Of a stretch of 50,889 bases of DNA, positions 1 through 50,889 are shown piece after piece (within the stretch, counting starts at the first letter, position 1; each line of letters opens with the position of its first letter). The translations under genes were made by a program, and so were the position numbers. Source of the DNA: a virus; IMG/VR virus record IMGVR_UViG_3300048928_000164, positions 1 to 50,889 of that record; one strand, written 5' to 3'. Under the pieces are notes generated by a model, which saw nothing but the letters and a program-made list of their open reading frames with translations, made no database searches and had not been told where the DNA came from.

Positions 1-127
1 TCCCCCAGATTAAGCCGGCACGGCGTCGTGCAGGTAGATAGAACGGCCGTGCAGCACTTCGCGCACGCTCGCAACGGTGTGGCCGGTGCCGAAAGTAACC
101 TTGCGGCTATTGAAGTCGCCGGCCACG
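1..127. repeat. Terminal direct repeat, left copy (circular closure overlap)
   Basis: Bases 1-127 are the same as 50763-50889. The copy carries the 3' part of the head decoration gene. A repeat of exactly 127 bp is what a de Bruijn assembler using k=127 leaves on a circular contig, so I read it as an assembly overlap rather than a biological terminal redundancy. The genome is then a circle of about 50,762 bp. Confidence 0.93.
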
Positions 128-393
128 TACTCGAACGACGCGACGTCGCCGGCAGTTGCGTTGACATCCTCGCCGAGAATGCCGACCGGGTTTTGCGAGC
201 CGTCGGTAGCTGCGGACAAGCTCAGGATGAACTTGCCGGTCGCAGTGACCTTGCCCAGCAACGCACCGCGCAGCAGGTTCTGGCCGCTGGCGATGATCAC
301 GCCAATCGTCCGAATCGGGTGATCGCCACCGACCAAGAGGTCGGGGGCATAGGTGCCTTCACTGGTGAAAGCTGGTTTGAAGTCGATAGACAT
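10..393 (-). CDS. D: Head decoration protein (lambda gpD-like)
   Basis: This 127-residue protein should be the trimeric decoration protein that stabilises the expanded capsid, like lambda gpD (110 residues). The sequence shows the small, Gly/Thr-rich, beta-rich character of the family, including a 'GTYAPDLLVGG' stretch near residue 13. Its place between the S49 protease/scaffold gene and the major capsid gene is exactly the lambda C-D-E order. A strong AGGGGG ribosome site precedes the ATG. The next gene in the operon, the capsid gene, lies across the circular junction at 49707-50753. Confidence 0.88.
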   Translation of the reverse strand: MSIDFKPAFTSEGTYAPDLLVGGDHPIRTIGVIIASGQNLLRGALLGKVTATGKFILSLSAATDGSQNPVGILGEDVNATAGDVASFEYVAGDFNSRKVTFGTGHTVASVREVLHGRSIYLHDAVPA

Positions 394-404
394 TTCGTGC
401 CCCC

Positions 405-779
405 TTACTTGATGCCGTGTTGAGCGGCGAGTGCGGCAGAGCGGGCGACAGCGGCTTCGACAGTGTCTTCGCCTTTATCGGTATCCGCCCCAACGTTTGG
501 ATTTTCAACGTCGGCCATTGCCTTGGTCAACGCGTCGACCTTGACGGTTTCAGCAGCAGCAGCCTTCGGCGACTTGGTCAGCAGAGCGACAGCACCCTCG
601 GCCGGCATGTCAGTGCCGAACGCCAGTTCCTGCGCCAGCTCGACGCGGCCCTCGGCCTCGGCATGCGCGAGAATACCCTTGATGCGGGCACGCTCTGCGG
701 TCACGCCGCTCGCGGTACCTTCCTGACGGAATGCCGCGGCGACATCGGGAAACTTTTCTGCTACTTCATTCTTGTCCAT
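405..779 (-). CDS. Nested scaffold protein (Nu3-like), internal start of the protease gene
   Basis: An in-frame ATG at codon 296 of the protease gene is preceded by a strong Shine-Dalgarno, GAGGA with a 7-base spacer. It would yield a separate 124-residue protein identical to the protease C-terminus: acidic, Ala-rich and predicted helical. Lambda makes its scaffold Nu3 in this way from inside gene C. The ribosome site is seen directly; the scaffold role is inferred from this parallel and from the absence of any other scaffold gene. Confidence 0.75.
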   Translation of the reverse strand: MDKNEVAEKFPDVAAAFRQEGTASGVTAERARIKGILAHAEAEGRVELAQELAFGTDMPAEGAVALLTKSPKAAAAETVKVDALTKAMADVENPNVGADTDKGEDTVEAAVARSAALAAQHGIK

Positions 780-1664
780 CACATGTTCCTCGGAAGCTTG
801 GATTACAGCACCGCCGGCGGCGGCTGCTTGGGTTTGTGCCGTGCTGAAAGCGGGGTTCTGCAACTCGGCCAGAAGGCCCTCGAAAGAACCCACACGATCT
901 GCAAGCCCGGCGGTTACTGCGGCCTGACCGACGAAAACGCCGCCCTGGCCGAAGTCCTGCATCACCGTTTCAGGTGCTACGCCACGATTGGCGGCGACCT
1001 TTGCGATGAACACTTCTGAAAGTGAATCGACCATGACCTGCAGGCGGCTCGAACCTTCCTCGCTGGAGGCGTCAAGAGCCTTGTGCGGCGACTGGCTACT
1101 CACGATTGTATAGGTTTTAACGCCGGCTTTCGCGTCTTTTTCCTTGGTGTCGGTCACGCTCATGATCGTGCCGATGCTGCCAAGCACCGCCGTGTCGCTG
1201 ATGACGATCTCGTCAGCAGCTGCGGCAATCCAATAAGCGGCCGAGGCACCCATTCCGCCGACGTATGCAACGATGGGCTTGATGCCCCGGGCGGCCGAGA
1301 TCTGGTCGGCGAACTCCGAAACGCCGTTGGCCTCACCGCCAGGGCTGTCGATGTTCAACACGATGGCCGTGACATTCGGGTCGTTGACCATGCGGGCGAA
1401 ATCCTGGGCCAGCATGTCATAGCTGGTAGCGCCGCTGATCTGCGAGAACATCGTGGCGTAACGAATGAGCGGGCCCTGCATCGGCAGGATGCCCACGCTG
1501 TCGCGCATCTCGACGTCGTACGAGTTGCGCAGCGGGCGGCCGATCTCCTTGGCCACGGCCTCGGGACTGAGGTTCTGCCGGCTCGCGATGTCCATGATGG
1601 TTTCCATCACTTCTGGCGTGCAGGCCCACGGCTGGCTCTTGATGCGGGACAGGATACGGATCAC
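405..1664 (-). CDS. S49-family head maturation protease with C-terminal scaffold (lambda gpC-like)
   Basis: A 419-residue capsid protease of the SppA/S49 clan; lambda gpC is of similar length (439). The N-terminal two thirds hold the protease: 'NIDSPGG' near residues 104-110, the nucleophile serine probably S141 in 'GGMGASAAYW', and a candidate general-base lysine K195 in 'SPHKALD'. The last 124 residues are Ala/Glu-rich and helical, as expected of a scaffold. The start is GTG at 1664 and overlaps the portal stop as GTGA, so translation is probably coupled. During procapsid assembly it should process itself, scaffold and portal. Confidence 0.92.
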   Translation of the reverse strand: MIRILSRIKSQPWACTPEVMETIMDIASRQNLSPEAVAKEIGRPLRNSYDVEMRDSVGILPMQGPLIRYATMFSQISGATSYDMLAQDFARMVNDPNVTAIVLNIDSPGGEANGVSEFADQISAARGIKPIVAYVGGMGASAAYWIAAAADEIVISDTAVLGSIGTIMSVTDTKEKDAKAGVKTYTIVSSQSPHKALDASSEEGSSRLQVMVDSLSEVFIAKVAANRGVAPETVMQDFGQGGVFVGQAAVTAGLADRVGSFEGLLAELQNPAFSTAQTQAAAAGGAVIQASEEHVMDKNEVAEKFPDVAAAFRQEGTASGVTAERARIKGILAHAEAEGRVELAQELAFGTDMPAEGAVALLTKSPKAAAAETVKVDALTKAMADVENPNVGADTDKGEDTVEAAVARSAALAAQHGIK

Positions 1665-3565
1665 GGTTGACCCTCCGTTGTAGGTGCAATGGGAGCTGTT
1701 CCGACAGCCGCGTTCGATATGGTCAACGGGCGCCGTGTTGGCTCCTTATCCCAAACCGCATTGACGGCATCGGACTGTGCAGGCAGTTTTGCCCGGCCTC
1801 TGAAATATTCTTCGTCAGACTTCTGAGGCGTGATCACGCCAGCGCGCACGCCAATGCCGTAAGCATCTACCTGGTTTCGGAAGTCTGCCACGTCTACACC
1901 ACCAGAATTTGCCTGGGCCTCAACCTTTGGTGCTGGCTTCGCTTGGTTCTGGGGAGTAGCTCTAGCCCTGGCAACTGGTCCAGCTTGGCTATCGGTGTCC
2001 GCGGCCTCGTCGTCTTTGGCCTCGTCATCACCCTCGGAAGGTTTTGCCGCAGGCGCTTGGCCAGGCGCGCCGCCTTGTTGTGGCGGTGCGTGAATATCTT
2101 CCATGCCCAGGCTGAGAGCCAGGTCGCGCTCGCGGGCGCGCTGGTAAAGGATCTCCTCCCAGTCGTCACCCTGCTCGGCGCATTCCTGCTCTAGCGTCGA
2201 GGTGCCCATCTTCATGCGCAGGTCCGAGGCTTGAGCCTCTTTGAGCGGGTCCAGCAGTCCACGGCCCGGGCCGATCCAGAGACACCGGGTGTAAGCTGCG
2301 CGGTTCTCGTAGAAGTCAGGCGCGTCGATGATGCCCTTGCTGATCGCCTCCTCGAGCCAAAGGTCAAAGATCGGGGTAGCCCAGTTGTCACCCAGCCATT
2401 CGCGGCGGGACATGAAATAGCGCCAAGCTTCCAGCAGTGCGGCACGGGCGCTGCTGTAGTTGGTCTTGCTGAAATCTTTCATCAGCAGCTCGTACGGCAT
2501 GTTTAGGCCGGCGCTGATGTAGCGCAGTACGGCCTCGACGAATGCCGAGTAAGCGGTGTTCGGGCGCCCCGGGTTGAACGCGCTCATCTTGTCGCCAGGG
2601 AACAGCGGGATAACGCTGGCGCCTTCGAGCTTCACGTCGAAGCCGTTGGCATTGCGTTCGTTCATGTACGCTTTGCTGTCGCCGAACAGGTTTGCAATGT
2701 CCTCGCCGCCCATGGGGGTTTCGATGAACGCGGCGATCAAGGCATTCGCGACGGTGGCCTGCAGCTCGCTGCTCTGGTAGCGGTCAAGCATCTTGAACGC
2801 GCCCATCACCGAGGCGAGGATCGCCTTGCCCCTGGTCTGGCCGGCCCGCATCTTCTCGTACAGGTGGATCACGCGGCGCCGGCCGAACTTGGTGCGTGCC
2901 TCTACGCGCTCGAACGTGATGTCTCCGCCGAAGCCGAACGCCTCACCGGGGTGAGACTTGCGAATGTGGTAGGCGACCGGCTCGCCGTACGCGTTGATCT
3001 CGACACCGTCACGCATGGTCTCGGTGATCAGGTGGCCGTCGCAACCGAGGCGAGCCGGATCGATTGACTGGATAGCGGTTGACCACTTCGCCCCAGGACG
3101 ATCAGGCAGCCACATGACCAGCGCCAGACCCTCACCAGCAATCAACGCCGAGCGGAATTGCAGAGCCGTCACGCCGGCGAAGTTGAGTTGACGAGCTGCG
3201 TCAAAGTCTGGGCTGTTGGCGAACGTGCGGAAATGCGCTTCGGTAGTACGAGCCCAATCGGCGGCCCACTCCTTGGTCTTTCCAAGAACCCGATAATCCG
3301 GCTTAGATGCAAGGCGCAGGCCGGTGCCTACGACGTTGTCGACCTGCGTGCGGATGGCGCCACCGGCAATGCCGTTGTTTCGCTCGAGGTCATAGCTGCG
3401 CGCAGCGATGGTCGAGTTCTCGCCCATCAGTTCGGCGTCTGCGGATTCCAGCGACGGTGTCCAGTCACGCAACTCGCGGGCAATACGGGACGCAGCGAAG
3501 TGCGACGTGTCCTGACGCATCAGCGGTTGCCCGTGCTGGTCCAGCAGTTGCACTTGGTTGGTCAT
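1661..3565 (-). CDS. B: Portal protein (lambda gpB family)
   Basis: A 634-residue portal subunit, which should form the dodecameric ring at the capsid vertex through which DNA is packaged and the tail attached. The lambda-family signature 'AARSYDLERNNGIAGGA' lies near residues 54-70, followed by typical portal core sequence such as 'NMPYELLMKDFSKTNYSSAR'. It is about 100 residues longer than lambda gpB; the extra C-terminus (from about residue 500) is low-complexity, rich in Ala, Pro, Gln and acidic residues, and ends with a short ordered segment. It lies between gpW and the protease with overlapping starts and stops, the canonical lambda order. Confidence 0.95.
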   Translation of the reverse strand: MTNQVQLLDQHGQPLMRQDTSHFAASRIARELRDWTPSLESADAELMGENSTIAARSYDLERNNGIAGGAIRTQVDNVVGTGLRLASKPDYRVLGKTKEWAADWARTTEAHFRTFANSPDFDAARQLNFAGVTALQFRSALIAGEGLALVMWLPDRPGAKWSTAIQSIDPARLGCDGHLITETMRDGVEINAYGEPVAYHIRKSHPGEAFGFGGDITFERVEARTKFGRRRVIHLYEKMRAGQTRGKAILASVMGAFKMLDRYQSSELQATVANALIAAFIETPMGGEDIANLFGDSKAYMNERNANGFDVKLEGASVIPLFPGDKMSAFNPGRPNTAYSAFVEAVLRYISAGLNMPYELLMKDFSKTNYSSARAALLEAWRYFMSRREWLGDNWATPIFDLWLEEAISKGIIDAPDFYENRAAYTRCLWIGPGRGLLDPLKEAQASDLRMKMGTSTLEQECAEQGDDWEEILYQRARERDLALSLGMEDIHAPPQQGGAPGQAPAAKPSEGDDEAKDDEAADTDSQAGPVARARATPQNQAKPAPKVEAQANSGGVDVADFRNQVDAYGIGVRAGVITPQKSDEEYFRGRAKLPAQSDAVNAVWDKEPTRRPLTISNAAVGTAPIAPTTEGQP

Positions 3566-3801
3566 CAGTAAATAAACCGGATTGGGCCGCGTGATTTGCC
3601 CCGACCTTCTGCAACAGCGATCTCGTCTTTGAGTTCGTTGATGTAACGGCGAAGTTCGGAAATGTTCGTCGCAGTATACGCGACGGATTTACCAGAGCCA
3701 AACGATACAGTTTGTTCCTTGTGCCCGGTCAATAGTTTGTGCAAAGCAATTTCAGCTTCGGCAAGGTTCAGCTTTTTCTGTAACAATTCTGCGGGAGTCA
3801 T
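3565..3801 (-). CDS. W: Head-tail joining protein (gpW family)
   Basis: A 78-residue protein with the gpW pattern: an N-terminal helix 'LLQKKLNLAEAEIALHKLLTG', a central beta hairpin around 'VSFGSGKSVAYTATN', and a second helix 'ELRRYINELKDEI' followed by a basic tail. gpW plugs the packaged head and prepares the site for FII and the tail. Its start overlaps the terminase stop (ATGA) and its stop abuts the portal start. Family length is about 65-80 residues, so it looks intact. Confidence 0.88.
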   Translation of the reverse strand: MTPAELLQKKLNLAEAEIALHKLLTGHKEQTVSFGSGKSVAYTATNISELRRYINELKDEIAVAEGRGKSRGPIRFIY

Positions 3802-5729
3802 CAGTAACCGTCGCTCGCCTTGATTGCCTGCCGCCTCATGACGACCGGACCTTCCTCACGCTTTGGTGCGTTCACTCTCACAGCCGCTTCCAGCTCTTTC
3901 CAGTGAGTGTCATCCCACCGATCCACACCCGCCAGGTAAGCCATTGCACGCTCGTACACCCGGCAGTCGAGTGGCTCGTTGCGGTCGTAGACCTTTTCCC
4001 ATTGGTAGCGGCGGAAACCCTTCACAAGTCGAGGCACAATCTCCTCGGCCGTGATGCCGCGAAAGTATTCTTCGCTGTATTCGGGAAAGTGGCAATAGCC
4101 GAAGGGTAGTATATCCCCGCTTTCGGTGGTTGGTTTTTCTTGCTTCAACCACCCGTAAAGCTCGGTCTTTACTATCGAGATCCCGATAGGCCACAGTTTT
4201 GCACTGCGTGTCTTGCGTTTACCTCGGGGCGTGTATTGGATTGTCTTGGGTGCGCCGACGATCATGCTGAGGTTGTCCCGGCCGTCGATGGCGAACACGC
4301 GGTTGACGGCGTGGCGCCCGACCCACTCGTAGACCACGCTGGTGTTGTACCCAGAGTCCACCGCCAGCATGGTGACCTGCAGCTGCCCGCCGAGTTCGTG
4401 ATCGAACCACTCGCCCAACAGCGCGTCGAGGCGCTTCCAGCAATCGCCGTCAAGCTGCGAGGTGTCGCCGGGGAACACCCGGTAGTCGACGCTCCACGAT
4501 TCCATGCGCGGCCCTCGCGCGACGATCTCCACCTCAATGCGGTCTTTCTGCACGTCGGCCCCTGCGAACAGGACGAACCCGCCGGCCGGCACGATGTTGC
4601 GCACGTAGTTCTCGCGGCGGTCATACAGGCGCTTCCAGTCGGGCGCGTCGCCTTCGCCCTTGTACGTCTCGCCCAACACCGTGTTGATGAACGTCTTGCG
4701 CTCCTCGATGTTCTTGTGGCTGTCGATCCACTCGGCCGCCAGGTGCGCCCAGGTCGCGTTGGGGCTGTAGCTGTACGCCGCCCAGATGTGGAACGAAGCG
4801 TGCCGTGGGTCGGCATCAGGGTTGGTCGGCACCCAGCCATATCGTTTGTCGCCGGCCAGGTTGCGGCGGTCGGCCTCCTCGATCATCCAGCGTTGCCACT
4901 CGTAACCGATGGGGCGGATCTCGCCGGTCTCGGGGTCGCAGCAATCCGGCGACGTGCAGATGAAGTGCGCCGTCTCTGGCTTGCCCTTTTCCCACTTGAG
5001 GTTCTCCCACTTGAGCACTTGCGGGTGCTGACAGTGCGGGCAAGGCACATGGTAATACCGCATGTCGCCCTTCTCGAACCGGCGCTTGATGCGGCTGGTG
5101 CTGTCGAGCGTCGGCGTGCTGCCCGCCAGGATCTTGCGGTTCCAGAAAAAATCCGTCCGCTTGATGCCCAGCTTGAGTTGGTCGCCTTCCTCGCCGGCGG
5201 TGGCCGCGTAGCCGTCCACCTCGTCGAAGCAAACCATACGCATCGACACCCGGCGGAACCCTCGCGGACTGTCGGCGCCGACCATGCGCAACTGTCCGCC
5301 CGGGAACTGCTTGTGCAAGATGGTGTTCCCGCTGTCGCGCTTGCCGGTTTCGTTCACCAGTCCCGACAGGGCCTCGGTGTCACGGATCATCGGCGCGATC
5401 TCATCCTTGCTGTAACCCTCGGCGTCACCGATTGTCGGCTGCACGATCATCATCGGGCACGGGTCGTAGTGCATGAAGAACCCGACGGCGTGGTTGATGA
5501 TCTTGGTCCAGCCCACCCGGGCAGACTTCTGGCAGGTGACCGACTCGATGTGTCGGTCTGTGATGGCGTCCATGATTCCGCGCTGGTAGGGGATGGTCCG
5601 CCACTTGCCGACCTCGGCGCTACTCTCGGCCGACAGGATGGCGTGCTCGTCTGCCCACTGCGACAGGGTCAGCCGCGGCGGGGGTGCCCATGACACTTGG
5701 ATCTGTTTGAACAGCAGGTCAGCGTCCAT
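3801..5729 (-). CDS. A: Terminase large subunit (lambda gpA family)
   Basis: A packaging ATPase and cos-type nuclease of 642 residues; lambda gpA has 641. It shows the unusual Walker A of this family, 'KSARVGWTK' (68-76), a Walker B 'CFDEVD' (167-172), zinc-type cysteine pairs (C230/C233 and C258/C263/C264), and the RNase H-like nuclease start 'AGADVQKDR' with D392 as a probable metal ligand. This family cuts at cos sites, which predicts cohesive ends rather than headful packaging. It overlaps the small subunit gene upstream and gpW downstream. Confidence 0.96.
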   Translation of the reverse strand: MDADLLFKQIQVSWAPPPRLTLSQWADEHAILSAESSAEVGKWRTIPYQRGIMDAITDRHIESVTCQKSARVGWTKIINHAVGFFMHYDPCPMMIVQPTIGDAEGYSKDEIAPMIRDTEALSGLVNETGKRDSGNTILHKQFPGGQLRMVGADSPRGFRRVSMRMVCFDEVDGYAATAGEEGDQLKLGIKRTDFFWNRKILAGSTPTLDSTSRIKRRFEKGDMRYYHVPCPHCQHPQVLKWENLKWEKGKPETAHFICTSPDCCDPETGEIRPIGYEWQRWMIEEADRRNLAGDKRYGWVPTNPDADPRHASFHIWAAYSYSPNATWAHLAAEWIDSHKNIEERKTFINTVLGETYKGEGDAPDWKRLYDRRENYVRNIVPAGGFVLFAGADVQKDRIEVEIVARGPRMESWSVDYRVFPGDTSQLDGDCWKRLDALLGEWFDHELGGQLQVTMLAVDSGYNTSVVYEWVGRHAVNRVFAIDGRDNLSMIVGAPKTIQYTPRGKRKTRSAKLWPIGISIVKTELYGWLKQEKPTTESGDILPFGYCHFPEYSEEYFRGITAEEIVPRLVKGFRRYQWEKVYDRNEPLDCRVYERAMAYLAGVDRWDDTHWKELEAAVRVNAPKREEGPVVMRRQAIKASDGY

Positions 5730-6348
5730 CGGCGAGTTCCTTCATGGCTTCGTCGATCAGCTCCTCGAGGATCTCGATGTCACGCACGGTCAGCGTGGGG
5801 ATCTGACCCTTGGCCTTGGTGGGCACCCCGCGCAGTTTGGTCTGGGCGGTTTTGATCATGCCGAAGTACCGCAACCGGATCTGCTCGGCGTCCACCAGCT
5901 TGCCGACTTTTTGCTCATGAGCAATTTTCGCATCCTTGGCCTCGTAGTGCGCCGTGATCGCTTTGCTGACTGCGACCGGCGGTACCTGTCCGTCGATAAG
6001 TTCCGGCACTTCGATGTCTGGGTCGCTTTGCGTGCGCGGCTTCGGTTCTTCACCGCGGGCCCGGGCATGAGCTGCGGCCCGGCTCTCGCTCATCACCCGC
6101 TTGTCGCGCACTTGGTTGGGGTCAACGTTCTGGCCCCAGCACTTGGCAGCACGCTGCGGGTTGATGATCACCGGCACCATCCGGCCCGGTCCTGTTTTGA
6201 GTTTGCGCTCACCAACGCAGTCGGCCGGGATCTTGCCGGTGGCGATGGCCTTGCGCACTGCCTCGCCGGTCTTGTCCACCGAGCGGCCGAACTCACGCAG
6301 GCTCATGCTCTCGGCTTCGTTGTCCGCTGGTGGTGGTTGTCGTTTCAA
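5719..6348 (-). CDS. Terminase small subunit (lambda Nu1-like)
   Basis: A 209-residue protein upstream of and overlapping the large terminase. Residues 16-40 ('SLREFGRSVDKTGEAVRKAI') form a helix-turn-helix for recognising the packaging site; the C-terminal half is helical and should dock on the large subunit. The longest frame starts at TTG (6348) with only a weak GAG ribosome site. An ATG at 6306, which would still keep the HTH, is a possible alternative, so the start is uncertain. The dyad-rich non-coding DNA just upstream is the likely binding site. Confidence 0.85.
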   Translation of the reverse strand: MKRQPPPADNEAESMSLREFGRSVDKTGEAVRKAIATGKIPADCVGERKLKTGPGRMVPVIINPQRAAKCWGQNVDPNQVRDKRVMSESRAAAHARARGEEPKPRTQSDPDIEVPELIDGQVPPVAVSKAITAHYEAKDAKIAHEQKVGKLVDAEQIRLRYFGMIKTAQTKLRGVPTKAKGQIPTLTVRDIEILEELIDEAMKELADGR

Positions 6349-6690
6349 GGATTGACTCGATGCCGTCCGAAGTTGTCAACGGCGATTCTACTGAGTTGAC
6401 AACTGCAACGCAAAGAACATCGGTCGGTTTTACTGCGAAGTCATTCGGGATTTATTCGGTGAACACTTGTTCACTGAAAGTAACGGGCAGTCACGGCTGG
6501 GGATGTGCTGGCGCTGTGACTACCCGTCAAATGGCCTGACTATAAATCTTTAGCGGGGTTCGAATTCCCCGTGCACGTTTGACGTCAGGAAGGACCCGAA
6601 AACAGGGGGGGTATGCACCATCTAGGTGCGCTACAGCCCTCCTCGTAAAATTCGGCTTAGAAAAATAAGATCTTGAGTTGATAACCGTTC
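6349..6690. other. Dyad-rich non-coding region, candidate cos site
   Basis: This 342-bp stretch lies directly upstream of the small terminase, where lambda has cos. It holds inverted 9-mers GTTGTCAAC (6372-6380) and GTTGACAAC (6395-6403); the dyad GTGAACA-CT-TGTTCAC (6459-6474); 12-base arms (6483-6494 and 6516-6527, one mismatch) around a 21-base loop; a hairpin CGGGG/CCCCG (6554-6571); a run of seven G (6605-6611); and a GCACC/GGTGC hairpin (6615-6629). Only a weak plus-strand ORF (6360-6539) crosses it. Confidence 0.55.
6360..6539 (+). CDS. Doubtful 59-codon ORF inside the putative cos region
   Basis: An ATG at 6360 has a reasonable AAGGA ribosome site 8 bases upstream and opens a 59-residue frame rich in Thr, Ser and Val. 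It runs against the direction of all neighbours, divergent from the small terminase gene, and spans the inverted repeats that more likely have a packaging role. I do not recognise it. It is listed because nothing else codes here and the ribosome site is acceptable. Confidence 0.22.
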   Translation: MPSEVVNGDSTELTTATQRTSVGFTAKSFGIYSVNTCSLKVTGSHGWGCAGAVTTRQMA

Positions 6691-7443
6691 TCACTTAGCC
6701 GTCCTGATCGCTTCGTTCAGCGCGTACGTGAACTCACGCTCGTAGTTCGCCTTGTGGATGTTCTCGGCGATCTTGAAGAACGGCACACGTACGCGGTACT
6801 TGGGTGAGCTGTCAGCGAACACGAACAACGGCTTGACCCCATCACCATGCGCTGACTTGACCCGCTCCCAGATACCTGGCGTGCCGTCGATGGTCGCCAC
6901 GAAATACCGTTGGGCGTTGCCCTTGCGTTTCGACCTGGCGCTGTCGGTTGCGTTGGCGTCATAGCCTTGCTCGCCGAATGCCTTGAGGCCCGACAGGATC
7001 TTCACGTACAGAGACCGCGGTACGTTGCCATAGGCGTCGAGCGGTGCACCGCTGGCCGGCACTGCGAACTGGCCTTTGCTCATGAGCCCTCGGCGTATCA
7101 GGGCCATGTCGAACCGCTTGTGTTTGCGTCCACCGCCGTACACGGCTGGCTGCATGTATTTGGCAGCGGCCGTGCCCTTGCTGGCGTAGTCCTTGAACCA
7201 TACCCGCGCCTCTAGCTTGGTCTTGCGTGCTGCTGCGATGTACAGGCTGTTCAGGGTGAACGGCGTGGGTCGGTCGAGTCGTTTGCGCATGACGTCGATC
7301 TGTCCGGCCTTGACGCGTTTGGCGATGGCTGTGAGTGCGTTGGCGGTGGCGAAGGGTATTTGATCGCGTGCGGTTCGACTGATGGCGTCGGCGATCTGTT
7401 TGGTATTGGCCGATGCGCTGACGGTGAAAGATTCTGCTGCCAT
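6691..7443 (-). CDS. Putative minor tail protein (gpZ-like), first gene of the late operon
   Basis: A 250-residue basic protein. The N-terminal half, with an alpha-helical 'ARDQIPFATANALTAIAKRVK' and many Lys/Arg, resembles phage gpZ/tail-completion proteins, which begin with a similar 'all chain residues act on neighbours' helix pair; the match is by character, not clear identity. ATG at 7443 is chosen because an AGAGGGG ribosome site lies 7 bases upstream; a longer frame to 7470 lacks one. It sits just before the cos candidate, an unusual place for a tail gene, so the function stays tentative. Confidence 0.5.
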   Translation of the reverse strand: MAAESFTVSASANTKQIADAISRTARDQIPFATANALTAIAKRVKAGQIDVMRKRLDRPTPFTLNSLYIAAARKTKLEARVWFKDYASKGTAAAKYMQPAVYGGGRKHKRFDMALIRRGLMSKGQFAVPASGAPLDAYGNVPRSLYVKILSGLKAFGEQGYDANATDSARSKRKGNAQRYFVATIDGTPGIWERVKSAHGDGVKPLFVFADSSPKYRVRVPFFKIAENIHKANYEREFTYALNEAIRTAK

Positions 7444-7826
7444 GGTGGTGCCCCTCTGGTGATGAGCCATCGTAGGACGTTCTCATGGTCAAGTCATGCT
7501 GCTACAACGTGTAGTAGGTCGTTGAGGTCCCAAGCCCTTGATTTTGTTGATCTACTACTACTACTACTACAACTACATTAAATAATAATAATAATAAGAT
7601 AATACTCTCGTACCTATCCTCTCATACGTGTTCTAAGGGGGACCTTCTGACGCTTCCGGCTGTAGTTTGTAGTTTTCCCTGTAATCATTGGGCGAAAAGC
7701 ACTTTTTGCGGTTTTTGCTACTACACATGATTTTGTAGTCAGACCGTTCGTCGACATGACGACGGTGTTTTTCGAGCCCGCATCATAATTTGTCTCATGA
7801 CCTAATTTGACCTGAGGTGCCACACG
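7444..7826. promoter_or_regulatory. AT-rich intergenic region with repeated TGTAGT boxes; possible late control region
   Basis: The gap between the late operon and the divergent gene at 7827 is markedly AT-rich compared with its surroundings. It holds (CTA)6 and (AAT)5 tracts and several TGTAGT/ACTACA elements: a dyad CTACA-ACG-TGTAG (7502-7514), tandem TGTAGT at 7661-7666 and 7668-7673, and an inverted pair ACTACA (7720-7725)/TGTAGT (7734-7739). No gene is supported here. As the only long gap upstream of the minus-strand late genes, it is where a late promoter and its activator sites would be expected. Confidence 0.5.
7552..7595. repeat. Triplet repeats (CTA)6 and (AAT)5
   Basis: A CTA repeat covers 7552-7569, followed after a short ACTACATTA spacer by five AAT units at 7581-7595. 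Such pure microsatellites are rare in a GC-rich phage. They could change length by slippage and so change spacing in the promoter region. Confidence 0.9.
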
Positions 7827-8054
7827 ATGAAACGACTTGATCTCAAATACGGCTTCTACGACATGCGACCAAACCACCGTCATGTGGTCGACTTGGACGG
7901 TCATGACACGATTGCGGACCTGAAAAGGCATGCACTGCGTTTTGCGGCGGATAACGGGATGACCTGCAATTTCGACCGTATTCACGGCGCGCGAGCGCAT
8001 ATCAATTTCGTGCGCGCTTCTGAGTCGATGCTGCGCGACCCATCCGAACGCTAA
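7827..8054 (+). CDS. Isolated small protein, unknown function (moron-like)
   Basis: A 75-residue basic, His-rich protein without recognised homologue. The ATG has a good GAGGT ribosome site 8 bases upstream, and a strong terminator follows the stop by 11 bases, so this is a single-gene transcription unit. It is the only supported plus-strand gene among minus-strand neighbours, between the early small-gene cluster and the late operon. An independent promoter, terminator and orientation are hallmarks of a moron, expressed from the prophage or at a special time; that role is inference. No signal peptide or membrane segment is seen. Confidence 0.65.
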   Translation: MKRLDLKYGFYDMRPNHRHVVDLDGHDTIADLKRHALRFAADNGMTCNFDRIHGARAHINFVRASESMLRDPSER

Positions 8055-8065
8055 TCACTGCCCAC

Positions 8066-8093
8066 AAAAAAGCCCGCTCAATGGCGGGCTTTT
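8066..8093. terminator. Bidirectional rho-independent terminator
   Basis: Stem AAAAGCCCGC/GCGGGCTTTT with a 6-base loop, with A-tract and T-tract on either side. It serves the plus-strand gene ending at 8054 and the minus-strand cluster ending at 8113, which converge here. Confidence 0.92.
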
Positions 8094-8112
8094 CACATCG
8101 GTGCGGTATTGG

Positions 8113-8391
8113 TCAGCAGAGGTCACTGATCAGGATCGGTTGCTGCATCGTGTTGAAAACAGCCCCGTTGCCCGATGCGCGCATGTCTGCACGCAGCACC
8201 TGCTCACCGACGTCGGCGGCCTTATGCCAGTGGGCCAGGGTAAGCTTGAGGCGGCTCATGGCGACGGTCTGGCACTCATAGGCACGCCAGGCGCGGCAGA
8301 TGGTGCGGCAGACATCCAGCGGCACGCAAACCAGCGCCAAGCAGCCAGCCAGGGCCATTCCGATGTAACGGGTGATGTTCAGCATTCGCAT
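8113..8391 (-). CDS. Hypothetical small protein with N-terminal hydrophobic segment
   Basis: A 92-residue protein, last gene of the leftward small-gene cluster. Residues 6-25 ('ITRYIGMALAGCLALVCVPL') form a likely membrane segment or uncleaved signal; the rest is basic and Cys/Ala-rich. The ATG has a clear AGAGGA ribosome site 7 bases upstream. Not recognised; a small inner-membrane protein made early, for instance in superinfection exclusion, would fit but is speculation. Confidence 0.6.
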   Translation of the reverse strand: MRMLNITRYIGMALAGCLALVCVPLDVCRTICRAWRAYECQTVAMSRLKLTLAHWHKAADVGEQVLRADMRASGNGAVFNTMQQPILISDLC

Positions 8392-8499
8392 GGGTGAATC
8401 CTCTTGCGGTTGGTTGGGAAATTGCTTTGTGGGCGGTCAGTATAGCCGCGAAAATCGTTGTCGGGGGAATTGGCCCCAGTGGTTGCGCGCGTGCCGGTG

Positions 8500-8709
8500 C
8501 TACTCGGCGAGGGTCTCGAAAAGAGGCTCCTCTCCATAGGCCACGGCGAACACCACGGCGCCGCGCTCGTCGTAACAAATGGCGGTGTTATACGTGCTGT
8601 CGTTCAGCAAGAGGTGCCAGCCGGTGTCGGCGTCATAGATGCCACAGGGCACGTCACCGTGCTGTGACTTGATTTGCTCCAGGCGTTCGATCACTTCGCT
8701 TATTTTCAC
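8500..8709 (-). CDS. Small conserved-looking phage protein
   Basis: A 69-residue protein beginning 'MKISEVIERLEQIKSQHGDV', a pattern shared by many short phage proteins that start with an amphipathic helix followed by a small beta sheet carrying acidic and aromatic residues ('GIYDADTGWHLL'). No catalytic motif is visible. The start overlaps the stop of the upstream gene, so the two are probably translated together. Function unknown. Confidence 0.65.
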   Translation of the reverse strand: MKISEVIERLEQIKSQHGDVPCGIYDADTGWHLLLNDSTYNTAICYDERGAVVFAVAYGEEPLFETLAE

Positions 8710-9269
8710 TTGATCAGCTCCTCGGTCACCTTGACGGTGTCGCGCGCCATGGCGGCATCGATTGCGGCATCGAGATCAAGGCCATCGACCCCCATGAGGT
8801 TCTCGATAATCACGTCGTCCTCGCCGCACACGGCCAAGAACTCGGCCCCGTCGTTGTGCTTTGAGCGCAGCCACCGATACCGCTCGGCGTCCTTGCGCAG
8901 CTGCTCGTTCTCGACGAACTGCTCGTTGATGAGCCTGAACGCGTTCAGCATGGCGGCCTTGGCGTCGATGGCCCACATGGCTTTCTGCTGTTTTGTCTTG
9001 GCGTCGGGCAGATCGTCGCTGCAGCACGTCAAGGCCGACAGCACGTCGGCGACTACCTGGGAGCGTTGATCGGCCGGCACAACCGCATCCGCCTGGCCAA
9101 CCACGAAAGGCGCGCCGTCGGCGAAATAGCCTTGGCCGATCTCATGTTTCGGGCAATCGCACTTGCCCTCGGATGGAACGCCGAGGTGCACGGTGTCGAG
9201 CCCGCGGAACTCGATGAACCACGTTGCTTTATGCCCGTTCTGGCACTTCACTGGGATACCGATTTTCAT
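8706..9269 (-). CDS. Hypothetical protein with N-terminal Cys cluster
   Basis: A 187-residue protein. The N-terminal part has spaced cysteines ('CQNGHK' at residues 9-14 and 'CDCPKH') that could bind zinc; residues 105-140 contain a helical 'FRLINEQFVENEQLRKDAERY' segment common in phage proteins of the 'Ea22/ead' style. The ATG at 9269 is used because upstream sequence belongs to the next gene, whose stop overlaps it by a few bases. Function unknown; these genes are typically non-essential early cargo. Confidence 0.6.
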   Translation of the reverse strand: MKIGIPVKCQNGHKATWFIEFRGLDTVHLGVPSEGKCDCPKHEIGQGYFADGAPFVVGQADAVVPADQRSQVVADVLSALTCCSDDLPDAKTKQQKAMWAIDAKAAMLNAFRLINEQFVENEQLRKDAERYRWLRSKHNDGAEFLAVCGEDDVIIENLMGVDGLDLDAAIDAAMARDTVKVTEELIK

Positions 9270-9445
9270 GATGCATCCTCGTCTTTGACAGTTGCCGCAT
9301 CCAGGGCGGCGCGAAGCCACTCAGACCCGCCCAGCGCAACGAATTTGTCGTGCTGGGCGGGCGATACGCGGGCCTCGATCTTTTTGGTGAGTGGGTTGGT
9401 GGTGGGGCGGCCTGGCCGGCGCACTGGCACCGGCTTGGTCGTCAT
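9266..9445 (-). CDS. Small putative DNA-binding protein (ribbon-helix-helix-like)
   Basis: A 59-residue protein with a basic Pro/Arg-rich start ('PVRRPGRPTTNPLTKKIEARV') followed by a beta strand and two helices ('SPAQHDKFVALGGSEWLRAAL'). That is the size and layout of Arc/CopG-type repressors or of AT-hook plus helix proteins. It overlaps both neighbours (ATGA upstream, a few bases downstream). The DNA-binding call rests on pattern only. Confidence 0.6.
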   Translation of the reverse strand: MTTKPVPVRRPGRPTTNPLTKKIEARVSPAQHDKFVALGGSEWLRAALDAATVKDEDAS

Positions 9446-9591
9446 TCCTGCACCTGCTGCTGCTTGAGGAACAGTCGCTGCCGCTGGATCGAGCGCACGG
9501 ACTTGCCGAAACGGCGGGCGAGCACCGCGTTGGGCAGCTTGTGCTCGATGATCAGCTTGTTCTGCGCCTCGGTGAACTTGAGGGCTTCCAT
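9442..9591 (-). CDS. 49-residue helix-turn-helix miniprotein
   Basis: A short frame with a good match to a resolvase/Hin-type helix-turn-helix: 'FTEAQNKLIIEHKLPNAVLA' followed by 'RRFGKSVRSIQRQR'. The stop overlaps the next gene as ATGA, giving a coupled pair of small DNA-binding proteins. Its compact frame in an otherwise empty gap and its coupling support it as a real gene. It could be a transcription factor or a terminase-like DNA recognition module; function unproven. Confidence 0.6.
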   Translation of the reverse strand: MEALKFTEAQNKLIIEHKLPNAVLARRFGKSVRSIQRQRLFLKQQQVQE

Positions 9592-9608
9592 GGTACTGGC
9601 GAGGAGGC

Positions 9609-9926
9609 TCACATTGCAGCCTGCTGCGCCAGCGCGCCGTCAGGGTCGACCTTGAAGCACCAGTCGGCGGCCCGCTGCAGGTCGCGCTGCAAGATACCCT
9701 CAAGGAACTCGGGCGGGGTGGTTGACGCGTAGCTGAGTTCGTCGATAGTCATGCGCTCGGGCAGATTGTCGACGCCGGCGAAAGAGGCCACGGCGCGGAC
9801 GTCAAAACGAACCCAGCCGGATTCGGTTTTGCGATAGAACGAATACATCAGCGTGCTGCCGTCCTTCATGGAACTGTTGAGGATTACGGTTTCGCAGGTT
9901 GCGGTGCGCTTGGCGTTTCTGGTCAT
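9609..9926 (-). CDS. Hypothetical protein
   Basis: A 105-residue protein with mixed alpha/beta character ('SGWVRFDVRAVASFAGVDNL') and no motif I recognise. It sits in the run of small minus-strand genes with short spacers on both sides. Codon use resembles its neighbours. No signal peptide. Confidence 0.55.
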   Translation of the reverse strand: MTRNAKRTATCETVILNSSMKDGSTLMYSFYRKTESGWVRFDVRAVASFAGVDNLPERMTIDELSYASTTPPEFLEGILQRDLQRAADWCFKVDPDGALAQQAAM

Positions 9927-9936
9927 GGCTTTATCC

Positions 9937-10278
9937 TCAGTGCTTGGTAATGGCTGACATCATGACCCGGATGCTGTTGGCGTTCAGCACGCTCTGCATC
10001 GAGTCGAGGTCGTAGTGCATGGCGAAATTCGTGTACAGCAGGGCGACAGGAGATCGCTGGGCGCTCGGGAAATACGACTGCGCGGCGTAACCAGTGGCGA
10101 CCCCATCCTGCTTGTAGCCGACGCTCACCAGTACCGGCAATTGTAGGCGATGGCACTCGGCCAGAAGTGCGGACATGATCGGCGAGATCGTCGAGTTGAA
10201 CTCCTCGGTGCAGTCGAACAGCTCGGGCTTGGTGTTGGCCCATTCCTCCAGGCTGAAATTCTTTGCTTTGGGTTGCAT
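9937..10278 (-). CDS. Hypothetical protein
   Basis: A 113-residue protein, 10 bases upstream of the previous gene. It begins 'MQPKAKNFSLEEWANTKPEL' and continues with helices and a strand pair 'LPVLVSVGYKQDG'. No domain recognised. The overall size and acidic N-terminus are like accessory phage proteins of unknown role. Confidence 0.55.
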   Translation of the reverse strand: MQPKAKNFSLEEWANTKPELFDCTEEFNSTISPIMSALLAECHRLQLPVLVSVGYKQDGVATGYAAQSYFPSAQRSPVALLYTNFAMHYDLDSMQSVLNANSIRVMMSAITKH

Positions 10279-10320
10279 GGCTTTTGCCTCTTGGTTATTG
10301 GCCCATGGTGGGCGGGTGGA

Positions 10321-10653
10321 TCAGAAAGAAGTTTTCAGGGCGCCAGCACGGCGGGCTTTTTCGGCGTTGACCGTTTCAAGGCAGCCCTCGAGCATGCCCA
10401 CGCGCACCTCGGCCGGCGTCAGGTCGCCATTGCGGTACACCAGCACCGCAACACGCTTGTACGCGTCCACCATGCCGCGCCCAGAGCGTTCGCTGACGAC
10501 CTGCAGCACGTTGGCCAGGCTCTCGCCGCCATCACGCACCTCGGCAACGCCTTGGGCGAACACGGCGAGGTTTTCGCAACGGTCTTCGGGGGTGTCGGCG
10601 TGCGCGGCGGTGCAAGCCAGCGCGAGCGCGGCGATGAACATTTTGATTTTCAT
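10321..10653 (-). CDS. Small exported protein with signal peptide
   Basis: A 110-residue protein with a classic Sec signal, 'MKIKMFIAALALACTAAHA', with cleavage probable after residue 19. The mature part is about 90 residues with three cysteines ('CENLAVF', 'GCLETV') and an Arg/Glu-rich helix; it should be periplasmic. The ATG at 10653 is chosen because it opens the signal sequence. Exported phage early proteins often alter the envelope or block superinfection; the target here is unknown. Confidence 0.65.
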   Translation of the reverse strand: MKIKMFIAALALACTAAHADTPEDRCENLAVFAQGVAEVRDGGESLANVLQVVSERSGRGMVDAYKRVAVLVYRNGDLTPAEVRVGMLEGCLETVNAEKARRAGALKTSF

Positions 10654-10699
10654 GGGTGGAGCCCTCGGTGCGCCTCGAGTAGACCGTCGAGGCATCGGC

Positions 10700-10828
10700 T
10701 TAAACCGTTTCGAACTTGATCTCGCAGAACCACCCGTGATCGCCCCACGAGAGGAACTCCTCGTAGTGCATGGCGAACTCGGTGGACATCCACCAGACCA
10801 AGCCGTCCCGAATCCTTGGCGTGATCAT
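10700..10828 (-). CDS. 42-residue hypothetical protein
   Basis: A short frame rich in Trp and acidic residues ('GLVWWMSTEFAMHYEEFLSW'). ATG at 10828 is chosen because AGGAG lies upstream at suitable spacing; longer versions from ATG 10873 or TTG 10951 lack a clear ribosome site, and a hairpin occupies 10862-10882. Its 'FAMHYEEFLSW' resembles 'TNFAMHYDLDSMQS' in the protein at 9937-10278, so the two may be distantly related. Confidence 0.4.
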   Translation of the reverse strand: MITPRIRDGLVWWMSTEFAMHYEEFLSWGDHGWFCEIKFETV

Positions 10829-10861
10829 GGTGCTCTGCTCCTGCGGGTGCTTGTACTGGCA

Positions 10862-10882
10862 AAGCCCGCACATGGCGGGCTT
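10862..10882 (-). terminator. Terminator-like hairpin within the small-gene cluster
   Basis: A perfect 8-bp stem AAGCCCGC/GCGGGCTT with a 5-base loop. The stem is almost that of the terminator at 8066-8093, but the T tract on the minus strand is short (TTTG). It may attenuate rather than end transcription. Confidence 0.4.
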
Positions 10883-11011
10883 GCGGTCAGCTTGTGTGCC
10901 GATTTTTGGTCGGCGGGCGCATGGCGGCGTCCTCGGTTGGTTGTTTGCCAAAAATTATGGTCTTTGCACTGATTCAGCCCCAGTTAAGGGGCTTGAGGTG
11001 GGCGGGGTTGG

Positions 11012-11134
11012 TTAGCGGCGCAGCGCTTTGTATTCCTTGATTGCTTCGCGCTGCTCCGCGGTGCTCATGTGGTTGAAGCAGCGGCCATTCGATTTCAGCC
11101 AAGTCATGAATGCTTCGGTGTTGAAGTTGGTCAT
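11012..11134 (-). CDS. 40-residue hypothetical protein, start of the small-gene cluster
   Basis: A compact frame, 'MTNFNTEAFMTWLKSNGRCF' followed by a helical basic tail ending 'KEYKALRR'. A GGAG ribosome site precedes the ATG at good spacing. It is the first gene after the primase terminator and so the first of a separate transcription unit. Function unknown. Confidence 0.5.
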   Translation of the reverse strand: MTNFNTEAFMTWLKSNGRCFNHMSTAEQREAIKEYKALRR

Positions 11135-11215
11135 CTCATCTTGCTCCGTTGTTCGTTTCGATGGCGTGATTATGTCCTGACGTAATTATCCACGATAGTA
11201 CCACTCGTCGGAAAC
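11135..11215 (-). promoter_or_regulatory. Weak candidate promoter for the small-gene cluster
   Basis: On the minus strand a GATAAT hexamer with a poor -35 (TTCCGA) 17 bases upstream lies between the primase terminator and the 40-residue gene. A promoter is needed here by position; the sequence match is only fair. Confidence 0.3.
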
Positions 11216-11217
11216 GC

Positions 11218-11240
11218 AAAAACCCGACATAAGCCGGGTT
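11218..11240 (-). terminator. Rho-independent terminator after the primase gene
   Basis: On the minus strand, stem AACCCG/CGGGTT with an 8-base loop followed by a TTTTT run, 19 bases past the primase-helicase stop. It closes the leftward early operon. Confidence 0.8.
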
Positions 11241-11258
11241 GCGGTATTGCGGTGCGGA

Positions 11259-14126
11259 TCAGTCGCCCATCACGTCAGCGACGGCCAGCTCGGTGCAGCG
11301 GTAACCGACCGTGCCGAACTTGCGGGCGTCCAGCTTGGCAGCGCCCTTGATGCGCTGCAGGGTGCGCGGGTAGCTCTCGCTCCACGACGTTTCCAGCAGA
11401 ACCCGCTTCATTTCCCGGTGACCGCTGGCGATCCTGATGACCTTAACCCCGTCGCGTTCCGTCGCCATGATACCCATGCGCAGCAATGTGCCTCGGCACT
11501 CGTCGCCGCTCACCTCGTAATCCTTGTTGCCTGGCAGGCCGGCAGCCTTGGCCACCAGCTCGGCTATGCTTCGCGACTTGACGCCGTGCTGGGCTGTCTC
11601 GACCCGAACGATGTGCGAAAGGATGTGACGCAAGCACATGGCCTCGTCGTTGCCCTCGGTGGTCTCAGTGATCTCATCCCAGTTCTGGCGCTCGATCCAC
11701 TCGACGGCTTTCTCGCGGCTGATGACGCCCGTGCTGTGAAGGCCGTAGGCGCCCGCCAGCAGCGTGCCGATCTGGTCGCCCATGCGTCGGTCTTTCAGGG
11801 CCAGCGCGGCGGCCTCGGCGAATACTTGGGCGTTGTGGCGGATGACCGGGATCATGCGGATCGCCCGGGCCTGCAGCTGTTGGATGTAGTTCTCGGTCAG
11901 CGTGTCGAGCAGGTTGGTTTTCATCAGCTTGAACTCGGCGAGGCTTTCCGGCGTTTCCGGCTCGCCGTACAGGCCCAGCACCGTCACCCGGGTGCGGGCA
12001 GCGTGCTGGCGCAGGTTCACCCCAATCGAGGCGAACGCGAACATGGCCCGCGTCTTGAAGCTGGCGGCCCGGCCATCAGCACCGCCTTTCAACAGGTCGG
12101 CCCCGGTCTCGCTGCTGGCGCGGGTCACCATGGCCAGCACGTCCTCAACCCGCTCGGCAGCCTTCTTGCGCTCGCTCTCGAATTCGTCGAACACCACCGG
12201 GCGGGCATCGTGCAGCAGCGCCTGGCGTATGCCGGCCTCGGATGTGTCGCCCTCGACCTTGAGAGCGGGACCATCCAGGCACCGGCCAATGATGTCCACC
12301 ATTACAGTCGTTTTGCCGGAACCGGCGCCGCCCGTGATCCAGATGTGCGGCCGCCAGCCGATGGCCCCGCAGATCGGCGCGAGGAACACCCAGCCGGCCA
12401 GCAACTTGCCACTGATTGGCCGCTCCCACCGCAGGCGCTCGCAGATCTGCACCAGTTTGACGCTGTCGGCATTGCCGAGCGGGTCGTTGAACGACAGCTT
12501 GATCGGCTTCCCGGCCTCGTACACGAACGTGCTGGGCGCGTCTCGCAGATTGAATTCCTCGGGCTCGCCGTCGGGCGTACCCAGCACCACACGGTTGCCC
12601 AGGTGAACAGCCCACTTTCCTCTATCCCACCAGGCACCACGGCCCCGGATCAATTCAGGGTCCCAGATACCAATGCGCTGCGCCTGCTGAATCAATGCGT
12701 CGGCGGCCATATCCCAGTTCGTTCCGTCGCCTGATCGCTTCTCGGCCGGGAAATTGTCTTTCCAATAGAGCAGGCTGGCCAGCTGCAACAGGTTGAGTTT
12801 CGTGTGCTGCCCGGGCACCAGCGCGGTAACCTGGGGGATGCCGTCGGGCAGGTAGAAGGCACGTCCACGGTCCCATCCCAGGATGCGGAACGGGCGCTGC
12901 TCGGGCGGGCGGGTCGGACGCTCCTCACGGGGCGGCGGCGTGTTGTCGTTGGCAGGGTCGTCGAACTGGTGGTCGTACTGCTCGTATTCGCCCAGCGGCA
13001 CCTCTTCGAATTGATGCTGCTCGGCATAGGCGACAGACCGCTCAAAGATCTCGGCGGGCGTCGCGATGTTCTCCTTGAGGTAGGCCATTACCTGCTCGCC
13101 GGTCCAGCCATCGGCCTCAAGGTCTGCCAGGTCATAGCCATTCGGCCACTCGCCGCCGGGTGCAGGCACTGCCACGATCCGCATGGTGGCGCCGTGCTGT
13201 TCGGTCAGCTGGGCGATCCGCATCATGGCACCCATGCCAGGTTGCTCGGCGTACGCCTTGAGCTGTCCTGCCTGCGGGTGGTTCTCGGCATATGCCTGGC
13301 TGTCGCAGTCGGGCCAGCCGACTATTTTGCGGCCGGTGAGCGCCATCCATAGAGCCTTATCGACTGCCTTGCATCCGCCTGGCCACGTCATAACGATGAC
13401 CGGATAGTCGGCCAGCAGCCGGCGGCCAGCGTCGGCGGCCTTCTCGCCCTCGACCAATATGATGTTGGCGGCGCGGGCGTCGTCCGATACGTCGATTAAC
13501 TCCATGCCGTACAGAGGTCGCGGCTCGATCAGGGCGCCCTGCTTGAACTTCTCCTCGCCCGTCGCGGTGTTGGTTTTCCAGCACACCGGGATCACGTCCT
13601 TGCCGATGCTTCCATCTGGCTTGGTGAACTCGACCCGGCAGGTGTAGGCCAGCACGTTGCCATCGAGGTCCTTGTAAGGCCATGCCGCGACGACCTGCTG
13701 CTCGATCCATTCGCCGTCTCGGTTGACGTAGAGGGTGGTGGGCGGTTTCGCACTGGCGGGCGCAACGCCGTGTTTCCACTCGTCAACCTTGAACTGCTTG
13801 ACCTTACCGTGCCGCTGCTTGGCATTGTCGTTTGCCACCGCGGTGCCGCCGCCAGCCAGCTCGGCGAACCGTTCGAGCGCCTCGGGAAAGTCGAGTTGAT
13901 AATATTCCTGAATGAACTGGATGTGATCGCCGCCGGCGCCGCACCCTGCGCAGTAGTAGAACTCTCGGCCGCTGCCGAACGACACGGCGAACGACGGCGT
14001 CTTCTCCTTGTGGAACGGGCAGAGACCCTTAAATTCCTTGCCATTTTTTTTCAGGTCCACCACGTCGCCGATCAGGTCGGCAAGCGGCAGGCGTTCTTTT
14101 AATTTGGCGATGTCGTGACGAGCCAT
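11259..14126 (-). CDS. Bifunctional primase-helicase (CHC2 zinc finger, Toprim, DUF927-type ATPase)
   Basis: A 955-residue replication protein. It begins with a CHC2 primase zinc finger (C36-x2-H39-x19-C59-x2-C62), then a Toprim-like region with 'ILVEGEKAADAGRRLL', and in the C-terminal half an ATPase with Walker A 'ITGGAGSGKTT' (K605) and a probable Walker B 'PVVFDEFE'. It should both lay primers and unwind DNA at the phage origin, like phage P4 alpha. Two 'ANDN' motifs lie in its linkers. ATG at 14126 is chosen for its TGAGGA ribosome site. Last gene of the leftward early operon. Confidence 0.93.
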   Translation of the reverse strand: MARHDIAKLKERLPLADLIGDVVDLKKNGKEFKGLCPFHKEKTPSFAVSFGSGREFYYCAGCGAGGDHIQFIQEYYQLDFPEALERFAELAGGGTAVANDNAKQRHGKVKQFKVDEWKHGVAPASAKPPTTLYVNRDGEWIEQQVVAAWPYKDLDGNVLAYTCRVEFTKPDGSIGKDVIPVCWKTNTATGEEKFKQGALIEPRPLYGMELIDVSDDARAANIILVEGEKAADAGRRLLADYPVIVMTWPGGCKAVDKALWMALTGRKIVGWPDCDSQAYAENHPQAGQLKAYAEQPGMGAMMRIAQLTEQHGATMRIVAVPAPGGEWPNGYDLADLEADGWTGEQVMAYLKENIATPAEIFERSVAYAEQHQFEEVPLGEYEQYDHQFDDPANDNTPPPREERPTRPPEQRPFRILGWDRGRAFYLPDGIPQVTALVPGQHTKLNLLQLASLLYWKDNFPAEKRSGDGTNWDMAADALIQQAQRIGIWDPELIRGRGAWWDRGKWAVHLGNRVVLGTPDGEPEEFNLRDAPSTFVYEAGKPIKLSFNDPLGNADSVKLVQICERLRWERPISGKLLAGWVFLAPICGAIGWRPHIWITGGAGSGKTTVMVDIIGRCLDGPALKVEGDTSEAGIRQALLHDARPVVFDEFESERKKAAERVEDVLAMVTRASSETGADLLKGGADGRAASFKTRAMFAFASIGVNLRQHAARTRVTVLGLYGEPETPESLAEFKLMKTNLLDTLTENYIQQLQARAIRMIPVIRHNAQVFAEAAALALKDRRMGDQIGTLLAGAYGLHSTGVISREKAVEWIERQNWDEITETTEGNDEAMCLRHILSHIVRVETAQHGVKSRSIAELVAKAAGLPGNKDYEVSGDECRGTLLRMGIMATERDGVKVIRIASGHREMKRVLLETSWSESYPRTLQRIKGAAKLDARKFGTVGYRCTELAVADVMGD

Positions 14127-14134
14127 GGTAATCC

Positions 14135-15700
14135 TCAACCGACCAAACTGGCGGCGCTGGCGGGGTTGTTATCGTTTGCGTGCTCGAGCATACGCACTTG
14201 CGCGTCGATGCGTCTGGCAATCCACCGCACGCAGTCGATGGCCTTGCTGTTGCCGATGGCCTTGTAACGTGGCCCATCGGCGGCCATGAGCATCCAGCCG
14301 TCGGCGACCTTGTCCCACATATCGGCCGGTCGCTGATCGGTGACTTTGCGCTGCTTATAGAGGCGCACCGGGATGCGGGTGTAATCGTCAGGGAAGCCCT
14401 GTAGGCGCTCGCACTCGCGAGGTGTCAGTCGGCGGACCTGGGCACCATGCGAAAGCAGGCTGTCAGCGGTATCGGCATCGGTGCCCATCGGGCGATCACC
14501 GCCGGTAACGTTGCCGCCGGCGCGAATGGTCGGGCACACGTTGACATGCGGCACACTGATAATCGGTTGGCCCCAGCCGGTGCCGTCCTCGCTCGCGTCA
14601 AAACCTTCGGCCTTGAGCGTGTGAGTGATTTCGCCGGTAATGCACAGCACCGCGTTCTCTTGCCCGCTATTCCGGCCGAGCGTGTGGGCCTGATCGATAC
14701 TGACGCAAGGGTCTTGCGTGCCGTGCACGACGATGGGCGCCTCGTGATTGCACGTCAGGGTCGGCGCACGGTTGACCCCGATCTCGGCGTTCGGCTGCCC
14801 GTGGGCCATGCATATCAAATTGACGTCGTCGCCACGGTCAGCCTTGGGCGTGCCGGCCAGCAGGGTGTCAGCCAGCACCGGCAAGAAGTGGCCCGCCGCC
14901 GCACCCTCGGGACGACCGCCTGCGCCGCCGCTGTAGGCGTTACTGGTAATGGCGCCAGCAGTCAGGGGGATGTCGTCGGTGCTATACCCGCCACTGCTGC
15001 GAGAGCCGCCTGCAAGGGTGCCGGCAACGTCTTTGCCCGCGCCTCGGCTCGGCGCAGTATCCCGGCGCACGCCTTCGCGCTCAAAAAGTACCGCTGCGGG
15101 ATCGAACCCTGCTCGAGCACTTGCGACAACGAACACACGGCGGCGTCGTTGGGCCAATCCGAAATATTGGGCATCCAGAACCCGCCATGCAGCTGCTCGC
15201 GTGGGTCCATACACACAACCAGCGTTCGACCATTTTCCCCCTGACGGCTCGAGCGCAACGGATTCGCCCACCAAGGCGCCAAGGAAGCACCCGAACGCGT
15301 TGCCTTTGTCCGAGAGTACGCCGGGCACGTTTTCCCACCAGACGACGCACTCACCGTCTCCTCTTGCGGTTCGAACATGGTCAATTGCATCTGCCAGCTC
15401 CACGAATTTGATTGTCAATTGGCCGCGAGCATCCTCGAGGCCGGCACGCATACCGGCGACGCTGAATGCTTGGCACGGGGTTCCGCCCACCAGAAGGCTA
15501 GGCGCATGCACACGGCCCGCGAGCACGTCGCGGGCAATCTTGGTCATGTCGCCGAGGTTAGGGACTTGAGGGTAATGGTGAGCCAACACAGCGCTCGGGA
15601 ATGCCTCGATCTCGGCGAACCAAGACGGTTTCCAGCCAAGCGGATGCACGGCAACCGTCGCGGCCTCGATGCCACTGCACACGCTGCCGTAGTCGATCAT
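14135..15700 (-). CDS. DNA (cytosine-5) methyltransferase
   Basis: A 521-residue C5-cytosine methyltransferase. Visible motifs: I 'YGSVCSGIEA' (4-13), catalytic IV 'GGTPCQAFS' (Cys76), VI 'WENVPG' (E123), VIII 'LAQRRRRVF' (182-190), IX 'RRLTPRECERLQGFP', and X 'GPRYKAIGNS'. Between VIII and IX lies an unusually long (about 200 residue) Gly/Thr-rich variable region that includes target recognition. It should protect phage DNA from host restriction. Its ATG overlaps the DUF4406 stop. The C-terminus carries the 'HANDNNP' motif. Confidence 0.95.
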   Translation of the reverse strand: MIDYGSVCSGIEAATVAVHPLGWKPSWFAEIEAFPSAVLAHHYPQVPNLGDMTKIARDVLAGRVHAPSLLVGGTPCQAFSVAGMRAGLEDARGQLTIKFVELADAIDHVRTARGDGECVVWWENVPGVLSDKGNAFGCFLGALVGESVALEPSGGKWSNAGCVYGPTRAAAWRVLDAQYFGLAQRRRRVFVVASARAGFDPAAVLFEREGVRRDTAPSRGAGKDVAGTLAGGSRSSGGYSTDDIPLTAGAITSNAYSGGAGGRPEGAAAGHFLPVLADTLLAGTPKADRGDDVNLICMAHGQPNAEIGVNRAPTLTCNHEAPIVVHGTQDPCVSIDQAHTLGRNSGQENAVLCITGEITHTLKAEGFDASEDGTGWGQPIISVPHVNVCPTIRAGGNVTGGDRPMGTDADTADSLLSHGAQVRRLTPRECERLQGFPDDYTRIPVRLYKQRKVTDQRPADMWDKVADGWMLMAADGPRYKAIGNSKAIDCVRWIARRIDAQVRMLEHANDNNPASAASLVG

Positions 15701-16095
15701 AGCCGTACGCCTGCCCGAATTTTTTGCGGTTCGCTTGACTTGTCCTCGACGAATTTCTGCGCGCTCGGCAGCAGGTGAAGGGCATCGTAAACCGGGATGC
15801 CGCGCAGGGTGGCTTCGGCGATCTCGGCACGCGTTCCGCTCGACATTTCCCAGCCCGGCACCAGCACCACAGCATCAGCCCGACGCAGCAGCTCCATGGT
15901 GCTCTCTAACCAGAACTCGTCCTGCAGGCCCGGTAGGGTCTCGTCGAGGTGGCCGGTGTTGGCGTGCGGAATAATCGGGCTCCACCCTTTGACGCAGCAG
16001 AGCTTTCCGACGTGGCGTGCTGCCTGAATGTTCAGTTCAACGCCGGCGCGATTCGGGGCGCGGTATGGGCCCGCGACGTAAACGACAGGGATCAT
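15697..16095 (-). CDS. DUF4406 / nucleoside 2-deoxyribosyltransferase-like protein
   Basis: A 132-residue protein beginning 'VVYVAGPYRAP', the nucleotide-binding signature of the DUF4406/deoxyribosyltransferase fold, with 'NIQAARHVGKLCCVKGWSPI' and 'RADAVVLVPGWEMSSGTRAEI' as later family motifs. Such proteins act on nucleosides or nucleotides; the phage versions have no settled role. ATG at 16095 is chosen over TTG 16101. It follows the operator-promoter site at 16128-16157 and is coupled to the C5 methyltransferase. Confidence 0.8.
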   Translation of the reverse strand: MIPVVYVAGPYRAPNRAGVELNIQAARHVGKLCCVKGWSPIIPHANTGHLDETLPGLQDEFWLESTMELLRRADAVVLVPGWEMSSGTRAEIAEATLRGIPVYDALHLLPSAQKFVEDKSSEPQKIRAGVRL

Positions 16096-16127
16096 ATTCA
16101 ATACTCGTATGTTGGGGAGAGGCCTGC

Positions 16128-16157
16128 ATTATTGCGTAGAGTGTTGCGCAATAGCAA
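16128..16157 (-). promoter_or_regulatory. Promoter with operator repeat, site A
   Basis: On the minus strand TTGCTA (16157-16152), an 18-bp spacer and AATAAT (16133-16128). The dyad TATTGCG/CGCAATA spans the site, a relative of the repeats at 20.2, 24.75 and 30.43 kb. It would drive DUF4406, the C5 methyltransferase and the primase. Confidence 0.5.
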
Positions 16158-16159
16158 AT

Positions 16160-16588
16160 TTAGTTATCGGGCAATTCCAGACTTATCTGCGACGGGTCGT
16201 TGACGATCAGCGCGATGCCGCCCGCTTCGCGGATCTCTTGGGCCCACACCAATTGCTCGGCACTCGCCTTGCCCTTCGCCTTGGTCTCGAGCGACAGGAA
16301 AACCGCGATCCACCTGCCGCGATGCTTAGCGAACCACTCGTCGGTTACCTGCTGGGAATCGTAGCCGATGCCGTCACCCGAACCCTTGACGAGCCCGAAC
16401 TCGATAAAGCTGGGTCGCGTGATGATGCGCTCGCCGCCTTCGGCCTTGTAGATTTGGCCCGGCTTGAGCGTGAACCCGGGGCCCTGCCAGCCGCTGCCCA
16501 CGTTGTTGCGGTACACGCGGGCGAACGGGTTGAGCCGGCTGACGGTCAGCAAGCAATTTTTCCACACGTTGTTTTCTTTCATGCCCAT
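16160..16588 (-). CDS. VRR-NUC domain nuclease
   Basis: A 142-residue protein of the VRR-NUC branch of PD-(D/E)XK nucleases, seen as stand-alone phage proteins that cut branched or single-strand-containing DNA. Indicators are 'SFIEFGLVKGSGDGIGYDSQ' and the catalytic strand 'WIAVFLSLETKAKGKASAEQ' (E-T-K as the D/E-x-K motif) with 'QLVWAQEIREAGGIALIV' after it. ATG at 16588 has an AGGA ribosome site and directly abuts the methyltransferase stop. It probably processes recombination or replication intermediates. Confidence 0.85.
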   Translation of the reverse strand: MGMKENNVWKNCLLTVSRLNPFARVYRNNVGSGWQGPGFTLKPGQIYKAEGGERIITRPSFIEFGLVKGSGDGIGYDSQQVTDEWFAKHRGRWIAVFLSLETKAKGKASAEQLVWAQEIREAGGIALIVNDPSQISLELPDN

Positions 16589-16590
16589 GG

Positions 16591-17898
16591 TTATGCGTCC
16601 TGCGCGAAAAGGTTGAGTTGTGGGGCGTTGTCGTTGTCCGGTGATGGCACGCCCGTCTTTTTGGCTTCGTGCTCGATGCGCGAGGTCGCAATCGCAAAAT
16701 ATTCCGGGTCCAGCTCGCATCCGATGAACTGAAAGCCTTCACGCATGGCGGCCTTTCCCGTGCTGCCGCTGCCGGTAAATGGGTCCAGCACGGTACCGCC
16801 TGCCGGGGTCACCAGGCGGCACAGGTAGGCCATCAGGTCGGTGGGCTTAACCGTCGGGTGATTGTTGCCCTTGGTGTCCGTTGTCTGGACTTTGCGCAGG
16901 GTGGTGCCCATTTTGAATTGGGGGCCCGGGTGTGCCAGACCTTCGTGGCGGTCCTTAGGGCTGGTCTTGGCACAGTAAAAGAACCTGGCGGCGCTACCCT
17001 TGTCACCCTGGAAGGTGCTGCCGGACTCGTCAACGTTGCCTGCGAAGGCGCCGTATGTGGCGCGGAATTTATCACCGTTTCGCTTGTGAACTGGCGCGGC
17101 GGCACCAGCTTGCGCAGGGAAAAGCGCGACTACTTCGTCGCTGCCGTCGTGGATCAGGTTCGCTGGCCAGCGGCCGAGTTCCGACGCCTTGGTAGTCAAT
17201 TCAACGCCGCCAGACTTACCGCCAACGAAATTACCACCACGGATGTCGGTGGTAGTCTCGCGGTCCCAATTCTTTGCCAGATCGTCAGCATCAGCTGCCT
17301 GGATTCGGCAACCGTCGATATTTATTGCGCCGGTGCCGTGAGCCTGGACGTTAGCCGCAACGGTTCCAATCATCGGCTTGCGGGCCATGCAGATCGGTTC
17401 GTGGGCTGGCTTTAGCGCGGTGCCCCAGCCTTGATTCTGGCCCTTGAGGTTGTGCGACTTTGGGAAGCCGCTGCCGAATACCCACATGATCTGGTCGCGG
17501 ATCTCGAAGCCAGCTATCTCGATGCCCACCGCCATGTGGTGGTAGGTACGGGCGGCGGCAAACGACAGCAAGTGACCGCCCGGCTTGAGTACTCGAAGGC
17601 ACTCGGAAGCCCATTCCAGCGTAAAAGCTTGGAATGCGCGCATGCCCTTCGGTGTCAGATCGTACTTCCCAGCCTCGGCCGCTACAGATCTGTGCCCGCC
17701 GTTTGGGCCGCACGCACTGGCGTGTGATGGCATTCCTGCACGATAGGCGGCGCGCGCCTCAATGTCCGCACCATCCCAGCTCTTGCCCATGAACCTGATA
17801 CCGTAGGGCGGATCGGTCACGACGCTGTCAACGCTGTTGTCTGGCAACGTTCGAAGCGTATCAAGGCAGTCGCCAAGATAAAGGGTGTATCTGTCCAT
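16591..17898 (-). CDS. DNA methyltransferase, beta class (N6-adenine or N4-cytosine)
   Basis: A 435-residue amino-methyltransferase with motif IV 'TDPPYG' (28-33) near the N-terminus and the cofactor motif I 'LDPFTGSGSTGKAA' near the C-terminus, the order of the beta class. DPPY is compatible with N6-adenine (more common) or N4-cytosine methylation. It should work beside the C5 methyltransferase in protecting phage DNA. The C-terminus carries 'PDNDNAPQ', a version of the recurrent NDN motif. Between helicase and VRR-NUC in the same operon. Confidence 0.92.
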   Translation of the reverse strand: MDRYTLYLGDCLDTLRTLPDNSVDSVVTDPPYGIRFMGKSWDGADIEARAAYRAGMPSHASACGPNGGHRSVAAEAGKYDLTPKGMRAFQAFTLEWASECLRVLKPGGHLLSFAAARTYHHMAVGIEIAGFEIRDQIMWVFGSGFPKSHNLKGQNQGWGTALKPAHEPICMARKPMIGTVAANVQAHGTGAINIDGCRIQAADADDLAKNWDRETTTDIRGGNFVGGKSGGVELTTKASELGRWPANLIHDGSDEVVALFPAQAGAAAPVHKRNGDKFRATYGAFAGNVDESGSTFQGDKGSAARFFYCAKTSPKDRHEGLAHPGPQFKMGTTLRKVQTTDTKGNNHPTVKPTDLMAYLCRLVTPAGGTVLDPFTGSGSTGKAAMREGFQFIGCELDPEYFAIATSRIEHEAKKTGVPSPDNDNAPQLNLFAQDA

Positions 17899-17909
17899 CT
17901 GTGCCGCTC

Positions 17910-19787
17910 CTATGCCAACTTAAAGTCGGCTTGTTGGTTTTGATTGTCGTTGGCGTGCCCCATGAACAGGGCCTCGCCAGCACGGTCGATCAGCTCGTTG
18001 ATCTGCTCGACGGTCATGTCGGCCATAGGCTGATCGCTCACACCTTTCACGGTGCGCCCGTTGAGCAGCTCGACAAGCCGGTTGGCGGTGTCGATCTTTT
18101 CGATCATTTCCTTGAGCTTTTTCGGCTTCATGCCCCGGATGTCGGCGATAGCGAAGCCCCAGGCATCACGCACCCCGCGACCAGTTGATCGGGCCCACCA
18201 AGTCAGCATGGCGTGCAGGTCGTTGATCAGGGCGTCTTTTTCGGCCCGGGCCTTTTCAATGTGGTTGAACTGGGCGACGCTCATGCCGGCGGCCTTGGCC
18301 TGCTCGAGCGTCCTGATGACGCCGGTGCTCACGCGTGGCGGCGGCAGGTCGCCGTCTTGGATCTCGGCCAGCTTGCCGGCGTGCTCCTCGATCATGCGGC
18401 TTTTGACTTCGAAGACGTGGTCGCATGTGGTGCCGTCTCGCTTTGGGCCACCGCATACAGCACGAGGTGTCTCGGTGTAGTGACACTTCGGGCACTGCAT
18501 GACGAGCACAGGCTTTTCCTTGAGCAGGGCGTTGCGCGGTCCCTTCTTGCGGCCGGTGAGCGTCCACTCGCGATCCATTGCCGGCATTCCGTGGAACGCC
18601 ACGTTGCCGACGTGATCGAGGATCAGGCCGAAGTGCTTGCCGCTGGCGAAGATTGCGTCGTGTCGGCCTTCCTCGGTGCTCAGGTCGTAGCCAGGGGCGT
18701 ACACCGTGCGCAGGACCCGGCCGACCTGCTGCAAGAACAGCGACTCGGACTCGGTAGGGCGCAACAGGATAGCCACCTCGGCACAAGGGATGTCGGTGCC
18801 TTCTGACACCACGTCGACCGTTACGATGCCCTGAATGCGTCCATCACCGAGCCCGGCAATGCGCTCGTCGCGGTCCTCATCTTCCATGTCGCCATGGACC
18901 ACCTCGAACCGATAGCCGGCGTCGCGGAACTTCTGGGCGACGTGCTCGGCGTGCCGCACGCTGGCGCAGAACACAATTGCCGACTTGCCGTCGGCCAACT
19001 GCCGGTAATGCTCTACCGCGTCGCCGATGATGCCTGGCTTGTCGAGGATCGCCGCAGCGGCGGCCGTGTCGATGTCCTGGCCCTTGTGACCGATCTCGTC
19101 GCGGTTGACTGGCCCTGGCCACGCGTAGACCTTTGGCGGCACCAGATAACCCATCTGGATCAGCTCGCGCATCGAAGGGCCCAGCACCATTGCATCGAAG
19201 CACCCACCCGACTCCTTGCCCAGCCCTTGGCCGTCAGCACGCACCGGGGTGGCGGTCACGCCCACCAGCACGGCATCAGGGCATGCCGCAATGATGCGTG
19301 CCCACGTACCGGCGACGGCGTGGTGCGCCTCGTCGATCACGATGATGGTGGGGTCGAACTCCTTGAGCCAGTCCATGCGGCGGGCGAGCGTCTGCACGCT
19401 GGCCACGGCCACGTGCGAGTGCTTGTCGATGGTTGGCCAGCCGAGTTTTTGAACATGGGCGGCTCGGATCTTGGCGACCTTGCTGGGCGGCGCGATGACC
19501 TGATGGTGAACACCCAGCCCACCGACAGCCAGTGACGCCTGCCGGATCAGCTCCTTGCGGTGCTCGAGGATCAGAATACGGTTGCCCCGAAGTGCCGCGC
19601 CTTGGCTCATGGCCGCATAGGTCACGGTTTTTCCGCCGCCGGTGGGCAGCACGAACAGCACCGCCTTCTTTCCGGCACGCATTTCGGCGCGGATGTCGTT
19701 CAGTCCGTCGTCTTGATAATCACGTAGCGACAGTTTGATGCCGTGCGCGACGGGAGACAGCCCGCCGGACGGTCCCGCCGAACTCAC
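17910..19787 (-). CDS. Superfamily 2 DEAD/DEAH-type helicase
   Basis: A 625-residue helicase of the SSL2/type III restriction-like kind. Walker A 'LPTGGGKT' (K53), DEAH box 'IDEAHH' (151-156), motif III 'GVTATP', and helicase-C motifs 'GIVTVDVVSEGTD' and 'QQVGRVLR' are visible. Four cysteines later ('CPKCHYTE', 'CGGPKRDGTTCDH') probably bind zinc. It likely remodels or opens DNA for replication or recombination. GTG start at 19787 overlaps the regulator stop (GTGA). C-terminus has 'GHANDNQNQ'. Confidence 0.92.
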   Translation of the reverse strand: MSSAGPSGGLSPVAHGIKLSLRDYQDDGLNDIRAEMRAGKKAVLFVLPTGGGKTVTYAAMSQGAALRGNRILILEHRKELIRQASLAVGGLGVHHQVIAPPSKVAKIRAAHVQKLGWPTIDKHSHVAVASVQTLARRMDWLKEFDPTIIVIDEAHHAVAGTWARIIAACPDAVLVGVTATPVRADGQGLGKESGGCFDAMVLGPSMRELIQMGYLVPPKVYAWPGPVNRDEIGHKGQDIDTAAAAAILDKPGIIGDAVEHYRQLADGKSAIVFCASVRHAEHVAQKFRDAGYRFEVVHGDMEDEDRDERIAGLGDGRIQGIVTVDVVSEGTDIPCAEVAILLRPTESESLFLQQVGRVLRTVYAPGYDLSTEEGRHDAIFASGKHFGLILDHVGNVAFHGMPAMDREWTLTGRKKGPRNALLKEKPVLVMQCPKCHYTETPRAVCGGPKRDGTTCDHVFEVKSRMIEEHAGKLAEIQDGDLPPPRVSTGVIRTLEQAKAAGMSVAQFNHIEKARAEKDALINDLHAMLTWWARSTGRGVRDAWGFAIADIRGMKPKKLKEMIEKIDTANRLVELLNGRTVKGVSDQPMADMTVEQINELIDRAGEALFMGHANDNQNQQADFKLA

Positions 19788-20131
19788 AAGGGCACACCAA
19801 GGTGATCCTCGAACGCCTTTTCAAGCCTTTCAATGCGAGAAGTGAGATCAAATTTTTGTGATGAATCCTCACTTTTAAGCGTTGACTCGATGCGGTCCAG
19901 CTTGATTAAAAGATCATCAGACAGCGGTTTATTAGAAGCCGCAGAAATATCGACGAGAGCCGCACGCATCTTTCTGACTGTGCCCAAACTTGGCTCGCTT
20001 CCACTCTGCCAGCGATAGAACGTGCTCGGGGTTACGCCCGACTGCTTACACGCTTGAAACACGGTCGTACCGCATTCCTTGACCAGCTTGCGGATCACGT
20101 CCGCTGTTGCCTTGCCGCTGTTTTGTTCCAT
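19784..20131 (-). CDS. HTH transcriptional regulator, probable phage repressor/Cro-type
   Basis: A 115-residue DNA-binding protein. The N-terminal HTH is visible as 'TVFQACKQSGVTPSTFYRWQ' (residues 23-42); a spacer and a C-terminal coiled coil ('IERLEKAFEDHL') should make it a dimer. There is no LexA-like peptidase domain, so it is not a RecA-cleaved CI. It is the first leftward gene after the divergent promoter region and has its own AGGA ribosome site. It is the best candidate for binding the operator repeats found there and at three other loci; that pairing is inference. Confidence 0.82.
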   Translation of the reverse strand: MEQNSGKATADVIRKLVKECGTTVFQACKQSGVTPSTFYRWQSGSEPSLGTVRKMRAALVDISAASNKPLSDDLLIKLDRIESTLKSEDSSQKFDLTSRIERLEKAFEDHLGVPL

Positions 20132-20309
20132 GAGCTGTATTCCTACGATGAGTTTCGCGCATTGTTGCGCAAGTATTGCCGTTGCGCAATACCTTGCCTA
20201 AGTCCGTGATTACTTGTGATGTTTAGTGAAAAGCTGTGCAATGTGTTGCGCGGCAAGTAATATTGCGCGACACTTTGGCGAAATACATCAGCAGCACGAG
20301 GGCAAGACG
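20132..20309. promoter_or_regulatory. Divergent early promoter region with operator repeats, site B
   Basis: Leftward: TTGCGC (20189-20184), 17 bp, AACAAT (20166-20161), drives the HTH regulator and the replication operon. Rightward: TGTGCA (20235-20240), 17 bp, TAATAT (20258-20263), drives the recombination operon. Both spacers contain copies of the repeat with core GCAATACTTGCGC or its variants (dyad GTATTGC/GCAATAC at 20173-20192). This is the layout of a temperate phage early switch. Confidence 0.65.
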
Positions 20310-20393
20310 ATGAAAAGAGAGGATGGTGGGCAGGCTTTCCCAGTAGCAACCCGTTACGGAAAAATCGCCGAGCGGCAAGCGGGTGCGGCATGA
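20310..20393 (+). CDS. 27-residue leader peptide coupled to the exonuclease
   Basis: A small frame with a GAGGG ribosome site, ending in an ATGA overlap with the exonuclease start, which has no good site of its own. Its 'EDGGQAFPV' resembles a motif I recall at the start of small phage proteins. It likely ensures translation of the exonuclease by coupling; it may also be the remnant of a longer protein of that kind. Confidence 0.5.
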   Translation: MKREDGGQAFPVATRYGKIAERQAGAA

Positions 20394-21232
20394 CGCCCGG
20401 ATTCTATCTGGCCGACGACCTGTCGAATGAGAAGTACCACGCAGGGCCGGGCGTGAGTAACTCGGGCTTGAAGCTGATCGGCGATAAAACGCCGCTTCAC
20501 TTCTGGGGCCGGTACATTGCGGCGCAGCGGCCGAAGTTCACCAGCACCGCGGCGATGTTCGTGGGCACGGCCTTTCACGCCGCGTCGCTCGAACCGCACA
20601 AGTTCGATGACGAGTACGTGGTTGCCAACTTCAAGGACCGCCGCGCAGCCGGTTACAAGGCGTGGGCCGAGGAACAAAACAAGCACATCCTCATGGCCGG
20701 CGAGATGACCAACGTCATCGGCATGCGGCGCGCGCTGTTCGAACACCCGGTCGCCGGCGGCTTGCTGCGCGGCGGTGGTCACTTCGAATACTCGGCCTAT
20801 GCCGAGGACCCTGAGACCGGCGTGCTGGTCCGTGCGCGTGCTGACTTCATGTCGGACGGCGGCTGGATCGTCGACCTGAAAAAGACCCAAGATGCCAGCC
20901 CGGCCGGGTGCCGGAAAGCCATCGAGAACTACGGCTATTGGCAGCAGGACCCGTTCTATCTGGACGTGTTCGCATTGGCCGGCGGGGAACTGCCACGCGG
21001 GTTTGTGTTCATCTTCGTCGAGGAGGAATTCCCGCACGCTGTAAACGTCGTCTACTTGACAGAGGAGGACCGTCAGCGCGGGCGACGGATCTACCGAAAT
21101 AACCTGCGTCTCTATGCCCAGTGCTTAGAGCGCAACGAGTGGCCGGGGTACGGCAAGCAGGCGAGCGAATTGGAATTGTCCATGTGGGCACGCCGCCGAA
21201 TTGATGATGCACTTTCGAATGAGGAATTTTGA
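20390..21232 (+). CDS. RecE-like PD-(D/E)XK exonuclease
   Basis: A 280-residue exonuclease of the RecE/YqaJ type. Signature residues are H63 in 'GTAFHAASL', D152 in 'RARADF', and D162-x-K164 in 'IVDLKKTQDAS', the metal-binding core. It should resect dsDNA ends 5' to 3', leaving 3' single strands for the annealing protein that follows. First full gene of the rightward early operon, coupled to the leader peptide by ATGA. Circularisation, repair or replication by recombination are the likely uses. Confidence 0.88.
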   Translation: MTPGFYLADDLSNEKYHAGPGVSNSGLKLIGDKTPLHFWGRYIAAQRPKFTSTAAMFVGTAFHAASLEPHKFDDEYVVANFKDRRAAGYKAWAEEQNKHILMAGEMTNVIGMRRALFEHPVAGGLLRGGGHFEYSAYAEDPETGVLVRARADFMSDGGWIVDLKKTQDASPAGCRKAIENYGYWQQDPFYLDVFALAGGELPRGFVFIFVEEEFPHAVNVVYLTEEDRQRGRRIYRNNLRLYAQCLERNEWPGYGKQASELELSMWARRRIDDALSNEEF

Positions 21233-21234
21233 CT

Positions 21235-22224
21235 ATGAGTACCAACTTGACCACTACCGATCAGAATGCGGATCGGTTGCCAGCACTCGGGGGAGTGTAC
21301 GGTAGCATGCAGGGCTTCGAGGATGCCCAGCGCATGGCAAAAGCACTGTCCTCCAGTACGCTAGTCCCTGCCGATTATCAGGGCAACGTATCCAACACGC
21401 TGATCGCTCTGGAAATGTCACAGCGAACCGGGTCGTCGCCGATGGCCGTGATGCAGAACCTACACATCATCCACGGGCGGCCGAGCTGGTCGTCGCAGTT
21501 CGTGATCGCCGCGCTCAACTCGTGCGGCCGTTTTTCGCCACTTCGCTACCGGGTCGAGGACCTGGGCGATACCGACGCAAAGATCGACGAATGGACCGGC
21601 CCCAAGGGTCAGCGAACCAAGTCGAGCCGGATCATCAAGGTGCACGACAAAAGCTGCGTGGCATGGTGCTACGACAAGGCGACCGGCGACGTCTTGGAAG
21701 GCCCGCCAGTAAGTATTGGCATGGCCGTGGCCGAGGGCTGGTACACCAAGGACGGCAGCAAGTGGGTAACCATGCCAGAACTTATGCTGCGCTATCGGGC
21801 CGCGAAGTTTTTCGGCAACCTTTACGCGCCTGACGTGCTCATGGGCATGCACACCGCCGACGAGGTCGAAGACTTCGACGAGCCGATCCGCGTGCAACAG
21901 GCGCCACGTGCCGCAAACGACAATAAGCCCCAGGCCAGCGCGCTGGACGACCTGAACTCATTCGCGGGCACCAGCACCAGCACCAGCACGGTCATCGATG
22001 CCGAAGTCGTGGTCGAGCCGCAAAAGGAAAAGGATACGCCACGGCCGCGCAACCGCCGGGCCGCCAAGACAGAAACCGAGGCGACGCCGGAAGTAATCGA
22101 ACCGGAAGTAATCGAGGCCGAGTTCGAGGAACAGGCTCAAGTGACAGAGACTGTGACCGTCGAGCCAGAGCCAGAGCAAAAGGCCCAGACCACCCAGTCT
22201 TCCCCCGTCAAAGACCTTTTCTAA
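21235..22224 (+). CDS. RecT-like single-strand annealing protein
   Basis: A 329-residue protein that should coat and anneal the single strands made by the exonuclease. The conserved core covers about residues 20-215 ('NTLIALEMSQRTGSSPMAVM', 'GRPSWSSQFVIAALN', 'MPELMLRYRAAKFFGNLYAPD'), the RecT/Redbeta style. The C-terminal third is low-complexity, acidic and repetitive (runs of EVIEPEVIEAE type), a flexible tail that could bind host SSB or other partners. ATG at 21235 has GAGGA upstream. Contains 'AANDNKPQ' at the domain border. Confidence 0.8.
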   Translation: MSTNLTTTDQNADRLPALGGVYGSMQGFEDAQRMAKALSSSTLVPADYQGNVSNTLIALEMSQRTGSSPMAVMQNLHIIHGRPSWSSQFVIAALNSCGRFSPLRYRVEDLGDTDAKIDEWTGPKGQRTKSSRIIKVHDKSCVAWCYDKATGDVLEGPPVSIGMAVAEGWYTKDGSKWVTMPELMLRYRAAKFFGNLYAPDVLMGMHTADEVEDFDEPIRVQQAPRAANDNKPQASALDDLNSFAGTSTSTSTVIDAEVVVEPQKEKDTPRPRNRRAAKTETEATPEVIEPEVIEAEFEEQAQVTETVTVEPEPEQKAQTTQSSPVKDLF

Positions 22225-22235
22225 AACATAAAGCA

Positions 22236-22254
22236 GGGGGCGGTGCGCCGCCCT
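22236..22254 (+). other. Intergenic hairpin before the SbcC-like gene
   Basis: GGGCGG-TGCG-CCGCCC with wobble extension, in the 43-base gap between RecT-like and SbcC-like genes. No T tract follows, so it is more likely an mRNA stability or processing element than a terminator. Confidence 0.4.
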
Positions 22255-22267
22255 CTCGGAGAAACTC

Positions 22268-23935
22268 ATGGAAATTGAAGTCAAGAATTACCGCGGCGTG
22301 TCCGAAGCATCGTTGACCCTCGCACCCATCGCCCTGGTAGCCGGCCCCAACGGTGGGGGCAAGTCATCCATCGCCCAGGCTGTTGCCGCCGCGGTCACCC
22401 AGAACGCCGCGCCAATCGCCGGTATCACCAAGGCCGCCGCCGGTCAGCTGCTGCGAGACGGCGCCAAGCGTGGCCGGTGCGTGGTTGGTGACGACACCGG
22501 CAATGCCACGGCCAATTGGCCAGGCGCCAGCGTGAGCGTCGAGGGCACCCCGCCATGGGCCAGCGACATCGCCGCCGGCATCACCAGCATCGTCGACATG
22601 AAGCCAAAAGACGCCGCCGCGCTGCTGATCAGTGCGATGGAAGCCATGCCGACGCAAGCGGACCTGACTGCCGCGCTGCCCAAGGTTTCGGCCGAAATGG
22701 TCGCAGCCATCTGGGCGGTGATCGAGAAAGAAGGATGGGACGCCGCTCACAAGCGCTCGCAGGAACGCGGCGCCAAGATGAAAGGCGCGTGGGAGTATGT
22801 CACCGGGGAGCGATATGGCAGCGCCAAGGGTGCCGAATGGCAGGCACCGTTCCTCAACAGCCTGCCGGAAGATGTCGAGCTGTCCCAGCTTGAGAAGACC
22901 GCAGGCGACGCCAAGCAGGCGCTCGAGGCCGCCATCGGTAAACAGGGTGCCGCGCAGGCCGATATTGACCGTCTGGCCGACAAGGCTGCGGCTGGCTTGA
23001 AGGCTGGCGAGACGCTGGTGCAGGCAGAGGAACAGCTGGTCGAGCTTCAAGCCGCCCAGGACGCGCTGACCGAGCAGCTCAACGCCCTGCCACGGCCCGA
23101 GAACGGCGAAAGCTATATCGAGTGTCCGCATTGCAAGGGTCACCTCGTCGTGGTGTCCCGTAGCGAGGTGCGTGCGCCCACCACCGGCATCGGCGAGAAA
23201 GAGAACGCCGACCGCATCGAGCGCATCACCGCCAAGACGAACGAATATGAGCTAGCACGCCAGGCCACCAGTCAGCTGTCGCAAGAGATCGGCGTGCTGC
23301 GCCGTCAGCAGCAGGACGGCAGCGAGGCCGCCAAGCGCCTCGACGCCATGCCGCGCGGCAGCTTGACGGCCGATGACGTCGCAGCCGCCCGGGCACTGGC
23401 CGAGCAAGCGGATGAGCAGGTGGTGAAGTACAACGCCGCCGTGAAAGCCGAGGCCGATGCGACGTCGCTGCATGACCAGATCGTCACCAACGTGCTGATC
23501 CTCGATCAGCTGGCGCCCAATGGCCTGCGCCAGAAGGTGCTCGCCGACAAAATGGCCGAGTTCAACGGCATGCTGGCCCGCCTGTCCGGCACTGCCGGTT
23601 GGCCTATCGTCACGCTGGCAGACGACCTCAGTGCGTCGCTCGGCGAGCGCCCTTACATCCTGCTATCGGAGTCGGAAAAGTACCGCGTTCGGGCAATCCT
23701 GCAGGTTGCGCTGGCCGACTTGGATGGCAGCGATCTGGTCATCGTGGACGCCGCCGACATCCTCGACCGCCTCGGGCGCAACGGCCTGTTCAAACTGCTG
23801 GCCGGCACTGGCATGCGGGCGCTCGTCTGCATGACCATGAACAAGGTCGAGGACGTACCCAACCTGGCAGGCCCTGGCATGGGCGCATCCTACTGGCTCA
23901 ACGATTCAATCCTGTCACCAATCGGTGACCAATAA
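22268..23935 (+). CDS. Rad50/SbcC-like ATPase with zinc-hook motif
   Basis: A 555-residue AAA/ABC-type ATPase. Walker A 'AGPNGGGKSS' (25-34); a central coiled coil (about 210-440) interrupted by C286-P-H-C289, which fits a Rad50 zinc hook; an ABC signature-like 'LSESEKYR'; and a Walker B 'LVIVDAAD' (D494). It is much shorter than bacterial SbcC (over 1,000 residues). It should tether or handle DNA ends and normally pairs with an SbcD-type nuclease; none is present, so the neighbouring RecE-like exonuclease may be the partner. GGAG precedes the ATG. Confidence 0.85.
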   Translation: MEIEVKNYRGVSEASLTLAPIALVAGPNGGGKSSIAQAVAAAVTQNAAPIAGITKAAAGQLLRDGAKRGRCVVGDDTGNATANWPGASVSVEGTPPWASDIAAGITSIVDMKPKDAAALLISAMEAMPTQADLTAALPKVSAEMVAAIWAVIEKEGWDAAHKRSQERGAKMKGAWEYVTGERYGSAKGAEWQAPFLNSLPEDVELSQLEKTAGDAKQALEAAIGKQGAAQADIDRLADKAAAGLKAGETLVQAEEQLVELQAAQDALTEQLNALPRPENGESYIECPHCKGHLVVVSRSEVRAPTTGIGEKENADRIERITAKTNEYELARQATSQLSQEIGVLRRQQQDGSEAAKRLDAMPRGSLTADDVAAARALAEQADEQVVKYNAAVKAEADATSLHDQIVTNVLILDQLAPNGLRQKVLADKMAEFNGMLARLSGTAGWPIVTLADDLSASLGERPYILLSESEKYRVRAILQVALADLDGSDLVIVDAADILDRLGRNGLFKLLAGTGMRALVCMTMNKVEDVPNLAGPGMGASYWLNDSILSPIGDQ

Positions 23936-23949
23936 AGCGAGGTAACACC

Positions 23950-24219
23950 GTGGAAAATCAGCACCGTAAAATCAGCGGCTATGGTGAACTCTCTCAGGAA
24001 GAAATCGACCTGATGAACGAAATCAAGGCGAAGGGTCAAGAGCTGCAAGACCTGATCTATAAATGCCGCGGCGTCGATGTCGCAGTCGGAAAGACCGATG
24101 ACCGGGAGCACAACGAGGTCCTTGATGAGGCGTCTCGTTGGCGCGCCATCGCCAAGACCGATCTGCAAACTGGCCTGATGGCATTGACGCGATCCGTGGC
24201 AAAGCCAGCATTTTTCTAA
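23950..24219 (+). CDS. acb2: Acb2-family anti-CBASS cyclic-nucleotide sponge
   Basis: An 89-residue protein that I recognise as an Acb2 homologue: it begins with 'HRKISGYGELSQEEIDLMNE' and ends with the 'KTDLQTGLMALTRSV' segment typical of this family. Tyr11 and Lys26 stand at the positions reported, as I recall, for cyclic dinucleotide binding in phage PaMx33 Acb2. The family forms hexamers that sequester CBASS (and related Thoeris) signalling nucleotides and so block abortive immunity. GTG start with a strong GAGGT site; immediately downstream of the SbcC-like gene. The middle (about residues 37-60) is longer than I remember in Acb2. Confidence 0.85.
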   Translation: MENQHRKISGYGELSQEEIDLMNEIKAKGQELQDLIYKCRGVDVAVGKTDDREHNEVLDEASRWRAIAKTDLQTGLMALTRSVAKPAFF

Positions 24220-24273
24220 CGCTTAACCCTACGGCCCGGCAAGGACGCTGGGCCGCAACCTGAAAGCATCAAC

Positions 24274-24498
24274 GTGCAACACTCGAACGACAATAACCCG
24301 TACTTGACCCCCGACGAACTCTCGGCCCGCTATCATGGGCGTATCGCCGTCCGCACCCTGGCGAACTGGCGTTGCCTGGGCGACGGCCCAAAGTTCACCA
24401 AGGTGGGCGGGCGTATTCTTTATTTGATGACTGAGGTGCTGGCCTGGGAACAGGCTCGCACCGTCGGGAGCACATCGAGCTATGCCCGCACATACTGA
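24274..24498 (+). CDS. Excisionase-like / AlpA-type helix-turn-helix protein
   Basis: A 74-residue winged HTH (HTH_17 kind): 'YLTPDELSARYHGRIAVRTL' is the turn, followed by the recognition part 'ANWRCLGDGPKFTKVGGRIL' and 'EVLAWEQ'. Such proteins serve as excisionases or as activators of integrase genes. The phage has an integrase 5 kb downstream, so an excision role is reasonable but unproven. GTG start, no strong ribosome site. The N-terminus carries 'SNDNNP'. Confidence 0.75.
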   Translation: MQHSNDNNPYLTPDELSARYHGRIAVRTLANWRCLGDGPKFTKVGGRILYLMTEVLAWEQARTVGSTSSYARTY

Positions 24499-24736
24499 CA
24501 AACGCCCGCGCCACTTCGCAGAAGACCTTACCGACGCCTGGGTGCGCGGTCAGCCTACCGACGCCATATTGGCCGGTATGCCCGAGGTTTTCCGTGGGCT
24601 GGCGCGGGCACACGCCAAGTCTTACTGCGAGAAAATCCAGTTCCATCGCCGTGCGGGTACTCCTCGCGAAAGCATCATGGGCGCGCAGCTTGCCGAGTGG
24701 GTCGAGATCTACTCGGCAAGACTTGCTGCGAAATAG
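24482..24736 (+). CDS. Hypothetical protein
   Basis: An 84-residue basic protein overlapping the HTH gene by 17 bases. Mostly helical ('DAWVRGQPTDAILAGMPEVF', 'LARAHAKSYCEKIQFHRRAG'). Not recognised. The stop falls directly upstream of promoter site C. Confidence 0.6.
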   Translation: MPAHTDKRPRHFAEDLTDAWVRGQPTDAILAGMPEVFRGLARAHAKSYCEKIQFHRRAGTPRESIMGAQLAEWVEIYSARLAAK

Positions 24737-24775
24737 TTGCGTCGCGCCAATACTTGCGCAATACTTCGCGCAACA
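24737..24775 (+). promoter_or_regulatory. Promoter with operator repeats, site C
   Basis: TTGCGT (24737-24742), a 17-bp spacer and AATACT (24760-24765). Two overlapping repeat copies cover it: 24744-24761 and 24756-24774, both containing CAATACTT flanked by GCGC. It would drive the genes from 24814 onwards. Confidence 0.6.
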
Positions 24776-24785
24776 GAACAGATGA

Positions 24786-24800
24786 CCCGGCATGACCGGG
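24786..24800 (+). other. 5'-UTR hairpin after promoter C
   Basis: CCCGG-CATGA-CCGGG about 14 bases after the predicted transcription start, followed by the AAGGAAAGGAAG ribosome site. Probably an RNA stability or translation element; it lacks a T tract. Confidence 0.4.
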
Positions 24801-24813
24801 CAAGGAAAGGAAG

Positions 24814-25062
24814 GTGAGCAAGAATTTCAGCGTTGAAGGCTGGCAGGGCATCCTGCGAGGCCAAGCCATGCCAGGCGACATATTGGTCGGCGAATCGATT
24901 GCGGTGTACGTGCACCGCAAGTTCGCCACTTTGATCGCCGAGCGCGACGCCCTGCAACAACTGCTCAACCAGCGCGACGCGCAGATCGACGCAACCGCCT
25001 GCAAGTTCCCCCAGATGTGCAGCAGCGCGTGCGGGTGCACCAAGGCGGTGCCCAATGGCTGA
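24814..25062 (+). CDS. Hypothetical protein with C-terminal Cys cluster
   Basis: An 82-residue protein, GTG start with a strong GGAAAGGAAG site. The middle is a short coiled coil ('FATLIAERDALQQLLNQRDA'), and the end has four cysteines in 'CKFPQMCSSACGC', possibly a metal site. First gene under promoter C. Function unknown. Confidence 0.6.
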   Translation: MSKNFSVEGWQGILRGQAMPGDILVGESIAVYVHRKFATLIAERDALQQLLNQRDAQIDATACKFPQMCSSACGCTKAVPNG

Positions 25063-25201
25063 CAAGCCAGCCTGCCACCCGCGCAAGCGGTTCAGCTCCC
25101 CCGAGAGCGCCCGTGCAGCGGCCGACGCAATCTACCGGCGTGACCGCGTGGCACTCACCCCAAAGCGCTGCAAAGAGTGCGGCGACCTCCACCTGAATTA
25201 A
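25055..25201 (+). CDS. 48-residue zinc-finger-like protein
   Basis: A short basic protein, 'MADKPACHPRKRFSSPESAR' then 'KRCKECGDLHLN'. The C-x(2)-C pair plus the N-terminal C/H suggest one zinc site. It overlaps the upstream gene by 8 bases. Similar tiny zinc-ribbon proteins with 'C-x2-CG-x-H/W-H' ends are common among phages; role unknown. Confidence 0.55.
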   Translation: MADKPACHPRKRFSSPESARAAADAIYRRDRVALTPKRCKECGDLHLN

Positions 25202-25219
25202 TCCACCGAGGAAAGGACC

Positions 25220-25492
25220 ATGTCCAAGTTTGCAAAGCTGTTCGAGTTCGATGACATCGGCCAAGTGCTGGTCAAACGCGACACCGATGAAAACGGTGAC
25301 CCAGAGGTTCGCCTCTATTTCGAGCCGAAGGGTTTCGGCGTTTGTTCTACCGCTTTCGGTTTCGAGGCCGACGAGAACGGGGATGAGGCGACCAAGGCTG
25401 TGCTCGCTTTCGATCTGGTCGATGAAGTCCGCGCAGAAAAGATCATTCGCGGCGTTCTGGAAACACTGCCCGCCGAGCTCGCGGCCGAATAA
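25220..25492 (+). CDS. Hypothetical acidic protein
   Basis: A 90-residue, strongly acidic beta-rich protein ('EFDDIGQVLVKRDTDENGDP', 'FGFEADENGDEATKAV'). An AGGAAAGG site precedes the ATG. Strongly negative small phage proteins may mimic DNA or regulate host enzymes, but nothing specific is visible. It is located directly before the FtsK-gamma protein. Confidence 0.65.
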   Translation: MSKFAKLFEFDDIGQVLVKRDTDENGDPEVRLYFEPKGFGVCSTAFGFEADENGDEATKAVLAFDLVDEVRAEKIIRGVLETLPAELAAE

Positions 25493-25518
25493 CTACCACC
25501 ACCCAAGAGACTACCGTT

Positions 25519-26178
25519 ATGTCCGAATCTATCCGGAAACAAATCGACAAACTCGGCGACAGCCTCGCCGATCTGGAGTCGCTCGAAGACTTCCCAGAGC
25601 TGCATGCCGCCGAGCACGTCGGGACCGACCTGCTGGGCGCGCTGCTCGACGAGATCAAGCAGCTCCAATCGCCTTGGCAAAGCACACCGCAACACCTGCA
25701 AGCCGAGCTGATCGACCGCCTGCGCCGCCGGGTGGAAGCAAACGTCAAGCAGGCCGTTGCGCTGATCGCCGCCGAGGGCCGCGTCACCGTGGTGGGCACC
25801 CTGGAACAGGTCACGTTCAAGGGTGCTATCAAGGCGACCCTCGCATTGAGCAAATCCAACGTGCACCGCCTCGACATGGCTGACAACGTGGGGCAGGAAG
25901 TTCTGGTAGTCATCATGCCGGCCGAGCAGTTCACTGGCGGCATGGACGGCATCGAAGCCGACCCAGACCAAAGCGATCTGCTTGAAGGAGTGCGCGACGA
26001 CCAGCTCTACAGCGAGGCGGTCAAGTTCGTCCGCGAGACGAGGCGCGCCAGCGTGAGCGCCGTGCAGCGTCACCTAAAGATCGGCTACAACCGCGGCGCC
26101 AGGCTGATCGAGGAAATGGAACTGCAGGGCGTTGTCACCGCCATGAACACCAACGGCTCCCGCGAGGTCATCGGCTGA
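25519..26178 (+). CDS. Phage protein with C-terminal FtsK-gamma domain
   Basis: A 219-residue protein. Residues 160-219 are a clear FtsK gamma winged-helix: 'LYSEAVKFVRETRRASVSAV', 'QRHLKIGYNRGARLIEEME' and a closing 'GVV' strand. In host FtsK this domain reads KOPS sequences and activates XerCD. The phage protein lacks the FtsK motor and membrane parts; residues 1-155 are an unrelated alpha/beta region. It may bind DNA at KOPS-like sites or contact XerD. Start ATG 25519; the stop overlaps the next gene (ATGA). Confidence 0.82.
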   Translation: MSESIRKQIDKLGDSLADLESLEDFPELHAAEHVGTDLLGALLDEIKQLQSPWQSTPQHLQAELIDRLRRRVEANVKQAVALIAAEGRVTVVGTLEQVTFKGAIKATLALSKSNVHRLDMADNVGQEVLVVIMPAEQFTGGMDGIEADPDQSDLLEGVRDDQLYSEAVKFVRETRRASVSAVQRHLKIGYNRGARLIEEMELQGVVTAMNTNGSREVIG

Positions 26179-26360
26179 TGAACACGCCGGTCGCTGGGCG
26201 CACAACGCTGCGTCACCGGCCGACCGGCCGCCTGTTCGTGGTCGACACCGTGTCGGCCACGTCAGTCGGCTTGTCCGGCACGATGGGAGGTCGCCGACTG
26301 GTGACACTCGAAGCAATTCAAAATGCAGAAGTTTGGGAGGTGGTTCACCATGGGCATTAA
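26178..26360 (+). CDS. 60-residue hypothetical protein
   Basis: A small beta-rich protein ('TTLRHRPTGRLFVVDTV', 'GGRRLVTLEAI'), coupled to the FtsK-gamma gene by ATGA and overlapping the next start. No recognised domain. Confidence 0.6.
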   Translation: MNTPVAGRTTLRHRPTGRLFVVDTVSATSVGLSGTMGGRRLVTLEAIQNAEVWEVVHHGH

Positions 26361-27012
26361 GGAACGTCCTATTTTATTCAGCGGCCCAATGGTGCGCGCC
26401 ATCCTGGAAGGCCGGAAGACGGTCACGCGGCGAGAGGTGAAAGGCTTCCAAATCCCAACCGAGGACACCGCCATTCCGGTTGGCGATCGTCAGCGCTGGA
26501 GCGCAATTGGCCAGCGAGACCCGCGCTATGGCTTCTGCGTATTTGGATCGACCGAAGCTGAGTGCGCCAAGGAGCTTGAAGAATACGCACCTTGTCCGTA
26601 TGGCAAGCCCGGCGACCGGCTGTGGGTGCGCGAAGCCTGGGCGGAGATCAGCGTGGCCAAGGCGCCTGGCGAAAGCTGGGTTGTCTACCGCGAGTGCGAC
26701 AACCGCACCGACTACGGCGGCCCATGGAAGCCCAGCATCCACATGCGCCGCCGTGACAGCCGCATCCTGCTGGAGATCACCGACGTGCGCGTCGAGCGCC
26801 TGCAGGACATCAGCGAGGAGCAGGCCCGTGCCGAGGGTATCACCGACGGCGGGTGCACCAACTGCGGCAACAACGAGCCGTGCGGGTGCGATTGTCCAGC
26901 ACCCAGAGCGGTCGATTCGTTCTGTCACCTCTGGGGCGAGATCAATGGCCCGCACGCATGGGATGCAAACCCGTGGGTTTGGGTGGTGGAATTCAAGCGG
27001 GTGATGCCATGA
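26350..27012 (+). CDS. ASCH/PUA-like domain protein
   Basis: A 220-residue protein whose beginning 'RPILFSGPMVRAILEGRKTV' (with TRR next) and 'PYGKPGDRLWVREAW' (with AEI next) are the usual hallmarks of phage ASCH-superfamily proteins, RNA- or nucleotide-binding barrels. A Cys-rich insert ('CTNCGNNEPCGCDC') may bind zinc. ATG at 26350 is chosen because GGAGGT lies 8 bases before it; a longer frame to 26323 lacks a site. Function in the phage is unknown. Confidence 0.75.
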   Translation: MGIKERPILFSGPMVRAILEGRKTVTRREVKGFQIPTEDTAIPVGDRQRWSAIGQRDPRYGFCVFGSTEAECAKELEEYAPCPYGKPGDRLWVREAWAEISVAKAPGESWVVYRECDNRTDYGGPWKPSIHMRRRDSRILLEITDVRVERLQDISEEQARAEGITDGGCTNCGNNEPCGCDCPAPRAVDSFCHLWGEINGPHAWDANPWVWVVEFKRVMP

Positions 27013-27920
27013 CCGACGCCATCCGCTGGAACCACGACGCTCTCGCCCATGACCTGGCTGAACACCTGCGCGCAAACACCGAGATTATCGCGTGGGAAGA
27101 CATGCAGATGGGCCCGAGCGGCAGCCCACGGCCCGACGTGTACACCATGCGCAAGTCCTTTGTGCGGTTCGCGCCAGTCGCCTACGAGTGCAAGGTGTCG
27201 GTTTCTGACTTTCGCAGCGACATCACCAAAGGCAAGTGGCAGAGCTACCTCAAGTTCGCCGGCGCGGTAGTGTTCGCTGTGCCGGCCGGCCTGATCAAGA
27301 AAGAGGACGTGCCCGCCGGGTGCGGCTTGATCGTTCGCTATGACACCGGCTGGCGCACCGTCAAGGGTCCCACCATGCAACGCCTCGAAACGCTCTCGCA
27401 TGAGGCGTGGGTCAAGCTGATGATCGACGGCATCGACCGCGAGGTGAAGCGCAACAGGGCAATCGTACCGCGAGAGCTGAACAAGTGGCAGGCGACGCAG
27501 GCTATCCGCAAGCGTCACGGCGACGTGATCGGCAGCCTGTTAAGCAACCTGTCGGCAGCCGAGGGGCGCATCATCATGGCCACCGAGGAGGCGAACAAGC
27601 AGGCCGAGGAGATCCGCACCGGCACGCAGCGCGAATTGAAGTGGGCCAAGGAACGCATCGAGCGCGGCCGCGATCAGCTCGACGAGGACTATCGCATGTT
27701 GGCGCGAGACCTGGGCCTAGATGTCGACGCCTCGGTGACCGATCTGGCCGAGGCCATCCGGGTGGCCAGGTTGCGCATCATCGACGACCGAGAGGTGCAG
27801 CGCCTGCGCAGTCAGCTGGACACCATACAGCGCGCACTGAAATACGGCCTTGAGCCGTTGCCAGGCGAACACGACAACGACAACAACCCACGCGCCGCCG
27901 GCGCATTGGAGCTGACATGA
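27009..27920 (+). CDS. MmcB-like putative DNA repair nuclease
   Basis: A 303-residue protein. Residues 1-140 match the MmcB type of PD-(D/E)XK-like proteins: 'RPDVYTMRKSFVRFAPVAYE' and 'CKVSVSDFRSDITKGKWQSY', in which D, E-x-K and a K-Y end form the putative active site. The C-terminal half is a charged coiled coil. It overlaps the ASCH gene by ATGA. It ends with 'HDNDNNPRAAG', the recurrent NDN motif. Likely involved in DNA repair or as a host-DNA-directed nuclease; substrate unknown. Confidence 0.78.
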   Translation: MTDAIRWNHDALAHDLAEHLRANTEIIAWEDMQMGPSGSPRPDVYTMRKSFVRFAPVAYECKVSVSDFRSDITKGKWQSYLKFAGAVVFAVPAGLIKKEDVPAGCGLIVRYDTGWRTVKGPTMQRLETLSHEAWVKLMIDGIDREVKRNRAIVPRELNKWQATQAIRKRHGDVIGSLLSNLSAAEGRIIMATEEANKQAEEIRTGTQRELKWAKERIERGRDQLDEDYRMLARDLGLDVDASVTDLAEAIRVARLRIIDDREVQRLRSQLDTIQRALKYGLEPLPGEHDNDNNPRAAGALELT

Positions 27921-28222
27921 AAAACACCATCCCAATCATCGCCGGCACCCGCCACGAACTTAGCCTATTCTTGGCCGCCAACCCGTGGATCGATCCCAGC
28001 AAGGTGACCAACGTTGTGCAGCCCGAGGATCTGCTTGGGCACCACGGCCTAGTGCTGGCCTTGCCTGACTGGCAGAACTCGCCGTCGATCCACACGCCGC
28101 GCAAGATCCTCGAGGCGATCACCATCAGGGGCATGCAGCTGGTGGTGCTGGAACAGGGCGAGTACAAATTGAAGATCGAGTTCGCGGCTTACATAAACAC
28201 GGTCCAGAGGCGTCAAGCATGA
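27917..28222 (+). CDS. Hypothetical protein
   Basis: A 101-residue alpha/beta protein ('IPIIAGTRHELSLFLAANPW', 'LVLALPDWQNSPSIHTPRKI'), with a nucleotide-hydrolase-like strand-loop feel but no clear motif. Both ends overlap neighbours by ATGA. Function unknown. Confidence 0.65.
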   Translation: MKNTIPIIAGTRHELSLFLAANPWIDPSKVTNVVQPEDLLGHHGLVLALPDWQNSPSIHTPRKILEAITIRGMQLVVLEQGEYKLKIEFAAYINTVQRRQA

Positions 28223-28359
28223 GGCTCGCCCTGCATATCGCCCTGGCCGCCGGCATGGTGTACTGGCACGAAACAACCAAGGTCGACCCGCTTATCTGCT
28301 TTGCGGTCTACGTCTTCGGCGTGCTGGTGATTGATGGGCGCCGCCGGTTCTTCGTGTGA
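28219..28359 (+). CDS. 46-residue small membrane protein
   Basis: A short hydrophobic protein with two possible membrane segments ('LALHIALAAGMVY' and 'LICFAVYVFGVLVI') and a basic Arg-rich end. The start overlaps the preceding gene (ATGA) and the stop overlaps the HNH start (GTGA), so it is embedded in a coupled chain and likely real. Confidence 0.6.
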   Translation: MRLALHIALAAGMVYWHETTKVDPLICFAVYVFGVLVIDGRRRFFV

Positions 28360-28943
28360 AGCACATCCACCTAATAACCCGCGCCATTGCCAGAGATCTT
28401 GGCATGGCGCAGTACTTCACGGGTAAGCCTTGCATCAGGGGTCATATTGTCGAGCGTGACGTAAGGAAATCTGTTTGCGGAGACTGCAAAAAGATCTGCC
28501 GAAACAAGTCATATGCGAACAACAGAGAATCAATTCGAAAACAGCAGGGCGAATACTTTGCAGCGAATCGAGCGAAAGTTAACGCCGCTGCATTGGCTTG
28601 GTATCACGGCAACCAAGAGGCAAGAGAAAACAATGCCGGGCACTGTCGCAAGCGTCGGGCGACAAAGAACGGCGCCACGCCAAAATGGTTCGGTGAACTG
28701 GACCAGTTCGTTCTCGACGAGGCCGACTCACTAGCCAGGCTTCGGGCCGAACTTTTTGGGTTCCCGTGGCACGTCGACCACATGGTGCCGCTCAAGGCGA
28801 GGAATGCCTGCGGTCTGCACTGCGCCTCAAACATCCAAGTCATACCGGCATCAATAAATATTTCTAAGGGAAACCGGATGATCTACACCGATCCTTTTGA
28901 GTGGTGGGCGGGGTGGGGCTCGAACCCACGACCAGCCGGTTAA
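28356..28943 (+). CDS. HNH endonuclease
   Basis: A 195-residue HNH nuclease. An N-terminal zinc knuckle (C26, H30, C41, C44) precedes the HNH core 'WHVDHMVPLKA' (H139, D141-H142), then 'ASNIQVIPASINISKGNR' with the Asn and the third ligand. It may be a packaging-associated nicking enzyme or a homing endonuclease. The last 13 codons run through the antisense of the tRNA 3' half, and the stop lies within the tRNA gene, so the C-terminus has probably been set by that junction. GTG start. Confidence 0.85.
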   Translation: MKHIHLITRAIARDLGMAQYFTGKPCIRGHIVERDVRKSVCGDCKKICRNKSYANNRESIRKQQGEYFAANRAKVNAAALAWYHGNQEARENNAGHCRKRRATKNGATPKWFGELDQFVLDEADSLARLRAELFGFPWHVDHMVPLKARNACGLHCASNIQVIPASINISKGNRMIYTDPFEWWAGWGSNPRPAG

Positions 28944-28976
28944 AAGCCGGCTGCTCTACCACTGAGCTACCCGCCC
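28902..28976 (-). tRNA. tRNA-Lys (anticodon UUU), CCA encoded
   Basis: A complete cloverleaf can be drawn by hand: acceptor GGGCGGG/CCCGCCC, D stem GCTC/GAGC with a 7-base loop, anticodon stem GCCGG/CCGGC around the loop CTTTTAA, T stem GTGGG/CCCAC around TTCGAGC, discriminator A and encoded CCA. All stems are perfectly paired. The gene is 308 bp from the integrase and antisense to the end of the HNH gene. It may be a working phage tRNA, an attachment site, or both. Confidence 0.95.
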
Positions 28977-29284
28977 ACTTTATTTTATGCCCCCAGCGTG
29001 CCCAGACTTTTCGGCGACCCAACAAAAACCTTTAATTCACAGGCCCTTCAAAAATAGGGGTTGATGATTAAAAGTCATTGCGCTATGACTTCCCGCAGGT
29101 TCACGGAACGACCTGCAATTACCCGATAACGCTGTGAAATCAGGGTGTTGGGGTGCGACCGTTGCACCTATCCTCACCCGGCACATCACGGCGAATCCCG
29201 CCGCGCTTGCCCCCAACTTGCCCCGATAGATCGACCCGCATTGTGGGAGCGAGATTTGGGGGCACACGCAAGAAAGCGACACCC
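28977..29284. other. Non-coding region between tRNA and integrase, candidate attP
   Basis: No gene is supported in these 308 bp. They contain the dyad AAGTCAT-TGCGCT-ATGACTT (29072-29091), which has the 7-6-7 layout of a tyrosine recombinase core, a hairpin GCAGGT/ACCTGC (29095-29116), and AT-rich parts. Together with the tRNA they are the expected place for attP; the exact crossover point cannot be fixed from one sequence. Confidence 0.55.
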
Positions 29285-30424
29285 ATGCGTCAACGCCTTA
29301 CCAAGCGTTTCATTGACTCGATCACCAAGCCCACCAAAGAGGAATGGCACACCGATGCCGACGTGCCTGGTTTCTGCCTGCGCGTAACGCCATCGGGCGC
29401 AAAGCTCTACGTTGCCCGGTACAGGTTAGGCGGCAAGGCCCGCAAGCTGCCCATCGGCCGGCACGGGCAGATCACGGTCGAGCAGGCCCGCCAGAAAGCC
29501 CGCGACGTATTCGCCGCACTGGCAGACGGCCGTGACCCTGCTGCGGTCGTTGAGGCCGGCCCGACCGTCAGCGACCTGCGCCTGCGGTACGAGCGTGAGC
29601 ACAGCGACCTGCACAAGAAGGAACGCAGCCAGGATGCCGACCGGGCCCTATGGACGAACCACATCATTCCAGCCATGGGCGACGACAGTGTGCGTGCGCT
29701 CAAGCGCGATGACGTCATGGCGCTGCACGTCGCCCTGAAAGATCGTCCCTACGTGGCCAACCGGACGCTCGCCCTGATCAGCCACGCCCTCAAGATGGCC
29801 GAGCTGTGGGGGTGGCGCGACGACGGCAGCAACCCGTGCCGCAATATCAAGCGGTACAAGGAGGAGGAGCGCGAGGTGGTGCTCAATCCCGAGGAGCTGG
29901 CCAGGCTGATCGCCGAGCTGGACAACACCGAGCGCACCCGGCTGAAAGGTCTGTCGGTCGTGCCGCTGGTCCGCCTGCTGCTGATGACCGGGTGCCGGCA
30001 GTCTGAGATCCGCACGGCCCGCTGGGAATGGGTCGACTTCGACCGGGCGGTGTTGGCTCTGCCAGACAGTAAGGGCGGAAAAAAAGACGTCGACCTGCCG
30101 CCTGCCGCCGTCGCCATGCTCACCGCCATGCGCGCCGTCGATAAAGGCGACTGGATTGTGCCGGGCCACATCCACGGTACCCACATGGTCAGCCCATCCA
30201 GACCGTGGCATGCCATCTGCAAGCGCGCTGGACTGCCGGTGATGCGCCTGCACGACCTTCGCCACACGTACGGCACCATGGCGTCGCTCAGTGGCCTGTC
30301 GCTGCGTGAGGTTGCCGACCTGCTGGGGCACCGCAGCACGGTGTCGACCATGCGCTACGTCAACGCGGCCAACTGGAAAAAGAAGGGCAACAGCGCGATG
30401 GTCGCCGGGGTGATGTGCGGATAG
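29285..30424 (+). CDS. int: Tyrosine integrase (P4-type)
   Basis: A 379-residue site-specific recombinase. The N-terminal DUF4102 arm-binding domain ('DVPGFCLRVTPSGAKLYVAR') is followed by a core-binding helical region and the catalytic domain with R238 (in 'TGCRQSEIR'), H323-x-x-R326, H349 and nucleophile Y358 (in 'TMRYVN'). Integrases of this type usually insert at tRNA 3' ends, and a tRNA gene lies just upstream. ATG 29285 is the first good start for the domain; its ribosome site is weak. It integrates and, with an excisionase, excises the prophage. Confidence 0.95.
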   Translation: MRQRLTKRFIDSITKPTKEEWHTDADVPGFCLRVTPSGAKLYVARYRLGGKARKLPIGRHGQITVEQARQKARDVFAALADGRDPAAVVEAGPTVSDLRLRYEREHSDLHKKERSQDADRALWTNHIIPAMGDDSVRALKRDDVMALHVALKDRPYVANRTLALISHALKMAELWGWRDDGSNPCRNIKRYKEEEREVVLNPEELARLIAELDNTERTRLKGLSVVPLVRLLLMTGCRQSEIRTARWEWVDFDRAVLALPDSKGGKKDVDLPPAAVAMLTAMRAVDKGDWIVPGHIHGTHMVSPSRPWHAICKRAGLPVMRLHDLRHTYGTMASLSGLSLREVADLLGHRSTVSTMRYVNAANWKKKGNSAMVAGVMCG

Positions 30425-30453
30425 TTGTGTTGCGCAATACTTAGCGCTATAGT
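30425..30453 (+). promoter_or_regulatory. Promoter with operator repeat, site D
   Basis: TTGTGT (30425-30430), an exact 17-bp spacer and TATAGT (30448-30453), the best promoter seen. The spacer is itself a copy of the repeat (GCGCAATACTTAGCGC). It starts right after the integrase stop and drives the block from 30523. Confidence 0.72.
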
Positions 30454-30467
30454 TGTGCCGTACACAA

Positions 30468-30494
30468 GGCGGTCGGGCATCCCGGCCGCCATTT
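30468..30494 (+). terminator. 5'-UTR hairpin/attenuator after promoter D
   Basis: A 10-bp stem GGCGGTCGGG/CCCGGCCGCC (one G-T pair) with a 3-base loop followed by ATTTTC. It begins only about 8 bases after the predicted transcription start. It could end integrase read-through or attenuate the transcript from promoter D. Confidence 0.5.
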
Positions 30495-30522
30495 TCATGA
30501 ACGCAATAGAGAGAGAAAGGAA

Positions 30523-30909
30523 ATGGCACAACTAATTAAACATGATCCGATCCAGGAAGAACGCCGCACTTTGTGGGTGTCCATCGCCACTAACCCAGGA
30601 ATGGGATGGGTCGAGGCTGACATAGCTCTAGCTGCATACGATGCGCGTTTCAATCCGATTGATGCCGTGCAGGCCGAGCCAGATCGGCCTGCACTCAGCG
30701 TTGTCGAGCTTGTTCTGCGCGGCCCGTCTGGCAGCGGGAAATCGATCTTGCTTCAAGAACTGGGAAAACTTCTGCCTGACTTCATTCAACCTAACCATGG
30801 CGAGGCGGTTAAGCTTGTGTTCGCCGAGCCGGGCGCGTCGGACGGGGTCATTCGGAAACTTGCGGGCGGTCATAATCGGATCCTGCTGATCCGCGACGAC
30901 GCCGAGTAA
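30523..30909 (+). CDS. Small P-loop-containing hypothetical protein
   Basis: A 128-residue protein with a textbook Walker A 'GPSGSGKS' (67-74, K73) but too short for a full NTPase; the following 50 residues hold only one more strand ('NRILLIRDD') and no clear Walker B. ATG with GAGAGAAAGG site. First gene under promoter D. It may bind a nucleotide or be a truncated kinase/ATPase; function unknown. Confidence 0.7.
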   Translation: MAQLIKHDPIQEERRTLWVSIATNPGMGWVEADIALAAYDARFNPIDAVQAEPDRPALSVVELVLRGPSGSGKSILLQELGKLLPDFIQPNHGEAVKLVFAEPGASDGVIRKLAGGHNRILLIRDDAE

Positions 30910-30962
30910 GGCACCACCGGGTGCCGAACTGGCACCCATCCCCCACGCCAGAGGAAAGGATT

Positions 30963-31322
30963 ATGTCTCGCCATACCGAACCAATGACCGACGTCTACAT
31001 CGACAGCCTGCGCCGTCGCAACGCTGCCCGGGCCCAGGCTTCTGCCCAGCAACTTGGTAGCCGTTGGCTGCTGCACCCCGACAATAACGTCACCTGCGAC
31101 GAGTACCGCGAGTTCCGTCGTGGTCGTGCCGAGCGCATTGATCTGCGCGTGATCATCGTGCCGAACGCCACCCGCGATGCGTTCCAGCGCCATGCGCAGC
31201 AGGTGTTCGAAAGCGGCCTGTTGATCGATCCTGAAAAGGACAAATCCGCTACTCGCGTGCTCGAGCGCACGGGCCTGCGCGGAATTCCCCACGACCCTGA
31301 CGCCCAAGGCGGTGACCAATGA
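30963..31322 (+). CDS. Hypothetical protein
   Basis: A 119-residue basic protein with several Arg-rich helices ('VYIDSLRRRNAARAQASAQQ'). AGAGGAAAGG precedes the ATG at 30963, which is preferred over an upstream alternative start. Stop overlaps the next gene (ATGA). Not recognised. Confidence 0.65.
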   Translation: MSRHTEPMTDVYIDSLRRRNAARAQASAQQLGSRWLLHPDNNVTCDEYREFRRGRAERIDLRVIIVPNATRDAFQRHAQQVFESGLLIDPEKDKSATRVLERTGLRGIPHDPDAQGGDQ

Positions 31323-31657
31323 GCGACCACGAACTGCTAGCGCTGGCGGCAAAGGCTGCTGGGCGCACGCTTGGGCCCGAGTGGGATTGCTACAACGTCG
31401 GGATCTGGGTGGACGGTACCGGCAAAGGCGACGGCGCTCTCTGGTCACCACTCACCGACGACGGCGACGCGCTGCGGCTGGCCTTCCTGCTGAACATTCA
31501 CATCGCGCTGTACGGCGAAGGCACCGGCATCACTACCTACGTGATCCCCGATGGCGAGGACGCCGAGAGTTTCCATCAAGACCACGTCTACGATCTGGCA
31601 TCGGTGCGCCGGGCCATCGTCCGCGCCGCTGCATTCATCGGGAGCAAGATGCCATGA
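31319..31657 (+). CDS. Hypothetical protein (DUF2591-like by appearance)
   Basis: A 112-residue protein of a kind often seen in phage early regions: 'LLALAAKAAG', a 'W-x-P-L-x-D-D-G-D-A-L-R-L-A' segment in the middle ('WSPLTDDGDALRLAF') and 'VRRAIVRAAAFIG' at the end. This layout is like DUF2591-type phage proteins of unknown role. Overlaps both neighbours. Confidence 0.7.
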   Translation: MSDHELLALAAKAAGRTLGPEWDCYNVGIWVDGTGKGDGALWSPLTDDGDALRLAFLLNIHIALYGEGTGITTYVIPDGEDAESFHQDHVYDLASVRRAIVRAAAFIGSKMP

Positions 31658-31974
31658 CCCTGCGCGAACGCTTCGCCGAGATCATCCTCAAGGGCCGCAG
31701 CCGCGAGAACCCACTCGTTTCCAGCCTCATCCACATGAGCGCCGACGGCACGTTCACCAACAGCAGCACCGAGGCGATGTTCCAGCACTATCAGCGCGGG
31801 TTCGAGGATGGCCTTGCGTCGGCGGCTGACGACGTTCTGCCCGAGGATGGGCCCGAGCCAGAAGCGCCAGCGCCAGAACCTGGCACGCATAGTTGCGACT
31901 GGCTTGGCCCGCCACATGCCAACGGTGACGAGACCTGCAGCGTGTGCGGCGCCGTCTACGACTTCCCTTTCTAA
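31654..31974 (+). CDS. Hypothetical protein with C-terminal zinc-ribbon-like end
   Basis: A 106-residue protein. Helical N-terminus, a Pro/Glu/Ala-rich linker ('EDGPEPEAPAPEPGT'), and a C-terminal C-x(n)-C-x-x-C motif ('HSCDWLG', 'CSVCGAVYDF') that suits a single zinc site. Coupled to the upstream gene by ATGA. Unknown function. Confidence 0.62.
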   Translation: MTLRERFAEIILKGRSRENPLVSSLIHMSADGTFTNSSTEAMFQHYQRGFEDGLASAADDVLPEDGPEPEAPAPEPGTHSCDWLGPPHANGDETCSVCGAVYDFPF

Positions 31975-31985
31975 CGAGGTGCATC

Positions 31986-32240
31986 ATGATTCAAGACAAA
32001 ACCATTGACGAGGCGCTGATCGAGATCATGCGCACCATGAAGGCGCTCAAAGCGCTGCGCAAGATCCGGCAGCAGAACAAGGCTCCGAGGCTGTTGAGCC
32101 ATACCACCCAGATGATGGGCGGCATTCCGGCCGACGTTAAAAGCTTCGAATTCATCAGCACCGGCAAGGCCCGGGCCGCCGCCCTGCGAGCAACGCTCGA
32201 CCTGACCCGCAAGCTGGCCGATCTGAGACAGGGGCGCTGA
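31986..32240 (+). CDS. Hypothetical helical protein
   Basis: An 84-residue, basic, mainly helical protein ('ALIEIMRTMKALKALRKIRQ', 'ALRATLDLTRKLADL'). AACGAGGTGC precedes the ATG. No recognised domain. Confidence 0.6.
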   Translation: MIQDKTIDEALIEIMRTMKALKALRKIRQQNKAPRLLSHTTQMMGGIPADVKSFEFISTGKARAAALRATLDLTRKLADLRQGR

Positions 32241-32242
32241 TC

Positions 32243-32302
32243 ATGGCCCAACTCCCCGCCTACTGCTGGTGCCTGCTGGCACTGGCACAACTGATTTGCT
32301 GA
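32243..32302 (+). CDS. 19-residue hydrophobic miniprotein (tentative)
   Basis: A minimal frame 'MAQLPAYCWCLLALAQLIC' with a GGGG-type ribosome site, filling the gap between two genes. It could be a tiny membrane peptide or a chance frame. Confidence 0.3.
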   Translation: MAQLPAYCWCLLALAQLIC

Positions 32303-32310
32303 GGTGATTT

Positions 32311-32982
32311 ATGAAGTTCTATTTCGAGTGCAGCAAGTGCGCGCACCAGTGGCTCTTATCCGGGCCGTCGGTAAAACAAGGCCCGTGCGAAAAGTGCGGC
32401 TGCGAATCTTCAAGGCTTGAGGCTGGAAGTGAGCCTGAGTGGTGGAAGCCATCCAGCAAAACGATTGACGGCGTGCCGCGTGCAACGCTTGCAAATTTCA
32501 TTGAATACAGCGTGCCGGTTTCGCAGGACGATCAGTGGTATCGGGATAAGCAAGAGCTGCGCGCCCTGCTGGATGAGCCCGCGTGCAAGACCTGCAACGG
32601 GCTGGGCCATGTTCCAGATGGCGAAATTACTGGTTCTGGTGGCGTTGAGTTTGAAAATGGGCCGGTTGAGTGCGTCAAGGATTGCCCGGTATGCAAGCCC
32701 GCCGCCCAGCCCCAGGGGGACGGCGTGAACTGGAAGGGTGTAGCCGATCAGCAGAAAGAGATCATCGAGCAGCAACAGAAGCTGATCGCCAGCCTGCGCG
32801 CCGAGCTTGCAGAGTCTTACCGCATCGACGGGAAGCCCCAGGCCGAGCCGGTAGCGGTGGTGCTGCCTGAGCGCATGCCGACTGGCAATAACGTCGAAGG
32901 TGAGCACAATCGCCTATCCCCTGGGTTTCGGGAAGGCTGGAATGCCTATGACGCCGAATATAAGAGGCTAAACCGTGGCTGA
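32311..32982 (+). CDS. Zinc-ribbon and coiled-coil phage protein
   Basis: A 223-residue protein with an N-terminal zinc ribbon (C7, C10, C27, C30 in 'CSKCAHQW' and 'CEKCGCES'), a central DnaJ-like Cys pair region ('ACKTCNGLGHVPDGE', 'CPVCKPA'), a short coiled coil ('QQKEIIEQQQKLIASLRAEL'), and the tail 'GWNAYDAEYKRLNRG'. This looks like the modular 'Ea22-type' accessory proteins of many phages. Unknown role. Confidence 0.65.
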   Translation: MKFYFECSKCAHQWLLSGPSVKQGPCEKCGCESSRLEAGSEPEWWKPSSKTIDGVPRATLANFIEYSVPVSQDDQWYRDKQELRALLDEPACKTCNGLGHVPDGEITGSGGVEFENGPVECVKDCPVCKPAAQPQGDGVNWKGVADQQKEIIEQQQKLIASLRAELAESYRIDGKPQAEPVAVVLPERMPTGNNVEGEHNRLSPGFREGWNAYDAEYKRLNRG

Positions 32983-33154
32983 CTTTTTTTGCATAAAGAC
33001 GAGACGCTTTATAAAATCGCACTGCTACATGGGCCACGAGTACACGCCGGAAAATACCGTGCTCGATACCCGTGGTTACAGGGTGTGCCGCGAATGCTCG
33101 CGGACGAACGGCCGCAACCGGCTGCGTAAATTCAGGCAGCGCCACTTTACCTAA
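32975..33154 (+). CDS. 59-residue zinc-finger protein (HNH-N-terminus-like)
   Basis: A short basic protein with 'HCYMGHEYTPENTVLDTRGY' and 'RVCRECSRTNGRNRLRKFRQ', the zinc knuckle often preceding phage HNH domains, but the nuclease core is absent. GTG start overlapping the previous gene. It could be a stand-alone DNA-binding remnant. Confidence 0.58.
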   Translation: MADFFCIKTRRFIKSHCYMGHEYTPENTVLDTRGYRVCRECSRTNGRNRLRKFRQRHFT

Positions 33155-33189
33155 CCTGTCACCCGGCGCGGCCGGTAAGGACGATTCGC

Positions 33190-33558
33190 GTGCAGGGACG
33201 CGAGGTTTTTATCAATGACCTGGGACCTCTCACCGCCCGCGAAGGCGAGGCCCTGCTATGGGTGGCAGAGGGGAAAACAGCTTGGGAAGCCGGGACCATT
33301 CTCGGCATTACCGAGGCCACCACCAACGCCCATATCGCCAGCGCGGCTATCAAGCTGCAAGCGTCCAACCGAGCACACCTCATCACCCGGGCATTCGTTG
33401 CCGGCATCCTGGCGCCTGCCGCTAAGTTCATCCTGCTGCTGTCCGTCCTGATCAGTGCATGCAATGGCGATATGGACGACGCACGCATTCCACGACCTGG
33501 CCGCCGGCGCGATGACGTGGTGGTGATCGAGAAGCCACCGCGCGGTGACAACGCATAA
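33190..33558 (+). CDS. LuxR-type HTH protein with membrane segment
   Basis: A 122-residue protein. Residues 13-66 are a LuxR/GerE HTH ('LTAREGEALLWVAEGKTAWE', 'TNAHIASAAIKLQASNRAHL'). It has no autoinducer- or phosphate-receiver domain. Residues 69-90 form a hydrophobic helix ending in an 'ISAC' stretch (C91), then a short Arg/Asp-rich tail. Thus the DNA-binding part may be tethered to the inner membrane. GTG start. As the last rightward gene, next to the end of the late operon, it may regulate late genes; this is inference. Confidence 0.75.
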   Translation: MQGREVFINDLGPLTAREGEALLWVAEGKTAWEAGTILGITEATTNAHIASAAIKLQASNRAHLITRAFVAGILAPAAKFILLLSVLISACNGDMDDARIPRPGRRRDDVVVIEKPPRGDNA

Positions 33559-33583
33559 AAAAGCCCCGAGGGTTAGTCGGGGC
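33557..33583 (-). terminator. Terminator of the late operon
   Basis: Stem GCCCCGA/TCGGGGC with a 7-base loop; on the minus strand it is followed by TTTTTT. It lies 32 bases past the Rz1 stop and ends the long late transcript. On the plus side there is no T tract. Confidence 0.88.
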
Positions 33584-33614
33584 AAGCGTGCCAGTCCTTG
33601 GCGGTCCAGATGGC

Positions 33615-33899
33615 TCAGCGTGTGTTGCTACGGAGTATCCTCGCATCGACCTGATCGGCGCAAGTGTCCAGCAGTTTAATGGCGCGTTCTTTCAGGTTCC
33701 AGAGGTCATCATTCGATTGAAGGGCAGCGTTTTCTTCATCCGACACCCGCTCGCATGAGACCAGATCAGGACCCTCTAGCCTTATTGCTGATGTCTTTGT
33801 CACCACCAAGGGACTTGCCGGCTTTCCCGCGCAGCCCGTCAGGCAAAGGCTGATCAGCCCAATCGCGAACAGGCTTGCTATTCCTTTTGAGTTTTTCAT
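33615..33899 (-). CDS. Outer-membrane spanin lipoprotein (Rz1-like)
   Basis: A 94-residue lipoprotein with a signal 'IASLFAIGLISLCLTGCAG', lipobox LTGC. It starts inside the Rz gene in another frame and ends past it, the classic overlapping arrangement. With Rz it should bridge the periplasm and disrupt the outer membrane in the last step of lysis. ATG at 33899 chosen because it opens the signal. It is longer than lambda Rz1 and extends about 150 bp beyond Rz. Confidence 0.85.
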   Translation of the reverse strand: MKNSKGIASLFAIGLISLCLTGCAGKPASPLVVTKTSAIRLEGPDLVSCERVSDEENAALQSNDDLWNLKERAIKLLDTCADQVDARILRSNTR

Positions 33900-34191
33900 A
33901 TTCGGTCCTCGCCAGCTTGGCCTTGGCCTCGCTCGCTTTGATGCGCTGATCGAGATCGGCGGCGTACTTTCGGTTGCGCTCGAGTTCTGCCTGCAGCGTG
34001 GTGATGGTGGCCTGGCTGACGACGTTTGCATCGACGGCGTCCTGCTTGGCCTTCTTTTCGGTGTCACGCTCGGTCATGGCGGCCACCACCTCGGCGCGTA
34101 CCGCCTGCAGTCGGTACTGCTGGATGCCGACCAACAGCAGGCCGACGAGAGTGATCACGCCGGCCAGTGCGAAGCCTTTGAGTGCGCTCAT
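33766..34191 (-). CDS. Inner-membrane spanin (Rz-like)
   Basis: A 141-residue protein with one N-terminal membrane helix ('GFALAGVITLVGLLLVGI') and a long periplasmic coiled coil (about 27-105), ending in a Pro/Asp/Gly-rich tail. This is the i-spanin layout. It overlaps the lysozyme stop by ATGA and holds the Rz1 start in another frame. Confidence 0.88.
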   Translation of the reverse strand: MSALKGFALAGVITLVGLLLVGIQQYRLQAVRAEVVAAMTERDTEKKAKQDAVDANVVSQATITTLQAELERNRKYAADLDQRIKASEAKAKLARTEYEKLKRNSKPVRDWADQPLPDGLRGKAGKSLGGDKDISNKARGS

Positions 34192-34664
34192 GCTGCTGCC
34201 ACTCCAGCGGTAATTGCTTGGGTGCCGGACTTACCAGCCCATAACGCGGCCTCTGCTGCACGCCGACGGATCAGGCCGCGCATCACCTTGCCGTCGTTCT
34301 TGTTCCAGCGAGCGAACTGGGCGGCGGCCCCGGCATAGTCGCCAGCATTGAGCAGCTTGAGCAGCGTCGATGTCCGCAGCGATCCGGTGTTGTAGTCGAA
34401 CAGCACCAGCGCGTCGAACTGGCCTTGGGTGAGATTGACATTCACCAGCGCGGCGACGTTTCGCTCGAACTTTGTGACGTCAGAAAGGAATACGTTGTCG
34501 GCCTGCGCCTGCGTCCACACCAGCCCCTTAACGACCTCTGGCCCGGTGTGCCCCCACCCAATCGTCCACGGCTTTCCATCGCGGCTGCCAGGGTCAGGGT
34601 ATGCGACCAGCTTGCACGCCTCGAAGTAGTGGGCAACCGCAACGCCGTTCGGGGAAAGTCTCAT
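34188..34664 (-). CDS. Endolysin, lysozyme (glycoside hydrolase family 24)
   Basis: A 158-residue muramidase. Catalytic residues are E15 ('HYFEACKLVAYPD'), D24 and T34 ('KPWTIGWGHT'), with the T4-lysozyme spacing slightly extended between D and T. No signal peptide, so the enzyme should need the holin to reach the wall. ATG at 34664 overlaps the holin stop (ATGA). Confidence 0.92.
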   Translation of the reverse strand: MRLSPNGVAVAHYFEACKLVAYPDPGSRDGKPWTIGWGHTGPEVVKGLVWTQAQADNVFLSDVTKFERNVAALVNVNLTQGQFDALVLFDYNTGSLRTSTLLKLLNAGDYAGAAAQFARWNKNDGKVMRGLIRRRAAEAALWAGKSGTQAITAGVAAA

Positions 34665-35017
34665 ACCGTGTCCACCTTTCTGCCGATGAACTTGAGGATA
34701 AACGAACGGATGACCGTCACGCCGAGGAACCCGATGGCCCCACCGGCAGCCACTGAAAGGCTCGGCGGCCAGCTCATCCACTCGATGACACTACTTGCGG
34801 AGAGGCTCAGAGCGCCGCAGATAAGCGACTCGAGCAGGATGCGTACTTTGCTGGTTTCCTTGGCGTCGTACAGGACGCGCAAAAAGGAGATGATGACGGC
34901 CATAATTACCCCCTGCCAGGTCGAGCTGCTCATTGCGGCCACGACCGTGGACCACACTGCAGAAGCACCGGCCCAAAGGGCGGCCCAAAAGTTCGGGTCT
35001 TTTTCCGGCATTTTCAT
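34661..35017 (-). CDS. Holin with lambda S-like dual start
   Basis: A 118-residue membrane protein with three or four hydrophobic segments (about 9-28, 33-50, 58-78, 87-105) and a basic C-terminus. Its start 'MKMPEK' is the same as that of lambda S, where M1 gives the antiholin and M3 the holin. The AGGA ribosome site is 8 bases from M3 (35011) but only 2 from M1 (35017), so M3 should be the main start. It times lysis by opening the inner membrane. Confidence 0.85.
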   Translation of the reverse strand: MKMPEKDPNFWAALWAGASAVWSTVVAAMSSSTWQGVIMAVIISFLRVLYDAKETSKVRILLESLICGALSLSASSVIEWMSWPPSLSVAAGGAIGFLGVTVIRSFILKFIGRKVDTV

Positions 35018-35101
35018 ATTCCTATGGCCCGGTTTGATAGATGATTTCAGATTGCCAGTTTTTGAATCTGGACCAAGCATAGCATTACCTCAAGTCGGTA
35101 A

Positions 35102-35127
35102 CACGCGCGCTGCGATGAACGCGCGTG
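35102..35127 (-). other. Strong hairpin upstream of the holin gene
   Basis: Perfect 8-bp arms CACGCGCG/CGCGCGTG around a 10-base loop, in the 142-bp non-coding gap between the fibre and lysis genes. No T tract follows on the minus strand, so it is either RNA-level control of holin expression or a weak terminator. Confidence 0.45.
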
Positions 35128-35159
35128 CGTTACTGTGATGTTACTTGTGACAACGGTTT

Positions 35160-36008
35160 TTAAAGCTTGATCATTACATTAAGGAAGGTCGTCGGCTGCA
35201 TGATCGGGTGCGCCTGGCCAGAGCCGTTACTTTGAATCGATACCCCGGTCGCCGCACCATAGATACTCACGCCAGTGCCCGACGCAGACGTGCCAACGTT
35301 AGTGCCGCCTGGCACCAGATAGCCGCCGTTCGAGGACGTGCCGGAACCGTTGAAGCTGCCGCCGATTAAGTGGGCGTGGCCAGGGTCATAAACGCTGTGG
35401 GCGTGCGTGGGGTCGGTCACGCCGTGGCCGTGAGCTGGCATCTGCGCGGTCGTCAGCACATGCGTCTCGGCGCCCAGCACTTCGCCGATCACGCGAGCCG
35501 TGAGCGATGCACCGCCGCCGGCAATGCCAAGCACCCGGCCGAGCATCTTTGTGAGGCCGATGGTCTTGCCTGCCGACCAGTCCGCCGCGGCATTGGCGCC
35601 ACGACCGCCACTGACAGGCGCCTGTGCATTCGCCACCCCGTTCCATAGCAAGACGAACAGCGCCTGACAGTCATCGTTTGCTCGCGTGGTGGCCGCGCTG
35701 CCAGCCTTGCCGATGGTGCCGTCGTTGCACATGATCCATCCGGCATCTGCCGCAGGCTTCATGGTCAACTTGACGTCACCCGTGGACCAGCCAGTTGCCT
35801 GGCCGGCGATGATGCGGATCGCCTGCGCTAGCTGGTTGTTGCTCATCTTGTTCAGCGCAATCCCAGAGTCCTCGACCGCGTGGGCGATCTCTTCCTGCAC
35901 GGCATTCAGCCATGCCCCGGTGACGTTCGTAGCCGGCACGCCCTGCGTAGGGTCGCCCTCGGTGAAAAGGTGTTCTGCTGTGGCCCCAGGCCCATCGATA
36001 CGGTGCAT
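35160..36008 (-). CDS. Tail fibre protein with collar-type domain
   Basis: A 282-residue fibre. The N-terminal 50 residues ('MHRIDGPGATAEHLFTEGDP') match those of the fibre at 36461-37003 and should attach to the baseplate. The C-terminal part has a His-rich repeat series ('PAHGHGVTDPTHAHSVYDPG', then HAH), like metal-binding T4 gp12-type receptor tips, then Gly/Ser/Thr-rich segments. Its ribosome site lies in a hairpin (36013-36036) behind a terminator (36042-36064), which suggests regulated expression. Confidence 0.85.
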   Translation of the reverse strand: MHRIDGPGATAEHLFTEGDPTQGVPATNVTGAWLNAVQEEIAHAVEDSGIALNKMSNNQLAQAIRIIAGQATGWSTGDVKLTMKPAADAGWIMCNDGTIGKAGSAATTRANDDCQALFVLLWNGVANAQAPVSGGRGANAAADWSAGKTIGLTKMLGRVLGIAGGGASLTARVIGEVLGAETHVLTTAQMPAHGHGVTDPTHAHSVYDPGHAHLIGGSFNGSGTSSNGGYLVPGGTNVGTSASGTGVSIYGAATGVSIQSNGSGQAHPIMQPTTFLNVMIKL

Positions 36009-36012
36009 TGTG

Positions 36013-36036
36013 CTGCCCTCTTGGTTGGTAGGGCAG
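36013..36036 (-). promoter_or_regulatory. Hairpin overlapping the ribosome site of the tail fibre gene
   Basis: Perfect inverted arms CTGCCCT (36013-36019) and AGGGCAG (36030-36036). On the minus-strand mRNA the second arm contains the GAGGG Shine-Dalgarno of the fibre gene. The related fibre gene at 37003 has nearly the same ribosome site without the pairing arm. Confidence 0.55.
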
Positions 36037-36041
36037 ATGAT

Positions 36042-36064
36042 AAAAACCCCGCACTTGGCGGGGT
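36042..36064 (-). terminator. Internal rho-independent terminator before the fibre gene
   Basis: Stem ACCCCGC/GCGGGGT with a 5-base loop, followed on the minus strand by TTTTTA. It stands in the middle of the late operon, ahead of the fibre and lysis genes, which must then be expressed by read-through, antitermination or another promoter. Confidence 0.78.
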
Positions 36065-36097
36065 ATTGGTGGATCTATGGGTTGACGCCCTCGGGGT

Positions 36098-36457
36098 TTA
36101 CTGATCCGGCATCGGGTGGCGTGCCTTGATCTCCTCGACCTTGCTTCGCCATGCGGCCTCTGCCTCTGGCGTCTGATCGAACTGCCACTCCATGTACAAC
36201 GGGTCGGACTCGTTGCGGTAGTCCATCGACCGAAGCGCACGAATGTCGTCGGCCGTTGGTGGTGGCGGTGGTGGCGGGTCGATCAGGATCGGGTTGCCTT
36301 TTTTGTCTGCCGAAATAACCTTTCCGTTCGACTCGCCTTCGAGCAGAGTCGCGTGCAGCTCGAGGCTGATCTCGATCACGTCGGCCGGCATGTTCTCGGC
36401 GTTGTGCGTATGGCTGCTGTAGAACCATTTTGTGCCTGGGCTAAAGAAGATTTTCAT
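36098..36457 (-). CDS. Tail fibre assembly-like protein
   Basis: A 119-residue protein, with 'MKIFFSPGTKWFYSSHTHNA' and a late run of seven prolines before a helical end 'EAAWRSKVEEIKARHP'. The start and size are typical of fibre-assembly/chaperone proteins coded next to fibre genes. It lies 3 bases downstream of one fibre and upstream of the other. Confidence 0.78.
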   Translation of the reverse strand: MKIFFSPGTKWFYSSHTHNAENMPADVIEISLELHATLLEGESNGKVISADKKGNPILIDPPPPPPPTADDIRALRSMDYRNESDPLYMEWQFDQTPEAEAAWRSKVEEIKARHPMPDQ

Positions 36458-36460
36458 TTG

Positions 36461-37003
36461 TCAATATCCTATTGCGAACCATGGGCAGCCATACAGGCCG
36501 GGAGCCGCAAGCGATGGACTGCCGCGAACAAGAGAGCCGATGGCGATTACAGTGAAACCACCGAGCAGGACGTTACCGACCGAGAACATCGCCCGCACGG
36601 TGGTGCCGGACATGACTCGGTCACTCGTGCCGACGTACATAACCAAGTTTGGGAAAGCCACGGGAAAGGTTACCCCCACCTCGGTGGTGGTTCCGTTGCT
36701 GACCCCAGCTTGAAGGATGAAACCGCCGGGCAGTTTCTGGAATCCGTTCGCGGCCTTGAGCTGGTTTGCTCCAGTGAACTGCGCAATAAACTGCGCAGTA
36801 GCAACGGATCGAATAGCCGCAATTACCTGATCCTGAACACCCTTGACCGGCACGATGCCGGCCGCCACCAAGATGCTGATCAGCTCCTCTTGAATGTCGT
36901 TAAGCCAAGACGCCGAGACAACCGTCGCCGGCACACCGCCGGTAGGACTGCCCTCGGTGAATTCGTTGTCGGGCGTTGCCGACGGCACGTCAATTCTGTG
37001 CAT
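36461..37003 (-). CDS. Tail fibre protein, second copy
   Basis: A 180-residue fibre. Its first 50 residues are related to those of the 282-residue fibre at 35160-36008 (both 'MHRID', 'FTEG-PT-GVPAT', 'WLN--QEE'). The C-terminal part ('GGFILQAGVSNGTTTEVGVT', 'FPNLVMYVGTSD') resembles the gp53-like fibre tip domain. It follows the tailspike gene by 14 bases. Confidence 0.82.
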   Translation of the reverse strand: MHRIDVPSATPDNEFTEGSPTGGVPATVVSASWLNDIQEELISILVAAGIVPVKGVQDQVIAAIRSVATAQFIAQFTGANQLKAANGFQKLPGGFILQAGVSNGTTTEVGVTFPVAFPNLVMYVGTSDRVMSGTTVRAMFSVGNVLLGGFTVIAIGSLVRGSPSLAAPGLYGCPWFAIGY

Positions 37004-37017
37004 TTTTGCTGCCTCTG

Positions 37018-39057
37018 TTAGAAGTTCCGGCCGGTCTCAAACCAGATGCCGGCCCGGTTCTCAAACCTGATGATTGAGTTTACCGCACCTACGACGTTGG
37101 TTGCGCCCTTTAGGATGAACTGGCCTGCCGTGTGCACGAGGGTGTTATTCGTGCCGAGCAATACCTCAACCCGCTGCCCTGGCATCCCGCCCGAGAAATA
37201 GTTGGTGTTGGTAGGCGCAGTGTAGCCGGAAAGGTTCAGCTTGTCGGACGCGAAAACGCTCGGCTGCGCTGCGTTAGTTGGTGGCGCGTAGTATCCGTTT
37301 CCGTTGAAAGTATCGTTCCCGAAACAGCTCTGCAGATGTGCGCGACCTCTCGTTGCAAACGACTTGCCAACGGCCTGATAGTTCGTTGTCGTCTTCGAGA
37401 TATTCCACTGAGTCAGCAGGCCCGATGTAACCTCGGCCAAGTAGAACAAGTGGTTAAATGAACTTTCCTCGAAGTGGCAGTCGATGATCGAGTTCAAAAT
37501 GCTCGGGCCAACGGTTCCAACTTGAGAGCCATAGACCGCAGCAATAGAAGCATTGCCATTCTTCAAAGTTACATTCTTGAAGATGTTCGCGTTTGTACCG
37601 GCAGTTGCCCAGGTAACTTTTGGCGACGGTGGCGCGCCGTAGTTTGGTCGGCTGTATGGGAGCGTGCCGGCCGGCGGACTGGCCATCCAGTCCGATTCAA
37701 TGGCAATGCCTGCCTTTTTGGTCGACGTGCAATCTACGGTCAGGTTAGTGAACTCATTACCGTTCGAGTCAATAGCCACATAAAGGCCGTAGTTGCCCCC
37801 AGTGCGTACCGTGCCGCCCGAGATAAAGTTGTAACTGCTGCCGACGTAGCACTCGATTCCGGACTCGCCACCATCGACCGACGAGAAACAGATGTTACCG
37901 ACGCCGATGTTTCGCGAGGAACCATAGGCCATGATCATTGCGGCCGAGCCGAAGAACAGCCAGTGGTTCGCGTTGAAAACGTTCGAACTACTGTTGATCA
38001 AGTGCAGGGCGCGATGCTTGTTACCGTATCCGGTGCAGCCGATGATTATGTTTTCATCGGACCCGGTCAGGCTGAATCCGTGAGTTCCGTTGTACGACCA
38101 GCAATCGACAATCTTGTTGCGCAGGTTTTTGTGTGTAGCCGGAACAATCGCACCAGTACCCCAGCCAGAATACTCGATGTCAGATCCGACCAGTTGCACG
38201 CCGTAGCACGCCTCGGAGTCCGACGTAATAACAGGCATGAACGACCGGCAGTTTTGAATGATGTTGTCGGTGCAGTCCCAGTTCAGGCGGATAGCCGCCG
38301 TGCTGTTACGGCCGAGATTCCTTGTGGTGATATTGTCGATCCGGCAGTTGGTCAGGCTGTTTAAGAACAGCCCTCGCTTGGCGCTGCCGTTCATATCGAT
38401 TTTTAAGCCGCCGCCGATGTAGCAATCATCCAGGCCGTTGTAAGTTGGGCCGTAGAAACTGCCCTGCACAACGATCAGACCGATCCCCGTGCCCTCGGAT
38501 GGGTCAATACATTTAAGTCCGCCGGCGCCGAAGAAACCTTTAAGCCCAGGCTTGGCGATTAGCGTTCCAGTGTTTAGGACGCCCTCGGGGTGGATCACCG
38601 CCTTGTTGTTTGCTGCGGCCCAGTCAAGCAACGCCTGAATAGCACTCGTTGCCACATAGGCAGAGGTCCCGGCTTTAATTGCCGCCCACTGAGATCGGGG
38701 TATCGCCTCAAAGGTTGACACCGCTTGATCGCGCAGAATGTCCGCCACAAAGTTCGGCAGAGTGGCGTTGTCCCGGCGAAACCCCAGAACGCTTGCGCCT
38801 TGCAGTGGGTCGATGTTGTTGTAAAGCCTGGCCTGTTCAGCCTGCAGCGCTTCGATCTCGGTTTGAATTGCAGGGATGCGGCCGAGCGCGTCGGCGTGGA
38901 TCATCTGCCATTCGGCGATAGAAGGAATCGGCCCCGACTCGGTTTCAATGTAAGAGCCCGCCGGCAGGTTAGCCACGCCGCCATAGATCCGGGCGCCGTC
39001 TTCGGCCTTCAAAATGGCCGCTAAAATGCGGTCGTCTATGCTTGCTGGGTCGCTCAT
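37018..39057 (-). CDS. Tailspike, right-handed beta-helix
   Basis: A 679-residue protein. The N-terminal 100 residues, with a small coiled coil ('AIQTEIEALQAEQARLYNNI'), attach to the baseplate; about residues 130-600 show the repeated 'N-I-x-x-G-x-x', 'G-L-x-V' turns of pectate-lyase-type beta helices. It likely binds and may cut capsule or LPS. It overlaps the baseplate gp48 stop (ATGA). AT content is slightly higher than in neighbouring genes, often a sign of recent exchange. Confidence 0.88.
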   Translation of the reverse strand: MSDPASIDDRILAAILKAEDGARIYGGVANLPAGSYIETESGPIPSIAEWQMIHADALGRIPAIQTEIEALQAEQARLYNNIDPLQGASVLGFRRDNATLPNFVADILRDQAVSTFEAIPRSQWAAIKAGTSAYVATSAIQALLDWAAANNKAVIHPEGVLNTGTLIAKPGLKGFFGAGGLKCIDPSEGTGIGLIVVQGSFYGPTYNGLDDCYIGGGLKIDMNGSAKRGLFLNSLTNCRIDNITTRNLGRNSTAAIRLNWDCTDNIIQNCRSFMPVITSDSEACYGVQLVGSDIEYSGWGTGAIVPATHKNLRNKIVDCWSYNGTHGFSLTGSDENIIIGCTGYGNKHRALHLINSSSNVFNANHWLFFGSAAMIMAYGSSRNIGVGNICFSSVDGGESGIECYVGSSYNFISGGTVRTGGNYGLYVAIDSNGNEFTNLTVDCTSTKKAGIAIESDWMASPPAGTLPYSRPNYGAPPSPKVTWATAGTNANIFKNVTLKNGNASIAAVYGSQVGTVGPSILNSIIDCHFEESSFNHLFYLAEVTSGLLTQWNISKTTTNYQAVGKSFATRGRAHLQSCFGNDTFNGNGYYAPPTNAAQPSVFASDKLNLSGYTAPTNTNYFSGGMPGQRVEVLLGTNNTLVHTAGQFILKGATNVVGAVNSIIRFENRAGIWFETGRNF

Positions 39058-39722
39058 AAAATCTCCGGTATTTGGTAGTTCGCCGAGAAGAACAGTCTGT
39101 CAGCTGACAAGAACGTCGCCTCGGCCTCAAGCGCGCCGTACCCAAACAAGACTATCGTGTGCGCCGGTTTAAGCTGGTTGATCTTGCATTCTAGCGTGTC
39201 ATTGCCCCAGGTCCTTAGAGCCTCACCGGCCGCTGATCGGCCTGCCCTGAAATCGATGATGGTCGTCTCGTTGGCATTGACCCGCCAGGTGTAGACCCAG
39301 TCACCGTTTGTCAGGGGATCGCCAGCCCGAGACCATCCAGCACGGAACGGTCGGAACTCAGAGATCGTGATCTCGTACCCGAGAGCCTTGGCGACAGCGA
39401 TAAAATACGCTTTCGACTGGCCGCCAGTGCTCGCCAGTTTCGAAACCAGGGCATTACGCCGGCCCTGCATTGTGCTCTCGAGTGTTCCCGCGCATTTATC
39501 TGGGAGTGCGGCAACACGCTCCCAGTCCGAAAGCAACTCTGTCGAGGTCAGCGGTAGAGCGTCGACGATCAGCTGCTCGCCTCGGCCATCGATGCGTGCC
39601 CATTCCTCAGCAAGCGCCGACAGCAGCTCATCCATGTTTGATCCGGCATCACGGGGGAAAGCCTCACCAGGCGGCATCAGCGCCTTGAGCTGTGCCTTGT
39701 AGTCGTCTCTCGTGCGAGCCAT
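39054..39722 (-). CDS. Baseplate protein, Mu gp48-like (DUF2313)
   Basis: A 222-residue protein of the Mu gp48/P2 gpI functional group. The family pattern is visible: 'LKALMPPGEAFPRDAGSNMD' near the start, 'LLSDWERVAALPDKCAGT', then 'RAGWSRAGDPLTNGDWVYTW'. It links the wedge to the fibres. Just downstream of gp47, 3 bases apart. Confidence 0.9.
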   Translation of the reverse strand: MARTRDDYKAQLKALMPPGEAFPRDAGSNMDELLSALAEEWARIDGRGEQLIVDALPLTSTELLSDWERVAALPDKCAGTLESTMQGRRNALVSKLASTGGQSKAYFIAVAKALGYEITISEFRPFRAGWSRAGDPLTNGDWVYTWRVNANETTIIDFRAGRSAAGEALRTWGNDTLECKINQLKPAHTIVLFGYGALEAEATFLSADRLFFSANYQIPEIL

Positions 39723-39725
39723 AGG

Positions 39726-40793
39726 TTAAGACGCCAGAGTCGTGAACGTGATGGTGCCGAGCGTCGCGATGTGCCCGGTAGCATGCGGCACATCCGCGGT
39801 CGGCGACGTGAAAGCGTTGTTCATTTCGCCGGCCGCGATGCTTGCCGCCTCACGCATACGGCTGATCAAGATGGTCCCGGACGGCACGGCATCGCGCACT
39901 AGCAGATCCTCAAGCTCGGCAGTTACCGCAGCCTGCACCGCGGGGGTGTTTGGTCTTATGGCGATTACAGGGTTCAGCGGGTCAGCAATAGGCGCCGCCG
40001 TGAAAAGCTCTGCGGTTACTGGCCGCCGCTCGTCAATATATTCATGGACCTCGGCAACTTTACCAGGGCTTGGGATGATTCCGCTCGGGTCATCGTCGGT
40101 AACAAACAGCACCGTTACCGTGCCCGCACCCATCTGGCGAGGGTAAACCCAAACACGCGTTACGCCAGGGACCTCGAGCCCCCACTGCACGTAGTCGGCT
40201 GCCGATCCACCTTGTGGAGGGTTTTGAATTCGCTCAAGGAGACGCGCGCGAAGCCGGTCGTCAGACTCGACGTCGACGCCTGAAGTGATGCCGCCGGCAC
40301 CAACCACCCCGGTAGATTGAACGCCACCAATTGGAGACAGCAAACTGATGCGACTGCCCGCCGGAAAGTTTGCGTCATCGCCAGCGATAAGCGCCTGCGC
40401 GCTGATGGTGGCGTTCGTGCCGACGACCGTGGCATCTGCCATGGCCTTGTACTGAACGCCGTCCTGGCGCTGGAGAATGGTTCCCGCAGGGATGGTTCCA
40501 GAGGACACCACGAAGGATACAGGGCCGACTGCGAACTCTGCCTGCTTTCTCTGGACGTCCCAGATGTCTGCCCACCGCTGCAGGAATTCGCTCTCGGCGG
40601 TGTCCGGCATGACCTGGCGGGCCACCCAATCGATATACCCATAGAGCAGGTGAGCAGTCCCGGCCTCTGCGCGCCCGAGAATGCCCAGCAGCGAGCGCCG
40701 CATCACAGCACTATCTACGCCGGCGATCCGGTTGCTGATGTCCGCGATAACGCGGTCGATGATTTCCGTCAGACTTGGACGTGCGAACGGCAT
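39726..40793 (-). CDS. Baseplate J-like wedge protein (Mu gp47)
   Basis: A 355-residue J-family wedge protein with 'VDSAVMRRSLLGILGRAEAG' and the typical core 'QGGSAADYVQWGLEVPGVTR' then 'VWVYPRQMGAGTVTVLFVTD'. It forms the baseplate wedge together with gp46 and gp48. Start overlaps the gp46 stop. Confidence 0.95.
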   Translation of the reverse strand: MPFARPSLTEIIDRVIADISNRIAGVDSAVMRRSLLGILGRAEAGTAHLLYGYIDWVARQVMPDTAESEFLQRWADIWDVQRKQAEFAVGPVSFVVSSGTIPAGTILQRQDGVQYKAMADATVVGTNATISAQALIAGDDANFPAGSRISLLSPIGGVQSTGVVGAGGITSGVDVESDDRLRARLLERIQNPPQGGSAADYVQWGLEVPGVTRVWVYPRQMGAGTVTVLFVTDDDPSGIIPSPGKVAEVHEYIDERRPVTAELFTAAPIADPLNPVIAIRPNTPAVQAAVTAELEDLLVRDAVPSGTILISRMREAASIAAGEMNNAFTSPTADVPHATGHIATLGTITFTTLAS

Positions 40794-41257
40794 CAGGGCA
40801 CCCTCTTAGCGGCTTGCGCCGCCCATTCATAATTATATCGGTAGCGAACTAGTTCGCCGCTCGGCCTGTAGATGTCGATGGTGATTTGCATCCACCCCGT
40901 GGCAATGAATACGGCGGCTACCTCAATGCGCGAGGCGACGAGATCCTCGGTCATCCACTTGAGAGCATCGCGACAATACTGCTTTGCTCTGGTGAGCGTG
41001 TTGGCTACTTGCTTTTCGCGCTTGAGCAGCCACAGCAGCGAGCCAGTGTTGTCGCCTGGCTCGTTGCCAATATCGCCCCACCAGCCACGCAAATCATCTT
41101 TCGGTAGTTCGGCCGGGATCAGGTCGGTACTCGCACGGCTGTCGGTAAACAGGCTGATAACGACACTGGTCTCGAGCCCGTCATCGCGGGCAAGGTCGAA
41201 CCCGTCGACGACGACGTCGCCCCCGAATTCACCCATCACCAGCGCAATATCCGCCAT
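40793..41257 (-). CDS. Baseplate protein, Mu gp46-like
   Basis: A 154-residue protein of the gp46 family: 'MADIALVMGEFGGDVVVDGF', then 'DDLRGWWGDIGNEPGDNTGS', with 'LLWLLKREKQ' after it, is the family core. In T4 terms it is close to gp25. Coupled to gp45 upstream and gp47 downstream by overlaps. Confidence 0.93.
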   Translation of the reverse strand: MADIALVMGEFGGDVVVDGFDLARDDGLETSVVISLFTDSRASTDLIPAELPKDDLRGWWGDIGNEPGDNTGSLLWLLKREKQVANTLTRAKQYCRDALKWMTEDLVASRIEVAAVFIATGWMQITIDIYRPSGELVRYRYNYEWAAQAAKRVP

Positions 41258-41805
41258 CAGTTAACCCCGCCTGTGCTGCTGCCTGAAACCGGATGCGTGT
41301 GACTCGCGCCGATGTTTTTGCCATTGTTCGTGATGGTGCCGGTGGTCGATACGGCGCCGGTCAAATCAGTCGGGCCATCCACCTTTAAGCTGCCCTCAAT
41401 AGTAACAGCCGATACGATTTTCATGGTAGGCGCAATCGCCTCTAAATGCTGGACTGCCTCAATTTTCACCATGTCACGCAGCAGGGTCACGCGATTGCCC
41501 AGGTCATCATAGATGCACACCTCACCCTGCTGCAGGCCGACAACTCGGAACTGTCGGTTCTCCATGGCCAGCACGATGCCCTGCTCACGGTTTCCGCCGA
41601 GGAACACCACCGCGGCGTCTGCGCCAGGGTGGGGGTGAGAGGTCATGCCGTAGTTTTGCATGCGCTCCAGGCCGTCGCGCAGCTCGTCTTTGAGCAACTC
41701 AACCTGCACTGTCTGACGACTGCCGGCGTCTGAGATCGCACGTACCACGCCCCGGGCGATGGCCATCATAATGCGTTGCTGAACGTTCCTGATTTCCCGC
41801 ATCAT
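41257..41805 (-). CDS. Baseplate spike, Mu gp45-like (gpV functional type)
   Basis: A 182-residue spike. An OB-fold start ('GVVRAISDAGSRQTVQVELL', 'AAVVFLGGNREQGIVLAM') is followed by a beta-helical end ('EGSLKVDGPTDLTGAVSTTG') and a tip with 'HTHPV', the likely iron site. It punctures the outer membrane. ATG at 41805 (ATGATG) is preferred to a longer frame inside gpP. Confidence 0.9.
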   Translation of the reverse strand: MMREIRNVQQRIMMAIARGVVRAISDAGSRQTVQVELLKDELRDGLERMQNYGMTSHPHPGADAAVVFLGGNREQGIVLAMENRQFRVVGLQQGEVCIYDDLGNRVTLLRDMVKIEAVQHLEAIAPTMKIVSAVTIEGSLKVDGPTDLTGAVSTTGTITNNGKNIGASHTHPVSGSSTGGVN

Positions 41806-42935
41806 TCTGGTGCGTCCTCCTCGCCAATAGCCTCGGCCCAGATGTTTCGGCCGCCTTTTTTCGTCTTTTTCTTCTTGCCTTTTTTGCTGTCTGGTGGTTC
41901 CGGCGAGTACGCTTGCGGGCTGCATATGTCGATCTGAGTGGTGGTTCCCTCGCTGCCGTCCGTGCCATCACGGTTAAACGTCACTTGTCGGATCAGCATT
42001 TCGCCATCCATCCGCAGCCATGGCGACTTGACGTAGACCAGCATATTCGGCAGCCACAGCTCGCCGCCTGGGGTTTGCCGCCAGCCCATCACCGTGATCT
42101 GTGCCGACGCCGATTTGCCGAGCCGCGTGTTGGCTTCCCAGGTGGCTCGCTCGAGCGCGCTGTTGGTGCTGCCGCCGGCCTCTGCGACGATCAGCATCGG
42201 CCGGTATCGTTTGATGCCGCTGTCGGTTATCCGGCCCTCGACGTGCGACTCCGTCTCCCCGTCGGTATCCTGGCTGTATGCAGCCTGGCCCTTGACGAGG
42301 TACTGACTGAACCGCTGCGAATGGTCTAGCGATCCGTTGGCCGACTTTATGTTGACGCCCTGCTCGAGAGATGTGCCCGCGCGCCGTGTGCCGGTGCGGG
42401 TCAGCAGCAGTCCGCCAGCACCATCAGGCATCACGAGCAGTTTGCGCTGCAGGCCATATCGCTCAATGGCTTCAAAGGCTGTCTCGCCTTGATTCAGCTT
42501 GATCAGCGGAATGGCTGCGCCCACGTCGACGTCTGCCCGGGCCTTGATTCCGAACGGCTCGCACAGGATCTGTGCCAGCTTGAGGACGGTGATGTTCTTC
42601 CATTCGTCAGGCTTATGCACTGCCGCGCAGTCGATCAGGTCTGACGTCTTGTCACGGCCTTGGATGTTGATGCTGTGATCGGTCGGGCTGAACGACGGCT
42701 TGAAGATGTCGACGTACCCGCTGATCATCGTCTTGCCACCAAGGCGCACCTCGCACTCATCACCCGGCAGGATAGGCCACGGCTCAAGCTGTGCAGCGGC
42801 GCCGTCCTGGCCTTCCCAGCGCTCTGTCAGCGTCACCGTGAAAGCACCAGAGGCGGCATCCATTGCGCGCGTCAAGGCCAGAGACGTCCATCCGGCATAG
42901 TTGCTGCCGTTGACCAGCAGCTCAAGGTCATCCAT
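41802..42935 (-). CDS. Baseplate hub, Mu gpP-like
   Basis: A 377-residue hub protein of the gpP/gpD group. The N-terminal part ('YAGWTSLALTRAMDAASGAF', 'VRLGGKTMISGYVDIFKPSF') and 'DKTSDLIDCAA' are typical of this family. A Lys/Gly-rich end ('KKGKKKKTKKGGRN') follows. It carries the spike and terminates the tube. Confidence 0.92.
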   Translation of the reverse strand: MDDLELLVNGSNYAGWTSLALTRAMDAASGAFTVTLTERWEGQDGAAAQLEPWPILPGDECEVRLGGKTMISGYVDIFKPSFSPTDHSINIQGRDKTSDLIDCAAVHKPDEWKNITVLKLAQILCEPFGIKARADVDVGAAIPLIKLNQGETAFEAIERYGLQRKLLVMPDGAGGLLLTRTGTRRAGTSLEQGVNIKSANGSLDHSQRFSQYLVKGQAAYSQDTDGETESHVEGRITDSGIKRYRPMLIVAEAGGSTNSALERATWEANTRLGKSASAQITVMGWRQTPGGELWLPNMLVYVKSPWLRMDGEMLIRQVTFNRDGTDGSEGTTTQIDICSPQAYSPEPPDSKKGKKKKTKKGGRNIWAEAIGEEDAPE

Positions 42936-44181
42936 CTGCCAGCACCTCTAGCGGCTCACCGCCTGGCAGGAACCCCGGGTGCCGTGGCTTGTTGCGCAGC
43001 GCGATCTCATCCGCTCGACTTGCGTCGCCGTAGACTTGGTAGGCGATAAGCAGCGATGGCAGAGTGACGCGCGGGGTGTAGCTGATCAGCTGCGGTAGTG
43101 TCTGACCTTGCTGGGGGATGCCCCTGACAACAGTGGTCTGCAGGGCGCCGATAGCCGCATAAACGCTGTCGTTCGTAGTGCTCTCGGCCTCGGCATCGAG
43201 CAGGTCAGTGATCTCTGTTCTCGCCTTGGTGGCGTCCTGAATGCTCTCGAAATCTGTCACGACCGACTCTTTCGACAGTTCGCTGATTGCGACCTGGCGC
43301 ACCAGATCGTTCAACGAGGTGTAGTTCGCGGCCTGCTGCTGGCGGCTGGGAGTTTCTGTGATGCCCTCGTAAGGGGTTGAGGTTTGATCAATCAGCCGGC
43401 GCAGCGCACGAGTTGAGTTCGCACCAGAAGCTCCAGAGCCAGGACCAGACAGCGCACTAAGCCCCGGCAAAAAGTCAGCGAATGAACCGAACCCAGAGCG
43501 AATACTGGTGATCACTCCGACAAGCCTGCTGGCTAAATCAATCGGTGCCAAAACCAAGTCGGCTGCCTCGGCCGCCAAGCTGCGCACCGAATAATAAAAG
43601 TCTGTAGCCGCGTCCAGCTCACCCGCCAAACTCACCCCGGGCGACGCCATGAAGTCGGCGAGCCCTTTGAGCTGGGACGCCGCGGCATCACGCACAAAGG
43701 CAGGAAAGCCGGTGGTTACGAACTTCTCAACGAAACCCTGCTTGGCCTCAACGGTCAGCGTGTTACCCGCTTTGCTGATGGCGTTGACGCTATCTACGGC
43801 GACGCTTGGGAACGATGCCTCGCCAGCCTCGAGGAATGTGAAAGACAAGCGGCACATGCCGCCCTCTGAGGCACTCTCGCGGACACTCAGGCCACGGCAT
43901 ACGACCGTGATCTCGCCACGGTAAGGATGCACCAGCACGCCAGGGCCAGCTGTCTCGCACGCGGCGATGACAGCATCGCGAGCAGCAAAGTAGTCCTTGC
44001 CAAGCACCAGGCCGTCGACTGTGAACTCACGACCTTTCCGGCCGAGGTCCTCAGTCTGAGGCGTGTCACGCTGGGCGTGCTCGTGGACAGCCTGGCGTCG
44101 GCCGTGCGCGCTGTCCGCGCTGTCCACCTTGAAAGGTACGCCCCGAAACGATGCGGGGCGCAGCTCATCTTTCCACGTCAT
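42928..44181 (-). CDS. DNA circulation/tail protein, Mu gpN-like
   Basis: A 417-residue protein with the N-terminal family signature 'LRPASFRGVPFKVDSADSAH', then 'GRRQAVHEHAQRDTPQTEDL'. In Mu-like phages gpN is a baseplate component also suspected in protecting or circularising DNA. Downstream of the tape measure by 12 bases and overlapping gpP. Confidence 0.92.
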   Translation of the reverse strand: MTWKDELRPASFRGVPFKVDSADSAHGRRQAVHEHAQRDTPQTEDLGRKGREFTVDGLVLGKDYFAARDAVIAACETAGPGVLVHPYRGEITVVCRGLSVRESASEGGMCRLSFTFLEAGEASFPSVAVDSVNAISKAGNTLTVEAKQGFVEKFVTTGFPAFVRDAAASQLKGLADFMASPGVSLAGELDAATDFYYSVRSLAAEAADLVLAPIDLASRLVGVITSIRSGFGSFADFLPGLSALSGPGSGASGANSTRALRRLIDQTSTPYEGITETPSRQQQAANYTSLNDLVRQVAISELSKESVVTDFESIQDATKARTEITDLLDAEAESTTNDSVYAAIGALQTTVVRGIPQQGQTLPQLISYTPRVTLPSLLIAYQVYGDASRADEIALRNKPRHPGFLPGGEPLEVLADG

Positions 44182-44193
44182 GCGGCGATTCCT

Positions 44194-45879
44194 TTAGTTC
44201 GGGGCGCCCATGGCAAACCCGAGATTGGTGTCGAACTTCGCGCCCTTGGTGCCGTCCGTGGTAACGCGGGTTCCTTGCGGTGCGTTCTTCATGTCCACGG
44301 TGACGAGTACGCGGTCGTCCTTGCCCATTGCCTGCTGGGCTGCCTGCTGGCCGATTGAAGCCGCACGCTGACCGATGTTCGCGACGGGCTGGCCGGCAGC
44401 CGGTGGTGTAGCGCCAACAGTCACCGCTGCACCGTCAATACCAAGCAGGCTCTTTGCCCATTCTGGCAGAGCCGACTGGATTGCCGCCACCGCCGCGGTG
44501 ATCTTCTCTTTCAGGATCGCGCCGAGGTCCCAGCCAAACAGGTATTTAACCAGGCCGTTGAAAGCGTCCATCATCAGAGTGACAGGGTTGTATTCCTTCC
44601 ATACCTGAACCATGCCGTTGATGATGCCGTCGGAGAATGCAGCCTTTACCGCCGCCCACTTCTCGGTAAAGTAGTCGACGATCCCATCCCAGTTATCGTA
44701 GATGACGTAGACCATGGCGGCGATGGCGGCGATGGCGGCTATGAACCAGCCAACAGGCGTGGTTGCCAGGGCCACACCTACCGCAATGATCGACTGCGCC
44801 AGCACGGCAAGAGACACGATAAGCGGCCCGCCAATGATCAGGCCGATAGCCGTCAAGGCGACATTGGCCCCCCCGAACTTATCGGTCAGCCAGTCGAGTG
44901 CGTTCATCACCGGCTTGATGCTGTCGGCGAGATCACCCATGAAACCTACGACCTTATCGATGGCTGCAGGCATGTTCTCTGCCAGGCTGCGCGCGAACTT
45001 GTCGATATAAGGCCGGTACTTGACGATGGTCTCTGTGAGCCATTTGCCCATTTGAGACAGCACCGGGATGAACGCCGAGCCGATGGTATTGCCTGCGCCA
45101 CGGATCGCAAATTTCAGCGTGTCGATGACATCGCCGAATTCCTCGCCCTCGCGCACCGCGCTATCCGAGATTACGATACCAAGCCGACGAGCCTCGGCCG
45201 ACATCTCGGACAGGCCAGCGGCACCACCGCGGATCATCGGCAACAGTTCGGTAGCGCTCTTGCCGAACACCTTGACGGCTGCCTGGGCTTGCAGTGCAGG
45301 GTCTTTAATCTTCGAGATCCGGTCGACAATGGTGTCGAACAACTCGTCGGAATTTTTGATAGTGCCGTTCGTGTTCTTGAGCTTGATACCCAGGCCCGTA
45401 AACATCTGGGTCAGGTCCTTCGACCCGGCCTTCGCTTTGCCGACCGTCAAGTTCATTTTCATCAGCGCGCCGGCCATCGTCTCGGCAGATGATCCAGTCA
45501 GCTGGGCCGCGTAGCCAAGCTCTTGGATTTTCTCACGGCTCACACCAGTACGCTCGGCCGTGTCGCCGATTGCCCCAGTTAGGTCTGCATAGGCCATTGC
45601 CATGGCCGACCCAGAGGCAAGCGCAATTGTGCCAGCGGCTACCAGCCCAGCCCCCAGCGCTACCACGTTTTTGAGTACGCCGCCGACGGCAGAGCCAACA
45701 CCTTTCAGCGAGTCGATGATCTTGGGAAAGCCTGCTCGATCAGCCAGGCCAGAGATGCGGTTACGGACCCCTGCGATGGTATTACCGAACGCCTGAACCT
45801 TCCCCGCGATACCGCGGAGAGGCCCAGAAACGTGGTCAATGGCGCGCAAGATTACGTCTAACGGGAAGGCTGCTGCCAT
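44194..45879 (-). CDS. Tape measure protein
   Basis: A 561-residue tape measure. N-terminal helical region, a TP901-like core ('LGYAAQLTGSSAETMAGALM', 'VKVFGKSATELLPMIRGGAA'), and hydrophobic stretches around residues 350-400 ('LIIGGPLIVSLAVLAQSIIA') where the protein may insert into the host membrane. It sets tail length. ATG at 45879 is chosen for its GAGGAG site 8 bases upstream; this start lies inside the frameshifted end of the chaperone gene. Confidence 0.93.
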   Translation of the reverse strand: MAAAFPLDVILRAIDHVSGPLRGIAGKVQAFGNTIAGVRNRISGLADRAGFPKIIDSLKGVGSAVGGVLKNVVALGAGLVAAGTIALASGSAMAMAYADLTGAIGDTAERTGVSREKIQELGYAAQLTGSSAETMAGALMKMNLTVGKAKAGSKDLTQMFTGLGIKLKNTNGTIKNSDELFDTIVDRISKIKDPALQAQAAVKVFGKSATELLPMIRGGAAGLSEMSAEARRLGIVISDSAVREGEEFGDVIDTLKFAIRGAGNTIGSAFIPVLSQMGKWLTETIVKYRPYIDKFARSLAENMPAAIDKVVGFMGDLADSIKPVMNALDWLTDKFGGANVALTAIGLIIGGPLIVSLAVLAQSIIAVGVALATTPVGWFIAAIAAIAAMVYVIYDNWDGIVDYFTEKWAAVKAAFSDGIINGMVQVWKEYNPVTLMMDAFNGLVKYLFGWDLGAILKEKITAAVAAIQSALPEWAKSLLGIDGAAVTVGATPPAAGQPVANIGQRAASIGQQAAQQAMGKDDRVLVTVDMKNAPQGTRVTTDGTKGAKFDTNLGFAMGAPN

Positions 45880-46297
45880 TGGTTCCACTCCTCAACACGC
45901 TCGAGCCAGAACTCGAGGTCGTCTAAATCAAACTCCCAGACCTCGGACGGCTGGACATGCATAACCTTCGTGATGACGGTTACGGCGCTTTGCCAGTCCC
46001 GAGGTGCTTGAACAAAAAACTGTTCGCTTCCTGAATGATTTCAGACTGGTCTTTCTCGCTGAACTCCTCGATGGTGGACACCGGAAGGCCGACCATTTTA
46101 GATGCCAGGTCGATCAGCGTGTCGAATTCGAAGTTGATCGACACGCCGCCAGCACCATCAGCACCGGCACGCACGGCGCAGCCACGCAAGTATTTGAGCT
46201 TGCGCTTGATGATTACCTCGGTGATGACCTCGGCCTTTTCACCAGTGCCAATGCGGACCTCTTCGGTCAGTTCGTAGATGCGTTCTTTAGCAGTCAT
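45858..46297 (-). CDS. Tail assembly chaperone, -1 frameshift fusion product
   Basis: A second product formed when ribosomes shift -1 on T TTT TTG (46019-46013): the first 95 codons of the chaperone continue in another frame for 51 more codons, to a stop at 45858, giving about 146 residues. The added part, with 'VMHVQPSEVWEFDLDDLEFW' and 'LERVEEWNQWQ', has the acidic-aromatic pattern of Mu gp41'/lambda gpGT extensions. Such pairs coat the tape measure during tail assembly. Confidence 0.82.
45980..46297 (-). CDS. Tail assembly chaperone (Mu gp41-like), unshifted product
   Basis: A 105-residue protein between the tube and tape measure genes. Family pattern: 'VIIKRKLKYLRGCAVRAGAD' followed by 'LIDLASKMVGLPVSTIEEFS' and 'DQSEIIQEANSFLFKHLG'. 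It is the short form of the G/GT-type chaperone pair. Start overlaps the tube stop (ATGA-type). Confidence 0.9.
   Translation of the reverse strand: MTAKERIYELTEEVRIGTGEKAEVITEVIIKRKLKYLRGCAVRAGADGAGGVSINFEFDTLIDLASKMVGLPVSTIEEFSEKDQSEIIQEANSFLFKHLGTGKAP
46013..46019 (-). promoter_or_regulatory. Programmed -1 frameshift site T TTT TTG
   Basis: The heptamer fits X-XXY-YYZ in the chaperone's reading frame (codons AGT-TTT-TTG), 12 codons before its stop. The -1 frame downstream is open for 51 codons and encodes the expected chaperone extension. Confidence 0.82.
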
Positions 46298-46665
46298 TAA
46301 CGAATTTCCTCTGCGCTGAGACCTTCAAAACGGACGGCTACGTTGCCTTCCTCGGTGTTGCCCGTACCTTCGCCGGCGTACCAGCCCTCACGCAGTACGA
46401 TGACCTTGCCGTTCGCAAGCTCGAGCGTGATGGTGGCCTCGTCGGTGAGGATCAACGCCTCGAGGCTCATGCCGCGATGGTCGGTGATCTCGCCCTCGAT
46501 GAACGGGATCTGAACTACTTCCTTGTAACCGTGCACCACGTCGGCGCCGATCACGCCGTCACGCTTTGGTGCGCCGAGGTTGTAGGTGAAGTTGCCTTTT
46601 GCTTTGACGAGGTCGCCGTCGATCTTGAGCGCGATCAGGCCGCCGACGCGATTTTTTCCTGACAT
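46297..46665 (-). CDS. Tail tube protein (Mu gpM-like)
   Basis: A 122-residue tube subunit: 'NRVGGLIALKIDGDLVKAKG', 'PKRDGVIGADVVHGYKEVVQ' and 'ALILTDEATITLELANGKVI' are typical of Mu-type tubes. It forms the inner channel of the contractile tail. Downstream of the sheath gene. Confidence 0.93.
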   Translation of the reverse strand: MSGKNRVGGLIALKIDGDLVKAKGNFTYNLGAPKRDGVIGADVVHGYKEVVQIPFIEGEITDHRGMSLEALILTDEATITLELANGKVIVLREGWYAGEGTGNTEEGNVAVRFEGLSAEEIR

Positions 46666-46698
46666 GTCGATGTTCTCCGATTGGTGCAGCTCCGTCTG

Positions 46699-48171
46699 TT
46701 ACAGACGGAACTGGATCTTGTTGGCGATGATGCGCAACTGGTTGACGAGGTTCGGCGGCAGCAGCATATCCAAACGGTTCGGGTCGCTGGCATTGCGCTC
46801 GCCGACGAGGTTGGTCTTGAAGTCGTCGACGTTCTCGACCAGCGCCAGGGTTTCCCACTCGCGAGCCTTGACCACGGCCTCGGCCTTCATAACGCTAGGG
46901 GTTACCACTGCCTGCCCAGCACCGTAGCGAGTGCCGTCGTCAGCCAGCTTGTGACGAGGGTACTTGCGCTTTACGTAGTCGCGCCAGTCGTGGCGGATGT
47001 ACATCAGCGTGAACAGCGTCTCGACGTCCAGATAGCTAGTATCGCTGGCACCGTTGGCGCTTTCCTTGTAGGTGGTGATAAGGCGCTCGGTACGCATGAT
47101 GCCGCCGGCGTCGACGTAGGTGGTCGCGATGCCGTCAAACAAAAGCATGTTTTGCTCTTGCTTGGTCAGGCGGTCAGCCTCGTTTGCAGGCAAGCACCAC
47201 TTGTATTCCAGCGTTTGCACCGGACGCGCCGGGTCGATCGACAGGTAGTACGCGCCGATGGCCATGGTCTCGGCCGCCTTCTCGTACGCCGGCATAGGCT
47301 CTGCCACCGACATGACGATGCTGAGGTGCGGGCTGTTGCGGCTTTCGCCCAGCGCAGCGAGCTGGCCCTGCGTGCCGTTGAGGGCGGCAAAAGCATGACC
47401 CTCAATCTCGCGATCCCAGGCGAATCGGCTAGCCAGTTCGCCCTCGACGATAACGAGGTTTGCGGCATCGGTGTACGGAATGGCCCAGGTGTGGAACCAA
47501 GTATCACCCAGCGCAGCCATGGCATCAGAAAGGTCAGGGTTCGCGACACCGCCAGCCATGGCAGTGATGGCGGCAGTGATACCTGGCGCGGTTTCTTCGC
47601 CGACGTAGTAGTTCAGGCGAATGTCGAGGCCGTTGGCAGCTTCGCCTTTGTTGCGAGCGGTGACGGTCACCACGCTGGCCAGCACGGACGCAGTGACCGG
47701 AAGGTCGGCGCTTGCATTGATAGCCGCAGACACGGACGTAGCCACAGCAGCAGAAGCGGCGCCAGAGGCCACACCTACACGAACACGGCGACCGGCGATC
47801 ATCAGGTTGATCGCGCCCGCAGAAGTTGCTGCGCCGCCGAAAGTGATGGTAGCCGTCGCAGCAGCGGCAGCTGCATCATCTACGACCGACATGACTACCA
47901 ACTCGGTGTAAGAGTCTTGAGTCAGCGCGGCACGGATCATGCCAGCCAGCATAGAGCCCTTGCCGTACAGAGTGTCGCCCTGCTCAGGACTGGTAACGCG
48001 GTCCATCGTCAGGGGTGAGGCGCTGCCTGCGGCGAGCTTCTGGCCAATGATCAGGCGTCGATACGTGATCGACTGCGGGCCGCTGACGGCCTGGGAATTG
48101 TCGATTTCCGTGTACACGCCAGGCTGGCGAAGGGTGCCCGGGCCTGGAATGCTATTGAAAGAAATGGCCAT
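46699..48171 (-). CDS. Tail sheath protein (Mu gpL-like)
   Basis: A 490-residue sheath. 'PGTLRQPGVYTEIDNSQAVS' at the N-terminus and 'DVETLFTLMYIRHDWRDYVK' followed by 'DDGTRYGAGQAVVTPSVMKA' near the C-terminus are the sheath family's linking arms. Contraction drives the tube through the outer membrane. Abuts DUF2635. Confidence 0.96.
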   Translation of the reverse strand: MAISFNSIPGPGTLRQPGVYTEIDNSQAVSGPQSITYRRLIIGQKLAAGSASPLTMDRVTSPEQGDTLYGKGSMLAGMIRAALTQDSYTELVVMSVVDDAAAAAATATITFGGAATSAGAINLMIAGRRVRVGVASGAASAAVATSVSAAINASADLPVTASVLASVVTVTARNKGEAANGLDIRLNYYVGEETAPGITAAITAMAGGVANPDLSDAMAALGDTWFHTWAIPYTDAANLVIVEGELASRFAWDREIEGHAFAALNGTQGQLAALGESRNSPHLSIVMSVAEPMPAYEKAAETMAIGAYYLSIDPARPVQTLEYKWCLPANEADRLTKQEQNMLLFDGIATTYVDAGGIMRTERLITTYKESANGASDTSYLDVETLFTLMYIRHDWRDYVKRKYPRHKLADDGTRYGAGQAVVTPSVMKAEAVVKAREWETLALVENVDDFKTNLVGERNASDPNRLDMLLPPNLVNQLRIIANKIQFRL

Positions 48172-48365
48172 TATTTGGCGCCTCCTTTTTCTGGTTTGTC
48201 AGCCGATGGCGTCACGACCTCGACCACGTCGCCGGCGCTCATCTTGCGGCGCCAGTACGAGTTGAACTCTACCAGCTCGCCATTCGGATCGAGCGGGCGC
48301 TTGTCCTCGCCTGGGTGGCGCACAAGGCGGCCACTGGCCGGCCTCAAGGTTCGTTGTTCGCTCAT
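48171..48365 (-). CDS. DUF2635 protein (Mu gp38-like)
   Basis: A 64-residue protein, 'RTLRPASGRLVRHPGEDKRP' and 'SYWRRKMSAGDVVEV' being the family's hallmark. Always located directly before the sheath gene in Mu-like tails; role unclear. Overlaps both neighbours. Confidence 0.9.
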   Translation of the reverse strand: MSEQRTLRPASGRLVRHPGEDKRPLDPNGELVEFNSYWRRKMSAGDVVEVVTPSADKPEKGGAK

Positions 48366-48967
48366 TGGTCCAAGCCCTCTATGTGAGTTTGTGCTCGATC
48401 ACGCGGATCGTCCTGCTGGTTGTCGAGACTGTAGTCGACGTTTATCTGCCGCATATCTGGCAGGGTATCGTTAAAGCCGCCGCCAGGTGCTGGGCTGCCG
48501 TCTGGCATCTCGCTGCCGTCGGGTGCCGTGCGGTAATAGGTGGCTTGAAAGCTCAGTGCCACAGCGCCAATCGGGCGCTCTACACCGTCCGCGATGATGG
48601 TCATATCCGTGCCCAGGTACAGGCAATCATCAGCCGTCTCGGCGAGTGTATCATCACGGCCGAATATACGCTCTACCGTCTCGGCCATGCTGTCGAGCAG
48701 ATCGTCGACGTCGTCGGTTGCGTCGGCAACGATCTCGATGATCAACTCTACGCTGCACTTGTACTCGCGCGGCGCGACGTTGAATTCTTCGGCCTTCTCG
48801 TTGCGGGTGTAGATCACGATGGCCGGCAGTTGAGAACGGTCAGAACGCTGCGACGGGCGAGCTGAAAGGGTTTTCATGCGGTTCGTGTACACGCGCTCAA
48901 GCCATGGGCCTTGGGCCACCAGCATGGCAGCGGCGGCTTCTCGAATAAGCTTGCGGGGGTGCGTCAT
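48362..48967 (-). CDS. Tail terminator-like protein (gpU functional group)
   Basis: A 201-residue protein. Its first part ('PRKLIREAAAAMLVAQGPWL', 'YTRNEKAEEFNVAPREYKCS') resembles minor tail/terminator proteins of lambda gpU or Mu gp37 kind, which cap the tail and join it to the head. The C-terminal 60 residues are acidic and less ordered. Position between FII-like and DUF2635 supports this. Confidence 0.7.
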   Translation of the reverse strand: MTHPRKLIREAAAAMLVAQGPWLERVYTNRMKTLSARPSQRSDRSQLPAIVIYTRNEKAEEFNVAPREYKCSVELIIEIVADATDDVDDLLDSMAETVERIFGRDDTLAETADDCLYLGTDMTIIADGVERPIGAVALSFQATYYRTAPDGSEMPDGSPAPGGGFNDTLPDMRQINVDYSLDNQQDDPRDRAQTHIEGLDQ

Positions 48968-49305
48968 GACAGTCGGCTCAAAGGGATAGTCACCGTTCCG
49001 TGACCGTCAAAAATTGGAGCGTCTGCCCGGTAGGCGATGCCGCGGATTAACAGTTCGTCGTCAACGTCCGGCATCTGCTGCAACTGGGAAACGCGGAAAC
49101 TGATTTGAGGCTGATTGCTCATGATCTTGAGCTGCGTGCCCGGGTCAACGACCAGAGACTGCGCCTCGAAAATTCCGTCAACGGCATATGGCTCGCCGTC
49201 AAAGTGGGTAATGATCACCGACGAGGGGCCATCGCCAAACACATCGATACAGGACTGCATTGCCCTGTCGACGATCTGTTCCCAGGCTGTTTGTGGTACT
49301 GGCAT
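48964..49305 (-). CDS. Head-tail connector (lambda FII-like)
   Basis: A 113-residue protein with lambda FII-type length and character: N-terminal helix ('AWEQIVDRAMQSCIDVFG'), then a beta barrel with 'GEPYAVDGIFEAQSLVVDPG' and 'DVDDELLIRGIAYRADAP'. It should bind gpW-filled heads and receive the tail. ATG overlaps by ATGA with the next gene. Confidence 0.78.
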   Translation of the reverse strand: MPVPQTAWEQIVDRAMQSCIDVFGDGPSSVIITHFDGEPYAVDGIFEAQSLVVDPGTQLKIMSNQPQISFRVSQLQQMPDVDDELLIRGIAYRADAPIFDGHGTVTIPLSRLS

Positions 49306-49323
49306 GGCGTTCCCTCTGGTGGT

Positions 49324-49351
49324 AAAAGGCGGCCCCGAGAGACCGCCTTTT
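49324..49351 (-). terminator. Internal terminator between capsid and connector/tail genes
   Basis: Stem AAAAGGCGG/CCGCCTTTT with a 10-base loop, in the 64-bp gap between the FI-like and FII-like genes. It works in both directions and would give extra copies of the head transcript, since capsid protein is needed in hundreds per virion. Confidence 0.8.
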
Positions 49352-49369
49352 GTGCAGCGTGCCCGCGAG

Positions 49370-49696
49370 TTACTTCGCTTCCGGTTTCAACTTCTCGATC
49401 TCGGCCAAGGCCGCCGACAGATCGGTGTCGGACTTGGTGAGTTCGGCTTTAACACCAGTCAGCTCGGCGTTTACGGTGCTGAGTTCGCCGGTCAACTTCT
49501 CGATCTCGGCCTGCATCCGGGCGAGATCGCTCGAGCCAGCAGCAGCTGGCGCAGCCACCGAGTCAGCCAGGTGACCGCCTTCATTGAGGAATTTGATCAC
49601 ATCCTTGGGCAGCTTGGCGTGTGGGTTTCCCGACGGGCGCAAGTCGTAAGACTTGCCCCCGATTGAGAACTTAATGCGGTGTTTGACGTCGGTCAT
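49370..49696 (-). CDS. Packaging accessory protein (lambda FI-like)
   Basis: A 108-residue protein: an N-terminal domain ('HRIKFSIGGKSYDLRPSG') and a C-terminal coiled coil of heptads ('ARMQAEIEKLTGELSTVNAE' onwards). In the lambda order FI sits between capsid and FII and helps terminase find proheads. The order of coil and domain is different from lambda, so the match rests on position and size. Confidence 0.6.
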   Translation of the reverse strand: MTDVKHRIKFSIGGKSYDLRPSGNPHAKLPKDVIKFLNEGGHLADSVAAPAAAGSSDLARMQAEIEKLTGELSTVNAELTGVKAELTKSDTDLSAALAEIEKLKPEAK

Positions 49697-49706
49697 AAAT
49701 TACCCC

Positions 49707-50753
49707 TTAGGCTGGTGGCAGGACGGTGGCCGCAAAGCCAGCGTTCGGACGGTATGGTGCGAGCACCGGAGCGGATTGCAGCAGCAGGTTCCGCGCGGAT
49801 GGATCAGGGACCAGCCAGGATTTCGAGAAGTACTCGCGGGCTTGGAACCCGGCTTCCTCGTCCTTGATGGCACCGAAGTGGCGAACGCCCATGATGTCAC
49901 CAACGCCCAGCACGGTGCCGCGAGGCATCATCGGGGTTTCAGTGCTGGCGCCGTCTGCCAAGTACCAGTCAGCGTAAACCCAGTAGTCGAACGTGCCGTC
50001 GTTGCCCTTGTACTGGATGTGGTCAGGGATCGAGCTCAACACGATTTCGCCGGCCTTCACGCGACGCAGGTCGAGGTTCTTGTTGAGCAAGGTGCTGCTA
50101 CGGAACACACCCCATGCGGCCGGGTCCATGACGATAGTGCGGACAACGCTGCCAGACTTCTGCAGAACGTCGAGTGCCCATTCTTCCAGGTCAACGAGCG
50201 GATCGACACCGTCTTCACCCCAGTAGGTACCAGAGCCCAGCGCGATGGTCAGGTCAGAACTGCGACCGAAGTTCAGCGCGATAGGCTTTTCAGCACCGTC
50301 GGGCATCATCATGTTCATGGTAAGCGAGCCGGTGCGCAGGATCTGCGAGGCCCACACTTCCATGCGGCGAGTCAGCATTTCCACCTGATCGATCAGGTCC
50401 ATGCGGATGGCCAGCTCGGCGCGCTGCTGGTTGGTCATGGTGGCGCCGGTGCCGATGGTTTCGCCGATGCTGCGCTTGAACGGACGGGTCGCATCATGAA
50501 CGCGCAGGTCCTTGATATAAGCAGGCTTGAGCGACTTGGTCTCGTAGCCACGCGACTCAACCAGTTTGCCCGGCACAAGCGGGTGAACGATTGGCGCCAG
50601 GCGGCGTTTGGTGCCGTCGGTCTCGACATCGAAAAAGACGGTGTCTTGTTCGGCCAGAACGATCTGGTTGAAAAAGGTGTTCAGCAGGAACGCCGGGCTG
50701 CGCTTCAAAGAGAGCACCACGCCGTTCAGGTAGCCGAGGCTGTAAATGTCCAT
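49707..50753 (-). CDS. E: Major capsid protein (lambda gpE family)
   Basis: A 348-residue capsid protein; lambda gpE has 341. Family marks include 'FFNQIVLAEQDTVFFDVETD' near residues 26-45, then 'LAPIVHPLVPGKLVESRGYE', and 'GTGATMTNQQRAELAIRMDL' later. It forms the icosahedral shell and pairs with gpD. It continues the head operon across the circular junction from gpD at position 10-393. Confidence 0.96.
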   Translation of the reverse strand: MDIYSLGYLNGVVLSLKRSPAFLLNTFFNQIVLAEQDTVFFDVETDGTKRRLAPIVHPLVPGKLVESRGYETKSLKPAYIKDLRVHDATRPFKRSIGETIGTGATMTNQQRAELAIRMDLIDQVEMLTRRMEVWASQILRTGSLTMNMMMPDGAEKPIALNFGRSSDLTIALGSGTYWGEDGVDPLVDLEEWALDVLQKSGSVVRTIVMDPAAWGVFRSSTLLNKNLDLRRVKAGEIVLSSIPDHIQYKGNDGTFDYWVYADWYLADGASTETPMMPRGTVLGVGDIMGVRHFGAIKDEEAGFQAREYFSKSWLVPDPSARNLLLQSAPVLAPYRPNAGFAATVLPPA

Positions 50754-50762
50754 GTTTCGAAT

Positions 50763-50889
50763 TCCCCCAGATTAAGCCGGCACGGCGTCGTGCAGGTAGA
50801 TAGAACGGCCGTGCAGCACTTCGCGCACGCTCGCAACGGTGTGGCCGGTGCCGAAAGTAACCTTGCGGCTATTGAAGTCGCCGGCCACG
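50763..50889. repeat. Terminal direct repeat, right copy (holds a partial gpD gene)
   Basis: Exact copy of bases 1-127. From 50772 it repeats the last 39 codons of the head decoration gene; it is not a second gene. Remove it when circularising. Confidence 0.93.

Follow-up and report, generated by a model that had tools for sequence, protein, structure and literature searches.

A predicted Acb2-family cyclic-oligonucleotide sponge in a variable gene slot downstream of recombination genes in a temperate phage

Known Acb2 proteins and the gene of this phage

Acb2 is a small phage protein that captures the alarm molecules by which infected bacteria set off their own death. Its hexamer has distinct pockets for three cyclic dinucleotides and for two cyclic trinucleotides, and their capture keeps CBASS effectors silent (PMC12043709, PMC10419184, PMC10097602); two protomers contribute their N- and C-termini to the dinucleotide pocket (PMC10419184). 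In T4 Vs.4, cGAMP is contacted by Y8, H11, K23, R79 and F82, the Y8A and F82A substitutions weaken cGAMP binding, and the hexamer requires L29, A66, A73 and A77 (PMC10097602); in a later study Y8A is the binding-deficient mutant and T68M is reported to have lower binding (PMC12657230). Acb2 acts in lysogenic induction and not in maintenance (PMC12043709). In addition, the Panoptes defence is set off by Acb2 (PMC12657218, PMC12657230), and carrying the protein should therefore be costly in Panoptes-bearing hosts. The nucleotide gcADPR, which the original prediction had listed among the ligands to be assayed, is credited in a review to Tad1 and Tad2 instead of Acb2 (PMC12043709).

The window, which is the whole 50,889-base IMG/VR virus record analysed here, contains a gene (acb2, Table 1) that very probably encodes an Acb2 sponge blocking host CBASS and came into a variable slot as accessory cargo. 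The basis of this reading is the family sequence, the contact residues, the predicted hairpin, purifying selection and the variability of the slot, and from it we infer early expression, hexamer formation, ligands and CBASS inhibition for this particular protein. Judging by its position, acb2 would be produced together with the early recombination genes, and its product would assemble into a hexamer that binds cyclic di- and trinucleotides made by host CBASS cyclases; the effectors would then stay inactive, and the infected or induced cell may live long enough for phage production. The role of Acb2 in induction fits a position among the early genes of a temperate phage. Acb2 is an already known kind of protein, and the window adds one more member to it, in this case from a temperate phage and beside recombination genes.

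Table 1. Features of the acb2 locus and related elements of the window (positions are those of the window)
Feature	Position	Strand	Evidence
Divergent HTH regulator, head of operon	19784..20131	-	weak HTH Pfam matches
Exonuclease VIII-like PD-(D/E)XK nuclease	20390..21232	+	phrog_412 1e-90, PF12684 4.3e-24
RecT-like ssDNA annealing protein	21235..22224	+	phrog_561 3e-79
SbcC/RecF-like ATPase, 555 aa	22268..23935	+	phrog_77 1.7e-12, AAA_23
GAGG ribosome-binding site, 7 nt upstream of GTG	23939..23942	+	direct reading
acb2, predicted 89-aa Acb2-family cyclic-oligonucleotide sponge	23950..24219	+	PF24729, phrog_717, PDB 8h2j, Foldseek/VIA
Tyr11 codon (T4 Vs.4 Y8, cGAMP stacking)	23980..23982	+	Y in 128/128 homologues; PMC10097602
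Gly12 codon	23983..23985	+	alignment; Arg in 125/128 homologues
Lys26 codon (T4 K23, cGAMP contact)	24025..24027	+	K in 127/128 homologues
Thr70 codon (T4 T68)	24157..24159	+	alignment
Arg81 codon (T4 R79, cGAMP contact)	24190..24192	+	R in 128/128 homologues
GC-rich stem-loop between acb2 and HTH gene, without T-run	24232..24255	+	folding of 24215-24280
HTH_17 (excisionase/regulator-like) gene, 3' border of slot	24274..24498	+	PF12728 3.5e-5, under Pfam cut-off
Tyrosine integrase	29285..30424	+	PF00589 2.2e-19, PF13356 3.9e-19

Family membership and predicted fold

The 89-aa protein matches the PF24729 profile (Acb2/Tad1 hairpin) over all of its positions (1-58 of 58) with 63.9 bits, the curated cut-off being 27 bits, and it is assigned to phrog_717 (1.6e-21), from which the T4 Vs.4 homologues of Jenson et al. 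were taken (PMC10097602). A phmmer search gave end-to-end matches to the solved Acb2 of phages PaP2/PaMx33 (8h2j, 5.7e-18; 8ixz, 2.3e-17). The closest solved relative, p26 of these Pseudomonas phages (8h2j, 8h2x, 8ixz), aligns over its full length with 44% identity and has the same hairpin fold, whereas the protein of the window has four fewer residues in the tip of the hairpin and carries G12 in place of R12. T4 Vs.4 (7uq2) belongs to the same Pfam and PHROG families, has equivalent Y, K and R contacts and shares about 23-27% identity over structural alignments. Homologues of Acb2 were identified in 225 phage records, in at least 364 stretches of viral contigs and at 59 loci in bacterial or metagenome-assembled genomes; a SMODS cyclase (PF18144) was matched in only two of ten bacterial genomes with acb2 relatives, an uncontrolled count that weighs against the CBASS reading. 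Apart from the identical contig L061, the nearest homologues are those of L062 (75% identity) and L064 (71%). By its sequence, the gene is a genuine and intact Acb2 homologue with a putative anti-CBASS function, and the original prediction of an Acb2-type anti-CBASS gene is supported by its sequence, its contact residues and the modelled fold.

The AlphaFold2 model (49 sequences, pLDDT 89.3) consists of an antiparallel hairpin of two helices (residues 16-46 and 52-84); the short N-terminal helix is absent from the model, and residues 1-10 are of low confidence. The proposed comparison of such a model with Acb2 placed Acb2 and Vs.4 on top: the six best Foldseek rows are Acb2 chains (8h2j/8h2x, E 2.9e-6 to 7.7e-6, TM 0.73-0.82), the next are three chains of T4 Vs.4, and the VIA-align Z is 10.2 for both Acb2 and Vs.4 (2.3 A over 86 residues for the latter). 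As helical hairpins are common, with an unrelated designed protein reaching 9.4 in the same measure, the fold alone says little, and the modelled hairpin is best taken as a supplement to the sequence, insufficient by itself to identify Acb2. The hairpin of Tad1 is also covered by PF24729, like that of Acb2; however, Tad1 protomers have an N-terminal antiparallel beta-sheet before the helices (PMC12043709), while the 89-aa protein is modelled as all-helical with no strand, and the identification as Tad1 was rejected.

Comparison within the family corrects an earlier idea about the loop, namely that the region around residues 37-60 is longer than usual and could change the pocket. The distance from K26 to W64 is 37 aa in the window, 41 in PaMx33 Acb2, 38 in T4 Vs.4 and between 22 and 65 among the homologues, and the whole proteins of the window, PaMx33 and T4 have 89, 93 and 88 aa, respectively, so that the new protein is longer only in comparison with the common 74-aa forms. 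What varies in length in region 37-60 is the hairpin tip, whereas the published dinucleotide pocket is built from the protein termini. With a region of ordinary length and a variable part at the tip, a change of the pocket is unsupported.

Contact residues and the substitution at position 12

In the alignment of 128 non-redundant homologues, on which all residue counts given here are based, the five cGAMP contacts of T4 Vs.4 (Y8, H11, K23, R79, F82) correspond to Y11, L14, K26, R81 and A84 of the window, and L29, A66, A73, A77 and T68 correspond to L32, A68, G75, L79 and T70. Tyr11 and Lys26, which had been recognized at the outset as hallmarks of the 89-residue protein, are indeed present and are invariant or nearly so in the family (Table 1). 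The residues L14 and A84 are unlike H11 and F82 of T4, yet they agree with PaMx33 and with nearly all other homologues; at the stacking position of T4 F82, for instance, alanine is found in the window, in PaMx33 and in 125 of the 128 homologues. The equivalents in PaMx33 Acb2 are Y11, K26 and L14, followed by T74, R85 and A88 for T70, R81 and A84 of the window. R63 and T70, which may bear on trinucleotide binding, are conserved as well, and the residues at the hexamer-interface positions (L32, I36, A68, G75, L79) are all common in the Acb2 family. None of the positions listed for T4 thus departs from what is usual in the family.

In the same alignment, position 12 is the sole abnormal residue. 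It is glycine in the window and nearly always arginine elsewhere, the other residues being lysine in T4 and serine in one homologue. A DNA pattern for Gly12 was found in two stretches of viral contigs, L061 and L146, and the pattern with Arg or Ser codons in place of Gly12 in at least 120. Since L061 is 100% identical to the window over 12,267 nt, its glycine is not independent and possibly belongs to the same phage, whereas L146 (5500-5528, minus strand) encodes an independent G12 Acb2 with the equivalents of Y11 and K26 intact. The replacement may be a sequencing error; glycine does occur at this position in another Acb2, that of L146. Alternatively, the loss of arginine beside the stacking Tyr11 could alter the range or strength of ligand binding, toward narrower or different nucleotides. 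The near invariance of Arg12 and the existence of the second G12 protein lend this some plausibility; nevertheless, it is unlikely, as the aligned K9 of T4 is outside the published contacts (Y8, H11, K23, R79, F82) and in all other respects acb2 is an intact gene that evolves under purifying selection.

Operon setting, cargo slot and maintenance of the gene

The placement of acb2 in a recombination operon, as originally described, holds, with genes for an exonuclease VIII, a RecT-like protein and an SbcC-like ATPase directly upstream. The acb2 gene of PaMx33, in contrast, adjoins a structural gene. The stop codon of the ATPase gene precedes acb2 by 14 nt, and no promoter-like sites were found in 19700-25300. 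For the ATPase, two weak matches, to MAD3 and Rad50, were discarded, as they cover the P-loop region only. It had also been suggested that the flanking genes may be other anti-defence factors; this is unsupported, as the neighbours are recombination genes, the HTH_17 gene and small unknowns, and none of the flanking genes matches an anti-defence or defence family in Pfam, NCBIfam or PADLOC.

Despite this setting, acb2 is exchangeable cargo between the SbcC-like ATPase and HTH_17 genes and lies outside the recombination machinery, because the slot is empty or otherwise filled in relatives and the base composition of acb2 (GC 53.3%, GC3 0.62) is lower than that of the recombination and HTH genes around it (60-65%, GC3 0.75-0.80). 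For instance, in the IMG/VR contig L271, whose SbcC-like protein is 80% identical, an HTH gene follows about 70 nt past the SbcC stop without acb2, and Bordetella phage PY223 has the matching gene order without acb2, the HTH gene directly after SbcC being 47% identical to the HTH_17 gene of the window. In L272 (77% identical), a different gene of 101 aa occupies 5685-5990, equivalent to 23950-24219 of the window; it is preceded by the same GAGGTAACACC leader as acb2 and followed by a similar stem-loop. Three other small genes fill the slot of L276, and a PF24729 search of the L271, L272, L276 and L278 records matched nothing. The 3' edge of the slot is marked in the window, L271 and L272 by a stem-loop of the GGC-AAGGAC-GCC type with changes on both arms, for which the folding of 24215-24280 gave -22.7 kcal/mol (z -2.35) and the stem-loop itself (24232-24255) no Rfam family match. 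Very probably acb2 was gained by the phage as accessory cargo at this place.

A nucleotide-binding hairpin that works outside counter-defence, for instance as a buffer of host cyclic dinucleotides or as a helper of the recombination operon, might be considered, as acb2 stands directly behind recombination genes and related acb2 genes have unrelated surroundings (capsid genes, terminase/portal, topoisomerase). The scattered settings in turn speak against a recombination-specific role, as does the lack of acb2 in L271 and PY223, whose operons are homologous, and the solved relatives are all nucleotide sponges, which makes a non-defence role very improbable.

The reading frame of acb2 opens with GTG, the earliest start available past the preceding stop, and it obtained a positive coding score and was retained in the gene path of a home-made gene caller. 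Comparison with the relatives in L062 and L064 gave pS values of 0.94 and 0.79, respectively, which amount to saturation of synonymous sites, and a pN of 0.17-0.21; such a pN, far below the saturated pS, indicates purifying selection and maintenance of the Acb2 protein. That the small, GTG-initiated frame is decayed or arose by chance is practically out of the question, given that it is in frame and full length with a good ribosome-binding site, a family score well above the cut-off and pN much lower than pS.

The phrog_1761 family and other genes of the phage

The 101-aa slot protein of L272 is a member of phrog_1761 (5.7e-34), a family whose proteins are about 60 aa long and occur in 355 phage records, the listed ones all annotated as hypothetical; among the records of L271, L272, L276 and L278, this family was matched in L272 alone. 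It is conceivable, though rather unlikely, that the slot is a counter-signalling slot and that phrog_1761 is a candidate second family of nucleotide sponges exchanged with acb2. The model of the L272 protein is made up of one short helix and two antiparallel ones, in the order of elements described for Acb2. PF24729 matched four of 37 phrog_1761 members weakly (E 0.1 or weaker), the match in L301 being in register and one match covering profile positions 21-55 of 58. However, an hhalign comparison of the phrog_1761 and Acb2 profiles found nothing (P 0.67), a profile search of the PDB with phrog_1761 gave no match and the Foldseek matches of the L272 protein included no Acb2 chain, for which reasons phrog_1761 was not accepted as an established Acb2 homologue. 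If phrog_1761 does sequester immune nucleotides, widespread unannotated phage genes would join the anti-CBASS or anti-Thoeris repertoire.

Gene neighbourhoods were compared between 108 phrog_1761 loci and 264 acb2 loci, in which 11 neighbour families directly adjoin both genes. For the 62 loci with a drawable null, eight common neighbour families were counted against 3.75 +/- 1.49 in a null drawn at random from conserved small genes, and two of 500 draws reached eight; without the Rz-like lysis-cassette family, the same test gave seven against 3.4 (1.4% of draws). As this null was unmatched for accessory cargo genes, general cargo slots may account for some of the excess. An apparent exact exchange of acb2 and phrog_1761 at a single position in the T4-like Acinetobacter phages Ac42 and 133 was dismissed, as what these phages have in common is an accessory island whose gene order is shuffled.

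In many prophages acb2 is located directly behind an Rz-like lysis gene, as at the Xenorhabdus loci L027, L033, L036 and L039, and phrog_1761 genes are likewise found behind an Rz-like lysis gene at lambdoid loci such as L302, L407 and L409.

From its gene content, the phage of the window is temperate with a contractile tail, as it encodes a tyrosine integrase together with portal, terminase, sheath and major head proteins. A complete tRNA-Lys (TTT; 28902-28976, minus strand) lies just before the integrase gene and is a candidate attachment site, given that a similar tRNA-Lys is present at the attP of Haemophilus phage S2. Two genes on the minus strand, at 14135-15700 and 16591-17898, encode C5-cytosine and N6/N4 DNA methyltransferases, both with apparent long insertions relative to their own Pfam and PHROG profiles, and the gene at 14135-15700 also matches a PHROG annotated as DNA primase. 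The same operon as acb2 includes, at 25519-26178 on the plus strand, a gene whose small product carries an FtsK gamma (DNA-binding) domain at its C-terminus and lacks a motor domain; in phage phi297, an FtsK-gamma gene is situated between the RecT and AAA ATPase genes.
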